A DNA stretch of 64,000 bases. Origin: Gemmatimonas sp. (lineage in GTDB: Bacteria > Gemmatimonadota > Gemmatimonadetes > Gemmatimonadales > Gemmatimonadaceae). Under the pieces are notes generated by a model. The model ran no database searches and was not told the origin of the DNA. It was given only the letters and a program-made list of their open reading frames with translations. Within the stretch, counting starts at the first letter, position 1, and every line of letters begins with the position of its first letter. Of the stretch, positions 1 to 64,000 are shown one piece after another. The stretch spans positions 1-64,000 of the forward strand of contig JAAVWC010000011.1 in the NCBI GenBank assembly GCA_023910675.1, read 5' to 3'. The position numbers were made by a program, and so were the translations under genes.

Positions 1-1822
<1,822 letters not shown>

Positions 1823-2150
1823 AGTCTTCGGGATGCGCCGCCAGGGCAGCGCAGTGAGAGTACAGAAGTGAACCAGCAAAAAAACGGCTGGACCTGACCT
1901 CCCCAATGGGAGCGGTATCCATCCGCTGTCGCCGGGTACGCTCGCCGCTGCTGCGCGAGTGGGGACCCTGGCGCGCCGTGTCCAGAGAACTGCTGACTCC
2001 AGATACGACGTTGAATTGGCGTGCCGCCTACCGAACCCTCTGGAGGCGTTTGGAGGCAGACCCGTAACATGACCGGCTCAGGCACGGAAGTCAACCCGGA
2101 GTCAGTCGAAAACCGCAGGAAGGTGAGGGGAAGCCGTCGCCCTCACACAA
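1823..2150. other. Intergenic region upstream of fusA
   Basis: No convincing gene is visible. Short reading frames on both strands lack family resemblance. Being 5' of fusA on the minus strand, it presumably carries the fusA promoter, but I cannot single out a -35/-10 pair with confidence. Confidence 0.5.
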
Positions 2151-2193
2151 CCGCACCGCGCCGCCGGGACTCGATCCCGGCGGCGCGGTGCGG
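2151..2193 (-). terminator. Perfect 19-bp stem hairpin after the PEP-CTERM gene
   Basis: The arms 2151-2169 and 2175-2193 are exact inverted repeats with a 5-nt loop, 18 bp past the stop codon of the 2211-2957 gene. The stem is almost all G+C. The downstream U-tract on the minus strand is weak (TTGTGTG), so it may also act as an mRNA 3' stabiliser. Confidence 0.75.
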
Positions 2194-2210
2194 CCTCCAT
2201 CCAAACCCGG

Positions 2211-2957
2211 TTAGCGCGAGCCCTGCCGGCGGCGACGGGCCACACCCATCAACCCCAACAGGCCGCTGCCGACCAGCGCGAACGACGTGGGCTCGGGGAC
2301 AGAAACCGTGACCTCCATGTGATCCACGAAATAGGTCAAGTACGGCTTCCCGTCGGTCGCCCCCGTCGCCGCGTTCAGCGCGCGGCTATTGAACGGGTCG
2401 TAGCTCGCCATGCCACTCTCCGTGGTCGGCAGATTCCAATCCACGTCCAGCCAGAAATAGTCGATGGCCTCCGTCGGGAGACCGTCCAGAAGCTGGAGGG
2501 GGCCGCCAAGGCTCCAGTCCTTGGTGAAGAACTGCCCGCCCGCCAAGCTGCCGGCTCGCATGGTAATCGTGATCGGCGTCGTCCATCCCGATCCGATTCT
2601 CAAGCTCTGGAGCACGAACGAACTGCCATTCGACTGCACCATGGCCTGGTCAGAAGCGAGTGCCACCACGCCCGTCTTCTCGTAGAAGTTCTGCTGCGTC
2701 TTGGTCTCGCTCTCGTCCCAGCACCGCTGGTAGTTCGCCTGATCCAGCGCCCGGAGCCCGTAAAACGTGAACCCGTTATGCGCCCCAATCATTGAAGACG
2801 CACCACTCCACTGGCACGCCGTCGACGCCCCGCCGTACCCAAGAGACTCGAAGTTCGTCGACGACTGCGCCGACGCCTGCCCTTCCGAGAGCGCCAGCCC
2901 AAGGGCGACCGCCGCCGCGCGCATCGTTGTCGGCTTCAGGGAAGTGCGAAAAGTCAT
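2211..2957 (-). CDS. PEP-CTERM sorting-domain protein
   Basis: Predicted exported protein of 248 residues. I chose the ATG at 2957 because it directly precedes a signal peptide (MTFRTSLKPTTMRAAAVALG, then a cleavage-like AQASAQS-type region); a much longer upstream reading frame has no such feature. The C-terminus has the three-part exosortase signal: VPEPTSFALVG, a hydrophobic helix, then the basic tail ARRRRQ. The body shows no recognised catalytic motif. PEP-CTERM proteins are processed by exosortases and are known to co-occur with exopolysaccharide loci; this one sits just downstream of nfrAB-wecB but is separated from wecB by 248 bp. No exosortase gene is in the window. Confidence 0.85.
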   Translation of the reverse strand: MTFRTSLKPTTMRAAAVALGLALSEGQASAQSSTNFESLGYGGASTACQWSGASSMIGAHNGFTFYGLRALDQANYQRCWDESETKTQQNFYEKTGVVALASDQAMVQSNGSSFVLQSLRIGSGWTTPITITMRAGSLAGGQFFTKDWSLGGPLQLLDGLPTEAIDYFWLDVDWNLPTTESGMASYDPFNSRALNAATGATDGKPYLTYFVDHMEVTVSVPEPTSFALVGSGLLGLMGVARRRRQGSR

Positions 2958-2979
2958 GCTGTCCGTCCGAATTAAGGGT

Positions 2980-3008
2980 ATCGTAGGCGCCAGATTGGCG
3001 AGTGCTAA
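2980..3008 (-). promoter_or_regulatory. Candidate sigma-70-like promoter for the PEP-CTERM gene
   Basis: On the minus strand, TTAGCA (3008-3003) and TACGAT (2985-2980) are spaced 17 bp apart, about 22 bp before the ATG at 2957. Each hexamer matches 4 of 6 consensus bases. Weak prediction. Confidence 0.3.
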
Positions 3009-3205
3009 TGCGTACCAGTTGCATAAGGGGTGCCAGACCGAACCATAAGCCCGCCCCCCCCCTCCACCTCGCGAACATCGGGCGCTGATGCTGCTCTGAC
3101 ACACTGAACGCAGCACCCAACGTTGCGCAGAGGCAACACCAGACATCAACATGTCGCGACAAGTCAACAGTTCGCGCTTCCGTGCCACAGCCCCGGGCAG
3201 CGCCA

Positions 3206-4402
3206 CTACAGCACCATCGATATCCGCGGCCAATCCACCTCGTCACACAACGCCGATTCCAGGATCTCGGTAATCCGCGCCGACGCCTTCCCATCCCCGA
3301 ACGGGTTGGGCACCGTCACCATCCGCTCGTAGACCGCCGGGTCGCACAAAATGGACAGCGCCTCCTTCACGATCAGGTCGGGATCGGTCCCCACCAGAAT
3401 GCCGGCGCCCACCTGCACCACCTCAGGACGCTCCGTCCGCTCCCGCAATATCAGAATGGGACGCCCCACACTCGGCGCCTCCTCCTGCAACCCGCCGGAG
3501 TCCGACAGAATGATCGTGCTCTTGTGCAGCACCTTGAGCAGATCGGGATAGCTGAGCGGCTCCAGCAAATGCACCCGCGGCGTGCCCCCCAGCTCCTGCT
3601 CGAAGAGCCCGCGCACATTCGGATTGGGGTGCAGCGGCAGCACGACCTGCAAATCCGTGACGGACGACACCAACCGCTTCACCGCGCGCGCAATGTCGCG
3701 CATCGACTCACCCTGATTCTCGCGCCGATGCGCCGTCACCAGCGCCAGCCGGCCCGCAGGGATCGCGTCGAGTAATCGATTCTCGAACGGACGTGACACG
3801 TCCATCTGCTGCACGGCGTCGACGATCGTGTTGCCCGTGACGAAGATGCGGTGCATCGGCACCCCTTCGCGCAGCAGGTTGTCGCGGCTCTCCGGCGTCG
3901 GCGCAAAGTGCCACTGCGCTGCCACTCCGACCACGCGACGGTGGAACTCCTCGGGGAACGGCTCCTGAAAATTGAACGAGCGCAGCCCCGCTTCCACATG
4001 GCCTACCGGCACCGATCGCCACGTGGCCGCCATCGCCCCCGCACAGGCACTGCTCGTATCCCCCTGCACCAAGACGGATTGCGGCGTGAGTTGCGCAAAC
4101 ACCTCATCGAGCGCCGTGATGCACCGCGCCACGAACGCACTCGGCGACTGATTCTCCGTCATCAACGAGAGCTCGATGTCGGGCACAATCCCCACATCGC
4201 CGAAGGCGCGCGCGAGCAGATCGCGGTGCTGTCCCGTGCTCACGAGCGTGCACAACAGCGACGAGGAGTCACGCAGCGCCCGCACCACCGGCGCCATCTT
4301 GATGACCTCCGGACGGGTCCCCACCACGACGGCGACGATTGGCTTGCTGCCGATGGCGGGCATGCTCCCGCGCATCGGGGTCAACCAGCGGGACTTGCTC
4401 AT
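3206..4402 (-). CDS. wecB: UDP-N-acetylglucosamine 2-epimerase (non-hydrolysing)
   Basis: Interconverts UDP-GlcNAc and UDP-ManNAc in the cytoplasm. The 398-residue protein carries the family's conserved pieces in order: VVVGTRPEVIKMAPV near the N-terminus, VQGDTSSA, GHVEAGLRS, PFPEEFHRR, VTAHRREN and SDSGGLQEEAP. Its length is slightly above the usual 375-ish because of about 20 extra N-terminal residues; a start at an internal Met is possible. The ATG overlaps the stop of the upstream glycosyltransferase by 4 bp, implying translational coupling. In E. coli, WecB supplies UDP-ManNAc to the NfrB synthase from a distant locus; here it lies in the same operon, supporting ManNAc or a derivative as the polymer's building block (inference). 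Confidence 0.95.
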   Translation of the reverse strand: MSKSRWLTPMRGSMPAIGSKPIVAVVVGTRPEVIKMAPVVRALRDSSSLLCTLVSTGQHRDLLARAFGDVGIVPDIELSLMTENQSPSAFVARCITALDEVFAQLTPQSVLVQGDTSSACAGAMAATWRSVPVGHVEAGLRSFNFQEPFPEEFHRRVVGVAAQWHFAPTPESRDNLLREGVPMHRIFVTGNTIVDAVQQMDVSRPFENRLLDAIPAGRLALVTAHRRENQGESMRDIARAVKRLVSSVTDLQVVLPLHPNPNVRGLFEQELGGTPRVHLLEPLSYPDLLKVLHKSTIILSDSGGLQEEAPSVGRPILILRERTERPEVVQVGAGILVGTDPDLIVKEALSILCDPAVYERMVTVPNPFGDGKASARITEILESALCDEVDWPRISMVL

Positions 4403-5943
4403 GCGCGTGTGTTCCTGACGACGGTTTCGACATCATCACGGGACACCGCGCCCTGCTTCACGAGAATGGCGCCCAACTGGCCGCCCCGCTCGCGCTGCTC
4501 CTTGAGCGCCAGCACAAGCTGCTGCGTGGTGAGCTTCTTCTCCTCAATGAGCCGCTCCCCGAGACGCATTTGCGCACCAACCTGCGGCGGCAACGAATGC
4601 TCGGTCTTGTCCCAGCTCATGGGGATACCGGTACGGCGCGACTTGAAGTACTGATTGGCCGCGCGGAACGTGGCCACCATGTTCACGATGTTCGAGAAGG
4701 GCGTGCGGAGAATCGACAACAGTCCCTGCCCTACGCCATACATTTTGCCCGTACTGATCGCGCGCTGCGCCAACCGGTTGCCCATGAAGAACAACCCGAT
4801 CCAGAACAGCCACGCAAACCACGGCTCGTCAAGCATCTCGGGGAGCGAGCGGTCGTAGAACACGCGCGTCCATTCGTGGCCCACGAAGTAGATGAGCAGC
4901 AGATAGCCGGCGAGCACGACCAGATAGCCCAACGGCCCGCGTCGATCGTGCGCAAGCAACCAGCTCAACCCCCGTGGCCAGCCCCAGTGCTCCCACCCCT
5001 GAAACACAATGCCGGCCATCCAGCGCGTGCGCTGGCGCACGGCAGTCCGAAACGTCTGCGGGAATGGCGCCCACGTCGCGATCAACTCTGCCGACGCCTT
5101 GTCGTCTTCGTCGATCTGCACGTACTGATGCAGGTAGCGCGTCGGGCGCCCCTGCACCGTCAGCCCGAGACCGAGATCGTAGTCCTCGGTGAGGGAGTTG
5201 GTGGCGAACGGCGTGCCGTTGCGCTCCTCCATGAGCTGGTCGATGACCGTACGACGCACGCACGTCGCCACACCCGCCGACGGCACGAAGCCCCATACCT
5301 TTTCGCGCACGAACATGTTCTTCGTGTACATCTCGGCGAATTCGTCGATGTACGTCCCGGCGACGAAGTCGTACCAGAACGGCGGCGTCGAAAGCACCGG
5401 CAGCTGGACGAAATCCACGTCGTCGTTGCGGAAGTACCAGTTGAGCAACCGCAGCTCCTGCGGGTGCACCAGATCTTCCACGTCATGAAAGACGATGAGA
5501 TCGTAACGCAACCCGGCACGCTGCTCGTGCTCCACGATGGCCTGCAGCACCGTGTTGACGCAGTCCGCCTTCGACGTCGGGCCGTCGTTGGTGGTGGTCA
5601 CCTTGCGCACGTTCGGATAGACCGCCCGCACCTTGTCGACTTCACGCCGCGTCTCCGGATCGTTCTGGTAGGTACCGATCCAATAGTCGTAGCGCTGATA
5701 GTCGAGACGCGGCACGTTGTACAACAGCATGCGCGCGATGACGTCGTCTTCTTTCCACGCGGGCGTGACGATGGCAATGCGCCATTCACTGACTTCGCGA
5801 AGCTCCTTCGCCGTGATCGTGGGGCGCTTCCACCAGCCGAAGAACTTGCCAAGCCAGAAGGTCGTATCGAACAGCAGGTCGTCAATCGCGAAGATCAGGT
5901 AGAACACCGAGATCACGATGACCGCCATCTCCAAACCGGTCAT
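4399..5943 (-). CDS. nfrB: NfrB-like membrane glycosyltransferase with C-terminal MshEN domain
   Basis: Inner-membrane family 2 glycosyltransferase, 514 residues. Visible are an N-terminal membrane helix (about residues 5-24), the GT2 acidic motifs HDVED and LTEDYDLG, the acceptor/processivity motif RQRTRW, then further membrane helices around 330-400. The last 55 residues fit the MshEN c-di-GMP-binding pattern of two 24-residue motifs with a 5-residue spacer: the first starts RLGERL and ends LALKEQ, the second starts QLGAILVKQG. The first motif has Lys where Gly is usual. E. coli NfrB (phage N4 receptor system) has the same GT2 plus MshEN layout and is c-di-GMP activated; that activity here is inferred. 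A GGAGG sits ahead of the ATG, which overlaps nfrA by 4 bp. Confidence 0.85.
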   Translation of the reverse strand: MTGLEMAVIVISVFYLIFAIDDLLFDTTFWLGKFFGWWKRPTITAKELREVSEWRIAIVTPAWKEDDVIARMLLYNVPRLDYQRYDYWIGTYQNDPETRREVDKVRAVYPNVRKVTTTNDGPTSKADCVNTVLQAIVEHEQRAGLRYDLIVFHDVEDLVHPQELRLLNWYFRNDDVDFVQLPVLSTPPFWYDFVAGTYIDEFAEMYTKNMFVREKVWGFVPSAGVATCVRRTVIDQLMEERNGTPFATNSLTEDYDLGLGLTVQGRPTRYLHQYVQIDEDDKASAELIATWAPFPQTFRTAVRQRTRWMAGIVFQGWEHWGWPRGLSWLLAHDRRGPLGYLVVLAGYLLLIYFVGHEWTRVFYDRSLPEMLDEPWFAWLFWIGLFFMGNRLAQRAISTGKMYGVGQGLLSILRTPFSNIVNMVATFRAANQYFKSRRTGIPMSWDKTEHSLPPQVGAQMRLGERLIEEKKLTTQQLVLALKEQRERGGQLGAILVKQGAVSRDDVETVVRNTRA

Positions 5944-7310
5944 CGGGCGCCCTCCTCATGCAGCGGCTTGAGCGCGCGCCACCCCCAGACGACGGTAAAC
6001 CGCCAATCCTGATAGCGACGGGTGACGCCGGCCGCCGGCGTCTTGAGGAAGCGACCGTAGATGCCTTCGGTGAGCAGCACCAGATGCGGCCCGACGCGGA
6101 GCGCCACCCCTCCACCCGATTCCGCAGCGCGATTGAAGAAGTCCCCGCGGCTGTCGTAGCCGAGCCAGCCGCGGCCGAAAATGTCGAGCGCGAGCTTGCC
6201 GGTCGTCCCGAAGCGTACGCCTTCGCGCAGCTGTGCGTAGCCAATCACGTTCTTGTCGAAGCGCTCGTAATAGCTCACGTCGGCGGCCACGTCCGTAAGC
6301 AACTTCCAGGTGGCGTTGCGCACGACGCGGCGTTCGTCCTGCGCAATGAGATAGGCACCCGTGCGGATATCGCGACGCCATGTCAGACTGTCGTCCGTGA
6401 GCAGGGAGTACGCACCACCAGCTTCCGCGTACAGCCATACCGGTCCGTGCCACGGGCGCACGCGGGCTCCCGCGGCGAGAATGGCGGCATTGTCAGACAG
6501 CACGCGCGACTGTCCGCCGCCACCGGTCGACTTGCTGTCGCGTGTCACGCGCAGCGACGAATACGCCGCCGGCGCCCACGCCGATCCGCTCTCAATGCCA
6601 TGGCGCACGAATCCAAAGCCGATGGCATTGTCGAAACGCGTCTGGTAGAACGGCGCGAGGTAGCCTTCGGAGAAAAGCACCGTTCCCACAGTGCCCTTCA
6701 CCCGCAGCGCGCGCCTGGCAGGATTCGCCACGGCCGTATCGGCACTTATCGACGCCGTGCGAAATGCCGTGAGCGCCTCGGCGTTGCGCATGACGCGGTC
6801 GTACAGATACGCCAGCGCGAGCCGGTCGCGATCGGTGGTACCGCCGGGGGTGGTCGCGATGCTTTCGAACGCGGCAATCGCCTCACTGGTGCGGCCCAAA
6901 TCGATGAGAACATAGGCGAGTTGCCGACGCACATCGGCATTCTCCGGCGCACGGGCCGCGCCCTGTCCGAACCAACGGGCCGCCGACGGCTTGTTGCCAC
7001 TCGCCAGTGCTAGATAGCCGAGTTCGATATGCGGCGCCGGCTTCGTGCTGTCCGCCGCGATGGCGCGCGCGAAATAGTCGCGTGCGGCCGCCGTGTCGCC
7101 GCGCTGACGGGCCGCGTAGGCCACGTTCATCGCGCTGGCGTATTGGTCGGCGGGCGCGTCCTGCGCGCTCGCAGTCGCCACTGGGGCCCACGCGGCCAGA
7201 ACGATAAGCGCGCATAGACGGACCGCGCCGGCGACGCGTCGTCGCGTCAGGAATCCACGAAGAGTGAGCAGCACGGTGACCAAAGAGGGGAACGCAAAGC
7301 GGCGACGCAC
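5940..7310 (-). CDS. nfrA: NfrA-like TPR / outer-membrane protein
   Basis: Predicted exported protein of 456 residues. A basic N-terminus is followed by a signal-like hydrophobic stretch ending ATASAQDAP at about residue 50. TPR-type repeats follow (about 57-190, for example HIELGYLALASGNKPSAARW). The C-terminal 250 residues are rich in alternating aromatic/hydrophobic segments and end near GWRALKP, as expected for a beta-barrel. E. coli NfrA combines TPRs with an outer-membrane barrel and exports or anchors the NfrB product; E. coli NfrA is much longer (about 990 residues), so this is a compact version. The GTG at 7310 has AGGAG seven bases upstream. First gene of the overlapping nfrA-nfrB-wecB operon. 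The family assignment rests on architecture and neighbours more than on motifs. Confidence 0.7.
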   Translation of the reverse strand: MRRRFAFPSLVTVLLTLRGFLTRRRVAGAVRLCALIVLAAWAPVATASAQDAPADQYASAMNVAYAARQRGDTAAARDYFARAIAADSTKPAPHIELGYLALASGNKPSAARWFGQGAARAPENADVRRQLAYVLIDLGRTSEAIAAFESIATTPGGTTDRDRLALAYLYDRVMRNAEALTAFRTASISADTAVANPARRALRVKGTVGTVLFSEGYLAPFYQTRFDNAIGFGFVRHGIESGSAWAPAAYSSLRVTRDSKSTGGGGQSRVLSDNAAILAAGARVRPWHGPVWLYAEAGGAYSLLTDDSLTWRRDIRTGAYLIAQDERRVVRNATWKLLTDVAADVSYYERFDKNVIGYAQLREGVRFGTTGKLALDIFGRGWLGYDSRGDFFNRAAESGGGVALRVGPHLVLLTEGIYGRFLKTPAAGVTRRYQDWRFTVVWGWRALKPLHEEGAR

Positions 7311-7515
7311 CAGCGGCTCCTGTCGCGAACGACGAGGTCGGCAGGCCCGCAGCGAACGAAAGCATACCGGGGGTGTGACTTACGCGATAGATGCCGAGAC
7401 GGTGACACGCGGTACCGCCGTGCCAGCGGTGTTCAAGCTAGAGCTTGCACCAAGGCCTCTCAAAGCCAAAACCATGAAATCAGATTCATAATCGCCGCAC
7501 GTCCAGCCAAACACA

Positions 7516-7543
7516 AACGCGCCACCCGGTTGGGTGACGCGTT
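7516..7543 (-). terminator. Hairpin terminator after the riboswitch-controlled gene
   Basis: Arms 7516-7527 and 7532-7543 pair over 12 positions with one mismatch and a GGTT/AACC loop. On the minus strand the stem is followed by a T-rich run (TTTGTGTTT). It lies between the lipoprotein gene and nfrA, so nfrA either has its own promoter in 7311-7515 or is read by leak-through. Confidence 0.7.
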
Positions 7544-7570
7544 CTATTGCCGAGATCGCCTAACGGGGGG

Positions 7571-8389
7571 TTACATCGCCCGGACTGAATGGACCTTGAT
7601 GGCCGCGTCTTCGGCATAGATCCCGATGCGCCCCTTCGTGTAAGGCTTCTCGGCGTCACGGGTCCGGACGATTTCGCGGCCGTCGACGAAGACGGCGAGC
7701 TTGTCGTTGTGCTGGACGATGGTAACGTCGTAGATCGTCCCAATGGGGAACGTTTCGAGGTGCCCTGAGGCGAGGAAGCGCTGTCCGCCCGGGTAGCTGG
7801 GGTCGCGCTTGCCGAGTTCCCAGCCGTTGGGCTTGGGGATGAAGTAGTAGAAGCGGCTGTCGTCTTCGTATTGCCAGATGACCCACGCGACTTCCCATGG
7901 GTTTGGCTCTCCGTCGCGGAGCTGGGCCGTGGTTTCGACGCGGGCATGGTACATGAGCTGATCGCCGTACGCCGGTCCGAGCACGAGGGGGGCATGCGTC
8001 TGCCAGCCCTTCTCGGCGGACTTGGGGCCCATGGCGAGCGTGCCCTGTCCGAACGGTCCACCGACGGTCACGCAGCCGTAGCCATCGAAACGCACGGTCC
8101 AGTCACCGAAAGCCTCGCCCTGCGTAATGCAATCCGCGCGGAGCTGCGGAAAGGAGAGGCGCGGCAAACGATTGGCGACGCGGAGCATCTGGACGCGGGT
8201 GGCGTCATCGCGGCGGGTGGGCGCGGCAAGGATGGCGTTGGGGCTTCCGACCGCTCCCGCCGCGGAGCCGACGCTCGTGCTGGGGACCGCAGGGCGGCAT
8301 GACGCCAGCAGGATGAGCGCGCCGACGGCGGCCGTGCTCCCTGTCCGGTGTGTGAACCGCTGTACCGCCTGCTGCCATGCTGTACGCAT
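7571..8389 (-). CDS. Secreted lipoprotein with concanavalin A-like (DUF1080-type) fold, riboswitch-controlled
   Basis: 272-residue protein. The start at 8389 is set by a GGAGG eight bases upstream and by the signal peptide that follows, which ends in a lipobox (LLASC); a longer frame would run back through the riboswitch. After a linker, the last 170 or so residues have the beta-sandwich style of LamG/DUF1080 domains: FYYFIPKPNGWELGKRD, the strand TIYDVTIVQHNDKLAVFVDG, and GRIGIYAEDAAIKVHSVRAM at the very end. Such domains bind or cleave glycans, but no catalytic residues can be named. Its leader is a c-di-GMP-I riboswitch and its downstream neighbours are the nfrAB-wecB polysaccharide genes, so a role on the same surface glycan is a reasonable guess. 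Confidence 0.7.
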   Translation of the reverse strand: MRTAWQQAVQRFTHRTGSTAAVGALILLASCRPAVPSTSVGSAAGAVGSPNAILAAPTRRDDATRVQMLRVANRLPRLSFPQLRADCITQGEAFGDWTVRFDGYGCVTVGGPFGQGTLAMGPKSAEKGWQTHAPLVLGPAYGDQLMYHARVETTAQLRDGEPNPWEVAWVIWQYEDDSRFYYFIPKPNGWELGKRDPSYPGGQRFLASGHLETFPIGTIYDVTIVQHNDKLAVFVDGREIVRTRDAEKPYTKGRIGIYAEDAAIKVHSVRAM

Positions 8390-8403
8390 GTCTGTCGCCT
8401 CCG

Positions 8404-8500
8404 TGATCGTTCGGTAGCTCAGCCGGCAGACACATCGTGCGATGTGTGAAACCCTGGAGCTTTGCGTCACTGGCTTTCGCCAGCTTTGCCATTTCGCGAC
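8404..8500 (-). promoter_or_regulatory. Cyclic di-GMP-I (GEMM) riboswitch
   Basis: Read on the minus strand, the leader contains GGCAAAG, a hairpin CTGGC-GAAA-GCCAG with the GNRA tetraloop, the invariant GTGACGCAAAGCTCC, a second helix around ACACATC-GCAC-GATGTGT, and the closing CTGCCGGCTGAGCTACCGA. These are the core elements of the GEMM-I aptamer in correct order and spacing. The aptamer ends only a few bases before the GGAGG ribosome-binding site of the 8389 start, leaving no room for a separate terminator, so control of translation initiation is the likely mode (inference). Confidence 0.95.
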
Positions 8501-8801
8501 CCCGGATCGGAGCGCATATCCTACAGCAAGGTGACGCAACGTGGTGGGTCACGCAACACGTCCGGCCAGCGCCAAAACAGTTTTTCCATGATCGTGACGA
8601 GTGCCGGTGGAGAAACGGTCGACCCCTAGGGGATTGCTTACGGGGCGTGATCTCTGTGCCGGTGACGTGACACGGACCTGAGTCCCATTGGCAATGGTAA
8701 TGTACCTCGAATACTCGCCAGCCGCAGTGCGGTACATCACAAATCTGATGACGGCGCGAGGTGTGGCCTGCCGCAGTGGCGAGGGTGGCCCGCGAATGAC
8801 G
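8501..8801. other. Intergenic region upstream of the riboswitch
   Basis: No gene is supported. It should carry the promoter of the riboswitch transcript (minus strand). A short near-duplication, TTGCGTGACC and TTGCGTCACC, occurs about 15 bp apart on the minus strand around 8528-8556, but no clear -35/-10 pair could be chosen. Confidence 0.4.
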
Positions 8802-8832
8802 AGCGCCCCGGATGCAGAGCATCCGGGGCGCT
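8802..8832 (-). terminator. Hairpin terminator of rpsL-rpsG
   Basis: Arms 8802-8815 and 8819-8832 are perfect 14-bp inverted repeats with a 3-nt loop, 27 bp beyond the rpsG stop. No good U-tract follows on the minus strand. It explains why fusA is no longer co-transcribed with rpsG. Confidence 0.7.
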
Positions 8833-8858
8833 TCGACCAACAGGACCGACCTGTGGTC

Positions 8859-9325
8859 TTACCAGCGGTAGTGGGCGAACGCCTTGTTGGCTTCGGCCAT
8901 ACGGTGGGTGTCTTCCTTCTTCTTGATCGCGTTGCCTTCACCGCGTGAGGCGGCGAGGACTTCGGCGGCCAGCTTCTCGGGCATCGACTTTTCGTTGCGA
9001 TCGCGCGAGTAGTTGATGAGCCAGCGCATGGCCAACGCAGTGCGGCGATCCTGACGGACCTCGACCGGGACCTGGTACGTGGCACCGCCAACGCGGCGGC
9101 TCTTCACTTCGACCACCGGCTTGAGGTTGTTGAGGGCCTGCTTGAACACGCCCACACCCGGCTGGCTGGTCTTCGCCTCGACAATGTCCATGGCGCCGTA
9201 GAAGATGCCTTCGGCGGTGGACTTCTTGCCCTGGATCATCAGGTTGTTGATGAACTTCGAGACGGTCTGGCTGTCGTAGCGTGCATCAGGCAGCACGGTA
9301 CGCTTTACGGCACTCTTGCGACGGC

Positions 9326-9329
<4 letters not shown>
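8859..9329 (-). CDS. rpsG: 30S ribosomal protein S7
   Basis: 156 residues, the normal length for uS7, which nucleates assembly of the 30S head by binding 16S rRNA. It begins [20 protein letters not shown] and contains the conserved [12 protein letters not shown] and [13 protein letters not shown] segments. The start codon overlaps the rpsL stop by 4 bp, so the two are translationally coupled. A strong hairpin follows the gene, and the usual next gene (fusA) is displaced by about 7 kb. Confidence 0.99.
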
Positions 9330-9736
<407 letters not shown>

Positions 9737-10099
9737 CAGATATTGGTAGCCCGTTGGCTGGTAGGCCGACGGGGAGTTCGTACTCCGACTTCTACGTGGA
9801 TCGTTCCCTGAGACAAGGGACGGCACGGAACAGAACACTGAGCTTAATCAGCGCGGGGGATTCGGTCAACGGGGGTGGGGAACCAGAGACGAGAGACGAG
9901 AGACGAGAGACCAGAGACGAGAGTTGAGCATTGAGAGTTGAGACTTTGATAGGGGTGAGAGTTGAGGAACGCAGAAGTGAGAAGTCAGGTGGCATCCGGT
10001 TTGGGGGAGGGGGTGTCGTAACAACACGGGGGCTCCCGACGTAAACGTTGTGGGGGACGTGCTGGCGTTCCCTTGGTCCGTTTTCCCAGGTGTTTTACG
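9737..10099. other. Repeat-bearing intergenic region between rpsL and the kinase gene
   Basis: Divergent gap with no coding potential. It should hold the rpsL promoter (minus) and the kinase promoter (plus). At 9890-9945 it contains a purine-rich run of GAGACGAGA-like units, followed by one copy of a 41-bp dispersed repeat at 9948-9988. Confidence 0.6.
9948..9988 (+). repeat. 41-bp dispersed repeat, copy A
   Basis: Starts GATAGGGGTGAGAGTTGAG and continues with ACGCAGAAGTGAG. Three more copies lie at 12133-12173 (+), 12689-12729 (+) and 12763-12803 (-), all exactly 41 bp with no gaps. Each is preceded by a 50-60 bp CTGAG/GAGAC-rich run. Confidence 0.8.
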
Positions 10100-12070
10100 G
10101 TGAGCGACTTTCAGGATCGACTGCAGGCGGCGTTAGCGACCGAGTTCCGGATCGAGCGGGAACTGGGGGGCGCGGGGATGTCGCGCGTGTTCGTCGCGAC
10201 CGAGCTGGCCTTGGGGCGCCGGGTGGTGGTGAAGGTGCTCCCCCCCGATCTGGCGGCCGGCGTCAACGTCGACCGCTTCCGGCGGGAGATCCAGCTGGTG
10301 GCACAGTTGCAGCACCCCCATATCGTGCCCGTGCTGGCCGCTGGAGACGATGCGGGGCTGCTCTGGTACTCGATGCCGTACATCAACGGGGAATCGCTGC
10401 GCGGTACCCTCACGCGCCAGCAACGGCTGTCGGCGCGGGACGTCGTGCGCATCCTCCATGACGTCGTCGATGCCCTGGCCTACGCGCACGCCAGCGGCGT
10501 GGTGCACCGGGATATCAAGCCCGACAATATCCTCACGTCGGGGATGCACGCGCTCGTCACCGATTTCGGCGTGGCCAAGGCGCTGAGCGCTGCCATCCCG
10601 CAGCATGGCGGCACCACCACGGGCATGGCGATCGGGACACCGGCGTACATGGCTCCTGAGCAGTTGGCCGCCGATCCTGCGGCCGATCACCGCGTGGACC
10701 TCTACGCGGTCGGCCTGCTCGCGTACGAGCTCCTCACGGGCAAAAGCCCGTTCACCGGCAGCTCACCGCAGGCGACACTGGCGGCACAGCTCACGCAGAT
10801 GCCTGAGCCTCCGCACCGGGCGCTCAAGAACGTGCCGGAGCCGCTATCGCAGCTCATCATGCACTGTCTCGAGAAAGACGCCGGCAAGCGCCCCGCCACG
10901 GCCACGACGCTGCTGGCCGAGCTCGAGGCGCTCCCGCCCATGACCACCGGCGTGACCATCGCGCCGCGCCGTTCGGGGCCTCGGCCGGCGCTGCTCGGTC
11001 TTGGTCTGGTCGCGGTCGCCGCCGTTGTTTGGACGGTGATGCCCAAGAGCACGCCGCCGTCGTCGCCTGACGGGCTCGACGCGCGGGATGCGGGCCCGGG
11101 CGGAGCCGCATCCGTTGCCACACTGAAGAACGGCGTTCGCGCCGCAGGGGACCGTGCCCCCGTGGCCATGGGGCCCCTCAGCGATACCGTCGCCGTATTC
11201 CGCGACATTACCGACGGGGCCCCGACCGTCTCCGTCCCACTCGTGATCACCCGAGCGGAATCACTGGCCATCGCCGACGCGGTACGCAAGCGTCAAACCT
11301 CGGCGCCGGTATCACCCTCTCGTACCCCGGCAGCAACAGCCGGTGACACCAACGCGGCAGGCGGCACGATGACGCGGGTGTTGCTGCGCATGGGCGACGG
11401 CGGCACCGCAGACGTCGATCGCGAACTGCTGCTGGCCGAAGTCGGCCGCATCTTTGCCGACTCCATGGCGCGGGCCATCAAGCTCATGGATTCCGCGCTC
11501 GCCCATGCGCCGCGTGTCTTCCGCATGGAACCGCCGGCGCCGGGAGCGCCCGGAAGCAGCCGCAGTGGCATGAGCGTTTCCGGTATCGATACGCGCACCA
11601 TGTCGCGTCCGTCTTCGTTCGTGACGCCGTTGCTGGCACCGCCGAGCGATGGCCGACTGCGCGTGGTGGTGACCACCTTCACCAACGCGACGGGCCGCCG
11701 CGAACTCAACGGCCTCGCACGCGACGCGGCCACGCAGCTACGCGACGCTATCCCCGGTGACCGGTTCGACGTGGTGTCGACCGATGTCACCGAACGCGCG
11801 TCGCGGTCGCTCCCCGACAAGATGTCCGTCGGGTGGGCCCTGCGCGCCGACTTCGTCGTGAGCGGATGGATGATGACGCGGGGGGATTCGGTGGCGATGG
11901 TGACGATGCTGACCAACGTACGGACCGGCCGCTTCACGCGCGCAGCCGAAACGGTCGCATCCAACGCCGACGGGGTTCGCGGCGTGAGCTTGGAGAGCGC
12001 GCGGAAGCAGGTGGGGGCGTGGCTGGACACGGCGGCCACGATGGCGGCGCGGCGACGCAATCAGAACTGA
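10100..12070 (+). CDS. Membrane Ser/Thr protein kinase with TolB/FlgO-like C-terminal domain
   Basis: 656 residues from the GTG at 10100, chosen because it yields MSDFQDRLQAALATEFRIER, the usual N-terminus of this kinase group; a TTG at 10073 would add nine residues. Hanks-type kinase: Gly-loop GGAGMSRVF (poorer in glycine than usual), VVVKVL lysine, catalytic VHRDIKPDN (about 133-141), DFG at about 155, APEQ at about 184. A juxtamembrane linker precedes one membrane helix (about 297-313). The extracytoplasmic part ends with a 140-residue domain starting RLRVVVTTFTNATGRREL, like the TolB-N/FlgO type that often accompanies these kinases. It interrupts the rpoC-rpsL spacing on the opposite strand. 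Substrates are unknown. Confidence 0.9.
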   Translation: MSDFQDRLQAALATEFRIERELGGAGMSRVFVATELALGRRVVVKVLPPDLAAGVNVDRFRREIQLVAQLQHPHIVPVLAAGDDAGLLWYSMPYINGESLRGTLTRQQRLSARDVVRILHDVVDALAYAHASGVVHRDIKPDNILTSGMHALVTDFGVAKALSAAIPQHGGTTTGMAIGTPAYMAPEQLAADPAADHRVDLYAVGLLAYELLTGKSPFTGSSPQATLAAQLTQMPEPPHRALKNVPEPLSQLIMHCLEKDAGKRPATATTLLAELEALPPMTTGVTIAPRRSGPRPALLGLGLVAVAAVVWTVMPKSTPPSSPDGLDARDAGPGGAASVATLKNGVRAAGDRAPVAMGPLSDTVAVFRDITDGAPTVSVPLVITRAESLAIADAVRKRQTSAPVSPSRTPAATAGDTNAAGGTMTRVLLRMGDGGTADVDRELLLAEVGRIFADSMARAIKLMDSALAHAPRVFRMEPPAPGAPGSSRSGMSVSGIDTRTMSRPSSFVTPLLAPPSDGRLRVVVTTFTNATGRRELNGLARDAATQLRDAIPGDRFDVVSTDVTERASRSLPDKMSVGWALRADFVVSGWMMTRGDSVAMVTMLTNVRTGRFTRAAETVASNADGVRGVSLESARKQVGAWLDTAATMAARRRNQN

Positions 12071-12132
12071 GGACTCAGAGCTGAGAACTCAGAGCTCAGA
12101 AGCCAGATGTCAGAACTCAGAAGTGAGTTTTT

Positions 12133-12173
12133 GATAGGGGTGAGAGTTGAGTCACGCAGGGGTGAGAGGTCAG
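12133..12173 (+). repeat. 41-bp dispersed repeat, copy B
   Basis: Identical to copy A at most positions and the same length. It overlaps the stop codon of the four-helix-bundle gene (12170-12172). It is preceded at 12060-12130 by a run of GAACTCAGAGCTGA-like units. Confidence 0.8.
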
Positions 12174-12541
12174 ATCGTCTTGGTCAGGACGTGTTTTCGG
12201 AAGCCGTAGGTCATCCTTCGGATTTCAATCACTTCCTCAATCAGGGTGTCGTATTCTGCGGGAATGGCTTGCAAGGCGAGGGCTAGACGCAACTGCAGTT
12301 CGACCTCATTGCACGAGGCGATGGCGATGCTGCAGAACGACGCGGTCTTTGCAGGCGCATCGTGGCCGGTACCTTCGGCGAGATTGAGCGCGATGGAGTT
12401 CACGGCGCGCAGCAACTGATTGCGCATGCCCGGTGAGGAATGGGCCATGGCGTCCTGGTGGCGATCAGCCAGGCGATGCACATCGACCGAGAGCGCGAAT
12501 GCGCGCTGCACGACCTGAAGATTATGGGGATTGTGAGGCAT
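12170..12541 (-). CDS. Four-helix-bundle protein (23S rRNA IVP / S23 family)
   Basis: 123 residues from the ATG at 12541; a GTG 15 bp upstream is an alternative. It shows the family pattern: VVQRAFALSVDVHRL in helix 1, then RNQLLRAVNSIALNLAEGTG, the most diagnostic stretch, then AKTASFCSIAIASCNEVELQ and a final helix with EEVIEIRRMTYGFRK. Members were first noticed in intervening sequences of 23S rRNA genes; most are stand-alone and their function is unknown. The gene sits between a kinase and rpoC, flanked on both sides by the 41-bp repeat family, and its stop codon lies inside copy B. Confidence 0.85.
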   Translation of the reverse strand: MPHNPHNLQVVQRAFALSVDVHRLADRHQDAMAHSSPGMRNQLLRAVNSIALNLAEGTGHDAPAKTASFCSIAIASCNEVELQLRLALALQAIPAEYDTLIEEVIEIRRMTYGFRKHVLTKTI

Positions 12542-12556
12542 GCGCGACGATAGCAC

Positions 12557-12868
12557 AGAGCGCGCGGGGTACCGTCACCATTTTCGCGTCAGTTGCATCG
12601 TTGCGACGCAATGGTATCGGAGATCTGAGATCTGAGATTCGAGTGCCAGATAAAGCAGCGAGAGGCTGAGAGTCGAGACGCCAGCCCGGATAGGTGCGAG
12701 AGTCCAGCAACGCAGAAGTGAGCGGCGAGGCCCCGCGGTGCCGGTTACCCCAACCGCAGGGCCTCGCCGCTCACTTCTGCGTTGCTGGACTCTCACGCCT
12801 ATCCAGAGCTGAGTTCTGAGCTCTGAGTTCTCAGTTCTCAGTTCTCAGTTCTCAAGGACAACAAAAGC
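12557..12868. other. Repeat-rich intergenic region downstream of rpoC
   Basis: No gene. It contains GAGATCTGAGATTC-type purine-rich runs at 12615-12680, the large inverted repeat at 12688-12804, and a tandem run of about 11-bp CTGAGTTCTCAG-like units at 12805-12855, before the rpoC terminator. Confidence 0.7.
12688..12804. repeat. Large inverted repeat formed by repeat copies C and D
   Basis: Two 46-bp arms (12688-12733 and 12759-12804) are inverted copies differing at two positions, separated by 25 bp. Each arm contains one full 41-bp repeat, so two copies face each other tail to tail. Transcribed from either strand this would form a very stable hairpin. It lies just past the rpoBC terminator. 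Confidence 0.9.
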
Positions 12869-12901
12869 AAAAGGGGCGGGCCTTTTGGGCCCGCCCCTTT
12901 T
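12869..12901 (-). terminator. Rho-independent terminator of rpoBC
   Basis: Arms 12869-12882 and 12888-12901 are perfect 14-bp inverted repeats with a 5-nt loop, 13 bp past the rpoC stop. On the minus strand the stem runs into TTTTGCTTTTGTTG, a good U-tract. Confidence 0.95.
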
Positions 12902-12913
12902 GCATTCCACCGT

Positions 12914-17230
<4,317 letters not shown>

Positions 17231-17233
17231 GCG

Positions 17234-20200
17234 TTATTCCTCCCCGCCGTTACCACCGTTGTTCCCGCCAGCGTCGATCAGTTCGACACCGGAGCCATCG
17301 CTGGCGCCCAGTGTGACCTTGATGCCGAGCGCCTGCAGTTCCTTCACGAGCACGTTGAACGACTCCGGAATACCCGGTTCGGGCAGATTCTGGCCCTTGA
17401 CGATCGCTTCGTACACACGGCTGCGGCCGTTCACGTCGTCGGACTTGACCGTGAGGATTTCCTGGAGAGTGTGCGCCGCGCCGTACGCCTCCAGCGCCCA
17501 CACTTCCATTTCTCCGAAGCGCTGACCACCGAACTGCGCCTTGCCCGCCAGCGGCTGCTGCGTAACGAGGGAGTAGGGTCCAATGGAGCGCGCGTGGATC
17601 TTGTCGTCGACCAAGTGCGAGAGCTTGAGCATGTAGATCTCACCCACCGTCACCGGCGAGGTGAACGACTCGCCCGTCCGTCCGTCGCGCAACAGCGCCT
17701 TGCCCGTGGGCGTGAGCCCCGCGAGACGGATGAGCTCCTGCGCCGCCGGATCGAGATCGCCGTCGCCGGCGAGCAGCTTGGCGAGCGCCGGCTGGCCGAT
17801 ACGCTTGAGCGTATCCACCGGCGACAGCGCCGCGTCGACTTCGAGCGCCTTGATCGCGTCTTCCGCAAACTCCGGCACGTCTTCGGCCGAACGATGCACC
17901 GCGATCGCCGCCTGCACCGCCGAGATCTCGCGCTCGGCCAGCGTACGCGCCGCGCCGACCACGAACGCCTTCACCTTGGCGAACAGCGCCTTCGTCTCCG
18001 GGCTCATGCCCTTCGCGTTCAGATCGTTCAGCGTCGAGTCGGCCAGCAGTTCGACCTTGTCCGGCAACCGACGATCGGGCTTGATGTCGGAGAGCAGCGC
18101 GCGCACTTCGACGGGCGTGCCGTCGTGGGCGGCGTCGCCGAGGGCGAGCGTTTCGCGCGCCCACCGCAGGCCGGCGAGCTTGAGCAGCAAGCCGATTTCT
18201 CGCTCATTCGCGCCTTCGAATACCGGCGTCTTCGCGTAGAAGTTGAGCAGCTTCGCGGCCCACCCGAGGTGGGTTTCGAGAATCTGTCCCACGTTCATGC
18301 GTGACGGCACGCCAAGCGGGTTGAGCACGATGTCCACCGGACGACCGTTCGGGAGGAACGGCATGTCTTCTTCGGGGACGATACGCGCCACGATACCCTT
18401 GTTGCCGTGACGGCCGGCCATCTTGTCGCCCACCGAGATCTTCCGCTTCTCGGCCAGATACACCTTGACGAGCTGGATCACGCCCGGCGGCAATTCGTCG
18501 GGCTGCAGGATGCGGTCGATGCGCTCTTCTGCACGCTCTTCGATCCGGCTCTTCTCGTCGTTCGCGGCGTCGATGATTTCCCGCACGCGATCGTTGGCGC
18601 CCTTCTTCTCGACGCGGAACGTCTTGAGGTCGAGCGTCGCGAAACGCAGCCCCTCGAGAATCTCCTTCGTGAGCGTGGTGCCGGCGGGAATCGCTTCCTC
18701 GACGGTACCGGCCTTGAGCGCAAGCGAAACGAGCTCGCCTTCGAGCAGCGTCGCCAGTTCGGCGTCGCGCACTTCGTTGACGCGGATCTTCTCTTCGCCT
18801 TCGAGACGGCGCACTTCACCGATGCGCTCGCCGCGGTCCTTTTCCACCACCTGATCTTCGACGCGCGAGAAGATCTTCACGTCGATGACGGTGCCTTCCA
18901 TGCCGGGCGGCACCTTGAGCGACGAGTCCTTCACGTCCTTCGCCTTTTCACCGAAGATGGCCGTGAGGAGCTTTTCTTCCGGCGAGAGCTCGGTCTCACC
19001 CTTCGGCGTGATCTTGCCGACGAGGATGTCGCCCGGCTTCACCTGCGCGCCGATGCGCACGATGCCACGCTCGTCGAGGTCGACCAGCGACTCTTCGGCG
19101 ACGTTCGGAATTTCGCGCGTGATTTCTTCTTGACCACGCTTCGTGTCGCGGACGTGCAGCTCGAGCTCCTGGATGTGAATCGACGAGAACACGTCGAACT
19201 TCACCAGGCGCTCAGAGAGCACGATGGCGTCTTCGAAGTTGTGACCGTACCAGGGCATGAAGGCCACGGTGACGTTCGCGCCAAGCGCGAGCTGCCCCAT
19301 TTCGGTCGCGGCGCCGTCGGCGAGCACTTCGCCCTTGGCCACCTGCTGACCCATCTTCACCAGCGGACGCTGGTTGATGGCCGTGTCCTGGTTGGTGCGC
19401 CAGTACTTCTTGAGCTTGTAGCGATCGAGCTGGCCGAGGCGCGCCAGCGGACGATCGGTATCAACGGCGCCCGGGATGAGCCCGGCGTCGACGATGATTT
19501 CATCGGCCGTCACACTCGTGACGATACCGGCGCGGCGCGCGATGATGACGGCACCCGAGTCGACGGCGACCGTCCCTTCGAGTCCCGTCCCCACCAGCGG
19601 CGTGCGCGGCTGCAGGAGCGGCACGGCCTGACGCTGCATGTTCGAGCCCATGAGGGCGCGATTGGCGTCGTCGTGCTCGAGGAACGGAATGAGCGCGGCC
19701 GCGATGGAGACCAGCTGCTCCGGCGCCACGTCCATGAAATCGATGTTCTCGGGCGGCTCGAGCGGGAGGTCACCACGCTTACGCGAGAGGACCAGCGCGT
19801 CGACGAACGTGCCATCCGGGTTGAGCTTCGAGTTGGCCTGCGCGATGATCGCGTCTTCTTCGCGGTTCGCGTCGAGCCACACGATTTCGCCCGACACTCG
19901 GCCATCCTTCACGATGCGGTACGGGGTCTCGATGAAGCCGAGATCGTTCACGCGGGCGAAGCAGGCGAGCGACGTGATCAGGCCGATGTTCGGACCTTCC
20001 GGCGTCTCGATGGGGCACATGCGGCCATATTGCGAGTAGTGCACGTCACGGACTTCGAAGCCGGCACGCTCGCGCGTGAGGCCGCCCGGTCCGAGCGCCG
20101 AGAGACGACGCTTGTGCGTCAGTTCGGCGAGCGGATTGGTCTGGTCCATGAACTGCGAGAGCTGCGACGATCCGAAGAACGCCTGAATGACCGCCGACAC

Positions 20201-21796
20201 CGTACGGGCGTTGACGAGGTCATCGAGCGAGATCTTCTCGGGATCGGTGTTGATCGACATGCGCTCCTTGACCAGGCGCGCCATGCGCGAGAGGCCGACG
20301 GAGAACTGGTTCGCGATCAGCTCACCGACCGAGCGGATACGACGGTTGCCCAGCTGATCGATATCGTCCACATCGCCGCGGCCTTCATGCAGCTCGACGA
20401 GCTGACGCATGATCTCCACAAAGTCTTCCTTCGTGAGGACCGTGGTGCTCATCGCGGTGTTGAGGCGCAGGCGCTGGTTGATCTTGTAGCGACCCACGCG
20501 ACCGAGGTCGTAGCGCTTGGGCGAGAAGAAGAGGCGCTCGAGCGCCTGCTTCGCCGTCTCGCGGTTGGGCGCATCGCCCGGACGGAGGAGCGCATAGATC
20601 TGCTTGAGCGCTTCCTCTTCGTGCTTCGTGGGATCCTTCGCGAGCGTGTTCTTGATGAGCGTCGACTCGGCACGGCCGGAGGCGACGAACACGAACACCT
20701 TCACGAGGTCGGCCTTGCGGATACGCTTGATGACGGCGTCGGTGAGGGTCGTGTCCTTTTCGGCCACGACTTCGCCCGTGTCGGCATCGATGACGTCACG
20801 CGCGAGCGTGCGACGCACGTCGCGCTCACCGCGATCGATCGCGTCCTGTTCGTCGCGCAGGTCGATCTGCGTATAGGAGGCGAAGACCTTGATGGTCTTG
20901 ATGCCCTGGCGCACGAGGCGGTTGAGCACCTCTTCGGTGAGCTCATCGCCTTCACGCACGAGCAGCTCCGACTCGGAGCGCTCGCGCTCGGCCTTGGCCT
21001 TCTTGGTCTTGGCCTTGGGCGCGTCCTCGGGTGTGATTTCGCCTTCGAGCGTGATGTCTTCGGCGATGATGGCGCCGAGGATTTCACGGATGTCGTTGCG
21101 GGTCTCGCGCTTCTTGAGGAGGTCGAGATCGCGTTCGGCGAAGAAGAGGCGGAGAATGTCGCGATTCTCGCCGTAGCCGAAGGCGCGCAGCAGCGCGGTG
21201 GCCGGGAACTTCTTCTTCTTGTCGATGTGGACGTAGATCACATCGTGGATGTCCACGGTGAACTCGACCCACGAGCCGCGGAAGGGAATGATCCGCGACG
21301 AGAGGAGCCGTTGGCCGTTGGGGTGCGTGCTCTCTTCGAACACCACGCCCGGCGAACGGTGGAGCTGCGACACAATGACGCGCTCGGCACCGTTGATGAC
21401 GAACGTGCCGAGCTCGGTGAGGAGCGGCAGTTCGCCAAGATAGACTTCTTTTTCGATGATATTGCGGGGACGCTTGCCGTCGCCGGTATCCTCGAAGATG
21501 ACCAGTTGGAGGGTGGCCTTGAGCGGCGCGGAGTAGGTCATGTCGCGCTCAATGCATTCGGCGACCGAGTATTTCGGTTCACCGAGACTGTACCGGACGA
21601 ATTCCAACGAGAAATTCTCGTGGACATCCGTAATCGGGAACAGGTCCTTGAAGACGCGCTCGAGGCCGACGTCCTCGCGCTCCTGCGACACGGCATCCAG
21701 CTGCAGCAGCGACTCAAAGGCGCGCGTCTGGATGTCCAGCAGGTGGGGCATATCCATGCCCGTCTCGAGCTTCGCGAACGAGATCTGGTTCATCAT
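17234..21796 (-). CDS. rpoB: DNA-directed RNA polymerase subunit beta
   Basis: 1520 residues versus 1342 in E. coli. The rifampicin region (about 537-563) reads [16 protein letters not shown] and [12 protein letters not shown], with the susceptible Asp, His and Ser in place. The [12 protein letters not shown] block and the C-terminal [20 protein letters not shown] are intact. Much of the extra length is a 151-residue insert at about 1211-1361, between the conserved LLLKLAGL and DGRTGE segments (see findings). An N-terminal lobe insert comparable to that of E. coli is also present. Two adjacent ATG codons follow AAGGA; the second (21793) has the better spacing, so the first Met may not be used. 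Confidence 0.99.
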
Positions 21797-21872
21797 ATCC
21801 TTAAGGGGCTCACCCTCTGGCGGGGCGCGCGGTCCCGGGGTGACCGGGGGCGCAAAGCGCTCCGTCCCCGAC

Positions 21873-21902
21873 GGCTTCGGTCACGAAATCGTGACCGAAG
21901 CC
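21873..21902 (-). promoter_or_regulatory. rplL-rpoB intergenic hairpin (attenuator candidate)
   Basis: Perfect 12-bp arms (21873-21884, 21891-21902) with a 6-nt loop, in the 177-bp gap between rplL and rpoB. No U-tract follows. The same gap in E. coli contains a partial terminator and RNase III site that sets the ratio of L7/L12 to RNA polymerase; a similar role is inferred from position. Confidence 0.6.
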
Positions 21903-21973
21903 CCCGGGGAGGAGCGTTACAACGACGGAACTACGGGGTGTCGACGTAAAACAGTGGCTGGAGAGCCGACGTC

Positions 21974-22354
<381 letters not shown>

Positions 22355-22378
22355 GGTGGTACTTTCTCCGTGTATGTC

Positions 22379-22395
22379 CCCCAGGGATCCTGGGG
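22379..22395 (-). promoter_or_regulatory. Small hairpin between rplJ and rplL
   Basis: 7-bp perfect stem (22379-22385 with 22389-22395) around GAT, in the 69-bp gap ahead of the rplL start. Its role is unknown; it may slow or process the message so that L7/L12 is made in excess over L10. Confidence 0.4.
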
Positions 22396-22423
22396 CGTGT
22401 AATCAGGCGAACGCCTGGGGAAC

Positions 22424-22927
22424 TCAGTTGGAGCCTTCGAGCTGCGCCTTACGGGCGTCGAGGGCGAGGGCGAACATCATCGGGATGCTGTTGAGGTAGC
22501 CAGCGAAGATCGAGAGCGCATCTTCACGCGTCGGCAGCGAGGCCAGCTTCTTGACCATCTCTGCGTCAACGGCATTGCCCTCGTACAGGCCACCCTTCAC
22601 GGACGGCTTCTGGTCGTTCTCCTTCGCAAAGTCGGAGAGCACCTTCGCCGCCGTGATGGCGTCCTTCGCCACCACCACCCCCGTCGGGCCCTTCAGACGC
22701 TGGGACACCAGACCGCTCTCGTTCACTGCACGGAGCGCCAGCGTGTTCTTGATCACGACGTATTCCACGCCCGCCTTGCTCAGGCGCTTGCGGAGTTCGG
22801 TCATGCGCTTCACGTTCAGCCCCGTGAAGTCGGTGTAGTAGAGCGCCTGGGCGCCGCTGAGCGTCGTCTTCAGGCTGTCTACCACGATCTGCTTGTCGGC
22901 CTTCTTGGCCTTCGGCTTGGCTTTCAT
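22424..22927 (-). CDS. rplJ: 50S ribosomal protein L10
   Basis: 167 residues, the base of the ribosomal stalk, which binds L7/L12 dimers through its C-terminal helix. Conserved elements are visible: YTDFTGLNVKRMTELRKRL, the KNTLALRAV stretch and GPTGVVVAKD. The gene starts only 15 bp after rplA, so there is no room for the long L10-binding mRNA leader seen in many bacteria; autoregulation, if present, must act elsewhere. Confidence 0.98.
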   Translation of the reverse strand: MKAKPKAKKADKQIVVDSLKTTLSGAQALYYTDFTGLNVKRMTELRKRLSKAGVEYVVIKNTLALRAVNESGLVSQRLKGPTGVVVAKDAITAAKVLSDFAKENDQKPSVKGGLYEGNAVDAEMVKKLASLPTREDALSIFAGYLNSIPMMFALALDARKAQLEGSN

Positions 22928-22942
22928 GGATGCGTTACCCTC

Positions 22943-23641
22943 TTACCGGAACGGCGTGGTGTCGACGGTGACGCCAGGACCCATGGAGCTCGAGATCGCG
23001 ACGTTGCGGATGTACACACCCTTCGCCGCTGCCGGCTTCGAGCGGACGATCGTTTCCATCAGCGCGGTGAAGTTGGACTCGAGCTGATCCGGGGTGAACG
23101 ACACCTTACCGATCGGGGCGTGCACATTGCCACCCTTGTCGACGCGGAATTCGATCTTGCCGCCCTTCGATTCCTTCACCGCCTTCGCCACATCAAACGT
23201 GACGGTACCGGCCTTCGGGTTCGGCATCAGGCCACGGGGACCAAGGACACGGCCGAGCTGGCCGATCTGTCCCATCTGGTCCGGCGTCGCAATCATGACG
23301 TCGAAATCGAGCCAGCCATCCTTGATCTTCGCCAGAAACTCGGTGCCCACGAAATCAGCGCCCGCTTCCTGGGCCTCCTGAATCTTGGCACCGGCGGCGA
23401 TCACGAGCACGCGCATCGTCTTGCCCGTACCTGCCGGGAGCACGACGGTGCCACGGACCACCTGATCGGCGTGACGCGGGTCGACACCAAGACGGATCGC
23501 CACTTCCACCGACTCGTCGAACTTGGCAAACGCCATGTCCTTGACGAGCGCGATCGCCTGCTTCGACTCGTACGCCTTATTCTGGTCGCGACGCTCACTC
23601 GCGGCGCGGAACTTCTTCCCATGCGTCTTCATGAGGCTCAC
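22943..23641 (-). CDS. rplA: 50S ribosomal protein L1
   Basis: 232 residues, typical length. L1-stalk protein involved in E-site tRNA release and, in many bacteria, a translational repressor of its own operon. Recognised by [46 protein letters not shown] and the C-terminal [17 protein letters not shown]. The ATG overlaps the rplK stop by 4 bp. Confidence 0.99.
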
Positions 23642-24060
23642 CCCTTGACCGTGATGCCCATGGAGCGGGCAGCGCCGGCGATCATCGCCACCGCGCTCTC
23701 CATGTTCTCACAGTTGAGGTCGGGCATCTTCACCGTCGCAATCTTCTCGAGCTGCGCCCGCGTGATCGTACCCACTTTCACCTTGTTCGGCTGACCCGAG
23801 CCCTTGTCCACGCCGATCTCCTTCTTGATGAGCTCCGCCGCCGGCGGAGTCTTCAAAATGAAAGTGAACGACTTGTCCGCGTAGATCGTGACCTCGACCG
23901 GGATGATCATATCACCGCCCTGCGTCCGAGCATTAAACTCTTTGCAGAAGCCCATGATGTTGATACCCTGGGGACCGAGGGCCGTACCCACTGGGGGCGC
24001 CGGGTTCGCCTTGCCGCTTGGAATCTGCAGCTTGACGAATCCAGTGACCTTCTTGGCCAT
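23638..24060 (-). CDS. rplK: 50S ribosomal protein L11
   Basis: 140 residues, normal length. Binds the GTPase-associated centre of 23S rRNA. The conserved [32 protein letters not shown] and [15 protein letters not shown] segments are intact. Located 96 bp after nusG; that gap may hold an internal promoter for rplKA, although no strong one could be picked out. Confidence 0.99.
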
Positions 24061-24156
24061 GCTACTTCCTCATCGCGAGTTCCACCGTCGGACCATCCGA
24101 GCAGCGGTCTAGCTACCACCTTGTTTTCCGCCGAGTGGTGACGGCGCCCTGCTCGC

Positions 24157-24714
24157 CTAATACCCGCGCAACTGCAGGTAATCCAACTCGACGCTCGTCG
24201 GGCGCCCAAACAGGCTCACCGACACGCGTACCTTGCCCTTGTCGGACAGGATTTCTTCGACGGTCCCGTTGAAGTCCGCGAACGGACCTTCCGTGATCGC
24301 CACCGCCTGCCCCACGAGGAACGGAATCTCCTCGCGCACCGGCGAGTCGTCCATCGGATCGGCCTGCCCCAGCAGACGACGCACTTCGTCGTCACGCAGC
24401 GGCATCGGATCCTTGTCCTTCCCTACAAACTTGATCACGCCCTGAATCGCATTGATCTCGTGCAGCGTATCCTGCGACGCCACCATCTCCACGAGCACGT
24501 AGCCCGGGAAGATCTTGCGTTCGACCGTCACCTTCTTGCCGTTCTTGATCTCGACGACTTCCTGCGTGGGCACGAGCGCCTGACGGATCAGACGATCCTC
24601 GGGCTGCGCCTGATCCATGTCGATCTTGCGTTGGATCAAGCGCTGCACCTTGTTCTCGTGACCGGACGTCGTCTGAACGGCGTACCAGCGGTGCTCCAGC
24701 ATCGACACGGACAT
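24157..24714 (-). CDS. nusG: Transcription termination/antitermination protein NusG
   Basis: 185 residues from the ATG at 24714. A longer frame reading back into secE is rejected because it starts inside that gene. Contains the NGN domain (HRWYAVQTTSGHENKV, FPGYVLVEM) and a C-terminal KOW motif (EGPFADFNGTVEEI, then KGKVRVSVSLFGR). Links RNA polymerase with Rho or ribosomal S10. It follows secE by 7 bp, the near-universal secE-nusG arrangement. Confidence 0.98.
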   Translation of the reverse strand: MSVSMLEHRWYAVQTTSGHENKVQRLIQRKIDMDQAQPEDRLIRQALVPTQEVVEIKNGKKVTVERKIFPGYVLVEMVASQDTLHEINAIQGVIKFVGKDKDPMPLRDDEVRRLLGQADPMDDSPVREEIPFLVGQAVAITEGPFADFNGTVEEILSDKGKVRVSVSLFGRPTSVELDYLQLRGY

Positions 24715-24721
24715 AGTCACG

Positions 24722-24955
24722 TCAGCGACCGAACAGCATGGACGGCAGCCGCACGAGCGCGAACTGCAGCGCCACGTCGACCAGCCCAATCAGTGCACCC
24801 AGGAGCAGCACGAAGATGATGATCTGGATAGTGGCCGACTGCAGTTGCCCGCGGTCCGGCCACGTCACCTTCTGCATCTCGGCGAGCACGTCGTGATAAA
24901 ACGTGACCAGCCGCGTGCCAAGTCCCGGTCGGGAAACCTCGACGGGAGCCGTCAT
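24722..24955 (-). CDS. secE: Preprotein translocase subunit SecE
   Basis: 77 residues with a single membrane helix (IQIIIFVLLLGALIGLVDV) preceded by the amphipathic segment with the conserved EMQKVTWPDRGQL motif. Clamps the SecY channel in the inner membrane. Starts 3 bp after the rpmG stop and precedes nusG. Confidence 0.97.
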   Translation of the reverse strand: MTAPVEVSRPGLGTRLVTFYHDVLAEMQKVTWPDRGQLQSATIQIIIFVLLLGALIGLVDVALQFALVRLPSMLFGR

Positions 24956-24958
24956 GAC

Positions 24959-25111
24959 TTACTTGGTTTCCTTGTGGAGCTGGTGCTTGTTGCAGCGCGG
25001 GCAGTACTTCTTCCACTCCACGCGTTCCGGATGAAGACGCTTGTTCTTCATCGTGAAGTAGTTGCGGTTTTTACACTCGGTGCACCCGAGGATGATCTTC
25101 TCGCGCGGCAT
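24959..25111 (-). CDS. rpmG: 50S ribosomal protein L33
   Basis: 50 residues, too short for most gene callers' default filters. Begins [18 protein letters not shown] and keeps four zinc-binding cysteines as CTEC and CPRC, so this is the zinc-containing C+ form. GAGG lies about 12 bp before the ATG. It heads the rpmG-secE-nusG-rplKAJL-rpoBC series; in many genomes a tuf gene (and tRNA-Trp) would come just before, but neither is here. Confidence 0.97.
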
Positions 25112-25410
25112 CTTCCGGCCTCGTCACAGCTCAAAATAGTTCGGACCCACCTCCGGCTTGCACCGAAGTGGGGTGAGCCTTGCAACGTAGTAGAGCCGAG
25201 AGTCCCCCGCAAGTCACGCGCCCATCCTCTCCACACTGCGCCCGGCCAATCCGCAAGTCACAGCAGACAATGAGGTTATCGGACAAGCGGGCATACCCGA
25301 ACCCCAGCCGAACCGTCCGTCAATACCATTCGCACCCACAACCCGAAACCCCAACCCACCACCCGAAACTGATCAGTTCCCGGTTTTGCGTTCAGGTTGG
25401 GAGTCGAAGG
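25112..25410. other. Intergenic region upstream of rpmG
   Basis: No gene, no tRNA-Trp and no tuf remnant recognisable. It must carry the promoter of the rpmG-secE-nusG operon; a weak match on the minus strand is TTGCGG, 17 bp, TACGTT near 25185-25215. Confidence 0.4.
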
Positions 25411-26040
25411 TCAGCTACCCCCCAGCGCCTCCGCGAACCGCACCAGGTCCGCCACGGACTGCGCCTCCATTTTCAGCATCACCCGGCCGCGGTGCACCTT
25501 GACGGTCTTGAGCGCGATGCCGAGCTGCGCGGCGATCTGCTTGTTCGGCAGCCCCTGCACCACCCCCTCGAACACCTGCTGCTCCCGCGCGGTCAGCAAC
25601 GCCTGCCGCCGCCGGATCTCCCCCGACAGCTCGGCCCTCGCCATGAGTGACGCCCCCTTGGCGACCGCGCGCTCGACCGCATCGAGCAGCGCCGCCGGAT
25701 CCGCCGGCTTTTCGAGAAAATCCACCGCCCCGTCCCGCATCGCCTGCACGCTGCTCGATACCGTCCCGAATCCGGTCACGAAGACCATCGGCACGTCGAT
25801 CCCCCGCATCCGCAGCGCCTTCTGCAGCTCGAGTCCCGTCACGCCCGGCATCTGCAGGTCGGTGACCACACAGCGCACCGCGCCGACCTCGGGCCACTCC
25901 AGGAACGCCGTCCCGCTGTCGAACGACACCGACCGGTACTCTGCCACGTCCAACAGACGTGCCAAGGACACCCGCGCCGCGTCGTCGTCATCCACGACGG
26001 CCACCAACGGCCGCACCATCATCTCAGCCACATCACCCAT
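25411..26040 (-). CDS. FixJ/NarL-type response regulator
   Basis: 209 residues. The receiver domain has the acidic cluster VVDDDD, phospho-acceptor Asp61 in VVTDLQMPG, the switch Thr in VFVTGFG and the Lys in FLEKPAD. A LuxR-type helix-turn-helix occupies the C-terminus (LTAREQQVFEGVVQGLPNKQ, then KTVKVHRGRVMLKM). The receiver resembles the FixJ/TodT subgroup. It overlaps the upstream sensor kinase by 8 bp, so the two form a cognate pair. Target genes are not evident; the only immediate downstream genes are the rpmG-secE-nusG operon, 300 bp away. Confidence 0.95.
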   Translation of the reverse strand: MGDVAEMMVRPLVAVVDDDDAARVSLARLLDVAEYRSVSFDSGTAFLEWPEVGAVRCVVTDLQMPGVTGLELQKALRMRGIDVPMVFVTGFGTVSSSVQAMRDGAVDFLEKPADPAALLDAVERAVAKGASLMARAELSGEIRRRQALLTAREQQVFEGVVQGLPNKQIAAQLGIALKTVKVHRGRVMLKMEAQSVADLVRFAEALGGS

Positions 26041-29000
26041 GTGTCGTCACCTGAAGAGGAACCAGCCTGTCTGCACGGTCGGCGTGCGCCGTATCCGTGG
26101 GCACCCACAGCGACACGACCGCACCGGCACCACTCAAATGCCCCACACCGATACGCCCGCCGTGCGCTTCGACCACGCGACGCGCGATCGCGAGCCCCAT
26201 CCCCATCCCGCTCGCCCGCGTCGTCACGAACGGTTCGAACGCCGAGCGACGGACGTCCGCCGCAAAGCCGCCCCCATTGTCCACGACGGACAGACGAACT
26301 CCACCGGCCACCGGTCTCGCACGCACCAGCACGTAGCCGTTCCGCACGACCCGCGCGGCCTCGAGGGCATTCTGCAGCAGATTCACCACGACCTGCTGCA
26401 GGAGCACCCGCTCCACCGTGATGGCGGGCGTCTCCGGGGCAATGTCCACGTGCAATGGCACCCCGTGATAGGCAAACTCCTGCCGGAGCAGCAGGGTCGT
26501 GCTCTCCACCAGCTCCCTCACCGACAGCAGCTCGCGTTCGCCATGCTCGCGTCGCAAGAACCGCCGGAACTCACGCACCACCTGCGACGCGCGCCGTCCC
26601 TGTGCCACGACGTCGAGCAGCGCCTCTTCGATGGCCGGGGCACTCGTCGCCCCCTGTGCGACCTGCCGCGCCAACAACCGCCGCGCGACTTCGGCGTTGT
26701 TCACGATGGCCGCCAACGGCTGCCCGAGTTCGTGCGAGAGTGACGCCGTGAGTTCACCGGCCACCGCGACACGCCCCACTTGCGCCATCTCGCGCTGGTG
26801 CTGTTCGGCAAGCTCGGCCGACTGGCGTCGGGCCTGCAGCTCGATTTCGCGCGCGCGGGCGGTGGCTTGCGCCGTGCGCGCCCGCTGCAACAACGCCAAG
26901 ACGAGCACACCCACGACGGCCGCCCCCACCAGGGCCCAAAACCACGGTCGCTCCTGTAACCGTTCCGGGACCTCGACCGCGAGCGGAGGGGCGGCCCGCC
27001 AGTTTCCACCGGGCACGCGTCCTTCGATGCGCAGCTCATACGTCCCCGGCTGGAGCGATACCAGACGCACGACGCGCGTCGACCCCAGCGCCTGCCAGGT
27101 CGCATCGCGTCCCTCGAGGCGGTACCGGAAGGACATGGCATCAGCGAAGCGAAATGATGCGGCGCTGAATCCGATCTGCCCCCCGCGGTCATCGGGATCC
27201 AGGCGAAGGGCACTGTCCACACTGACGGAACGCCCTGACGCGGTACGGATGGAATCGAGCTGCAGCGGCGGCGTCTCGCCAGCCAACGGCAGCGCCGCCG
27301 TGTGCACGGCAACCATCCCGACCACGCTCGAAAATGCAAGGACACCATCGCCCAGACGGATGGCCGCCGGAGATCCGCTGTTGCCTTCGGGAACGCCTTC
27401 GGCAAACGACAGTAACCGGGAGACCGGAGGTTCGGTGGAGTCCGTCAACCAGCGGCGGAGCGCCGTCATCGAGACCACCGTGATTCCACGGTTGCCCGGC
27501 ATCCACAGCCGTTCGTTGTCATCGATGACGAGGGCAGACACGGTGGGGTCGGGGAGCGGCACCGCGCGCGCCTTCCCCCCCATGCGGAAGTGCCAGAGCC
27601 CACTGCCGTACGTCCCAATCCACACCCCCTCGCGCCCATCGACCAGCAGCGCCCGTGGCACGACATTCGGGATGCCGTGCAGGCGGTGATAGACCGCGTG
27701 CTGCCCGTCACGCCAGCGACTGAGCATCCCTGTTTGGGCCACCCAGATCGCGCCGTCAGCAGCCCAGGCCATCGCGTGGACGGGCACATCCGTCGGCGTA
27801 CTCCACCCCGACAGATACTCCAGACGGTCATCGGGGAGCACGCGTCCCACGCGTCCATCGGACAGCCCGAAGACAACGGTATCGCCGCGCGAAATCAGCG
27901 CGCGTACCGACGTGGGGGAGGCGAGATACGAGTTCAGGGCCCACGTCTTGTCCGTTGGGACGCCAGGCGTGTGGCGCCGAAGGGCCCCGTCACCACCGAC
28001 CCACAGGCGCTGGCGTGAATCCGTGAGCAGACTGGTCGTGCACCCCTGCGGCGCCGGGCGGGCGATGGTATCGATCACGCGCGCCATTTGGGTTAAGCGT
28101 CGAACTGGTCCACACCCCGACGTCGCGTACAGCGCTCCGTTGGGAGCCGCCGCGAGCGAGCCCGCGCTTTTTTCCGGGAACGCCTCGGCCGACGACGCCA
28201 ACCGCGTGGAACTCTGCTGCAGTATCAGCAACCCCTCGAGCGTACCAATCGCGAGCAGACCGTCATGCGTTACGGCCAGCGAGATGATGTTGGTGCTGGC
28301 CTCGAGCATCGCGACCGGTGTGGAAGGGACGCCAGCAACGGACGGCGGCACGTAGCGGTAGAGGATGCGCTCCGCGCCGATCCACAGCGTTCCCGACGGC
28401 TCACTGATGATCGCCTGTACCCGCCCTTCGATCCCCGGGACGCGCGTGAATCGATTCTGTTCGAGTCGCCAGATGCCGCGCTGCTGCCCGACCCACACAC
28501 TCCCGCGGCCGTCGGCGTGCAGTCCGACGTCGCCACGCACCGGCGTAGGATCCGGGTGCCCAACCACGGTGGATCGTCCTTGCGCATCGACGCGGATGAG
28601 CCCGCGCGGACCGACATATAACATGGCCCCCGAGGACTCGCGGACGAAGCCACTGTAGCCTGTGTACGGCAGGCGGGCGGACCACCGTCCCTTCGTCACG
28701 CGGTGGATATCGCTCCCCTCGCGCACCCACATCTCGTCGCGCCGGTCGGTGAACAGCGCGTCGATGCTCCGGATCCCCTGATCGAGGGGCGCCGATGACA
28801 ACGAGTCGCGGAAGGCACCGCGCGCCAGCCGCGCCACCATGCCGTTCGGCGTCCCGATCCAGAGGTCACCGGCCGGAGCCATGTGCAACGCCGTCACGGC
28901 ATTCGACGCGAGCATCGGCAATTGCGCCGCTGTGTAGCTCACGATGGCGCGCCCGTCGAAGCGGAAGAGCCCGCCGAATGTGGCCCCCCAGATATAGCCG

Positions 29001-29200
29001 TCACGATCGCTCACCAGCTCCGTGACCGTCGACTGCGGCAGTCCCGCTTCGACGGTCCATGACCGCACGGAAATGCCATCGGACAGCACCCGCGCCGCGC
29101 CGCGCCCGAGCGAACTCTGGCTGCGTGCGCGGTGCGGAGTCAGTCCGACGGCACCCACGAGCACGAGACCCGACAGGAGGACGCGACGCAATCCAAGCAT
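26033..29200 (-). CDS. Sensor histidine kinase with Reg_prop beta-propeller and Y_Y_Y domain
   Basis: 1055 residues. A signal peptide (MLGLRRVLLSGLVLVGAVGL) leads into about 620 residues of two-component-regulator propeller repeats, for example GYIWGATFGGLFRFDGR and GDLWIGTPNGMVARL. A Y_Y_Y-type domain follows (FRYRLEGRDATWQALGS, PGTYELRIEGR), then one membrane helix (about 752-770), a short coiled coil and the kinase core. His823 is in SLSHELGQPL; N-box NLLQNALEA, G-boxes VDNGGGF and GMGMGLAIA. Such sensors usually detect extracellular glycans or metabolites, but the ligand here is unknown. With its regulator it occupies the slot between the tRNA array and rpmG where tuf is found in many genomes. 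Confidence 0.93.
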   Translation of the reverse strand: MLGLRRVLLSGLVLVGAVGLTPHRARSQSSLGRGAARVLSDGISVRSWTVEAGLPQSTVTELVSDRDGYIWGATFGGLFRFDGRAIVSYTAAQLPMLASNAVTALHMAPAGDLWIGTPNGMVARLARGAFRDSLSSAPLDQGIRSIDALFTDRRDEMWVREGSDIHRVTKGRWSARLPYTGYSGFVRESSGAMLYVGPRGLIRVDAQGRSTVVGHPDPTPVRGDVGLHADGRGSVWVGQQRGIWRLEQNRFTRVPGIEGRVQAIISEPSGTLWIGAERILYRYVPPSVAGVPSTPVAMLEASTNIISLAVTHDGLLAIGTLEGLLILQQSSTRLASSAEAFPEKSAGSLAAAPNGALYATSGCGPVRRLTQMARVIDTIARPAPQGCTTSLLTDSRQRLWVGGDGALRRHTPGVPTDKTWALNSYLASPTSVRALISRGDTVVFGLSDGRVGRVLPDDRLEYLSGWSTPTDVPVHAMAWAADGAIWVAQTGMLSRWRDGQHAVYHRLHGIPNVVPRALLVDGREGVWIGTYGSGLWHFRMGGKARAVPLPDPTVSALVIDDNERLWMPGNRGITVVSMTALRRWLTDSTEPPVSRLLSFAEGVPEGNSGSPAAIRLGDGVLAFSSVVGMVAVHTAALPLAGETPPLQLDSIRTASGRSVSVDSALRLDPDDRGGQIGFSAASFRFADAMSFRYRLEGRDATWQALGSTRVVRLVSLQPGTYELRIEGRVPGGNWRAAPPLAVEVPERLQERPWFWALVGAAVVGVLVLALLQRARTAQATARAREIELQARRQSAELAEQHQREMAQVGRVAVAGELTASLSHELGQPLAAIVNNAEVARRLLARQVAQGATSAPAIEEALLDVVAQGRRASQVVREFRRFLRREHGERELLSVRELVESTTLLLRQEFAYHGVPLHVDIAPETPAITVERVLLQQVVVNLLQNALEAARVVRNGYVLVRARPVAGGVRLSVVDNGGGFAADVRRSAFEPFVTTRASGMGMGLAIARRVVEAHGGRIGVGHLSGAGAVVSLWVPTDTAHADRADRLVPLQVTTHG

Positions 29201-29255
29201 GTCCTAAAGGATCGGCCTCGGCCGCACGGACGTGAAGCCCCCGGCCCAACACAAA

Positions 29256-29286
29256 GCCCCCGGCACTCGAGACGAGTGCCGGGGGC
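29256..29286 (-). terminator. Terminator of the tRNA operon
   Basis: Perfect 14-bp arms (29256-29269 and 29273-29286) with a 3-nt loop, 10 bp after tRNA-Thr(GGT). Followed on the minus strand by CTTTGTGTTG, a modest U-tract. Confidence 0.85.
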
Positions 29287-29295
29287 GTGGGGAAG

Positions 29296-29368
29296 AGCTC
29301 ACAACCGGGATCGAACCGGTGACCTCATCCTTACCAAGGATGTGCTCTGCCAACTGAGCTATGTGAGC
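29296..29368 (-). tRNA. tRNA-Thr (GGT)
   Basis: 73-nt cloverleaf. Acceptor GCTCACA/TGTGAGC, anticodon stem CATCC/GGATG with loop TTGGTAA, giving anticodon GGT. T-arm GGTTCGATCC. CCA is not encoded. Last tRNA of the array. Confidence 0.97.
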
Positions 29369-29392
29369 GTCCTGCAACTGGTACCACAACAG

Positions 29393-29465
29393 AGCGGGAG
29401 ACGGGACTCGAACCCGCGACATCAAGCTTGGAAGGCTAGCGCTCTACCAACTGAGCTACTCCCGC
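29393..29465 (-). tRNA. tRNA-Gly (TCC)
   Basis: 73-nt cloverleaf. Acceptor GCGGGAG/CTCCCGC, anticodon loop CTTCCAA, anticodon TCC. The anticodon stem CTAGC/GCTTG has one T-T mismatch. T-arm GGGTTCGAGTCCC. Confidence 0.95.
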
Positions 29466-29507
29466 GTCGTTCCGTCTTACCCCGCCGGCGAACCGGCGGT
29501 CCTGCAG

Positions 29508-29590
29508 TGGTGGGGGAAGGATTCGAACCTTCGAAGGCTTGCGCCGTCAGATTTACAGTCTGATCTCGTTGGCCACTTGAGTACCCCACC
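29508..29590 (-). tRNA. tRNA-Tyr (GTA)
   Basis: 83 nt with the long variable arm expected of class II tRNAs. Acceptor GGTGGGG/CCCCACC, anticodon loop CTGTAAA within AGA...TCT, anticodon GTA, T-arm GGTTCGAATCC. Confidence 0.95.
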
Positions 29591-29625
29591 CAAGATTCGC
29601 CGACCATCGCGTAACGAGCGGCGAA

Positions 29626-29698
29626 AGCTGACGAGGGGGCTCGAACCCCTGACCTGCTGATTACAAATCAGCTGCTCTACCAACTGAGCTACGTCAGC
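29626..29698 (-). tRNA. tRNA-Thr (TGT)
   Basis: 73-nt cloverleaf. Acceptor GCTGACG/CGTCAGC, anticodon stem GCTGA/TCAGC, loop TTTGTAA, anticodon TGT. First in the order Thr(TGT)-Tyr-Gly-Thr(GGT), the same as E. coli thrU-tyrU-glyT-thrT. Confidence 0.97.
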
Positions 29699-29802
29699 AG
29701 AAAAGGACCCGAACTCCCAGAGACCCCAATGCTAATGGGGTGAGGGGGCTTTGGGTAGCTCCCCCACCCCGCCGTTTCGTCCCTGGCGAGCCAGCGACGG
29801 GG

Positions 29803-31209
29803 TCAGCCCCGCCGCCACCGGGTGCCGTCCGGGCCATCCTCGATAAGAATGCCGCGGGCGGTCAGCTCCGCGCGGGCGGCATCGGCCGCCGCAAAGTCAC
29901 GGCGCTCCCGGGCAGCCTTGCGGGCAGCCAGTCGCTCCTCGACCCACGCGGCCAGCTCGCCATCGCTTTCCTGCTCCGGCACGAGATCGAGCACCGCGTC
30001 CATAAAGCGGAAGGCCGCGCGCGCGCGCTCGAGCGCGCCGTGGTCCGCCCCACCCGCGTCGAGCTCGCGATTGGCTTCGGTAATGAACGTAAAGAGCGCC
30101 GCCATGGCTTCCGGGGCGTTGAGGTCGTCGAACAGCGCCTCCAGGAACGCCTTTTCGGCGCGGGTGGCCGCGTCGGCCAGCGCCGACGTCCCGCCAGTGG
30201 CTTCCGCCAGACGGCGCGCGAAGGCCCCAATGCGGTTGACCGCAGCACGTGACTGCTCGAGGGAATCCTCGCCCAGGTTGAGCTGCTTGCGATAGTGCGC
30301 GTTGAAGACAAAATGGCGATACACCGTGCCACTGATCCCCTGTTCACGCAGCTCGACGACATTGGCCACGTTACCGACGCGCTTGGCCATCTTGGCGCCA
30401 TCGGTGAGGAGAAACTCGCCGTGGCACCAGCACCGGGCGAACTGCTTCCCGGTGGCCGCTTCGCTCTGAGCGATTTCGTCTTCGTGGTGCGGGAAGATGA
30501 GATCGATCCCGCCGGCATGGAGGTCGAAGGTTTCGCCGAGGTACTTCATGGCCATCGCCGAGCACTCGAGGTGCCAGCCGGGACGACCACGTCCCCACGG
30601 AGAATCCCAGGCGGCGCCGGTGGCTTCGTCTTCCGGCTTGGCCGACTTCCAGAGCGCGAAGTCCTGCGCGTTCTCCTTGGCGTATTCGTCCTGCGCCACG
30701 CGCGCGCCGCTCTTCACTTCGCGTTTGTCGAGCTGCGACAGTTTGCCGTAGTCGGCGAACTTGTCGATGGCGAAGTACACCGACCCGTCGTCGGCCACGT
30801 AGGCGACGCCGTTGGCGACGAGCCGCTCCACCAGCGCGATCATTTCCGGGATGTGCTCGGTGGCCTTGGGATACCCCTCAGCGTCCTCGATGCGCAAATA
30901 GCGGCGGTCTTTGTGAAAGAGCTCGGTATACGGCTCGGTCACATCGAGGATGTTCTGTCCGTTCGCCTGCGCCTTGCGGATGATCTTGTCATCCACGTCG
31001 GTGAGATTCATGATTTGCTCAACGCTCCAGCCGGCAAGCCGGAAGGTGCGACGCAGCAGATCTTCGAAGAGGAACGTCCGGAAATTGCCGAGGTGGGCCG
31101 CGTTGTAGACGGTGGGTCCACACGTGTACATGCGCACCGTGTGACCATCGACGGGTGCGAACGGCTCGACGCGGCGCGTGAGCGTGTTGTACAGGCGGAA
31201 CTCGGGCAT
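29803..31209 (-). CDS. cysS: Cysteinyl-tRNA synthetase
   Basis: 468 residues. The ATG at 31209 ([17 protein letters not shown]) matches the family start; longer frames are spurious. Class I signature HLGN at 39-42, zinc Cys30 in YTCGPTVYN, the zinc site around HLECSAMA and FPHHEDE, and a KMSKS-type motif KMAKRVGN at about 272. Charges tRNA-Cys in the cytoplasm. It precedes the tRNA array on the same strand with about 100 bp between. Confidence 0.98.
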
Positions 31210-31321
31210 TGGCGCGGAATGGAACGGGGTGGTCGTTCGCGGCAGGACGGTTCGTGGGGTCGGACTTGCAACCTGTGGGATCCGCCTGCAGCATCTAGCT
31301 GTTAGTATGGCGTAGAATCTA

Positions 31322-31338
31322 GGGGGTGTGTCACCCCC
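31322..31338. other. Short hairpin upstream of a plus-strand gene
   Basis: Perfect 7-bp stem GGGGGTG/CACCCCC around TGT, in the divergent gap between cysS and the 31372 gene. It would lie in the 5' leader of that gene. Function unknown. Confidence 0.35.
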
Positions 31339-31371
31339 GTGGGCTCCCCCTCTTTCTCCCCGGAACCGACC

Positions 31372-31986
31372 ATGTCTGATTCGCCGTTCCAGTCGCCCCG
31401 TTCGCCGCGCCGCCGCCACCTCGGTATCGTGATCGCGCTTGCCGCCGCCGTGGTCTGCGGCCGCGCCGCCGTTTCGCAGCAAACGCCGCCAGCCGCGCCG
31501 CCGGCGGCACCGACCCAAGCGAAGCGGGTGGGCGACAGTGCCGCGGCGCCAGACAGCACCGCTATGGCGGTGCAGGTTGCCGACTCGCTCGCCGTGCCGG
31601 ATTCGCTTGCGCCGACAACGGCCGATTCGATTCAGTCGACCCCGCTCGTGGCCGCCGCGCCGGCGGCGCCGGCGACGTGGCCTGTCGATCCCGCTACTGG
31701 GCAGACGGTTATCAACGGTCGCCCCGTCGTCGGACGCGTGTTCATCATGCAGAAGACCGATGGGACGGTGAAGTATCCGAACGTTGCCGACGTCGTTTCC
31801 CATGAGGCGCTCGCGCCGCTGCCCGCCGTGGTTGGCACCAGCTATATCCCGGCGCCGCTGGCACTCCAGCGCCGTCACCGCGGTATCATGGTACAGGCGA
31901 CGCTCTGGTCAATGGACAGCAAGCGGTCGGCCACGCGTCTTCGCAACTACCCCGTCAGCACGCCGGCGAACGAACTGGGCAAGTAA
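31372..31986 (+). CDS. Exported or membrane-anchored hypothetical protein, Ala/Pro-rich
   Basis: 204 residues from the ATG at 31372, which sits after CCGGAACCGACC. A basic N-terminus (SPRSPRRRH) precedes one hydrophobic helix (LGIVIALAAAVVCG), consistent with a signal peptide or anchor. A low-complexity Ala/Pro/Asp/Ser linker of about 75 residues follows, then a compact region GQTVINGRPVVGRVFIMQKT and a basic end. I do not recognise the family. Divergent from cysS. Confidence 0.6.
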   Translation: MSDSPFQSPRSPRRRHLGIVIALAAAVVCGRAAVSQQTPPAAPPAAPTQAKRVGDSAAAPDSTAMAVQVADSLAVPDSLAPTTADSIQSTPLVAAAPAAPATWPVDPATGQTVINGRPVVGRVFIMQKTDGTVKYPNVADVVSHEALAPLPAVVGTSYIPAPLALQRRHRGIMVQATLWSMDSKRSATRLRNYPVSTPANELGK

Positions 31987-32004
31987 CACCCATCGGGGTG
32001 GGAG

Positions 32005-32739
32005 TCACTCCCACGCTCGCAGGTTGAACAACTGGCCGTGTCGTAGCCAGACACCGCGAGGCGCCGCCGCCGGGAGCATCTGCTCCGGTGGCGGCGCTTC
32101 GTGGTTCGGATGCTCATGGACGCGTCCCTGACGGTGCGGGGCGCCGTGATGGCCGGCGCGCGGTGGCCATGTCCGGGGCGCCCTCGAGGGCGAAGACGCG
32201 GGTGCCATCGCGGTCTCCATCGCACCAACTGGTTGCGGAGTCGCTACGGCGACCACGGCGCCGCCCTCGAGACGTATACGACGGGCCCACGCGCGCCACT
32301 GATCGAATTCGCGCGTCGAGAGCGGCGCACGGCGCGAGGCGCGCAACAGGTGCACCGCCGCGCCTGACGTGCCGATGGACGTCGAAGGCATGGCGGCTGC
32401 GTCCGGCCTCAGGTCTCGCCATCCTTCGAGCACCGCATCGAGCGCGTTGGCCGTCACGCTGCACCGTCGGATTCGTACGGCGGGGGCGGCAAGGCGCGCC
32501 CCCGTCAACCGGCGTCCGCCAAGGAGGGCCGGGCTACCGGCCAATGCCGCAAGCAGGACACGCGCACTCGCCGGATCGTCGTGATGCACGACGACACAAT
32601 CACCGCGATGCACCGTAAAGTGCACCCGATCGAGCACGCGGACATGAGCGCTGCAGGACGGCGGTGTTCCTACGTGCCATTCGGCCGTGGCGCCAACGAG
32701 CGCCAGCAGTGGAGAAGGTGTTGAGCTCAGCATGGACAC
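32005..32739 (-). CDS. Degenerate ABC-ATPase-like protein
   Basis: 244 residues (an internal Met at 32733 is an equal start). The N-terminal half aligns by eye with an ABC nucleotide-binding domain: VLDRVHFTVHRGDCVVV would precede Walker A, and VLLAALAGSPALLGGRRLTG would follow it, but the P-loop itself reads HHDDPASAR, with no GxxGxGK. The expected Walker B and H-loop positions (HLLRASRRAPLS and VAVATPQP) also lack their Asp/Glu and His. The C-terminal 50 residues are His/Pro/Arg-rich. No permease is adjacent. It follows the DUF1611 gene by 37 bp. A non-catalytic relative is the best guess. Confidence 0.5.
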   Translation of the reverse strand: MSMLSSTPSPLLALVGATAEWHVGTPPSCSAHVRVLDRVHFTVHRGDCVVVHHDDPASARVLLAALAGSPALLGGRRLTGARLAAPAVRIRRCSVTANALDAVLEGWRDLRPDAAAMPSTSIGTSGAAVHLLRASRRAPLSTREFDQWRAWARRIRLEGGAVVAVATPQPVGAMETAMAPASSPSRAPRTWPPRAGHHGAPHRQGRVHEHPNHEAPPPEQMLPAAAPRGVWLRHGQLFNLRAWE

Positions 32740-32776
32740 ACAGTGGGGTATTGGCCCTCAGCGTGTGTCACCAGAT

Positions 32777-33844
32777 CTACGACGACTGGATCGTTCCAAC
32801 GCGACGATCGGAATGAAACCGCGCAATGGCGTCCGCAATTGGCGCGGCATTGAATCGCACGGGATCGGTCACCGGCAGGCCGGTATGGTCCTGCGCCTCG
32901 TGAATGGCGCGCAATGCCGCCGGTTCATCGAGGTCGTACGTATTGAGCGCCACGGCAATGACTGGCGATGCACGCAGTGGGCGCATCATGTTTTCGTATA
33001 GCGCCATGACCTCACGCAGCGGCGGAATGTTCACCCACGCGTTGCGATTGATCGTCGTGCGTGAGGGCTGCGCACAGAGCACCATGGCATGGGGCAATGC
33101 ACCGTGCATCAGTCCCAGCGTAACACCGGAATACGCCGGATGCAGCAGGGACCCTTGTCCTTCGACGAGCACGATGTCGGCGCCGGCTGCGGCTTCGATG
33201 GTGAGCGACTCTGCGGCGCCGGCAATGAAATCGGCCACGACGGCATCGACGGCGATGCCGCGTCCGGCAATGAGAATCCCGGTCTGCCCGGTAGCGGCAA
33301 AGTGCGCGCGTGGGCCGCGCGCCTGTACGGCCTGCTGCACCTGCAATTGCGTCGTCATTTTTCCGATGTTGCAATCGGTACCGACGGTGAGCACGACCGT
33401 CGCCTCGAGTTCGCGCACGCGACCGTAGCCCACGTCGAGGTCGGCCGGCGCGCGACGCAAGTCGTAAATGCAGGCACCGTGTGCTGCGGCAAGCGCGGCG
33501 AATGCTTCATCATCGCCGAGCAGGGTGTGCAGCCCGCTCCACACATCGAGCCCGGCGCGAAGCGCGTCGCACACGATGTCGCGCCACGCCGGAGGGAATT
33601 GTCCGCCGGCGGGGGCGATGCCGATGAGCAGCGCCGACGGACGATGTGCCAATCCATCGGTGAGCGAGGCGACGACGGGGATGTTCCCGCCAAAACCGAG
33701 CACATCGTGCGCCGTACGCCCCACCTGCGTGGAGTCGAGCACCGCGACGACCTCAGTGGGAACGTAGCGGATGCAGGCGTTTGCGGTTTTCGAGGTGAGC
33801 GGGCCGAAGCTGCCTTCGGCCAGAATCAGAAAGCGGCGCGACAA
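32777..33844 (-). CDS. DUF1611 family P-loop protein (DgcN-like)
   Basis: 355 residues. The N-terminal Rossmann-like part (FLILAEGSFGPLTSKTANA) is followed by a P-loop GTDCNIGKMTT around residue 155, then ATGQTGILIAGRGIAVDAVV and EGQGSLLHPAYSGVTLGL, all characteristic of DUF1611. Some members (DgcN) act in D-glutamate catabolism together with a partner enzyme; no such partner is next to it here, so the substrate is uncertain. It follows pspA by 5 bp and may be in the same transcript. Confidence 0.75.
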   Translation of the reverse strand: MSRRFLILAEGSFGPLTSKTANACIRYVPTEVVAVLDSTQVGRTAHDVLGFGGNIPVVASLTDGLAHRPSALLIGIAPAGGQFPPAWRDIVCDALRAGLDVWSGLHTLLGDDEAFAALAAAHGACIYDLRRAPADLDVGYGRVRELEATVVLTVGTDCNIGKMTTQLQVQQAVQARGPRAHFAATGQTGILIAGRGIAVDAVVADFIAGAAESLTIEAAAGADIVLVEGQGSLLHPAYSGVTLGLMHGALPHAMVLCAQPSRTTINRNAWVNIPPLREVMALYENMMRPLRASPVIAVALNTYDLDEPAALRAIHEAQDHTGLPVTDPVRFNAAPIADAIARFHSDRRVGTIQSS

Positions 33845-33849
33845 CCGCG

Positions 33850-34722
33850 TCAGGAGCGCGGATGGATCTGGCCGAGCTGCTCGATCTCCGCAATGAGATC
33901 GGCTTCAGCCGTCTTCTGCTCCGCGCTCTTGGGGGCCGCGGTGGCGGCCGGCAGTTGTGCCGGTGCCGGAGCGGCGGCCGCAGGCGCGGCTTCGGTGGCA
34001 CCAGCGGCCAACTGCCGAGTGGGCGCGGGGCTGCCCGACGCAAGCATGCCCATACGCTGCTTAAGCTGCATCAGCTGCAGATCGGCCGACGCCCCCCCCG
34101 ACGAACGTTCAAGTTGCTTGAACTCGCCGGCCAACCGGTCGCCACTGAACTCTTCGTCGATTTCCTGTGCCGCCTGCAGCTGGCGCTCGTTGGAGGTGAT
34201 TTTTTCCTCCATGCGGGCGAAGGCTTCGAACGCGGAATTCTCCGACAGTCCCGACATCGTCTGCGAGATCCGCGCTTGCGCTTCGGCGCGACGCTGCCGC
34301 GCGAGCAACAGATTCTTCTTGCGCTTCGCTTCTTCGATCTTGTCGTTGAGGTCACGGAGCGACTGCTTGAGCTTCTCCGTTTCCATACGGTGTGCTTCCC
34401 ACGTCGAGGCGAGCTGCTGCCCGTGCTCGAGGTGCTCCTGCCCGCGCATGAGCGCCTGCGTCGCGAGATCATCGCGCCCTTCCTGCACGGCGAGAATCGC
34501 ACGCTTTTCCCAATCGTCGGCGAGCTTGAACTCGGCGTCGGCCTGATCCTTGAGGCGCTTTTCGTCGGCGATGGCGGCAGCGACTTGCTGCTTGGCCTTC
34601 GCCAGCTGATTGCGCATGTCGAGGATGATCTGATTGAGCATCTTCTCGGGATTTTCGGCCGAGGAGATGAGGTCGTTCAGATTGGACTTGATGACAGTGG
34701 AGAGACGGTCAAAGATGCCCAT
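33850..34722 (-). CDS. pspA: PspA/IM30 family membrane-maintenance protein
   Basis: 290 residues. N-terminal amphipathic helix MGIFDRLSTVIKSNLNDLIS, then the signature SAENPEKMLNQIILDMRNQL and long coiled-coil helices as in the ESCRT-III superfamily. After the helical core (to about 220), an Ala/Pro-rich linker leads to a final short helix (DLIAEIEQLGQI), an extension longer than in E. coli PspA. Peripheral inner-membrane protein that repairs membrane stress. It begins 3 bp after the YbjN-like gene, so the two are co-expressed. No pspF or pspBC is nearby. Confidence 0.93.
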   Translation of the reverse strand: MGIFDRLSTVIKSNLNDLISSAENPEKMLNQIILDMRNQLAKAKQQVAAAIADEKRLKDQADAEFKLADDWEKRAILAVQEGRDDLATQALMRGQEHLEHGQQLASTWEAHRMETEKLKQSLRDLNDKIEEAKRKKNLLLARQRRAEAQARISQTMSGLSENSAFEAFARMEEKITSNERQLQAAQEIDEEFSGDRLAGEFKQLERSSGGASADLQLMQLKQRMGMLASGSPAPTRQLAAGATEAAPAAAAPAPAQLPAATAAPKSAEQKTAEADLIAEIEQLGQIHPRS

Positions 34723-34725
34723 GGA

Positions 34726-35130
34726 TCAGCGAGCCTCGCGGAAAGCGGCCAGCTCACGCAAATGTCCCGTGAGCGAAAGTGTCATGCTTTCGAACGACGC
34801 GAGGAATTCTTCGAAATCCAGATGCGCAAGTTCGAGTGCTTCGGTGAGAACCACGGCGTCGCCGTCGATGCCATAGGCGCCGTGCAACAAGTCGGTGGCG
34901 TTGAGCTCGAGGAGACGCCGGTTGAGTGCCGCTGCATCCGTCGCTTCCGTGGGCAGCGGCATGACCTTCACGCGCAACAGCACCACGGGCGGATTGTGCG
35001 TGACGACGACGTCGAAGTCGAGCGAGCCGCCGGGGCGGACGATCCAGAGACCGGGTTCGACTTCCCGAAAGGTGGCGCCGTCGGCACTCAGCCGATCGAG
35101 AAACGCCTCGATGTCCTCACGCGTGACCAT
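34726..35130 (-). CDS. YbjN / type III secretion chaperone-fold protein, PspA partner
   Basis: 134 residues from the ATG at 35130, chosen because the sequence upstream in frame is unlike the family. It shows the alpha-beta pattern of small YbjN/CesT-like chaperones: an N-terminal helix (REDIEAFLDRL), strands around FREVEPGLWIVRP and PPVVLLRVKVM, the helix ALNRRLLELNATDLLHGAYG, a strand and a C-terminal helix. Proteins of this fold recur next to pspA homologues and may bind PspA, but the specific function is not known. It heads the run YbjN-like, pspA, DUF1611. Confidence 0.65.
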   Translation of the reverse strand: MVTREDIEAFLDRLSADGATFREVEPGLWIVRPGGSLDFDVVVTHNPPVVLLRVKVMPLPTEATDAAALNRRLLELNATDLLHGAYGIDGDAVVLTEALELAHLDFEEFLASFESMTLSLTGHLRELAAFREAR

Positions 35131-35222
35131 AAATTGGCTTCCTGTAGGTTCGGATGCTGAGCCGTACGGCGGGCGGGGAGGTTTCGTTTCGACACGTACA
35201 CCACTCCCCAGCCAAGTTAGTC

Positions 35223-36149
35223 TCAGGGGCAGCGGCCGGTATACAGGGGGGCGCGCTTTCCTTCGTTCACCAGCAGGATGCGGCCGTCGGCCAGCCAGGA
35301 GACCCCTTCGGCGTAGTCGTCCGGAATGGGCAGCGAACAGCGGGCGAGCAGCCGACCAGGCCGGCCGGTGGCAGGGTCGGCGTCGAACACGTGCACGGCA
35401 CCGTAGCTCAGGAGTACGAGACGGCGTGACCCGTCTGCCTGGAGCGCGCTGAGACTGGCATCGGTGATGAATTCGCGGGCGTCCCCCGCCAGCGGGACAA
35501 CGGGTACCGAATCGACCAGTGGTGCCGTGTAACGTCCCGTCTGCTGCCAGGCGGACGGAAGCACGTGATACACCCGCGACGGGCGCGGCTTGCCATTGGC
35601 GCCCCGCGCAGGACGCTTGGTGACCAGCCACAGACTGCCATCCGGGCCCGCGTACATCGCCTCCACATCGTGCGGCCCATCCTGGTAGGCCAACGTGAGC
35701 GTGGCGAGGACCGACGCCTCACGGCCGCCCTTCGATGGTTCGCGCACCCGGTGCACGGCCAGATTGCCTCTGCTCCCCTGGTTGTCTCCCAGATCCCCGA
35801 TGAACAGACAGGTCCCTTCGGCACAGGGGCCGCTGGCCAGCGCCTCCCAGTCCCGGTTTTTGGCGCTGTTCACCCGGACCTCTCCGACGGACCGTCCGGT
35901 GGAATCGATCGCGAAGAGGCGCTCGTCGTTGCCGCTGTCGTTGAGCACCCAAAACACCCCGGGCTCGCTCTTCGACGCCACGACCCCGGAGGCCTCGCCA
36001 ACGTTCTTGTCCGTGAGCGAGCCGGCCATGCGAACGTCACGCATGACGGTGTCGCCGGCGCGCACCCACCGCCGGGCCTGCGCGGCCCCGTCGGTACACG
36101 CAGACAGCGTGAGGAGCGTCGCGGCGGCGACGGCGCGAGGACGGTTCAC
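35223..36149 (-). CDS. Secreted lipoprotein, predicted beta-propeller
   Basis: 308 residues from the GTG at 36149, 4 bp after the sdaAA stop. The N-terminus VNRPRAVAAATLLTLSACTD is a lipoprotein signal with lipobox LSAC. The body repeats strand motifs typical of SdiA-regulated/phytase-esterase-like propellers: FWVLNDSGNDERLFAIDSTG, KNRDWEALASG, CLFIGDLGDNQ, DVEAMYAGPDGSLWLVTKR and YAEGVSWLADGRILLVNEG. No catalytic assignment is possible. Probably co-transcribed with the serine dehydratase genes although functionally unrelated. Confidence 0.7.
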   Translation of the reverse strand: MNRPRAVAAATLLTLSACTDGAAQARRWVRAGDTVMRDVRMAGSLTDKNVGEASGVVASKSEPGVFWVLNDSGNDERLFAIDSTGRSVGEVRVNSAKNRDWEALASGPCAEGTCLFIGDLGDNQGSRGNLAVHRVREPSKGGREASVLATLTLAYQDGPHDVEAMYAGPDGSLWLVTKRPARGANGKPRPSRVYHVLPSAWQQTGRYTAPLVDSVPVVPLAGDAREFITDASLSALQADGSRRLVLLSYGAVHVFDADPATGRPGRLLARCSLPIPDDYAEGVSWLADGRILLVNEGKRAPLYTGRCP

Positions 36150-36153
36150 CCGC

Positions 36154-37038
36154 TCAGCCGCCGGCGCGTTTGATGTCGTAGAGTCGCTCGCGCGCGAGGC
36201 GGCGGCCGGTCGGGGTCGCTGCCAGCCCACCACCGGCCGTTTCGCGATAGCGCACGTCCATGCTCGCCCCGATCTCGCCCATCGTATCGATGACTTCGTC
36301 AGCAGGGATGGCGAACTCGATGCCGGCCATGGCCATTTCGATCGCGGCCAGCGCAATCGCGGCACCAGTGGCGTTGCGAAACACGCAGGGCAGTTCGACC
36401 AGGCCGCCGAGCGGATCGCAGACGAGCCCCAAGGTGCCCTGCTGCGCGAGCGCGGTCGCGTGCCCCACCTGCCGCGGTGACCCGCCGAGCATTTCGACGG
36501 CGGCCCCGGCAGCCATACCCGCGGCAGCGCCCGTCTCGGCCTGACAGCCACCCTCCGCACCCGACAAGGAGGCGCGCTCGGCTACGACCGCGCCGATGAG
36601 TCCGGCGGTTGCCAACGCATCGATGATTTTTTCGTCGCTGATTCCCTGCGCGGCGGCGAGTCCGGTGAGCACTGCGGGGAGCACACCGGCACCACCCGCG
36701 GTGGGCGCCGCCACGATGACGCCCATGGCGGCGTTGACCTCCTGCACCGCCAACGCGCGTGCCAGCACATCGCGGAATGGTGTTCCCGCCAGTGGGCCCG
36801 CAGGCCCGGTCCGCATCTTCGCGGCATCGCCGCCCACCAATTCGGATGCGCTGCGCAAGTCACCAACCATGCCGCGCTCCACCGCGCCTCGCATCACCGC
36901 CAACGCGCGCCCCAACGCCTCGCGAATTTCACTCACCGGACGTCCCTGATCACGCGCTTCCGCATCAAGCGCGACCGCCGAGATCGTCGTTCCGCGCGCT
37001 TCCGCGTCGCGAATGGCTTCGGCAAGACTGCGATACAT
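36154..37038 (-). CDS. sdaAA: L-serine dehydratase, alpha (iron-sulfur) subunit
   Basis: 294 residues. Deaminates L-serine to pyruvate with the beta subunit. The three [4Fe-4S]-ligand cysteines lie in EGGCQAETGAA, LVCDPLGG and LPCVFRNATGA, and the SDxKIIDAL region is present. Oxygen-sensitive enzyme in the cytoplasm. It is 25 bp downstream of the beta-subunit gene, matching the split two-gene form found in Firmicutes and others rather than the fused proteobacterial form. Confidence 0.95.
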   Translation of the reverse strand: MYRSLAEAIRDAEARGTTISAVALDAEARDQGRPVSEIREALGRALAVMRGAVERGMVGDLRSASELVGGDAAKMRTGPAGPLAGTPFRDVLARALAVQEVNAAMGVIVAAPTAGGAGVLPAVLTGLAAAQGISDEKIIDALATAGLIGAVVAERASLSGAEGGCQAETGAAAGMAAGAAVEMLGGSPRQVGHATALAQQGTLGLVCDPLGGLVELPCVFRNATGAAIALAAIEMAMAGIEFAIPADEVIDTMGEIGASMDVRYRETAGGGLAATPTGRRLARERLYDIKRAGG

Positions 37039-37063
37039 CAGCGCACCTCAATGGCAACGGGCA

Positions 37064-37732
37064 TCAGGCACTCACCTTGTCGAGGCGGAACGCCCAGATC
37101 ACCCACGGGAGGTCTCGGATGGCATCCCGCACGACTTCGCCCGGCTGATCGTCCACTTCGATAACCATGAACGCATCGCCACCGCGTTCCTTTCGCGAGA
37201 GCTTGAGCGTGGCAATGTTCACGTTGGCTTCCGCAAGAATCCCGGCAATGCGCGCGACCGATCCTTTCACATCGTTGGCGACGAGCACGATCGTGTGGAG
37301 GTTTCCCGAGACTTCGACTGGATAGCCGTCGATCTTCGTAACGAGCACACGGCCGGCACCGAGCGACGCGCCAACCATTTGCGACTTCCGGTCGCCGCGT
37401 TCAAGCGAGATGCGCACGGTATTGGGGTGCGCATCGTCCCCCATCGATGTCTTTTCGAAGGTGAAGTCGAGACCTTCGCGCTCCATGATGTCGAGGGCGG
37501 AACGGAGCCGTTCGTCATCGGGACGGAATCCCATGAGTCCGCCCACGATGGCCTTGTCGGTGCCGTGCCCTTCGCCAGTGCGCGCAAAACTGCCGTGCAG
37601 TTCCACCAAGGCTTTTTCTGGCGTACCGCCAACCAGACAACGGGCGAGCAGGCCGAGGCGACAGGCGCCGGCCGTATGGCTGGAACTCGGCCCCACCATG
37701 ACCGGTCCGATGATGTCGAGGAGAGATACCAT
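37064..37732 (-). CDS. sdaAB: L-serine dehydratase, beta subunit with ACT domain
   Basis: 222 residues from the ATG at 37732 (MVSLLDIIGPVMVGPSSSHT), which is the family start. PSSSHTAGACRLG and ELHGSFARTGEGHGTDKA are the conserved catalytic-core segments. The C-terminal 75 residues form an ACT domain (NLHTIVLVANDVKGSVARIA), a likely serine sensor or dimerisation module. First gene of the sdaAB-sdaAA pair. Confidence 0.95.
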   Translation of the reverse strand: MVSLLDIIGPVMVGPSSSHTAGACRLGLLARCLVGGTPEKALVELHGSFARTGEGHGTDKAIVGGLMGFRPDDERLRSALDIMEREGLDFTFEKTSMGDDAHPNTVRISLERGDRKSQMVGASLGAGRVLVTKIDGYPVEVSGNLHTIVLVANDVKGSVARIAGILAEANVNIATLKLSRKERGGDAFMVIEVDDQPGEVVRDAIRDLPWVIWAFRLDKVSA

Positions 37733-37865
37733 GCGTTTCAATGTAGCGCGCGGGAGCCGAGACGCGACCGGCCACACGCCCGAACGGGTCTGTCATGGTG
37801 CCTTTCGACACGATGACAGACCTGTTCTCATCAATCGCGCCGTGGCGATCGATGCTGGCGACAGG

Positions 37866-38522
37866 TTAGGCCGCGTTGTTGCGGCGCCGCTTGCCGAAGA
37901 ACGCCAAGCCCGCAAGACCGCCGGCCATGAGCAGCGAGCTAGTCGGCTCCGGTACGGCGGTCTCTTTCACGGTGATGAACCCGGACACCGCGATGGTATT
38001 GGAGCCACCGGTGTTGGTGAGACTCACGTCGTTCACGTGCAGCGAGAAGCTCCCACCATTGAAGAGGAACGTTTGGGGGGTATTGTCGAAGTCGAAGTTG
38101 ACGGCGCCCCCGTTATTGAGCACTGCACCGCTCAACTGGGCCATATAGTTGGTGTTCGTCGGTGAAGTCGAGTTCGGGGCGGAGAAATAGACATTCAGCA
38201 GGAACCGCTGATTCGTGAAATCGAACGTGAGAGGCGCGTTGGGCAGGGAGATGGAGCCGAGGTTGTTGACGTTCGGGGTTGCGGCCGTTTCCCCAATCGC
38301 GGCGACACTGGCAAAGGACGTCACGCTGAACGTCGAGTTCGTGTACGTGAGCGGGCCGATGACATCGGTACGCGCACCGGGGGTGGTTTCCGGCGTACAG
38401 GCGCTCACGGTGTAAAAGCACCCGTTGGTAAAGCCGGAGAAGGTGACCTGGGCGCTGGCGGGCGCGGCAAGCACGAGTGTGGCTGTGGCCGCCGCTACAA
38501 CCAGGCGGGAAGCGATGTGCAT
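37866..38522 (-). CDS. PEP-CTERM sorting-domain protein
   Basis: 218 residues from the ATG at 38522, which directly starts the signal peptide MHIASRLVVAAATATLVLAA ending PASAQ. The body is Asn/Thr/Ser-rich and beta-strand-like (a choice-of-anchor type domain). The C-terminus has VPEPTSSLLMAGGLAGLAFF followed by GKRRR, the exosortase recognition signal. No enzyme motif. Second PEP-CTERM protein of the window, here between sdaAB and uvrA and not in a polysaccharide locus. Confidence 0.88.
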   Translation of the reverse strand: MHIASRLVVAAATATLVLAAPASAQVTFSGFTNGCFYTVSACTPETTPGARTDVIGPLTYTNSTFSVTSFASVAAIGETAATPNVNNLGSISLPNAPLTFDFTNQRFLLNVYFSAPNSTSPTNTNYMAQLSGAVLNNGGAVNFDFDNTPQTFLFNGGSFSLHVNDVSLTNTGGSNTIAVSGFITVKETAVPEPTSSLLMAGGLAGLAFFGKRRRNNAA

Positions 38523-38596
38523 GGGGTGCTCCAATGAGAAACGGTGATGGGACCCGCGCGTGTGGCGCGTATGGCCCATCAGAGCAATCCATGTGC

Positions 38597-41545
38597 CTAC
38601 CCCATGGATGAGCGCACGCCGACAGAATATCTGAGCATCGGCGCGAGATAGCGCCCCGTATGGCTCTGCGGAACCTTCGCCACCTGTTCCGGTGTGCCTT
38701 GTGCCACGATGGTCCCGCCACGTGTACCACCTTCCGGACCGAGATCGACCACCCAGTCTGCGGTCTTGATCACATCGAGATTGTGCTCGATGACGAGTAC
38801 CGTGTTGCCACGATCGACAAGCTTGTGCAGCACGCCCAGCAATACGCGCACATCTTCGAAGTGGAGTCCCGTGGTCGGCTCATCGAGGATATACATCGTG
38901 CGGCCCGTGTCGCGCTTGGACAATTCCGTCGCGAGCTTGACGCGCTGCGCTTCTCCACCAGACAGCGTCGTCGCACTCTGCCCGAGGTGGATGTAACCGA
39001 GCCCAACGTCACGCAGCGTTTCGAGACGCTGCACGATGCGCGGTTGGTTCTCGAAAATGCCGCACGCGTCTTCGACCGTAAGGTCGAGCACTTCCGCGAT
39101 GCTGAGCCCCCGGAACCGGACTTCGAGCGTTTCGCGGTTGAAACGCTTCCCTTTGCATACATCACAGGGGACGAACACATCGGGGAGAAAGTGCATTTCG
39201 ATCTTCACGAGCCCGTCTCCCTGACAGGCTTCGCACCGGCCGCCCTTCACGTTGAACGAGAAGCGACCGGGGCCATACCCGCGAATCTTGGCTTCGGGAA
39301 GCTCCGCGAACAGCTCACGCACCGACGTGAACACGCCGGTATAGGTCGCGGGATTCGAACGCGGCGTGCGTCCAATCGGGCTCTGATCGATGTCGATGAT
39401 CTTGTCGAGCTGTTCGATACCGCTGACCTTGGTGTGCAACCCTGGCAAAACGCGCGCGCGGAAGAAATGTCGCGACAGCGACTTCTGCAGGATATCCGTT
39501 ACCAGCGTCGACTTGCCCGAACCGGACACACCGGTGACGGCGACAAACAGCCCCAGCGGGAACTCGGCCGTGACATCTTTCAGATTGTGTTCGCGTGCCC
39601 CATGCACCACCAGAGTGCGCGCTGCATCCCGCGGGCGGCGCTGCTTCGGCACTTCCACTTCGCGCGTACCACGCAGGTACGCGCCCGTTATGGAGCCCGG
39701 CGTGTCCATGACGTGCTGCACCGAGCCCGCCGCGATGACCTCACCGCCGTGCTTGCCTGCCCCGGGCCCGAGGTCGATCAGGTAGTCGGCATCACGAATG
39801 GTTTCCTCGTCGTGCTCCACCACGATCACCGTGTTGCCAAGATCGCGTAGTTGCCGAAGGGTATTGAGCAGGCGTCCGTTGTCGCGCTGGTGCAAGCCGA
39901 TGCTTGGCTCGTCGAGGATGTACAGCACACCAACCAGCCGCGAACCGATTTGCGTCGCCAGACGAATACGTTGCGCCTCGCCGCCGGACAAGGATTCGGC
40001 GCTACGATTGAGCGTGAGATAGTCGAGTCCGACGTCGACGAGGAAGCGCAAGCGTTCGCGCACTTCCTTGAGAATCGGACCGGCGATCCCGGGGTCGAGC
40101 CCCGGATGACCGGCGCTGCGCACGGGAACCGTCTCAAAAAAGGCGAGCGCATCGACGACACTCTGTCCCACCACGTCGCCGATGTTCATGCCGTGCACCG
40201 TAACCGCCAGCGACTCCGGCCGGAGTCGACGGCCACCGCACGAGGGGCACGGGGCGGCGACCATGAACGCGTCGAGCTCGAGGCGCACGCCATCGGAGCT
40301 GCTTTCGTCGTAGCGACGCTGCACATGCGCCACGATGCCTTCCCACGAGGTCTCCGGCGCCTTGACGGTCTTCGCCGCCGTTTTGGCGGTCTTCGCCACC
40401 TTCTTGACGGCAGTGCGCGCGCGGGTCGGCGCATCACCCATGCCGTACAGCAATTGGTGGCGCACCTTGGCGGGAATCTTTCCCCACGGCGCGTTAAGGT
40501 CGAAGCCGAGCAACTTGGCGAGTCCCGGGAGAATCACCTTTCGCAAGTAGCCGTCGGGCTCCCCCCAGGGGAGAATGACCCCTTCGAGAATCGAGATGCT
40601 CGGATCTCCGAGCATGAGTTCTTCGCTCACGCTCCGCGTGGTTCCGAGGCCACTGCATGTTTCGCAGGCGCCGAACGGTGAGTTGAAGGAGAAGTGCCGC
40701 GGCTCCAACTCCGGCATGGAAATGCCGCAATTGGGACAGCCATAGCGCTCCGAAAACATGTCGGTGGTGGGCGCGCTGCCGTCGTAGCGCACAACTTCCG
40801 CCAACCCTTCCGCTAGGCGCAGTGCGGTTTCCACGGAATCGGTAATGCGCCCGCGATCCTCAGCCCGCACCACCAACCGGTCGACGACGACGGAGATGGA
40901 GTGATTGAGGCGCCGGTTCAGTTTGGGCGGGTCGGCGAGTTCAATGAGCTCGCCGTCCACCATGGCGCGAACGAACCCCTGTTTGCGCGCGCTCTCGAAC
41001 AGTTCGCGGAATTCGCCTTTGCGTTCCTGCACGAGGGGCGCGCGAATTTCGAGCCGAGTACCATCGGGCCACGCGAGTACCTGCTCGGCGATCTGTGTCG
41101 GGCTCTGACGCTGCACGGCCCGACCGCAATTGGGGCAGTGCGGCGTACCACCGCGGGCGTACAGGAGGCGCAGGTAATCGTAAATCTCGGTCACCGTCCC
41201 CACGGTGGAGCGCGGATTGTGTCCGGCCGACTTCTGCTCGATCGAGATGGCGGGCGACAGCCCCTCGATGGCGTCGACGTCCGGCTTCTCCATCAACCCG
41301 AGGAACTGTCGGGCGTAGGCGGAAAGCGACTCGACGTACCGGCGCTGGCCCTCCGCGTAGATGGTGTCGAACGCGAGCGAGGACTTACCCGAACCAGACA
41401 GGCCCGTGATGACCGTCAGCTGGTCACGCGGGATGGTGACACTGATGTTCCGAAGGTTGTGCTCACGGGCGCCACGCACCACGAGGAAATCGGATGCAGG
41501 CACTCCCACTGCGGGAGCCGCCGTGTTTTTGGTCGGTCGAGGCAT
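38597..41545 (-). CDS. uvrA: Excinuclease ABC subunit A
   Basis: 982 residues, slightly above the family's usual 940. DNA-damage recognition ATPase of nucleotide excision repair. Two ABC modules are visible: Walker [10 protein letters not shown] near the N-terminus and GVSGSGKST in the second half; signatures [14 protein letters not shown] and [14 protein letters not shown]; Walker [10 protein letters not shown] and LDEPTTGLH. Zinc modules CPNCG, CETCSG, CEACQG and CDVCKG are intact. A Lys/Ala-rich segment around [19 protein letters not shown] (about residues 385-400) is an extra low-complexity insert. Confidence 0.98.
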
Positions 41546-41729
41546 AGTTTCTCAAGCTGCGGAAAGCCGTTGGGGGACACAACCCCGCAGGGATAGCTCC
41601 CGCGGTGGCCTGGAGGTTCCCGACGCACCCACGCCGCCCGCGGGCCTCGGATTCTTGCCGCGTGACGGTGTGCGCCTGCCAGTAAGCCCGGGAAGTTGCC
41701 AACGGGTGACGTTCAGTCGTCTACCAGGC

Positions 41730-42485
41730 ATGATCGAGATCTCGTCGCTTACCAAGCGCTTCGGTGACTTCACCGCAGTGCGTTCGCTTGACCTGGTCGT
41801 ACCGGCCGGCGAGCTGTTCGGCTTCCTCGGCCCCAATGGCGCCGGCAAGACGACGTCCATGCGGATGATCGCCGGCATTCTGCAGCCGACGGCCGGGCAG
41901 ATCCGCGTTGCCGGCCACGACATGGTCGCGCAACCGCTGCTGGCTAAACGCGCCCTCGGATTCATTCCCGATCGGCCGTTCATCTACGAGAAGCTCACCG
42001 GCATCGAGTTCCTGCGCTTCAGCGCGGGGCTGTACGGCGAAGCAGGCCCCGATGTGGACCACCGTGGTCACGAGCTGCTCGCCCTGTTCGATCTGGAAGC
42101 GTGGCGCGACGAACTCGTCGAGAGCTACAGCCACGGGATGCGGCAGAAGCTCATCATTGCCAGCGCCTTCGTGCATCGTCCTGCGGTCATCGTCGTGGAC
42201 GAACCCATGGTGGGACTCGATCCCAAGTCGTCGAAGATCCTCAAGGATCTCTTTCGCGAATACACGCGACGTGGCCATACGGTCATGATGTCGACGCACA
42301 CGTTGGAGATTGCGGAAGGCATGTGCGACCGCATTGGCATCATGCAACGTGGTGAACTGGTCGCGTGTGGTACGATGGACGAGTTGCGTGCGTCGAGCGG
42401 GACCGATGACGCCCTCGAGGACATCTTCCTGCGTCTGACCGGTGATCGCGTGGCTCGTGAGCTCGTCGAGGTGCTCGATGCCTGA
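41730..42485 (+). CDS. ABC transporter ATP-binding protein
   Basis: 251 residues from the ATG at 41730; longer upstream frames overlap divergent uvrA and are not used. Walker [11 protein letters not shown]-loop region around [17 protein letters not shown], signature SYSHGMRQK, Walker [13 protein letters not shown], switch His in [10 protein letters not shown]. It resembles ABC-2 type exporter ATPases. The stop overlaps the start of the permease by 8 bp, so they form one transporter. Cargo unknown. Confidence 0.95.
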
Positions 42486-44196
42486 CGCGGTGGCGAACGC
42501 CACCCCCATGGCGGCCGCGCCGGGCGCGTTGGCGCTCTTGCGCCCCAAGTGGCAGATGGCGCGCAACCGGACGCGACATCAGCAGCAGGGCGATCTCCGC
42601 CGCATGGTCGTCGTGAGCACCGTTGCTCTGGGCTTCTGGAGCGTGGCGTTCATGCTCGCGCTCAAGCTGCTGCGCTACTTTCTCAGTGCTGAAGACATCG
42701 GCACATTGCTCGCGTCGAAGTTGCTGGCCATGATCCTGTTGTCGTTCGGATCCATTCTGCTTCTTTCGAATACCATCGCGGCGCTGTCGAACTTCTTTCT
42801 GTCACGCGATCTCGATCAGCTCGCAGCCGCTCCGGTGGGGAGTGGTGCGCTGTATCGTGCGCGGTTGGCCGAGACGGCGATGCACTCGAGCTGGATGGTC
42901 GCGCTGCTGCTCGTTCCACTGGTTGGGGCCTACGGTGTGGCCTATCGTGGCGGCTTCGACTTCGTGTTCTTTGCGCTCGCGGTGTTCGTGCCGTTTCTGT
43001 TCATTCCGGCGGCACTCGGTTCGGGGGTGACGCTGTTGCTGGTGAATGTGTTTCCGGCGCGTCGCACCCGTGATCTGCTCAGCGTGATTGCCGCGATGGC
43101 GGTGGCGGGACTCGTCCTGCTCTTTCGGGCGGCGCGTCCGGAGCAGCTGGCCCGTCCCGAGGGGTTTGCCAACTTCATGCAGTTCGTGGCTGCGCTCGAT
43201 ACGCCGTCATCGCCCTGGCTCCCCAGCGAATGGGTGAGCGAAGCGGTGGTGAAGTATCTGAGCGGGAAGGCGGCGTGGCAGCCGCTGGTGCGCCTCTGGG
43301 CCGTCGCCGGCGTTCTGGTGGGCATCGGGCATGTGCTCTACGCTCGCGGGTGGCGCCGAGCGTACAGCATGGCACAGGAAGGCGCGACCAAGCGCGGGAC
43401 GGCACGGACGCAGCGCCCGTTGCTCGACCGTGTGCTGGCCTTCCTTGGCCCCATGCGACGTGAGTTGGTGTTGAAGGAGCTGCGCGTCTTCAGCCGCGAC
43501 AGCACACAGTGGTCGCAGCTGGTATTGCTCGCGGTACTCCTCGTGGTGTACGTCGCGAACGTGCGTTATCTCCCGCTCAACGGCAACGGCGTCACGGTGC
43601 TGCTGCGCAATCTCATTCCGTTCCTGAATCTTGCGCTCGCGGGATTCGTGCTCGCCTCCATCGCGGCGCGCTTCGTGTTCCCGAGCGTCAGTCTCGAAGG
43701 GCGCGCCTTGTGGCTGTTGCGGAGCAGCCCCCTGCCGGTGCGCGAGCTTCTCTGGGCCAAGTTCTGGGTGGGGGCCATTCCGCTGTTGTTCCTTGCGCTC
43801 GTCCTGGTGGGCGCGACGAACCTCATGCTCAAGGTTCAACCGTTCGTCCATGTCGTCTCGCTCGTCTCCATTGCGGCGCTGGTCTTTCCACTGGCGGGGC
43901 TGGCCTTGGGCTACGGTACGTTCTACCCGCAGTTCGACAGCGAGAACGCGGCACAGATTCCCACCTCGTTCGGCGGCTTGATGTTCATGATCACGGCGGT
44001 GGGGCTCATTGGTGCTGTGGCCTATCTCGCGGGACGACCGGCGGCACGATGGATCGTGGCTGAGCATTTCGGGCGAGCCCGCGATCCGATGGACATGGTG
44101 GTGCCGTTCGCCGTGGCACTTGCGGTGTGTGCTGCCGGCACGGTTATCCCGCTGACGCTTGCCCGGCAGCGACTGGAGCAGCTCGAACGCGCCTAG
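42478..44196 (+). CDS. ABC exporter permease, multi-spanning
   Basis: 572 residues from the ATG at 42478. About a dozen hydrophobic stretches, for example [48 protein letters not shown] and [19 protein letters not shown], with a central cytoplasmic portion of about 100 residues. It resembles the large single-chain putative ABC exporter permeases. Partner of the overlapping ATPase gene. Substrate cannot be predicted. Confidence 0.85.
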
Positions 44197-44259
44197 TCGT
44201 CGTCGGCGCGGCACGGGCGGGCTGTATGCCGCGCGGGTCATGCGCTACGTTTCGCGCGC

Positions 44260-44964
44260 ATGGCCCGCAAGAAGTCCGCTCCCGCTGCCGACAGCATCAG
44301 TGTCGAACTGGCGACGCAGTTCCGTCGTCGGCTACATCGATGGTATCGCGTGCACTCGCGCGATCTGCCGTGGCGCCAGACGCGCGACCCCTATCGCATC
44401 CTCATTTCCGAGTTGATGCTGCAGCAGACGCAGGTGTCGCGCGTCCTCGACTTCTACCGTCGGTTCCTCGATCGCTTCCCCGATCTGCACACGCTGGCCA
44501 AGGCACGTCCGCAACGGGTGCTCGACGCGTGGGAAGGCCTCGGCTATTACGCCCGCGCGCGCAATCTGCACAAGCTGGCGCAGCACGTGACCACAACCGC
44601 CGACGGCATCATTCCGAGTGAGCCGGAGCAGCTGCGGGCACTGCCCGGTGTGGGCGCGTACACCGCCGGCGCAGTGGCGTCGTTTGCGTACGAGAAGCGC
44701 GCGGCCTTGGTCGACACCAACGTCGCGCGCGTTCTACAGCGCGTGTTCGCACCGGAGCTCGACCCCAAGAGCGGTCCCGGGCTCAGGCGACTGTGGGACA
44801 TGGCCAACAGACTGCTGCCGCGCACGGGCAAAGTCACCTGGACACACAATCAGGCGCTCATGGAGCTCGGCGCGCTGGTCTGCTCGGCGCGTTCGCCAAA
44901 GTGTGGCGCCTGCCCTGTAAAGCGCATCTGCGCCAGCGTCGAGCGGTTCGAGCAACGCCCATGA
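44260..44964 (+). CDS. mutY: A/G-specific adenine glycosylase (short form)
   Basis: 234 residues. Base-excision repair of A paired with 8-oxoG. Catalytic Glu in ISELMLQQTQV, helix-hairpin-helix LPGVGAYTAGAV, catalytic Asp in VDTNVARV, and the iron-sulfur ligands CSARSPKCGACPVKRIC. It stops right after the cluster, so the C-terminal NUDIX-like 8-oxoG recognition domain (about 110 residues in E. coli) is missing; such short forms are known but a role as a related HhH glycosylase cannot be excluded. Its stop overlaps the next gene by 4 bp. Confidence 0.9.
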   Translation: MARKKSAPAADSISVELATQFRRRLHRWYRVHSRDLPWRQTRDPYRILISELMLQQTQVSRVLDFYRRFLDRFPDLHTLAKARPQRVLDAWEGLGYYARARNLHKLAQHVTTTADGIIPSEPEQLRALPGVGAYTAGAVASFAYEKRAALVDTNVARVLQRVFAPELDPKSGPGLRRLWDMANRLLPRTGKVTWTHNQALMELGALVCSARSPKCGACPVKRICASVERFEQRP

Positions 44965-45593
44965 ACGCGTCGCCGTTGCCGCCGGTAATCACGTCGGTGG
45001 CGGGCTCGGTGATCGCGCGGACGGCACCGTTGTCCGACCGTGCAGCACACGATGCGTCGGAGGCGCTTGGCCAACAGTGGTTCGGGCCGAGCTTCGACGA
45101 ATCGCGTTTCGATGCATGGGCGGAGCGCATTGTGCACCTGCTCTTTGTGGCCGAAGACACTCACAGCGGCGCGTTCCTCGGATACGCCGACCAGCTGTTT
45201 CTTACGCCGGCCACGGAGCAGGCGCTGCGCGATGGCACCATAACCGAAGACGCCTTCGACGAACATTCGGTGCTCGACGACGCCGAGTTGCTGCGACTGC
45301 CCGCGGGCTCACGCGTCGCGTTGTATCTGGCAGGGATGTGCGTCACGGCGCCTGGTACAACAGCGGGCCGTGAAGCCGCCATGGCGCTCCGTGCCTGTCG
45401 GCGCACGCTAGTGGCAGCGTGGCGTGCACAGGGACTGGAGATCGTGTTGCTTATGGCCGCCGCAACGGAGGCAGGACGGCGCGTGGCGACAGGCGCCGGT
45501 GGTCTCCTGGTGTCACCCGCGGCCGCGCGCGCCGACGGGTACGATCTTTTTGAGTTGACGGATATTCCCGACGAGCGCGCCCGGCGGAGTTAA
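44961..45593 (+). CDS. Hypothetical protein, possibly GNAT-like
   Basis: 210 residues, start ATG overlapping the mutY stop (ATGA). The pattern of a strand (VALYLAGMCVTAPGTTAGREAA) leading into a helix with a long Arg/Ala-rich stretch, then a strand (GLEIVLLMAAATEAGRRVA), is reminiscent of the acetyl-CoA loop and following elements of GNAT enzymes, but the RxxGxG/A motif is not clear. No signal peptide. Function unknown; coupling to mutY suggests co-expression only. Confidence 0.5.
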   Translation: MNASPLPPVITSVAGSVIARTAPLSDRAAHDASEALGQQWFGPSFDESRFDAWAERIVHLLFVAEDTHSGAFLGYADQLFLTPATEQALRDGTITEDAFDEHSVLDDAELLRLPAGSRVALYLAGMCVTAPGTTAGREAAMALRACRRTLVAAWRAQGLEIVLLMAAATEAGRRVATGAGGLLVSPAAARADGYDLFELTDIPDERARRS

Positions 45594-45617
45594 CCACCGG
45601 GCGGTATCGGTCTCAAC

Positions 45618-46184
45618 TCAGGCCGCCGCCAATTGCGTTCCGCACCCGCTGCAGAATCGCGAACCCACAAGATCGACACTCGCGCCACAGCTGCCGCATG
45701 AACCCGGCAGGAAGCGTCCGCAGCTGTTGCAATAGATGGCGTCGGGCTCAGGGCGGGGACCGCACACGCCGCAGCACTTCACGTTGCCCGCCGCCCGCGC
45801 GATCGCGGCTTCAACGGCATCGATGGAACTGTCAATGGTTGGCGATGCACTAACGGTAGTTGCCGTAGTCACGCCCTCGCGTGCATCCGCCGCGCGCAGT
45901 TCCGCCAACGCCGCGCGCGTATACCGCTGCTTGAGATCGGCATAGTCACGATCGCTGAGCTTGCCGGTCTCGCGGTCAAACTCGATTTCGCGCAGGGCAC
46001 TCACGGCCATGCTTGGCTCGTCGCCCTTGCGCGACTTCTTCTTGCGCACCGCCTTGACCGCATTGGGGGATGGGGTCGTCGGCGAATCGATCGCACTGAG
46101 CAGCGGCGCCAGCACGAGCGTGAGCGCGCCGAGCGCGAGTCCGGTGCCCAGGACCAGCGGCAACGCACCTTCCGGGAGCGCCAT
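45618..46184 (-). CDS. CcmI-like membrane protein with zinc ribbons
   Basis: 188 residues. An N-terminal membrane helix (LPLVLGTGLALGALTLVLAP) and the segment ALREIEFDRETGKLSDRDY resemble the start of CcmI-type cytochrome c maturation proteins. The usual TPR part is absent; instead the C-terminus has two zinc-ribbon-like cysteine sets: CCGVCG with CNSCG, and CGSCG with CSGCG. It is the last gene of the ccmE-ccmF-ccmH series, sharing one base with the ccmH stop. It may present or handle apocytochrome or metal, but this is inference from position. Confidence 0.65.
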   Translation of the reverse strand: MALPEGALPLVLGTGLALGALTLVLAPLLSAIDSPTTPSPNAVKAVRKKKSRKGDEPSMAVSALREIEFDRETGKLSDRDYADLKQRYTRAALAELRAADAREGVTTATTVSASPTIDSSIDAVEAAIARAAGNVKCCGVCGPRPEPDAIYCNSCGRFLPGSCGSCGASVDLVGSRFCSGCGTQLAAA

Positions 46185-46843
46185 CAGTTGTCCTCCCGCA
46201 GCGCTGCTTCGAGCCGCGCGAGTTCATCCGGTGTCGCATCGGTATCGCTAGAGGTAAGGCTCACCGCCGGCTTGACCGGACGATTCGCCTCGGCCTCCTT
46301 GGCGTTGAGACGCCAGCTGCGCAACAAGGCGCCGATACCCACACCACCCACCGCGACCGCCGCGAATGGCGCAAACCACGCCACGAGACTGAAGCCTTCC
46401 TTGCGCGGCGAATTCAGAATGAAGTCACCGTACGTACCGGTCAGCGCCTCCATGATTTCATCGCCGGTGTAGCCACCGTCGACGAGGCGCTGAATGTCCC
46501 CGTGCACCGCCGGCGAGATACCGCAGGCGAAGTCGGTCGTACGGCAGGTATAGACATCGAGCGTGCACGGGCACGGACATGCCAGCTGCCGCTCGAAGTC
46601 TTCCAACTGCTTCACCGTCATCGTGGGTTTCGCGCCCGGCTTGGGAGGACGCACCACCGGTTTGTACGAATCGGCGGTCATCTCTTCGCCGCCAGCCGCC
46701 GTCGCGGTCTGCGGCTGCTCGCTGATGACCGGCGCCGCAGCGGCTGCAGCCGTCGTGTCTTGCGCCCACGCCGGCTTGCTCAGCAGCGACACGCCACCAA
46801 CTGCGGCACCCGCGCGCAGCAGAAACTCACGCCGATGCATCAC
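46184..46843 (-). CDS. ccmH: CcmH-like cytochrome c maturation thiol protein
   Basis: 219 residues. A twin-arginine-like or Sec signal (HRREFLLRAGAAVGGVSLL) is followed by a Pro/Ala linker and the CcmH core: LEDFERQLACPCPC, DVYTCRTTDFAC, then DIQRLVDGGYTGDEIMEALTG and YGDFIL, which is the conserved CcmH ending. A membrane helix (AWFAPFAAVAVGGVGIGALL) and cytoplasmic tail follow. The classic LRCxxC site is replaced by a cysteine-rich LACPCPC. The protein reduces apocytochrome thiols for heme ligation with CcmF. The ATG overlaps ccmF by 4 bp. Confidence 0.85.
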   Translation of the reverse strand: MMHRREFLLRAGAAVGGVSLLSKPAWAQDTTAAAAAAPVISEQPQTATAAGGEEMTADSYKPVVRPPKPGAKPTMTVKQLEDFERQLACPCPCTLDVYTCRTTDFACGISPAVHGDIQRLVDGGYTGDEIMEALTGTYGDFILNSPRKEGFSLVAWFAPFAAVAVGGVGIGALLRSWRLNAKEAEANRPVKPAVSLTSSDTDATPDELARLEAALREDN

Positions 46844-48876
46844 GCGCCAGCTCCGACGGGTTCGAGTTCAAGCCCCATGGGAAGCTCGGCCACATACCCG
46901 CCTTCACGCTCGTCCTTACGCGCCTGTGGCCACATGACGATCAGACCGCCAAAGGCCATGATGATGCCACCGAACCATACCCACCACACGAGCGGATTGA
47001 AGTTGATGTGCACCGCTGCCGTGTCACGGTCGACCGCGCCGGTGAACACCAGATACACGTCCTGCTTGGGCGACTCGAGCAGCCCCACTTCCGTCGACGG
47101 CTCGAAGGTGGGTTGATCGTTCGAATCAATGTGCTGACGCTTTTCGCTGGACAGCAGCCCCATGCTCTTGCCGTCGCGTGTGACATCGAACGTCACGGCG
47201 AGTACTCGGCGGTTGAGCTGATTGAACTGCGAAATGCCCTGGCTCTTGAACTCCCACACGTGCCCGTACGCATCCGTCGCCTTGACCGACTCGCCCGTCT
47301 TGAGCGTGGCGGTGACATCACGCCGGAACATGAGCCCGGCAAAGGCGCAGAACAGAATGACCACGCCGAAGTGCACGATGTAGCCGCCATAGCGGCGGCG
47401 ATTGCGTCCGATGAGCATCACGAAGGCTCCGAAGAAGCCCTCACCGTACATGCGACGACGCGCGCCCACGCCCTTCACGAATTCCTGAATGATCGTGCCG
47501 AACACGAAGCCGGCCAGGAGATAGGACACCAGCGCGTACAGGTCGCGCATGCCGAGTACCAGCAGCGTGGCGAAGACCGCCACCCCCGCAGCCACCGGCC
47601 ACGTGAACTGACGCTTGAGATTCGTCACGGATGCCCGACGCCAGGCAATGAGCGGACCGATGCCCGTAAGCGCCAGCAACAACAAGCCCAACGGACCGTT
47701 GACCGCGTTGAAGAACGGCGGTCCCACCGTGATCTTGTCGCCCTTGACCCACTCGGAGAGAATGGGGAAGAGCGTCCCCCAGAGCGTGGCAAAGCAGATG
47801 CCCACCAGCACGAGGTTGTTGTACAGGAACGCCGCCTCGCGGCTGACCATGCTCTCGAGCTCGGCCTTCGCGGTCAGGTCGTTGAGCCGCGTGCTCACGA
47901 GATACACTGTGAGCACCGTGGCCGCGATGAGGAAGCCGAGGAACCAGTTGCCAATGGGCGAGCGCGCGAAGGCGTGCACGCTTTCGATGACCCCCGAGCG
48001 CGTGATGAACGTGCCAAGGATCGTGAGCAGGAACGAGAGCACCACCAGCGTCACGTTCCACTTGCGCAGCATGCCGCGCTTTTCCTGGATCATGATGCTG
48101 TGGAGGAACGCCGTCACCGTAAGCCACGGAAGAAACGAGGAGTTCTCCACCGCGTCCCACGCCCAGTAACCGGCCCAGCCGAGCTCCACATACGCCCACC
48201 ACATGCCCAACACGATGCCAATGGTGAGAAAGAACCACGACACCAACGCCCAGCGACGCACCGAGCCAAGCCACTGTGCATCGAGCTTGCGCGTGACGAG
48301 CGCGCCGATGGCAAAGGCGAACGGAATGGCGGTCCCGACATAGCCCAGGTAGAGCATGGGCGGATGGATCGCCATGCCCGGGTTCTGCAGCTGCGGGTTC
48401 ATGCCGCGGCCGTCGGCGGGAATCCAGTCGAGGCGCTCGAACGGATTTTCCGCGAACGCCATCGTCATGAGGAAGAACAGCGCGACGACACCGAGCGTCC
48501 CCGTCACGTACGGCATCATCTCGCGATTCGCCGCGCGGTTCGTAAACACCGCAATCGCCGAGTAGGTCGTCATGATGAGCGACCAGAACAGCAGCGAGCC
48601 TTCCTGACCGGCCCAGAACGCCGTGAAGAGATACACCTTGGGCAAATTGGCGCTGGTGAACGACGCGACGAACTTGATGGAGAAGTCGTGCGTGAACAGC
48701 GCCGTCCAGAGGCCGATCGAGGCCAGCAGGGTAAAGCCGAACGTGGCATACATGGCCCGTTCGCCGCTCTTGATCAAATCGGGGCGGCCCTGCATGCCGC
48801 CTGCAAATGACACCGTGGTCGTCCAGGCCGCCATTAGCAAGGCGATCCAGAGCGACAGCTCACCAACGAGAATCAT
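46840..48876 (-). CDS. ccmF: Cytochrome c heme lyase CcmF
   Basis: 678 residues with about 15 hydrophobic helices. The tryptophan-rich heme-handling motif reads WAGYWAWDAVENSSFLPW, and the conserved NPFERL, PGMAIHPPMLYLGYVG and LGTFITRSGVIESVHAFA blocks are present. It couples heme from CcmE to apocytochrome in the periplasm. Located 54 bp downstream of ccmE and overlapping ccmH. No ccmABCD or ccmG is in this cluster. Confidence 0.97.
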   Translation of the reverse strand: MILVGELSLWIALLMAAWTTTVSFAGGMQGRPDLIKSGERAMYATFGFTLLASIGLWTALFTHDFSIKFVASFTSANLPKVYLFTAFWAGQEGSLLFWSLIMTTYSAIAVFTNRAANREMMPYVTGTLGVVALFFLMTMAFAENPFERLDWIPADGRGMNPQLQNPGMAIHPPMLYLGYVGTAIPFAFAIGALVTRKLDAQWLGSVRRWALVSWFFLTIGIVLGMWWAYVELGWAGYWAWDAVENSSFLPWLTVTAFLHSIMIQEKRGMLRKWNVTLVVLSFLLTILGTFITRSGVIESVHAFARSPIGNWFLGFLIAATVLTVYLVSTRLNDLTAKAELESMVSREAAFLYNNLVLVGICFATLWGTLFPILSEWVKGDKITVGPPFFNAVNGPLGLLLLALTGIGPLIAWRRASVTNLKRQFTWPVAAGVAVFATLLVLGMRDLYALVSYLLAGFVFGTIIQEFVKGVGARRRMYGEGFFGAFVMLIGRNRRRYGGYIVHFGVVILFCAFAGLMFRRDVTATLKTGESVKATDAYGHVWEFKSQGISQFNQLNRRVLAVTFDVTRDGKSMGLLSSEKRQHIDSNDQPTFEPSTEVGLLESPKQDVYLVFTGAVDRDTAAVHINFNPLVWWVWFGGIIMAFGGLIVMWPQARKDEREGGYVAELPMGLELEPVGAGA

Positions 48877-48930
48877 GACGCCTCGCGCAGTGCGCGCTGG
48901 CCGAGCGCGGACACGCGCCCGGCGCGTGGG

Positions 48931-49386
48931 TTACGCCTTGGGAATCGAAGCGGGGTGTTCCCCGCCGGCAGGGTTCTGACCGGGCTGGCCGGGAGCGTTC
49001 TCGTAGCGCGACGCGCATTTCGCGAGCAGCGTGGTCGCCTGGAACACGCCGTTGCTGTCGAGACGCCCTTCCACGACGATATCGACCCCGTCGGTGAAGG
49101 TATCCGGCGTAACGCCGCGGTAGTGCACTGGATACGTCTTGGTGCCGTCCGTCATCGTGAACGTCAGTTCGCGACCGCCTGGATCACGTTGAATCGTGCC
49201 CGACACCACACGCGCGCCAACCTTCACGCCGTTCTTGGAGAAGCGCGGATTGTCCGCCACTTTCGCCGCCAACTCGCCGGGCGTGAGATAGTACGTAGCC
49301 GTCTCGTTGATCGAGCTGGCCATTAGATAGGAAGCAGTGCCGAGCACCAGCACGCCGCCGAGCAGGAACTTGTTGCGAGCTTTCAC
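48931..49386 (-). CDS. ccmE: Heme chaperone CcmE, Cys-type
   Basis: 151 residues. One N-terminal membrane anchor (KFLLGGVLVLGTASYLMAS), then an OB-fold domain with YYLTPGELAAK, RVVSGTIQRDPGG, YPVHYRGVTPDTF and VVVEGR-type strands. The covalent heme-binding site is LLAKCASRYENAP: Cys replaces the usual His, so it is the CxxxY variant rather than HxxxY. Such variants are known from some sulfate reducers and archaea. First gene of ccmE-ccmF-ccmH-CcmI-like. Confidence 0.92.
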   Translation of the reverse strand: MKARNKFLLGGVLVLGTASYLMASSINETATYYLTPGELAAKVADNPRFSKNGVKVGARVVSGTIQRDPGGRELTFTMTDGTKTYPVHYRGVTPDTFTDGVDIVVEGRLDSNGVFQATTLLAKCASRYENAPGQPGQNPAGGEHPASIPKA

Positions 49387-49498
49387 GGGGTCGCCGTCCT
49401 GTAGGGTCCGGAGGGTATACCGAAAGATAGTGCGGAAGCGTCACGGAAGCACAGCGACCCACAAAGTTTGTCGGGAAGGCTGTTTCCCATAGCGTGGG

Positions 49499-50986
49499 TC
49501 AGTCGAGATCACGGGCCCAGGAAAGCGCCGCCCGCACCGCGCGCCGCCACCCGGCATAGGAGGAGGCCGCAGAGGTGGCTCCTGGTTCCGTTGGCGCAAA
49601 CCGGGTGAGCTGGCGGCTGGCCAGAAACTCTTCGCCCGACGTCCACACCCCGGATGCCAGTCCGGCAAGGCCGGCGGCACCGAGCGCCGTGGTTTCCACC
49701 ATCGCCGGTCGATCCACCGGCACGCCCAGGACATCGGCTTGGAATTGCATCAGCCAGTCATTGCTGGATGCGCCGCCGTCGACGCGCAGCCGGTCGAACG
49801 CGACGTTCCCGTGTGCACGCATATCTCCCAGGACATCCCGCGTAGCATACGCCATGGCCTCGAGGGCGGCCCGGGCCAGATGGGCCTGCGTCGTGCCGCG
49901 GGTAAGTCCCACGATCGTGCCGCGGGCGTTGGGCTCCCAATCGGGGGCGCCAAGTCCGGTCAGCGCGGGCACGAAATAGACGCCTTCGTTTGACGGGAGC
50001 GAGGCAGCCATGGCCTCGGTCTCGGCGCTGGCGGTAATGATCCCCAGCCCGTCGCGGAGCCACTGCACGGCCGCGCCGGCGATGAACACCGATGCCTCGA
50101 GCGCGAAAACCGGCTCGCCCCGTTCGTTGCAGGCGATGGTGGTGAGCAGCCCTGATCCAGGTGCCGCACGATGTTTTCCCGTGTTGAGGAGCAGGAAGGC
50201 ACCCGTGCCATACGTGTTCTTCCCGTCGCCCGGCTGCCATCCGCCCTGCCCGAAGAGCGCGGCCTGCTGATCACCGGCAATACCGGCGATGGGTAATTCC
50301 ACCCCGAGGGTTGCCATGGTGGAAATCCCCACGCTGCCACTTGAGGGGACGACCCGCGGCAGCAGTTCCGCCGGGACCCCAAAGAGGGCGCACAGTTCAT
50401 CACTCCAGGCGCGCGTATTGATGTCGTAGAGCATGGTCCGCGACGCGTTCGTATGGTCGGTGACGTGCGCGGTTCCGCCGGTCAGATGCCAAATGAGCCA
50501 GCTATCGATGGTCCCCGCACACAGCTCGCCCGCGTCGGCGCGCCGGCGATTGTCCCCCTGCGCCAGTAACCACTCCAGTTTGCTCGCACTGAAGTACGGG
50601 TCGGTGACGAGCCCCGAAAGCTCCCCGATGCGCGTCGCCTGCGGGGCGAGTTCTGCGCAGCGCGCGGCGGTGCGGCGGTCCTGCCAGACAATGGCCCGGT
50701 GCACGGCGCGCCCGGTGGCCCGCTCCCAGAGGACAATGGTTTCGCGCTGATTGGTAATGCCAATCGTGACTGGGGCGTCGGCCCCTTCCCCGTGGGCATT
50801 GGCGATCGCTTCGCGCGCGGCGGCCAGCGTGCGTTCGAGAATTTCGTGCGCGTCGTGCTCGACCCATCCCGGCGCGGGATAGTGCTGCGTGATTTCGCGG
50901 TAGGCACGTCCGACGACGCGGCCGTCGCGGGCGATGACGAGACAGGTGGTGCCGGTCGTACCCTGATCGATGGCGAGAACGGTCAC
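49499..50986 (-). CDS. glpK: Glycerol kinase
   Basis: 495 residues, normal length. Phosphorylates glycerol to glycerol-3-phosphate. FGGY fold with MTVLAIDQGTTGTTCLVIARDG at the start, WQDRR and a CAGTIDSWLIWHLTGG stretch, and AIAGDQQAALFGQ and DGGASSNDWLMQFQADVL in the second half. The ATG overlaps the mtnA stop by 4 bp, an unusual pairing without a glpF or glpD nearby. Confidence 0.97.
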   Translation of the reverse strand: MTVLAIDQGTTGTTCLVIARDGRVVGRAYREITQHYPAPGWVEHDAHEILERTLAAAREAIANAHGEGADAPVTIGITNQRETIVLWERATGRAVHRAIVWQDRRTAARCAELAPQATRIGELSGLVTDPYFSASKLEWLLAQGDNRRRADAGELCAGTIDSWLIWHLTGGTAHVTDHTNASRTMLYDINTRAWSDELCALFGVPAELLPRVVPSSGSVGISTMATLGVELPIAGIAGDQQAALFGQGGWQPGDGKNTYGTGAFLLLNTGKHRAAPGSGLLTTIACNERGEPVFALEASVFIAGAAVQWLRDGLGIITASAETEAMAASLPSNEGVYFVPALTGLGAPDWEPNARGTIVGLTRGTTQAHLARAALEAMAYATRDVLGDMRAHGNVAFDRLRVDGGASSNDWLMQFQADVLGVPVDRPAMVETTALGAAGLAGLASGVWTSGEEFLASRQLTRFAPTEPGATSAASSYAGWRRAVRAALSWARDLD

Positions 50987-51990
50987 GAAACGCTCAGTGT
51001 GAAGGGCGGGCTGACGAGACCGCGATCGGTGAGGTACGCGGTGACGAGATGACGCGGCGTCACGTCGAAGGCGGGATTCCAGGCGGACACGCCCGGCGGC
51101 AACTCGCCGAGTTCGTCCCGATCGCGATACTCGATGATGATGTCACGACCGGTGGGGGTCGCCGGGTCGATCGTACTCCACGGCGCTGCCACATAAAATG
51201 GGATGCCGTGCGCCTTCGCCGCGAGCGCGACGCCGTACGTGCCCACCTTGTTGGCCACGTCGCCATTGGCCGTAATGCGATCGGCGCCGACGATCACGAG
51301 ATCGATCTGCTGCAGCGCCAGCAACGAGGCGGCGGCGCCGTCGGGGAGCACGGTGACGTTGATCCCGGCGCGTGACAGCTCCCATGCCGTGAGCCGCGCC
51401 CCCTGTCGCAACGGCCGCGTCTCATCTGCATATACGGTGACCAAGCGGCCAGCGGCATGGGCCGTGTAGACGGGCGCGAGCGCGGTACCGATCCCCGCGG
51501 TCGCCAGCGCGCCGGCGTTGCAATGCGTGAGCACTCGCGCGCCGTCGGGAATGAGCGAGAGCCCATGACGACCGATGGCGCTGCACATCGCGACGTCCTC
51601 TTGCCGAATGACTTCGGCCTCGACGCGCAACCGGTCGAGCAGTGCGTCATCGGTGACCAACGCGGCGCAGCGCACCATGCGCTCGACCGCCCACGCGAGG
51701 TTGACGGCCGTTGGGCGGGCCGCAATGAGGTGCGCCGCATAGTCGGGCAACAGGCGTCGTGCGATGTCGCCAGCCCCGTCGCTCTCCTGTTCGAGCGCCA
51801 CTGCCAGGCCAATGGCGGCGGCCACCCCGATAGCGGGTGCCCCACGCACCGCAAGCGTGCGGATGGCGTCGTGGATCTCGGGCAGGCGCTGCAGGTCACG
51901 TACGACCTCCTGCGTGGGGAGCAACCGCTGGTCGAGAATGCGCAGCGCGCGCGTGTCGGGGGACCAGCCGACGGCGGGAATGGTAAGCAC
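50983..51990 (-). CDS. mtnA: S-methyl-5-thioribose-1-phosphate isomerase
   Basis: 335 residues. Methionine-salvage enzyme related to eIF2B. Catalytic Cys in LTHCNAGALATAGIGTAL and Asp in VGADRITANGDVANKVGTY, with TRPLRQGARLTAWEL between. MLTIPAVGWSPDTRALRILD is a typical N-terminus. No other salvage gene adjoins it; glpK follows with a 4-bp overlap. Divergent from the enoyl-CoA hydratase. Confidence 0.96.
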   Translation of the reverse strand: MLTIPAVGWSPDTRALRILDQRLLPTQEVVRDLQRLPEIHDAIRTLAVRGAPAIGVAAAIGLAVALEQESDGAGDIARRLLPDYAAHLIAARPTAVNLAWAVERMVRCAALVTDDALLDRLRVEAEVIRQEDVAMCSAIGRHGLSLIPDGARVLTHCNAGALATAGIGTALAPVYTAHAAGRLVTVYADETRPLRQGARLTAWELSRAGINVTVLPDGAAASLLALQQIDLVIVGADRITANGDVANKVGTYGVALAAKAHGIPFYVAAPWSTIDPATPTGRDIIIEYRDRDELGELPPGVSAWNPAFDVTPRHLVTAYLTDRGLVSPPFTLSVS

Positions 51991-52100
51991 GATTCAATAG
52001 TAGCCGCTGACACGACCAAGCGGGGTGGACAGTCCCACCTTGTGCGGTCGCTAGATTGGGGGAGTGTCGCGTGTCGTACCCACCCCGCTTTCTCGCCGCC

Positions 52101-52880
52101 ATGTCCTACCAGTTCCTGACCTTCGACGTCGCCGACCGGATTGCCACGATTACCGTGAACCGGCCCGACAAACTCAACGCGCTCAACGACGCCACGATTG
52201 CCGAGCTCGGGGTGGCGATTGATGAAGCGATCGCGCGCGACGATGTCGCGGCCGTGCTGCTCACCGGTGCTGGCCGCGCGTTCGTCGCCGGCGCCGACAT
52301 TTCCGAGCTGCAGAGTCAGTCTCCGTTGGAGGCGCAGCGGCGCGCGCGCGCGGGACAGGCGATATTTCGCCGCTTCGAAACGAGCCCCAAGCCGACCGTC
52401 GCCGCGATCAACGGCTTTGCCCTCGGCGGCGGGTGCGAACTGGCGATGGCCTGTCACCTGCGCGTCGCGAGCGAGAAGGCCAAGCTCGGCCAGCCGGAAG
52501 CGAAGCTGGGGATCGTACCGGGGTACGGCGGCACGCAGCGATTGCCGCGCTTGGTGGGGCGTGGGGCGGCACTGCGCCTGCTGCTCACCGGCGACATGAT
52601 CGACGCCACCGAAGCGCATCGTCTGGGGTTGGTGGATCAGGTGACGACGCCGGAGGCGCTCATTGACACGACGCGCGCCCTGCTGGCCTCGATGATCGCC
52701 AACGCGCCGCTGGCGCTGGCGGGGTGTATCGAAGCGGTGGACCGTGGTCTCGATGTCGCCCTCGAAGAAGGGTGCACGATCGAGTCGGACTTCTTCGGGC
52801 TGCTGTCGTCGACGGACGACATGAAAGAAGGGATGCGCGCGTTCCTCGAGAAGCGTGCCCCGACCTTCACCGGCCGCTGA
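52101..52880 (+). CDS. Enoyl-CoA hydratase/isomerase
   Basis: 259 residues from the ATG at 52101, which gives the family N-terminus (FDVADRIATITVNRPDKLNA). Oxyanion-hole segment AFVAGADISEL, first catalytic Glu in GGGCELAMACH and second in GQPEAKLGIVPGYGGTQRL. Hydrates trans-2-enoyl-CoA in fatty-acid or similar degradation; the precise substrate is unknown. It lies 12 bp before recF on the same strand. Confidence 0.95.
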   Translation: MSYQFLTFDVADRIATITVNRPDKLNALNDATIAELGVAIDEAIARDDVAAVLLTGAGRAFVAGADISELQSQSPLEAQRRARAGQAIFRRFETSPKPTVAAINGFALGGGCELAMACHLRVASEKAKLGQPEAKLGIVPGYGGTQRLPRLVGRGAALRLLLTGDMIDATEAHRLGLVDQVTTPEALIDTTRALLASMIANAPLALAGCIEAVDRGLDVALEEGCTIESDFFGLLSSTDDMKEGMRAFLEKRAPTFTGR

Positions 52881-52892
52881 GTACACGCCGCG

Positions 52893-54032
52893 GTGCTCGT
52901 GCATCTCGCGGCCCGCGAGTATCGCAACTTCAGCAGTCTGGAAGTCGCGGTGCCGCCCAATGGGCTCGTCGTCATCGGCGAGAACGGGCACGGCAAAACC
53001 AATCTGCTCGAAGCGGTGGCGTATCTCGCGCTGCTGCGCTCCTTTCGGGGGGCGCGTGACAGCGATGTGATCCGCTTTGGTGCGCCGGCATTTCACGTGC
53101 GCGCCACGTTGTCGGCGCCGGCGGCGTGGCATACGGTGAGTGTGGGCTACGAACGCAGCACCAAAAAGAAGCGTGCGATGCTCGACGGGGTCGAACAGCC
53201 GCGGCTCACCAACGCGTTGGGCGCGTTGCCGTCGGTGGAGTTCTCGCCGGCCGACGTGGCATTGGTCGCCGGCACGCCGGGCGATCGTCGACGCTATCTC
53301 GACGTCATGCTGGCGCTCTCGTCACCGGCGTACCTCGTGGCGTTGCAGCAGTACCGTGCGGCGCTGCTCCGTCGCAATGCCGCCTTACGCACGGCCCAGC
53401 GCGATCTGGGACGCGGACAGGACCACGAGGCCCGCGTGAGTGTGTGGGAGCCCGCCCTCACCGAGTACGGCGGCTTCATTGTGGCCGCCCGTCACGCCTT
53501 CGTGCAGGCGCAGGCCGCTCCGTACGGGCAGCTCTGTCAGGCGATCGGTGAACGCGAGGGCGCCCTGCTCCGCTACACCAGCGTCGGCGGCGACAACAGC
53601 GAGGCTCTTGGCACCAGCAGCAGCGCACAGGCCGAGGCGCTGACGCGCGCCTACGCGCAGCAGCGCAGCACCGAAATTCGACGCGGGGTGACGCTCGCCG
53701 GGCCACACCGCGACGAACTGCACCTGCACCTCGGCGGACGTGACTTGCGGACGTTCGGGTCGGCGGGGCAGCAGCGCAGTGCCGCCATCGCGTTACGGCT
53801 GCTCGAACTTGCGACCCTCAAGACGGCGATTGGCTACGCGCCGTTGCTCTTGCTCGACGACCCCTTCGCCGAACTCGACCTCGGCCGCGCCGGACGTGTA
53901 CTGGCCTTGCTCGACGATGCGGGCGCCTCGCAGGTGCTGCTGGCGGTCCCCCGCGAAGCAGATATTCCCGAGGCATTCACGAGGCTCGAACGGCGCACGA
54001 TGCGCGACGGCGTACTCGGCGGTGCGGCATGA
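52893..54032 (+). CDS. recF: DNA replication/repair protein RecF
   Basis: 379 residues from the GTG at 52893. SMC-like ATPase that loads RecA at gaps. Walker A GENGHGKT at 29-36, FSPADVALVAGTPGDRRRYLD in the middle, signature FGSAGQQRSAAIALRL, Walker B LLLLDDPFAELD. The C-terminus overlaps dciA by 4 bp. The dnaA-dnaN genes that often precede recF are not here; an enoyl-CoA hydratase gene takes that place. Confidence 0.97.
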   Translation: MLVHLAAREYRNFSSLEVAVPPNGLVVIGENGHGKTNLLEAVAYLALLRSFRGARDSDVIRFGAPAFHVRATLSAPAAWHTVSVGYERSTKKKRAMLDGVEQPRLTNALGALPSVEFSPADVALVAGTPGDRRRYLDVMLALSSPAYLVALQQYRAALLRRNAALRTAQRDLGRGQDHEARVSVWEPALTEYGGFIVAARHAFVQAQAAPYGQLCQAIGEREGALLRYTSVGGDNSEALGTSSSAQAEALTRAYAQQRSTEIRRGVTLAGPHRDELHLHLGGRDLRTFGSAGQQRSAAIALRLLELATLKTAIGYAPLLLLDDPFAELDLGRAGRVLALLDDAGASQVLLAVPREADIPEAFTRLERRTMRDGVLGGAA

Positions 54033-54337
54033 GCGAACCCAAGCGCTCCCCATCCAAGCTGGGCGACGTGCTGGCCTCGGTGCTCAAGAAGGCCGGGCTG
54101 ACCGATCGCGTGGCGCAGGCCTCGGTGATTCCCGAATGGCCGGCGCTGGTAGGTCCGCAGATTTCCGAGGTGACGGAGCCGCTCACGCTCCAGCAGGACG
54201 GCACCCTGGTGGTCATGGTGAAGACCCATGCCTGGATGCAGGAACTGACGTTTCTGGAGCCCGAACTGCTCAAGTCGCTCAACCGGGATACGTCGCGCCC
54301 GCCGGTGGTGAAGCTGCGCTGGATGCTACGCCGCTGA
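54029..54337 (+). CDS. dciA: DciA-like protein (DUF721)
   Basis: 102 residues. The KH-like core WPALVGPQISEVTEPLTLQQ and GTLVVMVKTHAWMQELTFLE identify DUF721. DciA loads the replicative helicase in bacteria lacking DnaC/DnaI. The recF-dciA-gyrB order is the typical location. Confidence 0.93.
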   Translation: MSEPKRSPSKLGDVLASVLKKAGLTDRVAQASVIPEWPALVGPQISEVTEPLTLQQDGTLVVMVKTHAWMQELTFLEPELLKSLNRDTSRPPVVKLRWMLRR

Positions 54338-56464
<2,127 letters not shown>

Positions 56465-56479
56465 GCTGCAAGCATAACG

Positions 56480-56522
56480 AACACGGCGCCCTCTGCTTGC
56501 CGAGGGCGCCGTGTTTGTTTTT
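56480..56522 (+). terminator. Rho-independent terminator of gyrB
   Basis: 14-bp perfect stem (56480-56493, 56502-56515) with an 8-nt loop, followed by TTTGTTTTT. It lies between gyrB and the convergent peroxidase gene. Confidence 0.95.
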
Positions 56523-56535
56523 GGTGCGGGCGCCG

Positions 56536-58020
56536 TTATCGCGCGAACGGACTCGACAACCGCGTATCGCTGAGGAACGTGCGATCGGTGAACGTCTTCA
56601 TGAATGCCACCAACGCGTCGCGCTCGGCGAGCGACAGATTGAGCCGCCGCAGTTGTCCGTTGGGCACTCGCAAGCGCTGATCGAGGCCAGGGTTGTTCTG
56701 CACGCCACGATCGTAAAAATTCACGACTTGTTCGAGCGTGCGGAACCGTCCGTCGTGCATGTACGGCGCGCGCACTTCGACGTTCCGCAGGGACGGCGCC
56801 TTGAAGCGCCCGTTGCCGGCACCGACATCGGTGATCGTTGCGTCGAGGCCGGTGTTGTGGACGGCATCGCTGATGTGCGCGTTGGTCCCGTGACAGCGCG
56901 CGCAGCCGGCGCGACCGTTGTACAGTTGCTGCCCCTGCAACTCCTGCGCGGTGAACGTGGCCTCGAAGTTCGGTACGCCGTTGGGCCCGAAGGCGCGATC
57001 GAATTTGGCGTTGATGCTCGTGAGCGAGCGGACGAATTGTGCGAGCGCCTGCGCCACCCGGTCGGTCGTGATGTCGCGAGATCCGAACGCGGCCTGAAAG
57101 AGATCGTTGTAGAACGGCGTGAGCGACAACTTCGTCTGCAGTTGTTCGAGCGTCAGTCCCATTTCGGTGGCATCCTGAATGGGTTGCAGCACCTGCGCTT
57201 CGAGCGAGGTCGCGCGCTCATCCCAGAAGAAGCGACCGCCGGCATAGAAACGCGCGTTGGTGAGCCCCAGGCTATGCCGCCCCGTGCTTGCCCCCTGGAA
57301 GCCGCGGCTGAGACGCGCCGTGTCGCTGAAGGCAAACGCCTGCTGATGGCACGAGGAGCAGGAAACACGATCGTTCTGCGACAACCGACGATCATAGAAG
57401 AGCACGCGACCGAGCGTGGCGCCCGCGTCGGTAATGGCGTTGCCGGCAGGCGTGTTGTCGGCCCCCACCGCGCTGCCTGCGCCACCACCCGCGTCCTGTG
57501 TGAAGTACCGTGGCAGCGGCACGCGCGCATCACTGTAGGCCAAGGCACTTACAGGGAGCGTTGGCGTGGCCAGGTCGCTGCTGAACACGACGATCGTGAA
57601 CTGATGCGACGCGGTCCGTCCGGTCGTATCGCGCGCCACGACCGTGACGGTCTGTGCACCAGCCGCCGCCGGTACGCCCCCGATTTCACAACCCACCGCG
57701 CTCAGTCCGTTGTTCGTGCCGCCGAACTGCACCGCGTACGTCAGCCCCGTCTTGCGCGGGTCACTGAATACGGCGCCCGCCTTGCTCGCGTCATAGCGAA
57801 AGGGCACACCCACCATGGCGGCCTGGGGCGCGTTCGGAGACAGCACCGCAATGGCGTCCGTGTTCGGGGTTGGCGTAGCAACCGGTGGCGACGTGACCTG
57901 CTCCGTGGCCAGCGTCGGCGCATCACCCGCGCAACCTACCACGAATATCGACGCGCACACGAGTACGGTCGCGAGCGCACGACGCGCGGGCAGAGAGTTC
58001 AGCATCGGAGAAGCGGTCAC
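56536..58020 (-). CDS. Di-heme cytochrome c peroxidase-like lipoprotein with N-terminal Ig-like domain
   Basis: 494 residues (an internal Met at 58005 is an alternative start). A lipoprotein signal ends in lipobox VVGC. About 120 residues of an Ig/cadherin-like domain follow (TYAVQFGGTNNG, AAAGAQTVTVVARDTTGR). The peroxidase part has two heme c sites, CSSCHQ and CARCHG, with LGRVLFYDRRLS before the first and YMHDGRFRTLEQVVNFYDRG near the end, as in CcpA/MauG proteins. Periplasmic; it reduces peroxide or acts on a partner protein. Convergent with gyrB. Confidence 0.88.
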   Translation of the reverse strand: MTASPMLNSLPARRALATVLVCASIFVVGCAGDAPTLATEQVTSPPVATPTPNTDAIAVLSPNAPQAAMVGVPFRYDASKAGAVFSDPRKTGLTYAVQFGGTNNGLSAVGCEIGGVPAAAGAQTVTVVARDTTGRTASHQFTIVVFSSDLATPTLPVSALAYSDARVPLPRYFTQDAGGGAGSAVGADNTPAGNAITDAGATLGRVLFYDRRLSQNDRVSCSSCHQQAFAFSDTARLSRGFQGASTGRHSLGLTNARFYAGGRFFWDERATSLEAQVLQPIQDATEMGLTLEQLQTKLSLTPFYNDLFQAAFGSRDITTDRVAQALAQFVRSLTSINAKFDRAFGPNGVPNFEATFTAQELQGQQLYNGRAGCARCHGTNAHISDAVHNTGLDATITDVGAGNGRFKAPSLRNVEVRAPYMHDGRFRTLEQVVNFYDRGVQNNPGLDQRLRVPNGQLRRLNLSLAERDALVAFMKTFTDRTFLSDTRLSSPFAR

Positions 58021-58100
58021 GGGAACCTCGGAGGCGGGAGCGTCGCAGCGCGGAGGGCGCTGTCGCCGCGTCTGTGATCCATGACACGCTTGGGGGACGG

Positions 58101-60206
58101 CTACCCTATCTGACGCGGACCGAGGAGACGTCGCGCTCCCTCTATGGCGGCGGTCGTGCCGGCCAACGCCAGCAGATCACCACTACGCAGCTGCTCGCGA
58201 CCAGTGGGCAACAGCACGCTCTCGTCGCCGCGGGTGATGGCCAGCACCACCGCGCCGGTCTCCGAGCGGAGTTGAAGCTCTCGCAAAGTCTTGCCTGTGC
58301 CGAGGCATTCCGGTGTCAGCGGAAACGGGACGGGGTCGCCCAACCCAGGCAATACTTTGTGCACGGCGGAGAGGTCACGCGAACCGATGCTGTCACCGCT
58401 ATCACCGCGGTCACCGCTGTCCTCGTTGGCGGGCGCAGGCGTCACGACGGTTCGCGACAAGGCCGTCAGCAGTACCTCGGCGCCGGCGCGCGTGTGTCCG
58501 TACAGATCTGCCGTGCTGCGCCAGAACACCACGGAGAACCACGCGACCAACAGACCCAGCAGAATCACCCCTCGGCCAAGCGGCACAAAGGGTTCGGTAA
58601 TGACCACGACAACCAGACCGGTTAGGGTGACCAGCGCCAGCTGCAGCGTTGCCACGAGTACGCGACGGGGCGCTGCGGCGTAGTCGAGCCGGTTCGCCGG
58701 CGCCGGCGGCAGGGCGCGAAAGGCCAGCAGCAGTGCCAGGGCCGCCGACACGCGCACGATTCCAATGAGCAACGGGAGAGCGAGGAGCGCCGCCGCCACA
58801 TACAGCGCCACAGCCACCACTGCTGGGGAGATGGCGGTCGCTGCGACCAGGCGAACGGTGAGCGGCTCGCGGCCCAGCACAACGCCGATGACCAGGCCGG
58901 CGAGCAACAGCGCGTCGAACGCCAGCAGCCGGATCTTGCGTCGCACCAACGGGACGCGCGTCGCATCGCTGGGTGTCGCGCGCAGGCGTTCGATCCAGCT
59001 GCCGTACAAGCCCACGAATGTTTGCAATGGACGCGGCAGTTTCCGGTCCACGAAGGTCGTGAATGGCCCCGACAGCTTGATGAGGATCGGTGTCGTGAGC
59101 GTGGTGATCGCAGAAACCGCAACGGCAACCGGATAGAGGAAATCACGAATGGCGCCAGTGCTGAGCCCGACGGCGGCAATGATGAACGCGAACTCGCCAA
59201 TCTGCGTGAGACTCATGCCGGCCTGCGTGGACGTGCGGACGTCGTTGCCCGTGAGAAAGGCTCCCACCGTGACCGCAAAGAACTTCCCCACGATGACGAC
59301 CGTCGACAGGAGCACGACCGCAACCCAATTCTCGGCGACGAGTCGCGGGTCGATCATCATACCCACTGACACGAAGAAGACCGCGCCGAACATGTCGCGC
59401 ACGCCGACGACGAGATGTTCGATCCGCTTCCCTTCCCCGGATTCCGCGACGAGCGAACCGGCAATGAATGCACCGAGCGCCACCGAGTAGCCAGCGCCAA
59501 GGGCGAGCATCGCGCCGCCGAAGCAGAGCCCGAGGCTCACGACGAGCGTCGTTTCCGGTCGATCGAGCCGCACAACGGTGCGCACGATCCTTGGCACCAC
59601 CACCAGACCGGCACCGACGAACAACGCCAGGAAGAGCGCCAACTTGCCCGCCGTGACACCAACAGAGCCAGCGGAAACACCGCCGCCCGACGCCACGGTC
59701 GTAAGGATCGCGATAAGAAGAATCGCGATGAGGTCTTCCATGATCAGAATGCCGAATACCAACTCGGTCACCCGGCCGGTTACCCGTTGCTCGGCAAAGG
59801 CCTTCACGATGATCGTCGTCGACGAGATCGCGATGATGGCCCCACAGAACACACTCTCGATGGCGGTCCACCCGAGCAGCTGTGCGGCGACGTAGCCAAA
59901 GCCGAACATGGCGCTGGTATCGACCACCGCGATGAGTCCCACGGTCGGTCCGACCTGCAGCAGCGTGCGCAAACTGAACTCAAGGCCGAGTCCGAACATG
60001 AGCAGGATGACGCCCAGTTCGGAGAGCGTCGTGACCATCGAGCGATCGGCAAAGAGTGGTACGCCGACATAGGGACCCACGATCATCCCTGCAACCAGAT
60101 AACCGAAGACGACGGGCTGCCGAATGCGCTGAAACAGAGACGTCGTGAGCGCGGCAACGCCAAGGACGAGCGTCAGATTGGCCAGGAAGGCATGGGCGTC
60201 CTGCAT
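58101..60206 (-). CDS. CPA2 (Kef-type) cation:proton antiporter with C-terminal RCK_C domain
   Basis: 701 residues. The membrane domain holds about 12 helices in the first 400 residues: PVVFGYLVAGMIVGPYVGV, GVILLMFGLGLEFSL, AISSTTIIVKAFAEQ and ILIMEDLIAILLIAIL carry the CPA2-conserved positions. A second set of hydrophobic segments lies at 430-570, then an Asp/Gly/Ser repeat (DSGDRGDSGDS) and a TrkA-C/RCK_C domain (GTGKTLRELQLRSETGAVVL). The NAD-binding TrkA-N domain is absent. Probably K+ or Na+ exchange for H+ in the inner membrane. Confidence 0.9.
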   Translation of the reverse strand: MQDAHAFLANLTLVLGVAALTTSLFQRIRQPVVFGYLVAGMIVGPYVGVPLFADRSMVTTLSELGVILLMFGLGLEFSLRTLLQVGPTVGLIAVVDTSAMFGFGYVAAQLLGWTAIESVFCGAIIAISSTTIIVKAFAEQRVTGRVTELVFGILIMEDLIAILLIAILTTVASGGGVSAGSVGVTAGKLALFLALFVGAGLVVVPRIVRTVVRLDRPETTLVVSLGLCFGGAMLALGAGYSVALGAFIAGSLVAESGEGKRIEHLVVGVRDMFGAVFFVSVGMMIDPRLVAENWVAVVLLSTVVIVGKFFAVTVGAFLTGNDVRTSTQAGMSLTQIGEFAFIIAAVGLSTGAIRDFLYPVAVAVSAITTLTTPILIKLSGPFTTFVDRKLPRPLQTFVGLYGSWIERLRATPSDATRVPLVRRKIRLLAFDALLLAGLVIGVVLGREPLTVRLVAATAISPAVVAVALYVAAALLALPLLIGIVRVSAALALLLAFRALPPAPANRLDYAAAPRRVLVATLQLALVTLTGLVVVVITEPFVPLGRGVILLGLLVAWFSVVFWRSTADLYGHTRAGAEVLLTALSRTVVTPAPANEDSGDRGDSGDSIGSRDLSAVHKVLPGLGDPVPFPLTPECLGTGKTLRELQLRSETGAVVLAITRGDESVLLPTGREQLRSGDLLALAGTTAAIEGARRLLGPRQIG

Positions 60207-60275
60207 TCAACCTCTCGTGCGGGAAAGAAGGCGACCCAAGCCGCCACGAGAGCGCGCTCATGGCGCGCAAGAAGC

Positions 60276-60311
60276 AAAAAACCCGGCTGTCAGCGATTGC
60301 CGACAGCCGGG
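60276..60311 (-). terminator. Rho-independent terminator of the small membrane-protein gene
   Basis: 10-bp perfect arms (60282-60291, 60302-60311) followed on the minus strand by GTTTTTTGC, a six-T tract. 22 bp past the stop of the 60334-60579 gene. Confidence 0.95.
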
Positions 60312-60333
60312 CGATGGTACACCAGCCAGGCCC

Positions 60334-60579
60334 TCACGGCGTCGTGATCTGGCCCTTGGCCTGCCGTCCGAGCTGGCTCGAGAAGTTCAGCGCCACGATA
60401 ACAAGCGCGCCGAACAAAAACGTGAGCGCGACGTAGCAGACCGTCGTGACCGTCGGCTCCATGCCGCCCGTGGGGCTGGGGGTCGAGATGTACATCAGCA
60501 GGCCGTAGAGGCCGAGCAGCGGCAGGACCGCGCCGGCGGCGACCAGGCTGAGAAGACGGTTCGTAGACGGAGAAAGCAT
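60334..60579 (-). CDS. Small two-helix membrane protein, hypothetical
   Basis: 81 residues with two hydrophobic helices (LLSLVAAGAVLPLLGLYGLL and TVCYVALTFLFGALVIVAL) and a short charged tail (QLGRQAKGQ). No family recognised. It has its own clear terminator. The presence of a neat terminator supports a real gene. Confidence 0.7.
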   Translation of the reverse strand: MLSPSTNRLLSLVAAGAVLPLLGLYGLLMYISTPSPTGGMEPTVTTVCYVALTFLFGALVIVALNFSSQLGRQAKGQITTP

Positions 60580-60694
60580 CGCGAGTCGGACAGGGGTGCC
60601 GTAGCACCGGTGAACGGAAAGCGGCTGAAGGCCGCCGACGAGCCAAAGCTAGATACTCCGGTGGCCAACAGGGAGTGGGGGGGCGGAGTTCCCC

Positions 60695-62032
60695 TTAGGC
60701 GTCGGCGTCCCACAGCTCCGCACCGGCCTCGGTCACGCGGTGCGAAATGAGGGGGAGCGGCGGGTCGGCGTCATCGGCGAGACGAATGGCCTTGAGCAGC
60801 GTGGCCCGTCCTGAGGCCACCCCGGCCGCGTCACGGGCAAAGACCGTGGCGAGCGGTTCGCCGGCCCGTACCACATCGCCTGGACGCGCGGTGATGACAA
60901 ATCCGACCGTGGGGTCCACGGTATCCTCCACGCGGGTTCGTCCGCCTCCCAGGGCGATAATGCCACGCCCGATGGCCCGGGGCTCCACCTGGGCCACTAC
61001 GCCACCACGGGGCGCCAAATACAGCTCGCACTCGGCGGCCTGCGGGAGCAGCCCGGGATCGTCGACCACGGCCGGGTTGCCCCCCTGCGCCTCGATGATC
61101 TCCTGGAATTTGCGGGCGGCGCGGCCACTTGAAATGGCCACCTCCATACGACGGCGCGCCTCGTTTCGGTTTGTGGCGGCACCACCCAACACCAGCATTT
61201 CGGCGCCGAGCGCGTAGGTCACAGTCATGAGGTCGGCGGGCCCCTCGCCGCGCAGTGCTGCGATCGACTCCTCCACTTCGATGGCGTTACCACACGCGCG
61301 CCCGAGCGGGCGGTCCATGGCGGTGAGCAATGCCACCACCGGACAGCCATGGTCGGCCCCGAGCGCGATCATGGTTTGTGCGAGCTGCAGACCACGATCG
61401 AGCTCGGGGAGAAACGCCCCCGATCCGCGCTTCACATCGAGCACCAGTCCGGTGAGCCCTTCGGCCAGCTTCTTCGACATGATGCTGGCGGCGATGAGCG
61501 GGATACTCTCAACGGTCGACGTCGCGTCGCGCAGTGCGTACAGCTTGCGATCAGCGGGGGCGATTTCACTGGTCTGCCCGATGAGCGCGCAGCCGAGTGT
61601 TTCGAGCTGCTTCGTGGCGCGCGCGAGCGTCAGGTCGGTTCTGAACCCGGGGATCGACTCGAGCTTGTCGAGGGTACCACCGGTATGCCCAAGCCCGCGT
61701 CCAGACATCATGGGTACCGCGACACCGCAGGCCGCGACCAGCGGCGCAAGGACGAGCGAGACCTTGTCGCCGACGCCGCCGGTGGAGTGCTTGTCCACGC
61801 GCCCGACGGTGAGATGATCGAGCGAGAGCGTCGCGCCGCTTTCGAGCATGGCGTTCGTGAGCGCGACGATTTCATCGTGATCGAGCCCGACGAAATAAAT
61901 GGCCATCGCGAGGGCGGCCATCTGATAGTCGGGCACGTCGCCCGCCGCGTACGCCTTCATGAGGACGCGCCATTCGGCGGGCGAAATACGGCCGCCGTTG
62001 CGCTTCCGTTCGATAAGTGATCGTGCTTTCAT
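60695..62032 (-). CDS. pdp: Pyrimidine-nucleoside phosphorylase
   Basis: 445 residues. Phosphorolysis of thymidine/uridine in nucleoside salvage. Glycosyltransferase family 3 phosphorylase: KHSTGGVGDKVSLVLAPLVA is the phosphate-binding signature, with SGRGLGHTGGTLDKLESIPG, YALRDATSTVESIPLIAASI and SKKLAEGLTGLVLDVKRGSG. Length and KxSTGGVGD context fit the pdp/deoA group; thymidine versus broad pyrimidine specificity cannot be settled. Divergent from the TPR gene. Confidence 0.94.
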   Translation of the reverse strand: MKARSLIERKRNGGRISPAEWRVLMKAYAAGDVPDYQMAALAMAIYFVGLDHDEIVALTNAMLESGATLSLDHLTVGRVDKHSTGGVGDKVSLVLAPLVAACGVAVPMMSGRGLGHTGGTLDKLESIPGFRTDLTLARATKQLETLGCALIGQTSEIAPADRKLYALRDATSTVESIPLIAASIMSKKLAEGLTGLVLDVKRGSGAFLPELDRGLQLAQTMIALGADHGCPVVALLTAMDRPLGRACGNAIEVEESIAALRGEGPADLMTVTYALGAEMLVLGGAATNRNEARRRMEVAISSGRAARKFQEIIEAQGGNPAVVDDPGLLPQAAECELYLAPRGGVVAQVEPRAIGRGIIALGGGRTRVEDTVDPTVGFVITARPGDVVRAGEPLATVFARDAAGVASGRATLLKAIRLADDADPPLPLISHRVTEAGAELWDADA

Positions 62033-62100
62033 ACGTCATGCCAACCTACACCGCGGCCGAACCCGTTGCACGTTTTCGCGCACGTGCGTCGTGCCTTGCC

Positions 62101-62811
62101 ATGCGCCTGGTGACGCGTGCGACACTCGCGGCTGCGGTCTGCGGCGGCGTACCGATTCCTGCCGCAGCAGCGCAAACAGCGTCAGTGGCGGCAACGCGCG
62201 TGTCCGAACCCACGTCGTACGCCGAACTATGGCAGGCGGCTGCCGTGGCTGTCGACCAAGGTGAATTCGAGCGGGACGAGCGCACCCGCACCGCGCTCTT
62301 CGTCAAGGCCACGAGCTACGCCCGGCGCGCGGTGGCGCTCAACGCCAACGACCCGGAAGGGTATTTCCAATTGGCGCGCGCGGTTGGGCGTACGGCGTTG
62401 GCCCTCGGCCCGCGCGAACGGGTGAAGTACGGTGTCGAGGTGCGTGAGCACGCCTTGAATGCGCTGCGTCTCAAGCCGCAGCACCCCGGGGCGCTGCACG
62501 TCATGGGCGTGTGGAACGCCGAGATCATGCGGCTCGGTGGGTTCACCCGTGCCGTCGCCAAGACGTTTCTCGGCGGACAGATTTTCGGAAGCGCCAGCTG
62601 GGCCGAAGCCGTTCGCTATCTCGAACAGGCGGTGCAGGTCGAGCCCGACCGACTCGTGCACCGTCTCGATCTGGCGCGTATCTATCGCGACATGGGGCGC
62701 ACGGCCGAGGCGCGCCGCGCCTACGGGGCGGCGATCGTCCTCGCCGACAGTGACCCCAACGATGCGACGTATCGACAGCAGGCAGGCGACGAACTCCGCC
62801 GCTTGCGCTGA
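62101..62811 (+). CDS. Exported TPR protein
   Basis: 236 residues. I took the ATG at 62101 because MRLVTRATLAAAVCGGVPIP begins a signal peptide ending AAAAQ; ATG 62038 or a GTG at 62017 would put 20-30 residues before it. The mature part has TPR-like helices: YARRAVALNANDPEGYFQLA, ERVKYGVEVREHALNALRL, and YLEQAVQVEPDRLVHRLDLA followed by RIYRDMG. Likely periplasmic scaffolding protein of the RMD-like TPR type. No known partner. Confidence 0.8.
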   Translation: MRLVTRATLAAAVCGGVPIPAAAAQTASVAATRVSEPTSYAELWQAAAVAVDQGEFERDERTRTALFVKATSYARRAVALNANDPEGYFQLARAVGRTALALGPRERVKYGVEVREHALNALRLKPQHPGALHVMGVWNAEIMRLGGFTRAVAKTFLGGQIFGSASWAEAVRYLEQAVQVEPDRLVHRLDLARIYRDMGRTAEARRAYGAAIVLADSDPNDATYRQQAGDELRRLR

Positions 62812-62871
62812 CTCGCGGACACCGCGCGCTGCGGTTCGCCGCCTGCTGCTGTCAGCTACCTGCTCGTGTAA

Positions 62872-64000
<1,129 letters not shown>

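Follow-up and report, generated by a model that had tools for sequence, protein, structure and literature searches.

A putative Nfr-type surface-polysaccharide cassette between rpsG and fusA in Gemmatimonas, with two predicted levels of control by c-di-GMP

The window analysed here, a 64,000-nucleotide stretch of a Gemmatimonas sp. contig (JAAVWC010000011.1, assembly GCA_023910675.1), carries rpsL (9736–9326), rpsG (9329–8859) and fusA (from 1822 leftwards), all on the minus strand. The interval between rpsG and fusA is ∼7.0 kb, as an earlier note on this DNA had claimed; its premise that the two genes usually adjoin also held, since relatives with the same gene order have fusA ∼100–350 bp past rpsG. 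The components that the note had placed in the interval were found at its coordinates, exactly or a few bases off, and again all on the minus strand. Terminator-like strong hairpins lie 3′ of rpsG, ahead of the riboswitch unit (8802..8832, minus strand; fold z = −7.8), and at the cassette end, ahead of fusA (2151..2193, minus strand; fold z = −7.6). To call the island merely ‘inserted’ is too simple, because the cassette found between rpsG and fusA varies within the genus: in other Gemmatimonas species a different wecB–GT2 cassette occupies it, and the two types never occur together. Swapping of alternative wecB–GT2 cassettes at this position recalls a surface-antigen exchange site, and the cassette, compact and set between two translation genes, probably makes a surface sugar polymer.

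The nfrB gene (4399..5943, minus strand) was assigned from domain models and motifs as a GT2 synthase with a C-terminal MshEN c-di-GMP-binding domain, the latter scoring 49.3 bits with NCBIfam NF053729 (cut-off 38). The motifs DVED 154, TED 252 and QRTRW 304 are those of a processive GT2 (DxD, TED and QxxRW); two LG motifs are also present. The protein matches Escherichia coli NfrB by blastp at 1e-103, with 36% identity over 529 aa, and scores 421 bits with the NCBIfam NfrB model, under its full-length equivalog cut-off of 1170; its MshEN domain is predicted to bind c-di-GMP. The preceding gene, nfrA (5940..7310, minus strand), encodes a putative glycan exporter with a TPR domain (residues 53–205 of the structure model; sequence searches also give TPR matches) and an outer-membrane barrel of ∼12 strands (211–449). 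Sequence comparison with E. coli NfrA gave no significant match; the top fold match of the model is BcsC and, as judged by model and fold search, its architecture is that of the exporter of an Nfr (NGR) system. Downstream, wecB (3206..4402, minus strand; TIGR00236, 410 bits, cut-off 210) encodes a non-hydrolysing UDP-GlcNAc 2-epimerase, the type that makes UDP-ManNAc. It is the sole copy found in the 85%-complete source assembly, and in G000, G055, G074 and G079 wecB is single and adjoins nfrB. The last gene (2211..2957, minus strand) encodes a PEP-CTERM surface protein (TIGR02595, 22.7 bits, cut-off 16) whose match to floc_PepA, the flocculation protein PepA, is weak (38.9 bits, cut-off 80); relatives too have a PEP-CTERM gene at the corresponding place. 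No exosortase was found in the 85%-complete source assembly, and all seven near-complete genus mates searched have one.

The gene nearest rpsG (7571..8389, minus strand) starts with an ATG after GGAGG and encodes a 272-aa lipoprotein with the lipobox LLAS|C and a ConA-like jelly-roll domain. The domain bears a signature, PNPWEVAW...YYFIPKPNGWELGKRD, and invariant polar and aromatic residues, among them the acidic and basic residues E166, E191, R158 and K186, together with conserved Trp and Tyr. A fold search returned CBM66 (∼12% identity) and L-type mannose lectins as top matches; CBM66, the best of them, is a binding module and not an enzyme, which counts against an enzymatic reading. Residues 207–265 gave a sub-threshold match to PF06439 (19.8 bits; Pfam gathering cut-off 26.8), and because of this shortfall we have not filed the protein as a 3-keto-disaccharide hydrolase. 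It shares the jelly-roll fold with both PF06439 and CBM66, but falls under the Pfam cut-off of the one, has low identity to the other and carries a conserved signature of its own. Among the relatives with adequate flanks, mainly from Actinomycetota and Methylocystis, 45 of 57 have both wecB and a GT2 synthase in their vicinity; a quarter of the relatives have wecB, GT2 or both missing from their neighbourhood, which counts against our main reading. The fold and the wecB–GT2 linkage make the lipoprotein look glycan-related, in line with the envelope or glycan role proposed earlier, and a glycan activity is predicted for it. An origin as a viral module was rejected: there was one weak match to a viral contig and none in phage records, and a viral fold search gave generic jelly-roll tail proteins.

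The lipoprotein leader contains a c-di-GMP-I riboswitch aptamer (8410..8500, minus strand; Rfam RF01051, 65.5 bits, cut-off 35). The aptamer is present in 12 of 12 orthologous lipoprotein leaders, its base pairs preserved through compensatory changes, and its end lies only 17–37 nt from the start codon. This spacing is too short for an intrinsic terminator, so that a transcriptional switch is disfavoured; folding with and without P1 gave no indication of the riboswitch's mode of action. Binding of c-di-GMP, and a response to it in one direction or the other, are predicted here.

We asked how consistently these parts occur together. The lipoprotein, nfrA, nfrB and wecB travel together, and the proposal that they do so survived the test set for it in advance, a survey of 148 family genomes, in which the lipoprotein and NfrB have the same genome distribution with the exception of one short contig fragment. 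Gene order is preserved in two genera, and order and riboswitch persist down to ∼59% NfrB identity, so that the arrangement is not due to chance. In G254 the lipoprotein and NfrB are both present though unlinked, and the lipoprotein there adjoins wecB. The MshEN domain scored above cut-off in all five NfrBs tested from riboswitch-bearing loci, while the two tested NfrBs without MshEN, those of G254 and Methylocystis L126, also come without the riboswitch. Of seven scanned loci that hold lipoprotein relatives from Peribacteria, Elusimicrobia and Methylocystis, none showed the riboswitch.

Similar wiring was seen with other parts. At L220, in a sister genus, a riboswitch precedes a GH6 lipoprotein gene within a BcsA–PilZ cluster, and at L228, in another sister genus, one precedes GH6 beside BcsA; PilZ was shown at one of the two loci. 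These cellulose synthase clusters, from the same family of bacteria, resemble the cassette in having a riboswitch on a glycan hydrolase gene together with a synthase of c-di-GMP-activated type, but differ in synthase, hydrolase fold and sugar, have no wecB match, and use PilZ and not MshEN. Recurrence of the wiring with unrelated enzymes in sister genera suggests selection for dual control. The source genome's second riboswitch leads a Big_2/polysaccharide-lyase-like lipoprotein gene. Most riboswitch-led genes of the family encode other lipoproteins, chiefly Big_2, and the pairing of riboswitch with lipoprotein is therefore not specific to synthase clusters.

On balance, and by a modest leaning, we favour the view that the island is a surface-polysaccharide cassette of Nfr type, subject to c-di-GMP at two levels, through the MshEN domain of NfrB and through the lipoprotein riboswitch. 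WecB would make UDP-ManNAc, from which NfrB would polymerize a glycan predicted to be ManNAc-based. Binding of c-di-GMP to MshEN would switch on the GT2 domain post-translationally, NfrA would provide the exit route, and the PEP-CTERM protein may be the glycan's surface partner. At the RNA level, c-di-GMP binding to the riboswitch would alter translation of the lipoprotein, a putative jelly-roll accessory, active on glycans, which would trim, release or retain the polymer. The riboswitch–lipoprotein unit and nfrA–nfrB–wecB would be separate transcripts, joined by their common messenger.

The separation of transcripts bears on whether the riboswitch might instead rule the whole island, through read-through into nfrA–nfrB–wecB. 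Every cassette gene is co-directional, nfrA follows closely behind the lipoprotein gene in L060, and among relatives only the nearest show a clear hairpin 3′ of the lipoprotein gene; none is evident in L057, L107 or L108. In the window, however, the hairpin that the earlier note had marked at 7516–7543 is real: this terminator-like structure 3′ of the lipoprotein gene (7515..7544, minus strand) has a 13-bp stem (∼7544–7515) and a fold z of −3.8, and none of 200 shuffles was as stable. Beyond it, 5′ of nfrA, lies a promoter-like or operator-like element (7362..7394, minus strand; TCTATCGC..AA.GTCAC....GGTA), kept in eight genomes within a spacer that is otherwise poorly alignable and predicted to function as a promoter or operator. 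Consensus scans for sigma-70 promoters and terminators were uninformative on the cassette and overlooked its strong hairpins, which escaped them for lack of a T-rich tail. Together, hairpin and element imply that the riboswitch probably governs the lipoprotein gene alone, and the proximity of the start codon to the aptamer also speaks against transcriptional control; a single operon thus seems distinctly unlikely. Of the c-di-GMP control first proposed for the island, the conserved double input (MshEN and aptamer) stands; control of every gene by the riboswitch is not obvious. A different cyclic dinucleotide, such as 3′,3′-cGAMP, could be the riboswitch ligand, in which case the two inputs would read different messengers, and the RF01051 family does include aptamers of more than one specificity. 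All 12 leaders, however, read GGCAAA, with G at what is presumably the position where cGAMP-specific aptamers carry A, and the presence of the riboswitch with MshEN and its absence without it fit one messenger; we consider another ligand very unlikely.

A further alternative concerns the lipoprotein itself, which might be a lectin-like anchor and not an enzyme, the dual control being the same but the riboswitch setting retention of the polymer at the surface rather than its trimming. The CBM66 and lectin fold matches, the conserved Trp and Tyr, which could stack on sugars, and the protein's anchoring favour this, whereas its riboswitch-led counterparts in sister genera are GH6 hydrolases, another counterpart is polysaccharide-lyase-like, and the invariant E166, E191, R158 and K186 fit catalysis as well as binding. 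We regard a pure anchor as rather unlikely, and cleavage or trimming of the polymer, rather than binding alone, as the more likely role. The family has many riboswitch–lipoprotein units at a distance from synthases, which might even suggest that the one here is an unrelated envelope unit, sharing the cassette site and inherited with it. Against such coincidence stand the occurrence of lipoprotein and NfrB in the same genomes, which holds even in the unlinked G254 with its lipoprotein beside wecB, and the adjacency of relatives in other phyla to wecB and GT2 genes; we give it almost no weight. Synthase-dependent polysaccharides are usually accompanied by a dedicated hydrolase or lyase, the control of which is poorly understood; here c-di-GMP appears to set both the synthase, by protein allostery, and its glycan-acting partner, by an RNA switch. 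With chances that we judge about even, the lipoprotein represents an uncharacterized glycan-active domain family, spread over several phyla and devoted mainly to WecB-dependent (ManNAc) polymers, and Gemmatimonadaceae have a general, undescribed design, a hydrolase under a c-di-GMP riboswitch with its cognate synthase switched allosterically, built independently at least twice (MshEN–NfrB with the ConA-like lipoprotein; PilZ–BcsA with GH6). The signature domain offers a cross-phylum handle on WecB–GT2 (probable ManNAc) polymers, among them those that Actinomyces, Streptomyces and Methylocystis would make, and with it a candidate activity.

The earlier suggestion that the system is undescribed stands for the combined riboswitch–lipoprotein and Nfr unit, of which we found no description in the open-access literature; there, ‘c-di-GMP riboswitch’ together with ‘glycoside hydrolase’ also returned nothing. 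It does not stand for the Nfr half: in the E. coli NGR system, NfrB binds c-di-GMP, and its GT motifs and WecB are required (PMC8669469, PMC8669472), so that c-di-GMP control of the synthase and the wecB link are not new. The cassette shares with NfrB–NfrA(–YbcH) plus WecB, the N4 glycan receptor, a GT2–MshEN synthase (here predicted to be activated by c-di-GMP), a TPR-barrel exporter and dependence on or linkage to wecB. In E. coli, however, wecB lies elsewhere, NfrB has 745 aa compared with 514 here, there is no riboswitch, and YbcH is unrelated to the lipoprotein; the riboswitch-led ConA-like lipoprotein and the PEP-CTERM gene are particular to the cassette. Homology of the lipoprotein to YbcH was rejected, blastp and HMM searches giving no match, and no other cassette gene matches YbcH (DUF4434). 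Its absence is no bar to membership of the Nfr (NGR) group, since N4 can infect E. coli that lacks YbcH (PMC8669469). Listeria monocytogenes Pss (PssA–E, PssZ) likewise has a c-di-GMP-activated GT2, a ManNAc-containing polymer and its own glycosidase, PssZ, encoded among c-di-GMP turnover genes; it differs from the cassette in that PssE senses c-di-GMP, PssZ is an (α/α)6 enzyme of GH8/GH126 type, and its authors found Listeria to have no c-di-GMP riboswitch (PMC4125290, PMC6307706, PMC7479077).

All parts that the earlier note had assigned to one c-di-GMP-controlled surface-glycan island between rpsG and fusA were found at the positions it gave, all on the minus strand. The interval is bounded by rpsG (9329–8859) and by fusA, which runs leftwards from 1822. 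It contains a c-di-GMP-I riboswitch aptamer (8500–8410; 65.5 bits, cut-off 35), a gene for a 272-aa lipoprotein (8389–7571), nfrA (7310–5940), nfrB (5943–4399), wecB (4402–3206) and a PEP-CTERM gene (2957–2211). NfrB, a GT2 synthase in which the motifs DVED, TED and QRTRW are present, aligns with E. coli NfrB over 529 positions at 36% identity and carries a C-terminal MshEN domain (NF053729; 49.3 bits, cut-off 38). For NfrA, no sequence similarity to E. coli NfrA reached significance; in its predicted structure a ∼12-strand barrel follows a TPR domain, and the top fold match is the cellulose exporter BcsC. A single wecB copy was found in the assembly, which is 85% complete.

The earlier note's idea would have been refuted had the lipoprotein and nfr genes not travelled together in related genomes, but they do: the lipoprotein occurs in 10 of 148 Gemmatimonadaceae genomes, nine of which also encode NfrB, while the tenth (G242) is represented by a 3.2 kb contig ending inside the lipoprotein gene. 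In a 298-genome sample of the phylum, NfrB was detected in no other family. The order rpsL–rpsG–lipoprotein–nfrA–nfrB–wecB–PEP-CTERM–fusA recurs in five further genus genomes (L054–L057, L105) and, within contig reach, in the sister genus g21 (L058–L060). The aptamer precedes the lipoprotein gene in all 12 leaders examined, its base pairs preserved with compensatory changes. In G254, which represents a more distant genus, the lipoprotein gene adjoins wecB and the nfr genes lie on a separate contig, indicating that co-occurrence outlives loss of the arrangement.

Gene order across the genus indicates that the rpsG–fusA interval is a cassette slot, a site of exchange. The interval is ∼100–350 bp in related families of the order. 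Within the genus it is occupied by the nfr cassette or by an alternative on the opposite strand, which encodes WecB (46–48% identical) together with a PgaC-like GT2 and a bactofilin-like protein; in some loci it also has genes for a YaiO barrel and a PEP-CTERM protein. Among 30 genus genomes, NfrB is present in seven, the alternative GT2 in 15 and both in none. Alternative-cassette loci among the relatives are L095, L097, L101, L102 and L104; at L106 (G280) the interval looks nearly empty, with fusA ∼370 bp past rpsG.

The region is most readily read as three predicted transcription units: rpsL–rpsG, riboswitch–lipoprotein and nfrA–nfrB–wecB–PEP-CTERM. Strong, terminator-like hairpins follow rpsG (fold z −7.8), the lipoprotein gene (−3.8) and the PEP-CTERM gene (−7.6); no clear counterpart of the second is seen in L057, L107 and L108. 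A block upstream of nfrA (TCTATCGC..AA.GTCAC....GGTA) is kept in eight genomes, within a spacer that otherwise aligns poorly. Since the 17–37 nt from aptamer end to start codon are too few for an intrinsic terminator, riboswitch control is probably translational. Folding of the leader did not decide between directions of switching; the direction, like ligand binding itself, we infer.

The lipoprotein has a lipobox cysteine, and its domain scores below the Pfam cut-off for PF06439. An AlphaFold model (pLDDT >90 across most of the final 100 residues) matched CBM66 best (E 4e-9), followed by mannose lectins, GH16 and PL7 alginate lyases, from which an activity on glycan may be presumed. Residues T131, T153, R158, N163, W165, E166, W169 and G189 do not vary across 81 sequences, and variation is slight at K186, E191, K194, Q203, E260 and D261.

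Scanning 84,980 species genomes gave 96 relatives of the lipoprotein, of which 80 were kept; they come from Gemmatimonadota, Methylocystis, many Actinomycetota, Elusimicrobia, Peribacteria and one Chloroflexi. Flanks of 4 kb or more are available on each side at 57 loci; of these, wecB is a neighbour in 46, a GT2 synthase in 48 and both in 45, the GT2 matches in Actinomycetota being distant ones. Given six wecB copies over ∼23 Mb in five genus genomes, the chance expectation for a wecB lying 10 kb or less from any one gene is ∼0.5%; the loci do not count as independent, yet are spread over several phyla. The genes lie side by side in Actinomyces, ordered GT2–domain–wecB. The domain thus marks WecB–GT2 operons, probably for a ManNAc polymer; it does not do so exclusively, as relatives in Peribacteria, several Elusimicrobia and a few others have neither neighbour. 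A DUF2334 protein is encoded near the domain in two actinobacterial loci, in Actinomyces and Streptomyces (L177:13562–15499, L136:4799–6736), and is a possible further partner of the polymer.

The pairing of a riboswitch-led glycan hydrolase gene with a synthase bearing a c-di-GMP domain is also found built from entirely different components. In genus g13 (G095, L220:3628–9673) a GH6 lipoprotein gene starts 9 nt after a riboswitch, near a second GH6 gene, a DUF3131 gene and a BcsA-like GT2–PilZ synthase; in g20 (G177, L228) a riboswitch again precedes GH6, accompanied by DUF3131 and by a BcsA that shares 68% identity with its g13 counterpart. These GH6 genes lie within BcsA cellulose-synthase clusters. 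Both MshEN and the riboswitch are absent from the G254 and Methylocystis (L126) NfrB loci, so that in this small sample the two inputs are gained or lost together. The products of most riboswitch-led genes in this family, however, are other lipoproteins, mainly Big_2. Most of the family's c-di-GMP-I riboswitches lie 9–25 nt upstream of lipoprotein genes (Big_2, subtilase, GH6; L024–L052, L221–L240), and one set of four leads a response-regulator-like gene (L032, L037–L039). The only other such riboswitch found in the window's genome (L064:7590–9356, G000:C18) lies downstream of an LMW-PTP gene and leads a lipoprotein gene whose product combines Big_2 and polysaccharide-lyase-like domains; in G074, G055, G079 and G068 a second riboswitch is 7–37 kb from the exosortase gene.

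E. coli NfrB binds c-di-GMP with a Kd of 1.0 µM and requires WecB, and phage N4 infection requires the GT residues of NfrB; wecB linkage has been reported for NfrB homologues, chiefly in Proteobacteria (PMC8669469, PMC8669472). In Listeria, the ManNAc polymer Pss is activated by c-di-GMP and has a dedicated glycosidase, PssZ; the authors of that work observed no riboswitch (PMC4125290, PMC6307706, PMC7479077). Given these precedents, the cassette is a variant of the Nfr kind, which it resembles in NfrB–wecB linkage and a GT2–MshEN synthase; its polymer would probably be based on ManNAc. Four features are new relative to Nfr and Pss in the open-access literature: a ConA-like lipoprotein led by a riboswitch, the linkage of this protein across phyla, a partner of PEP-CTERM type and a site at which cassettes are exchanged.

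The PEP-CTERM protein (2211–2957) is only 27–31% identical to its counterparts in genomes whose NfrB is 79–95% identical; such divergence, far faster than in the rest of the cassette, suggests swapping or diversifying selection. The window's genome has PEP-CTERM genes, but no exosortase was found in its assembly (85% complete); one occurs in each of the seven near-complete genus mates tested. Downstream of rpsL, a protein-kinase gene is flanked by three short arrays of 7-base units (AGAGACG, TCAGAAC, AGTTCTC) at 9885–9923, 12061–12122 and 12812–12854.
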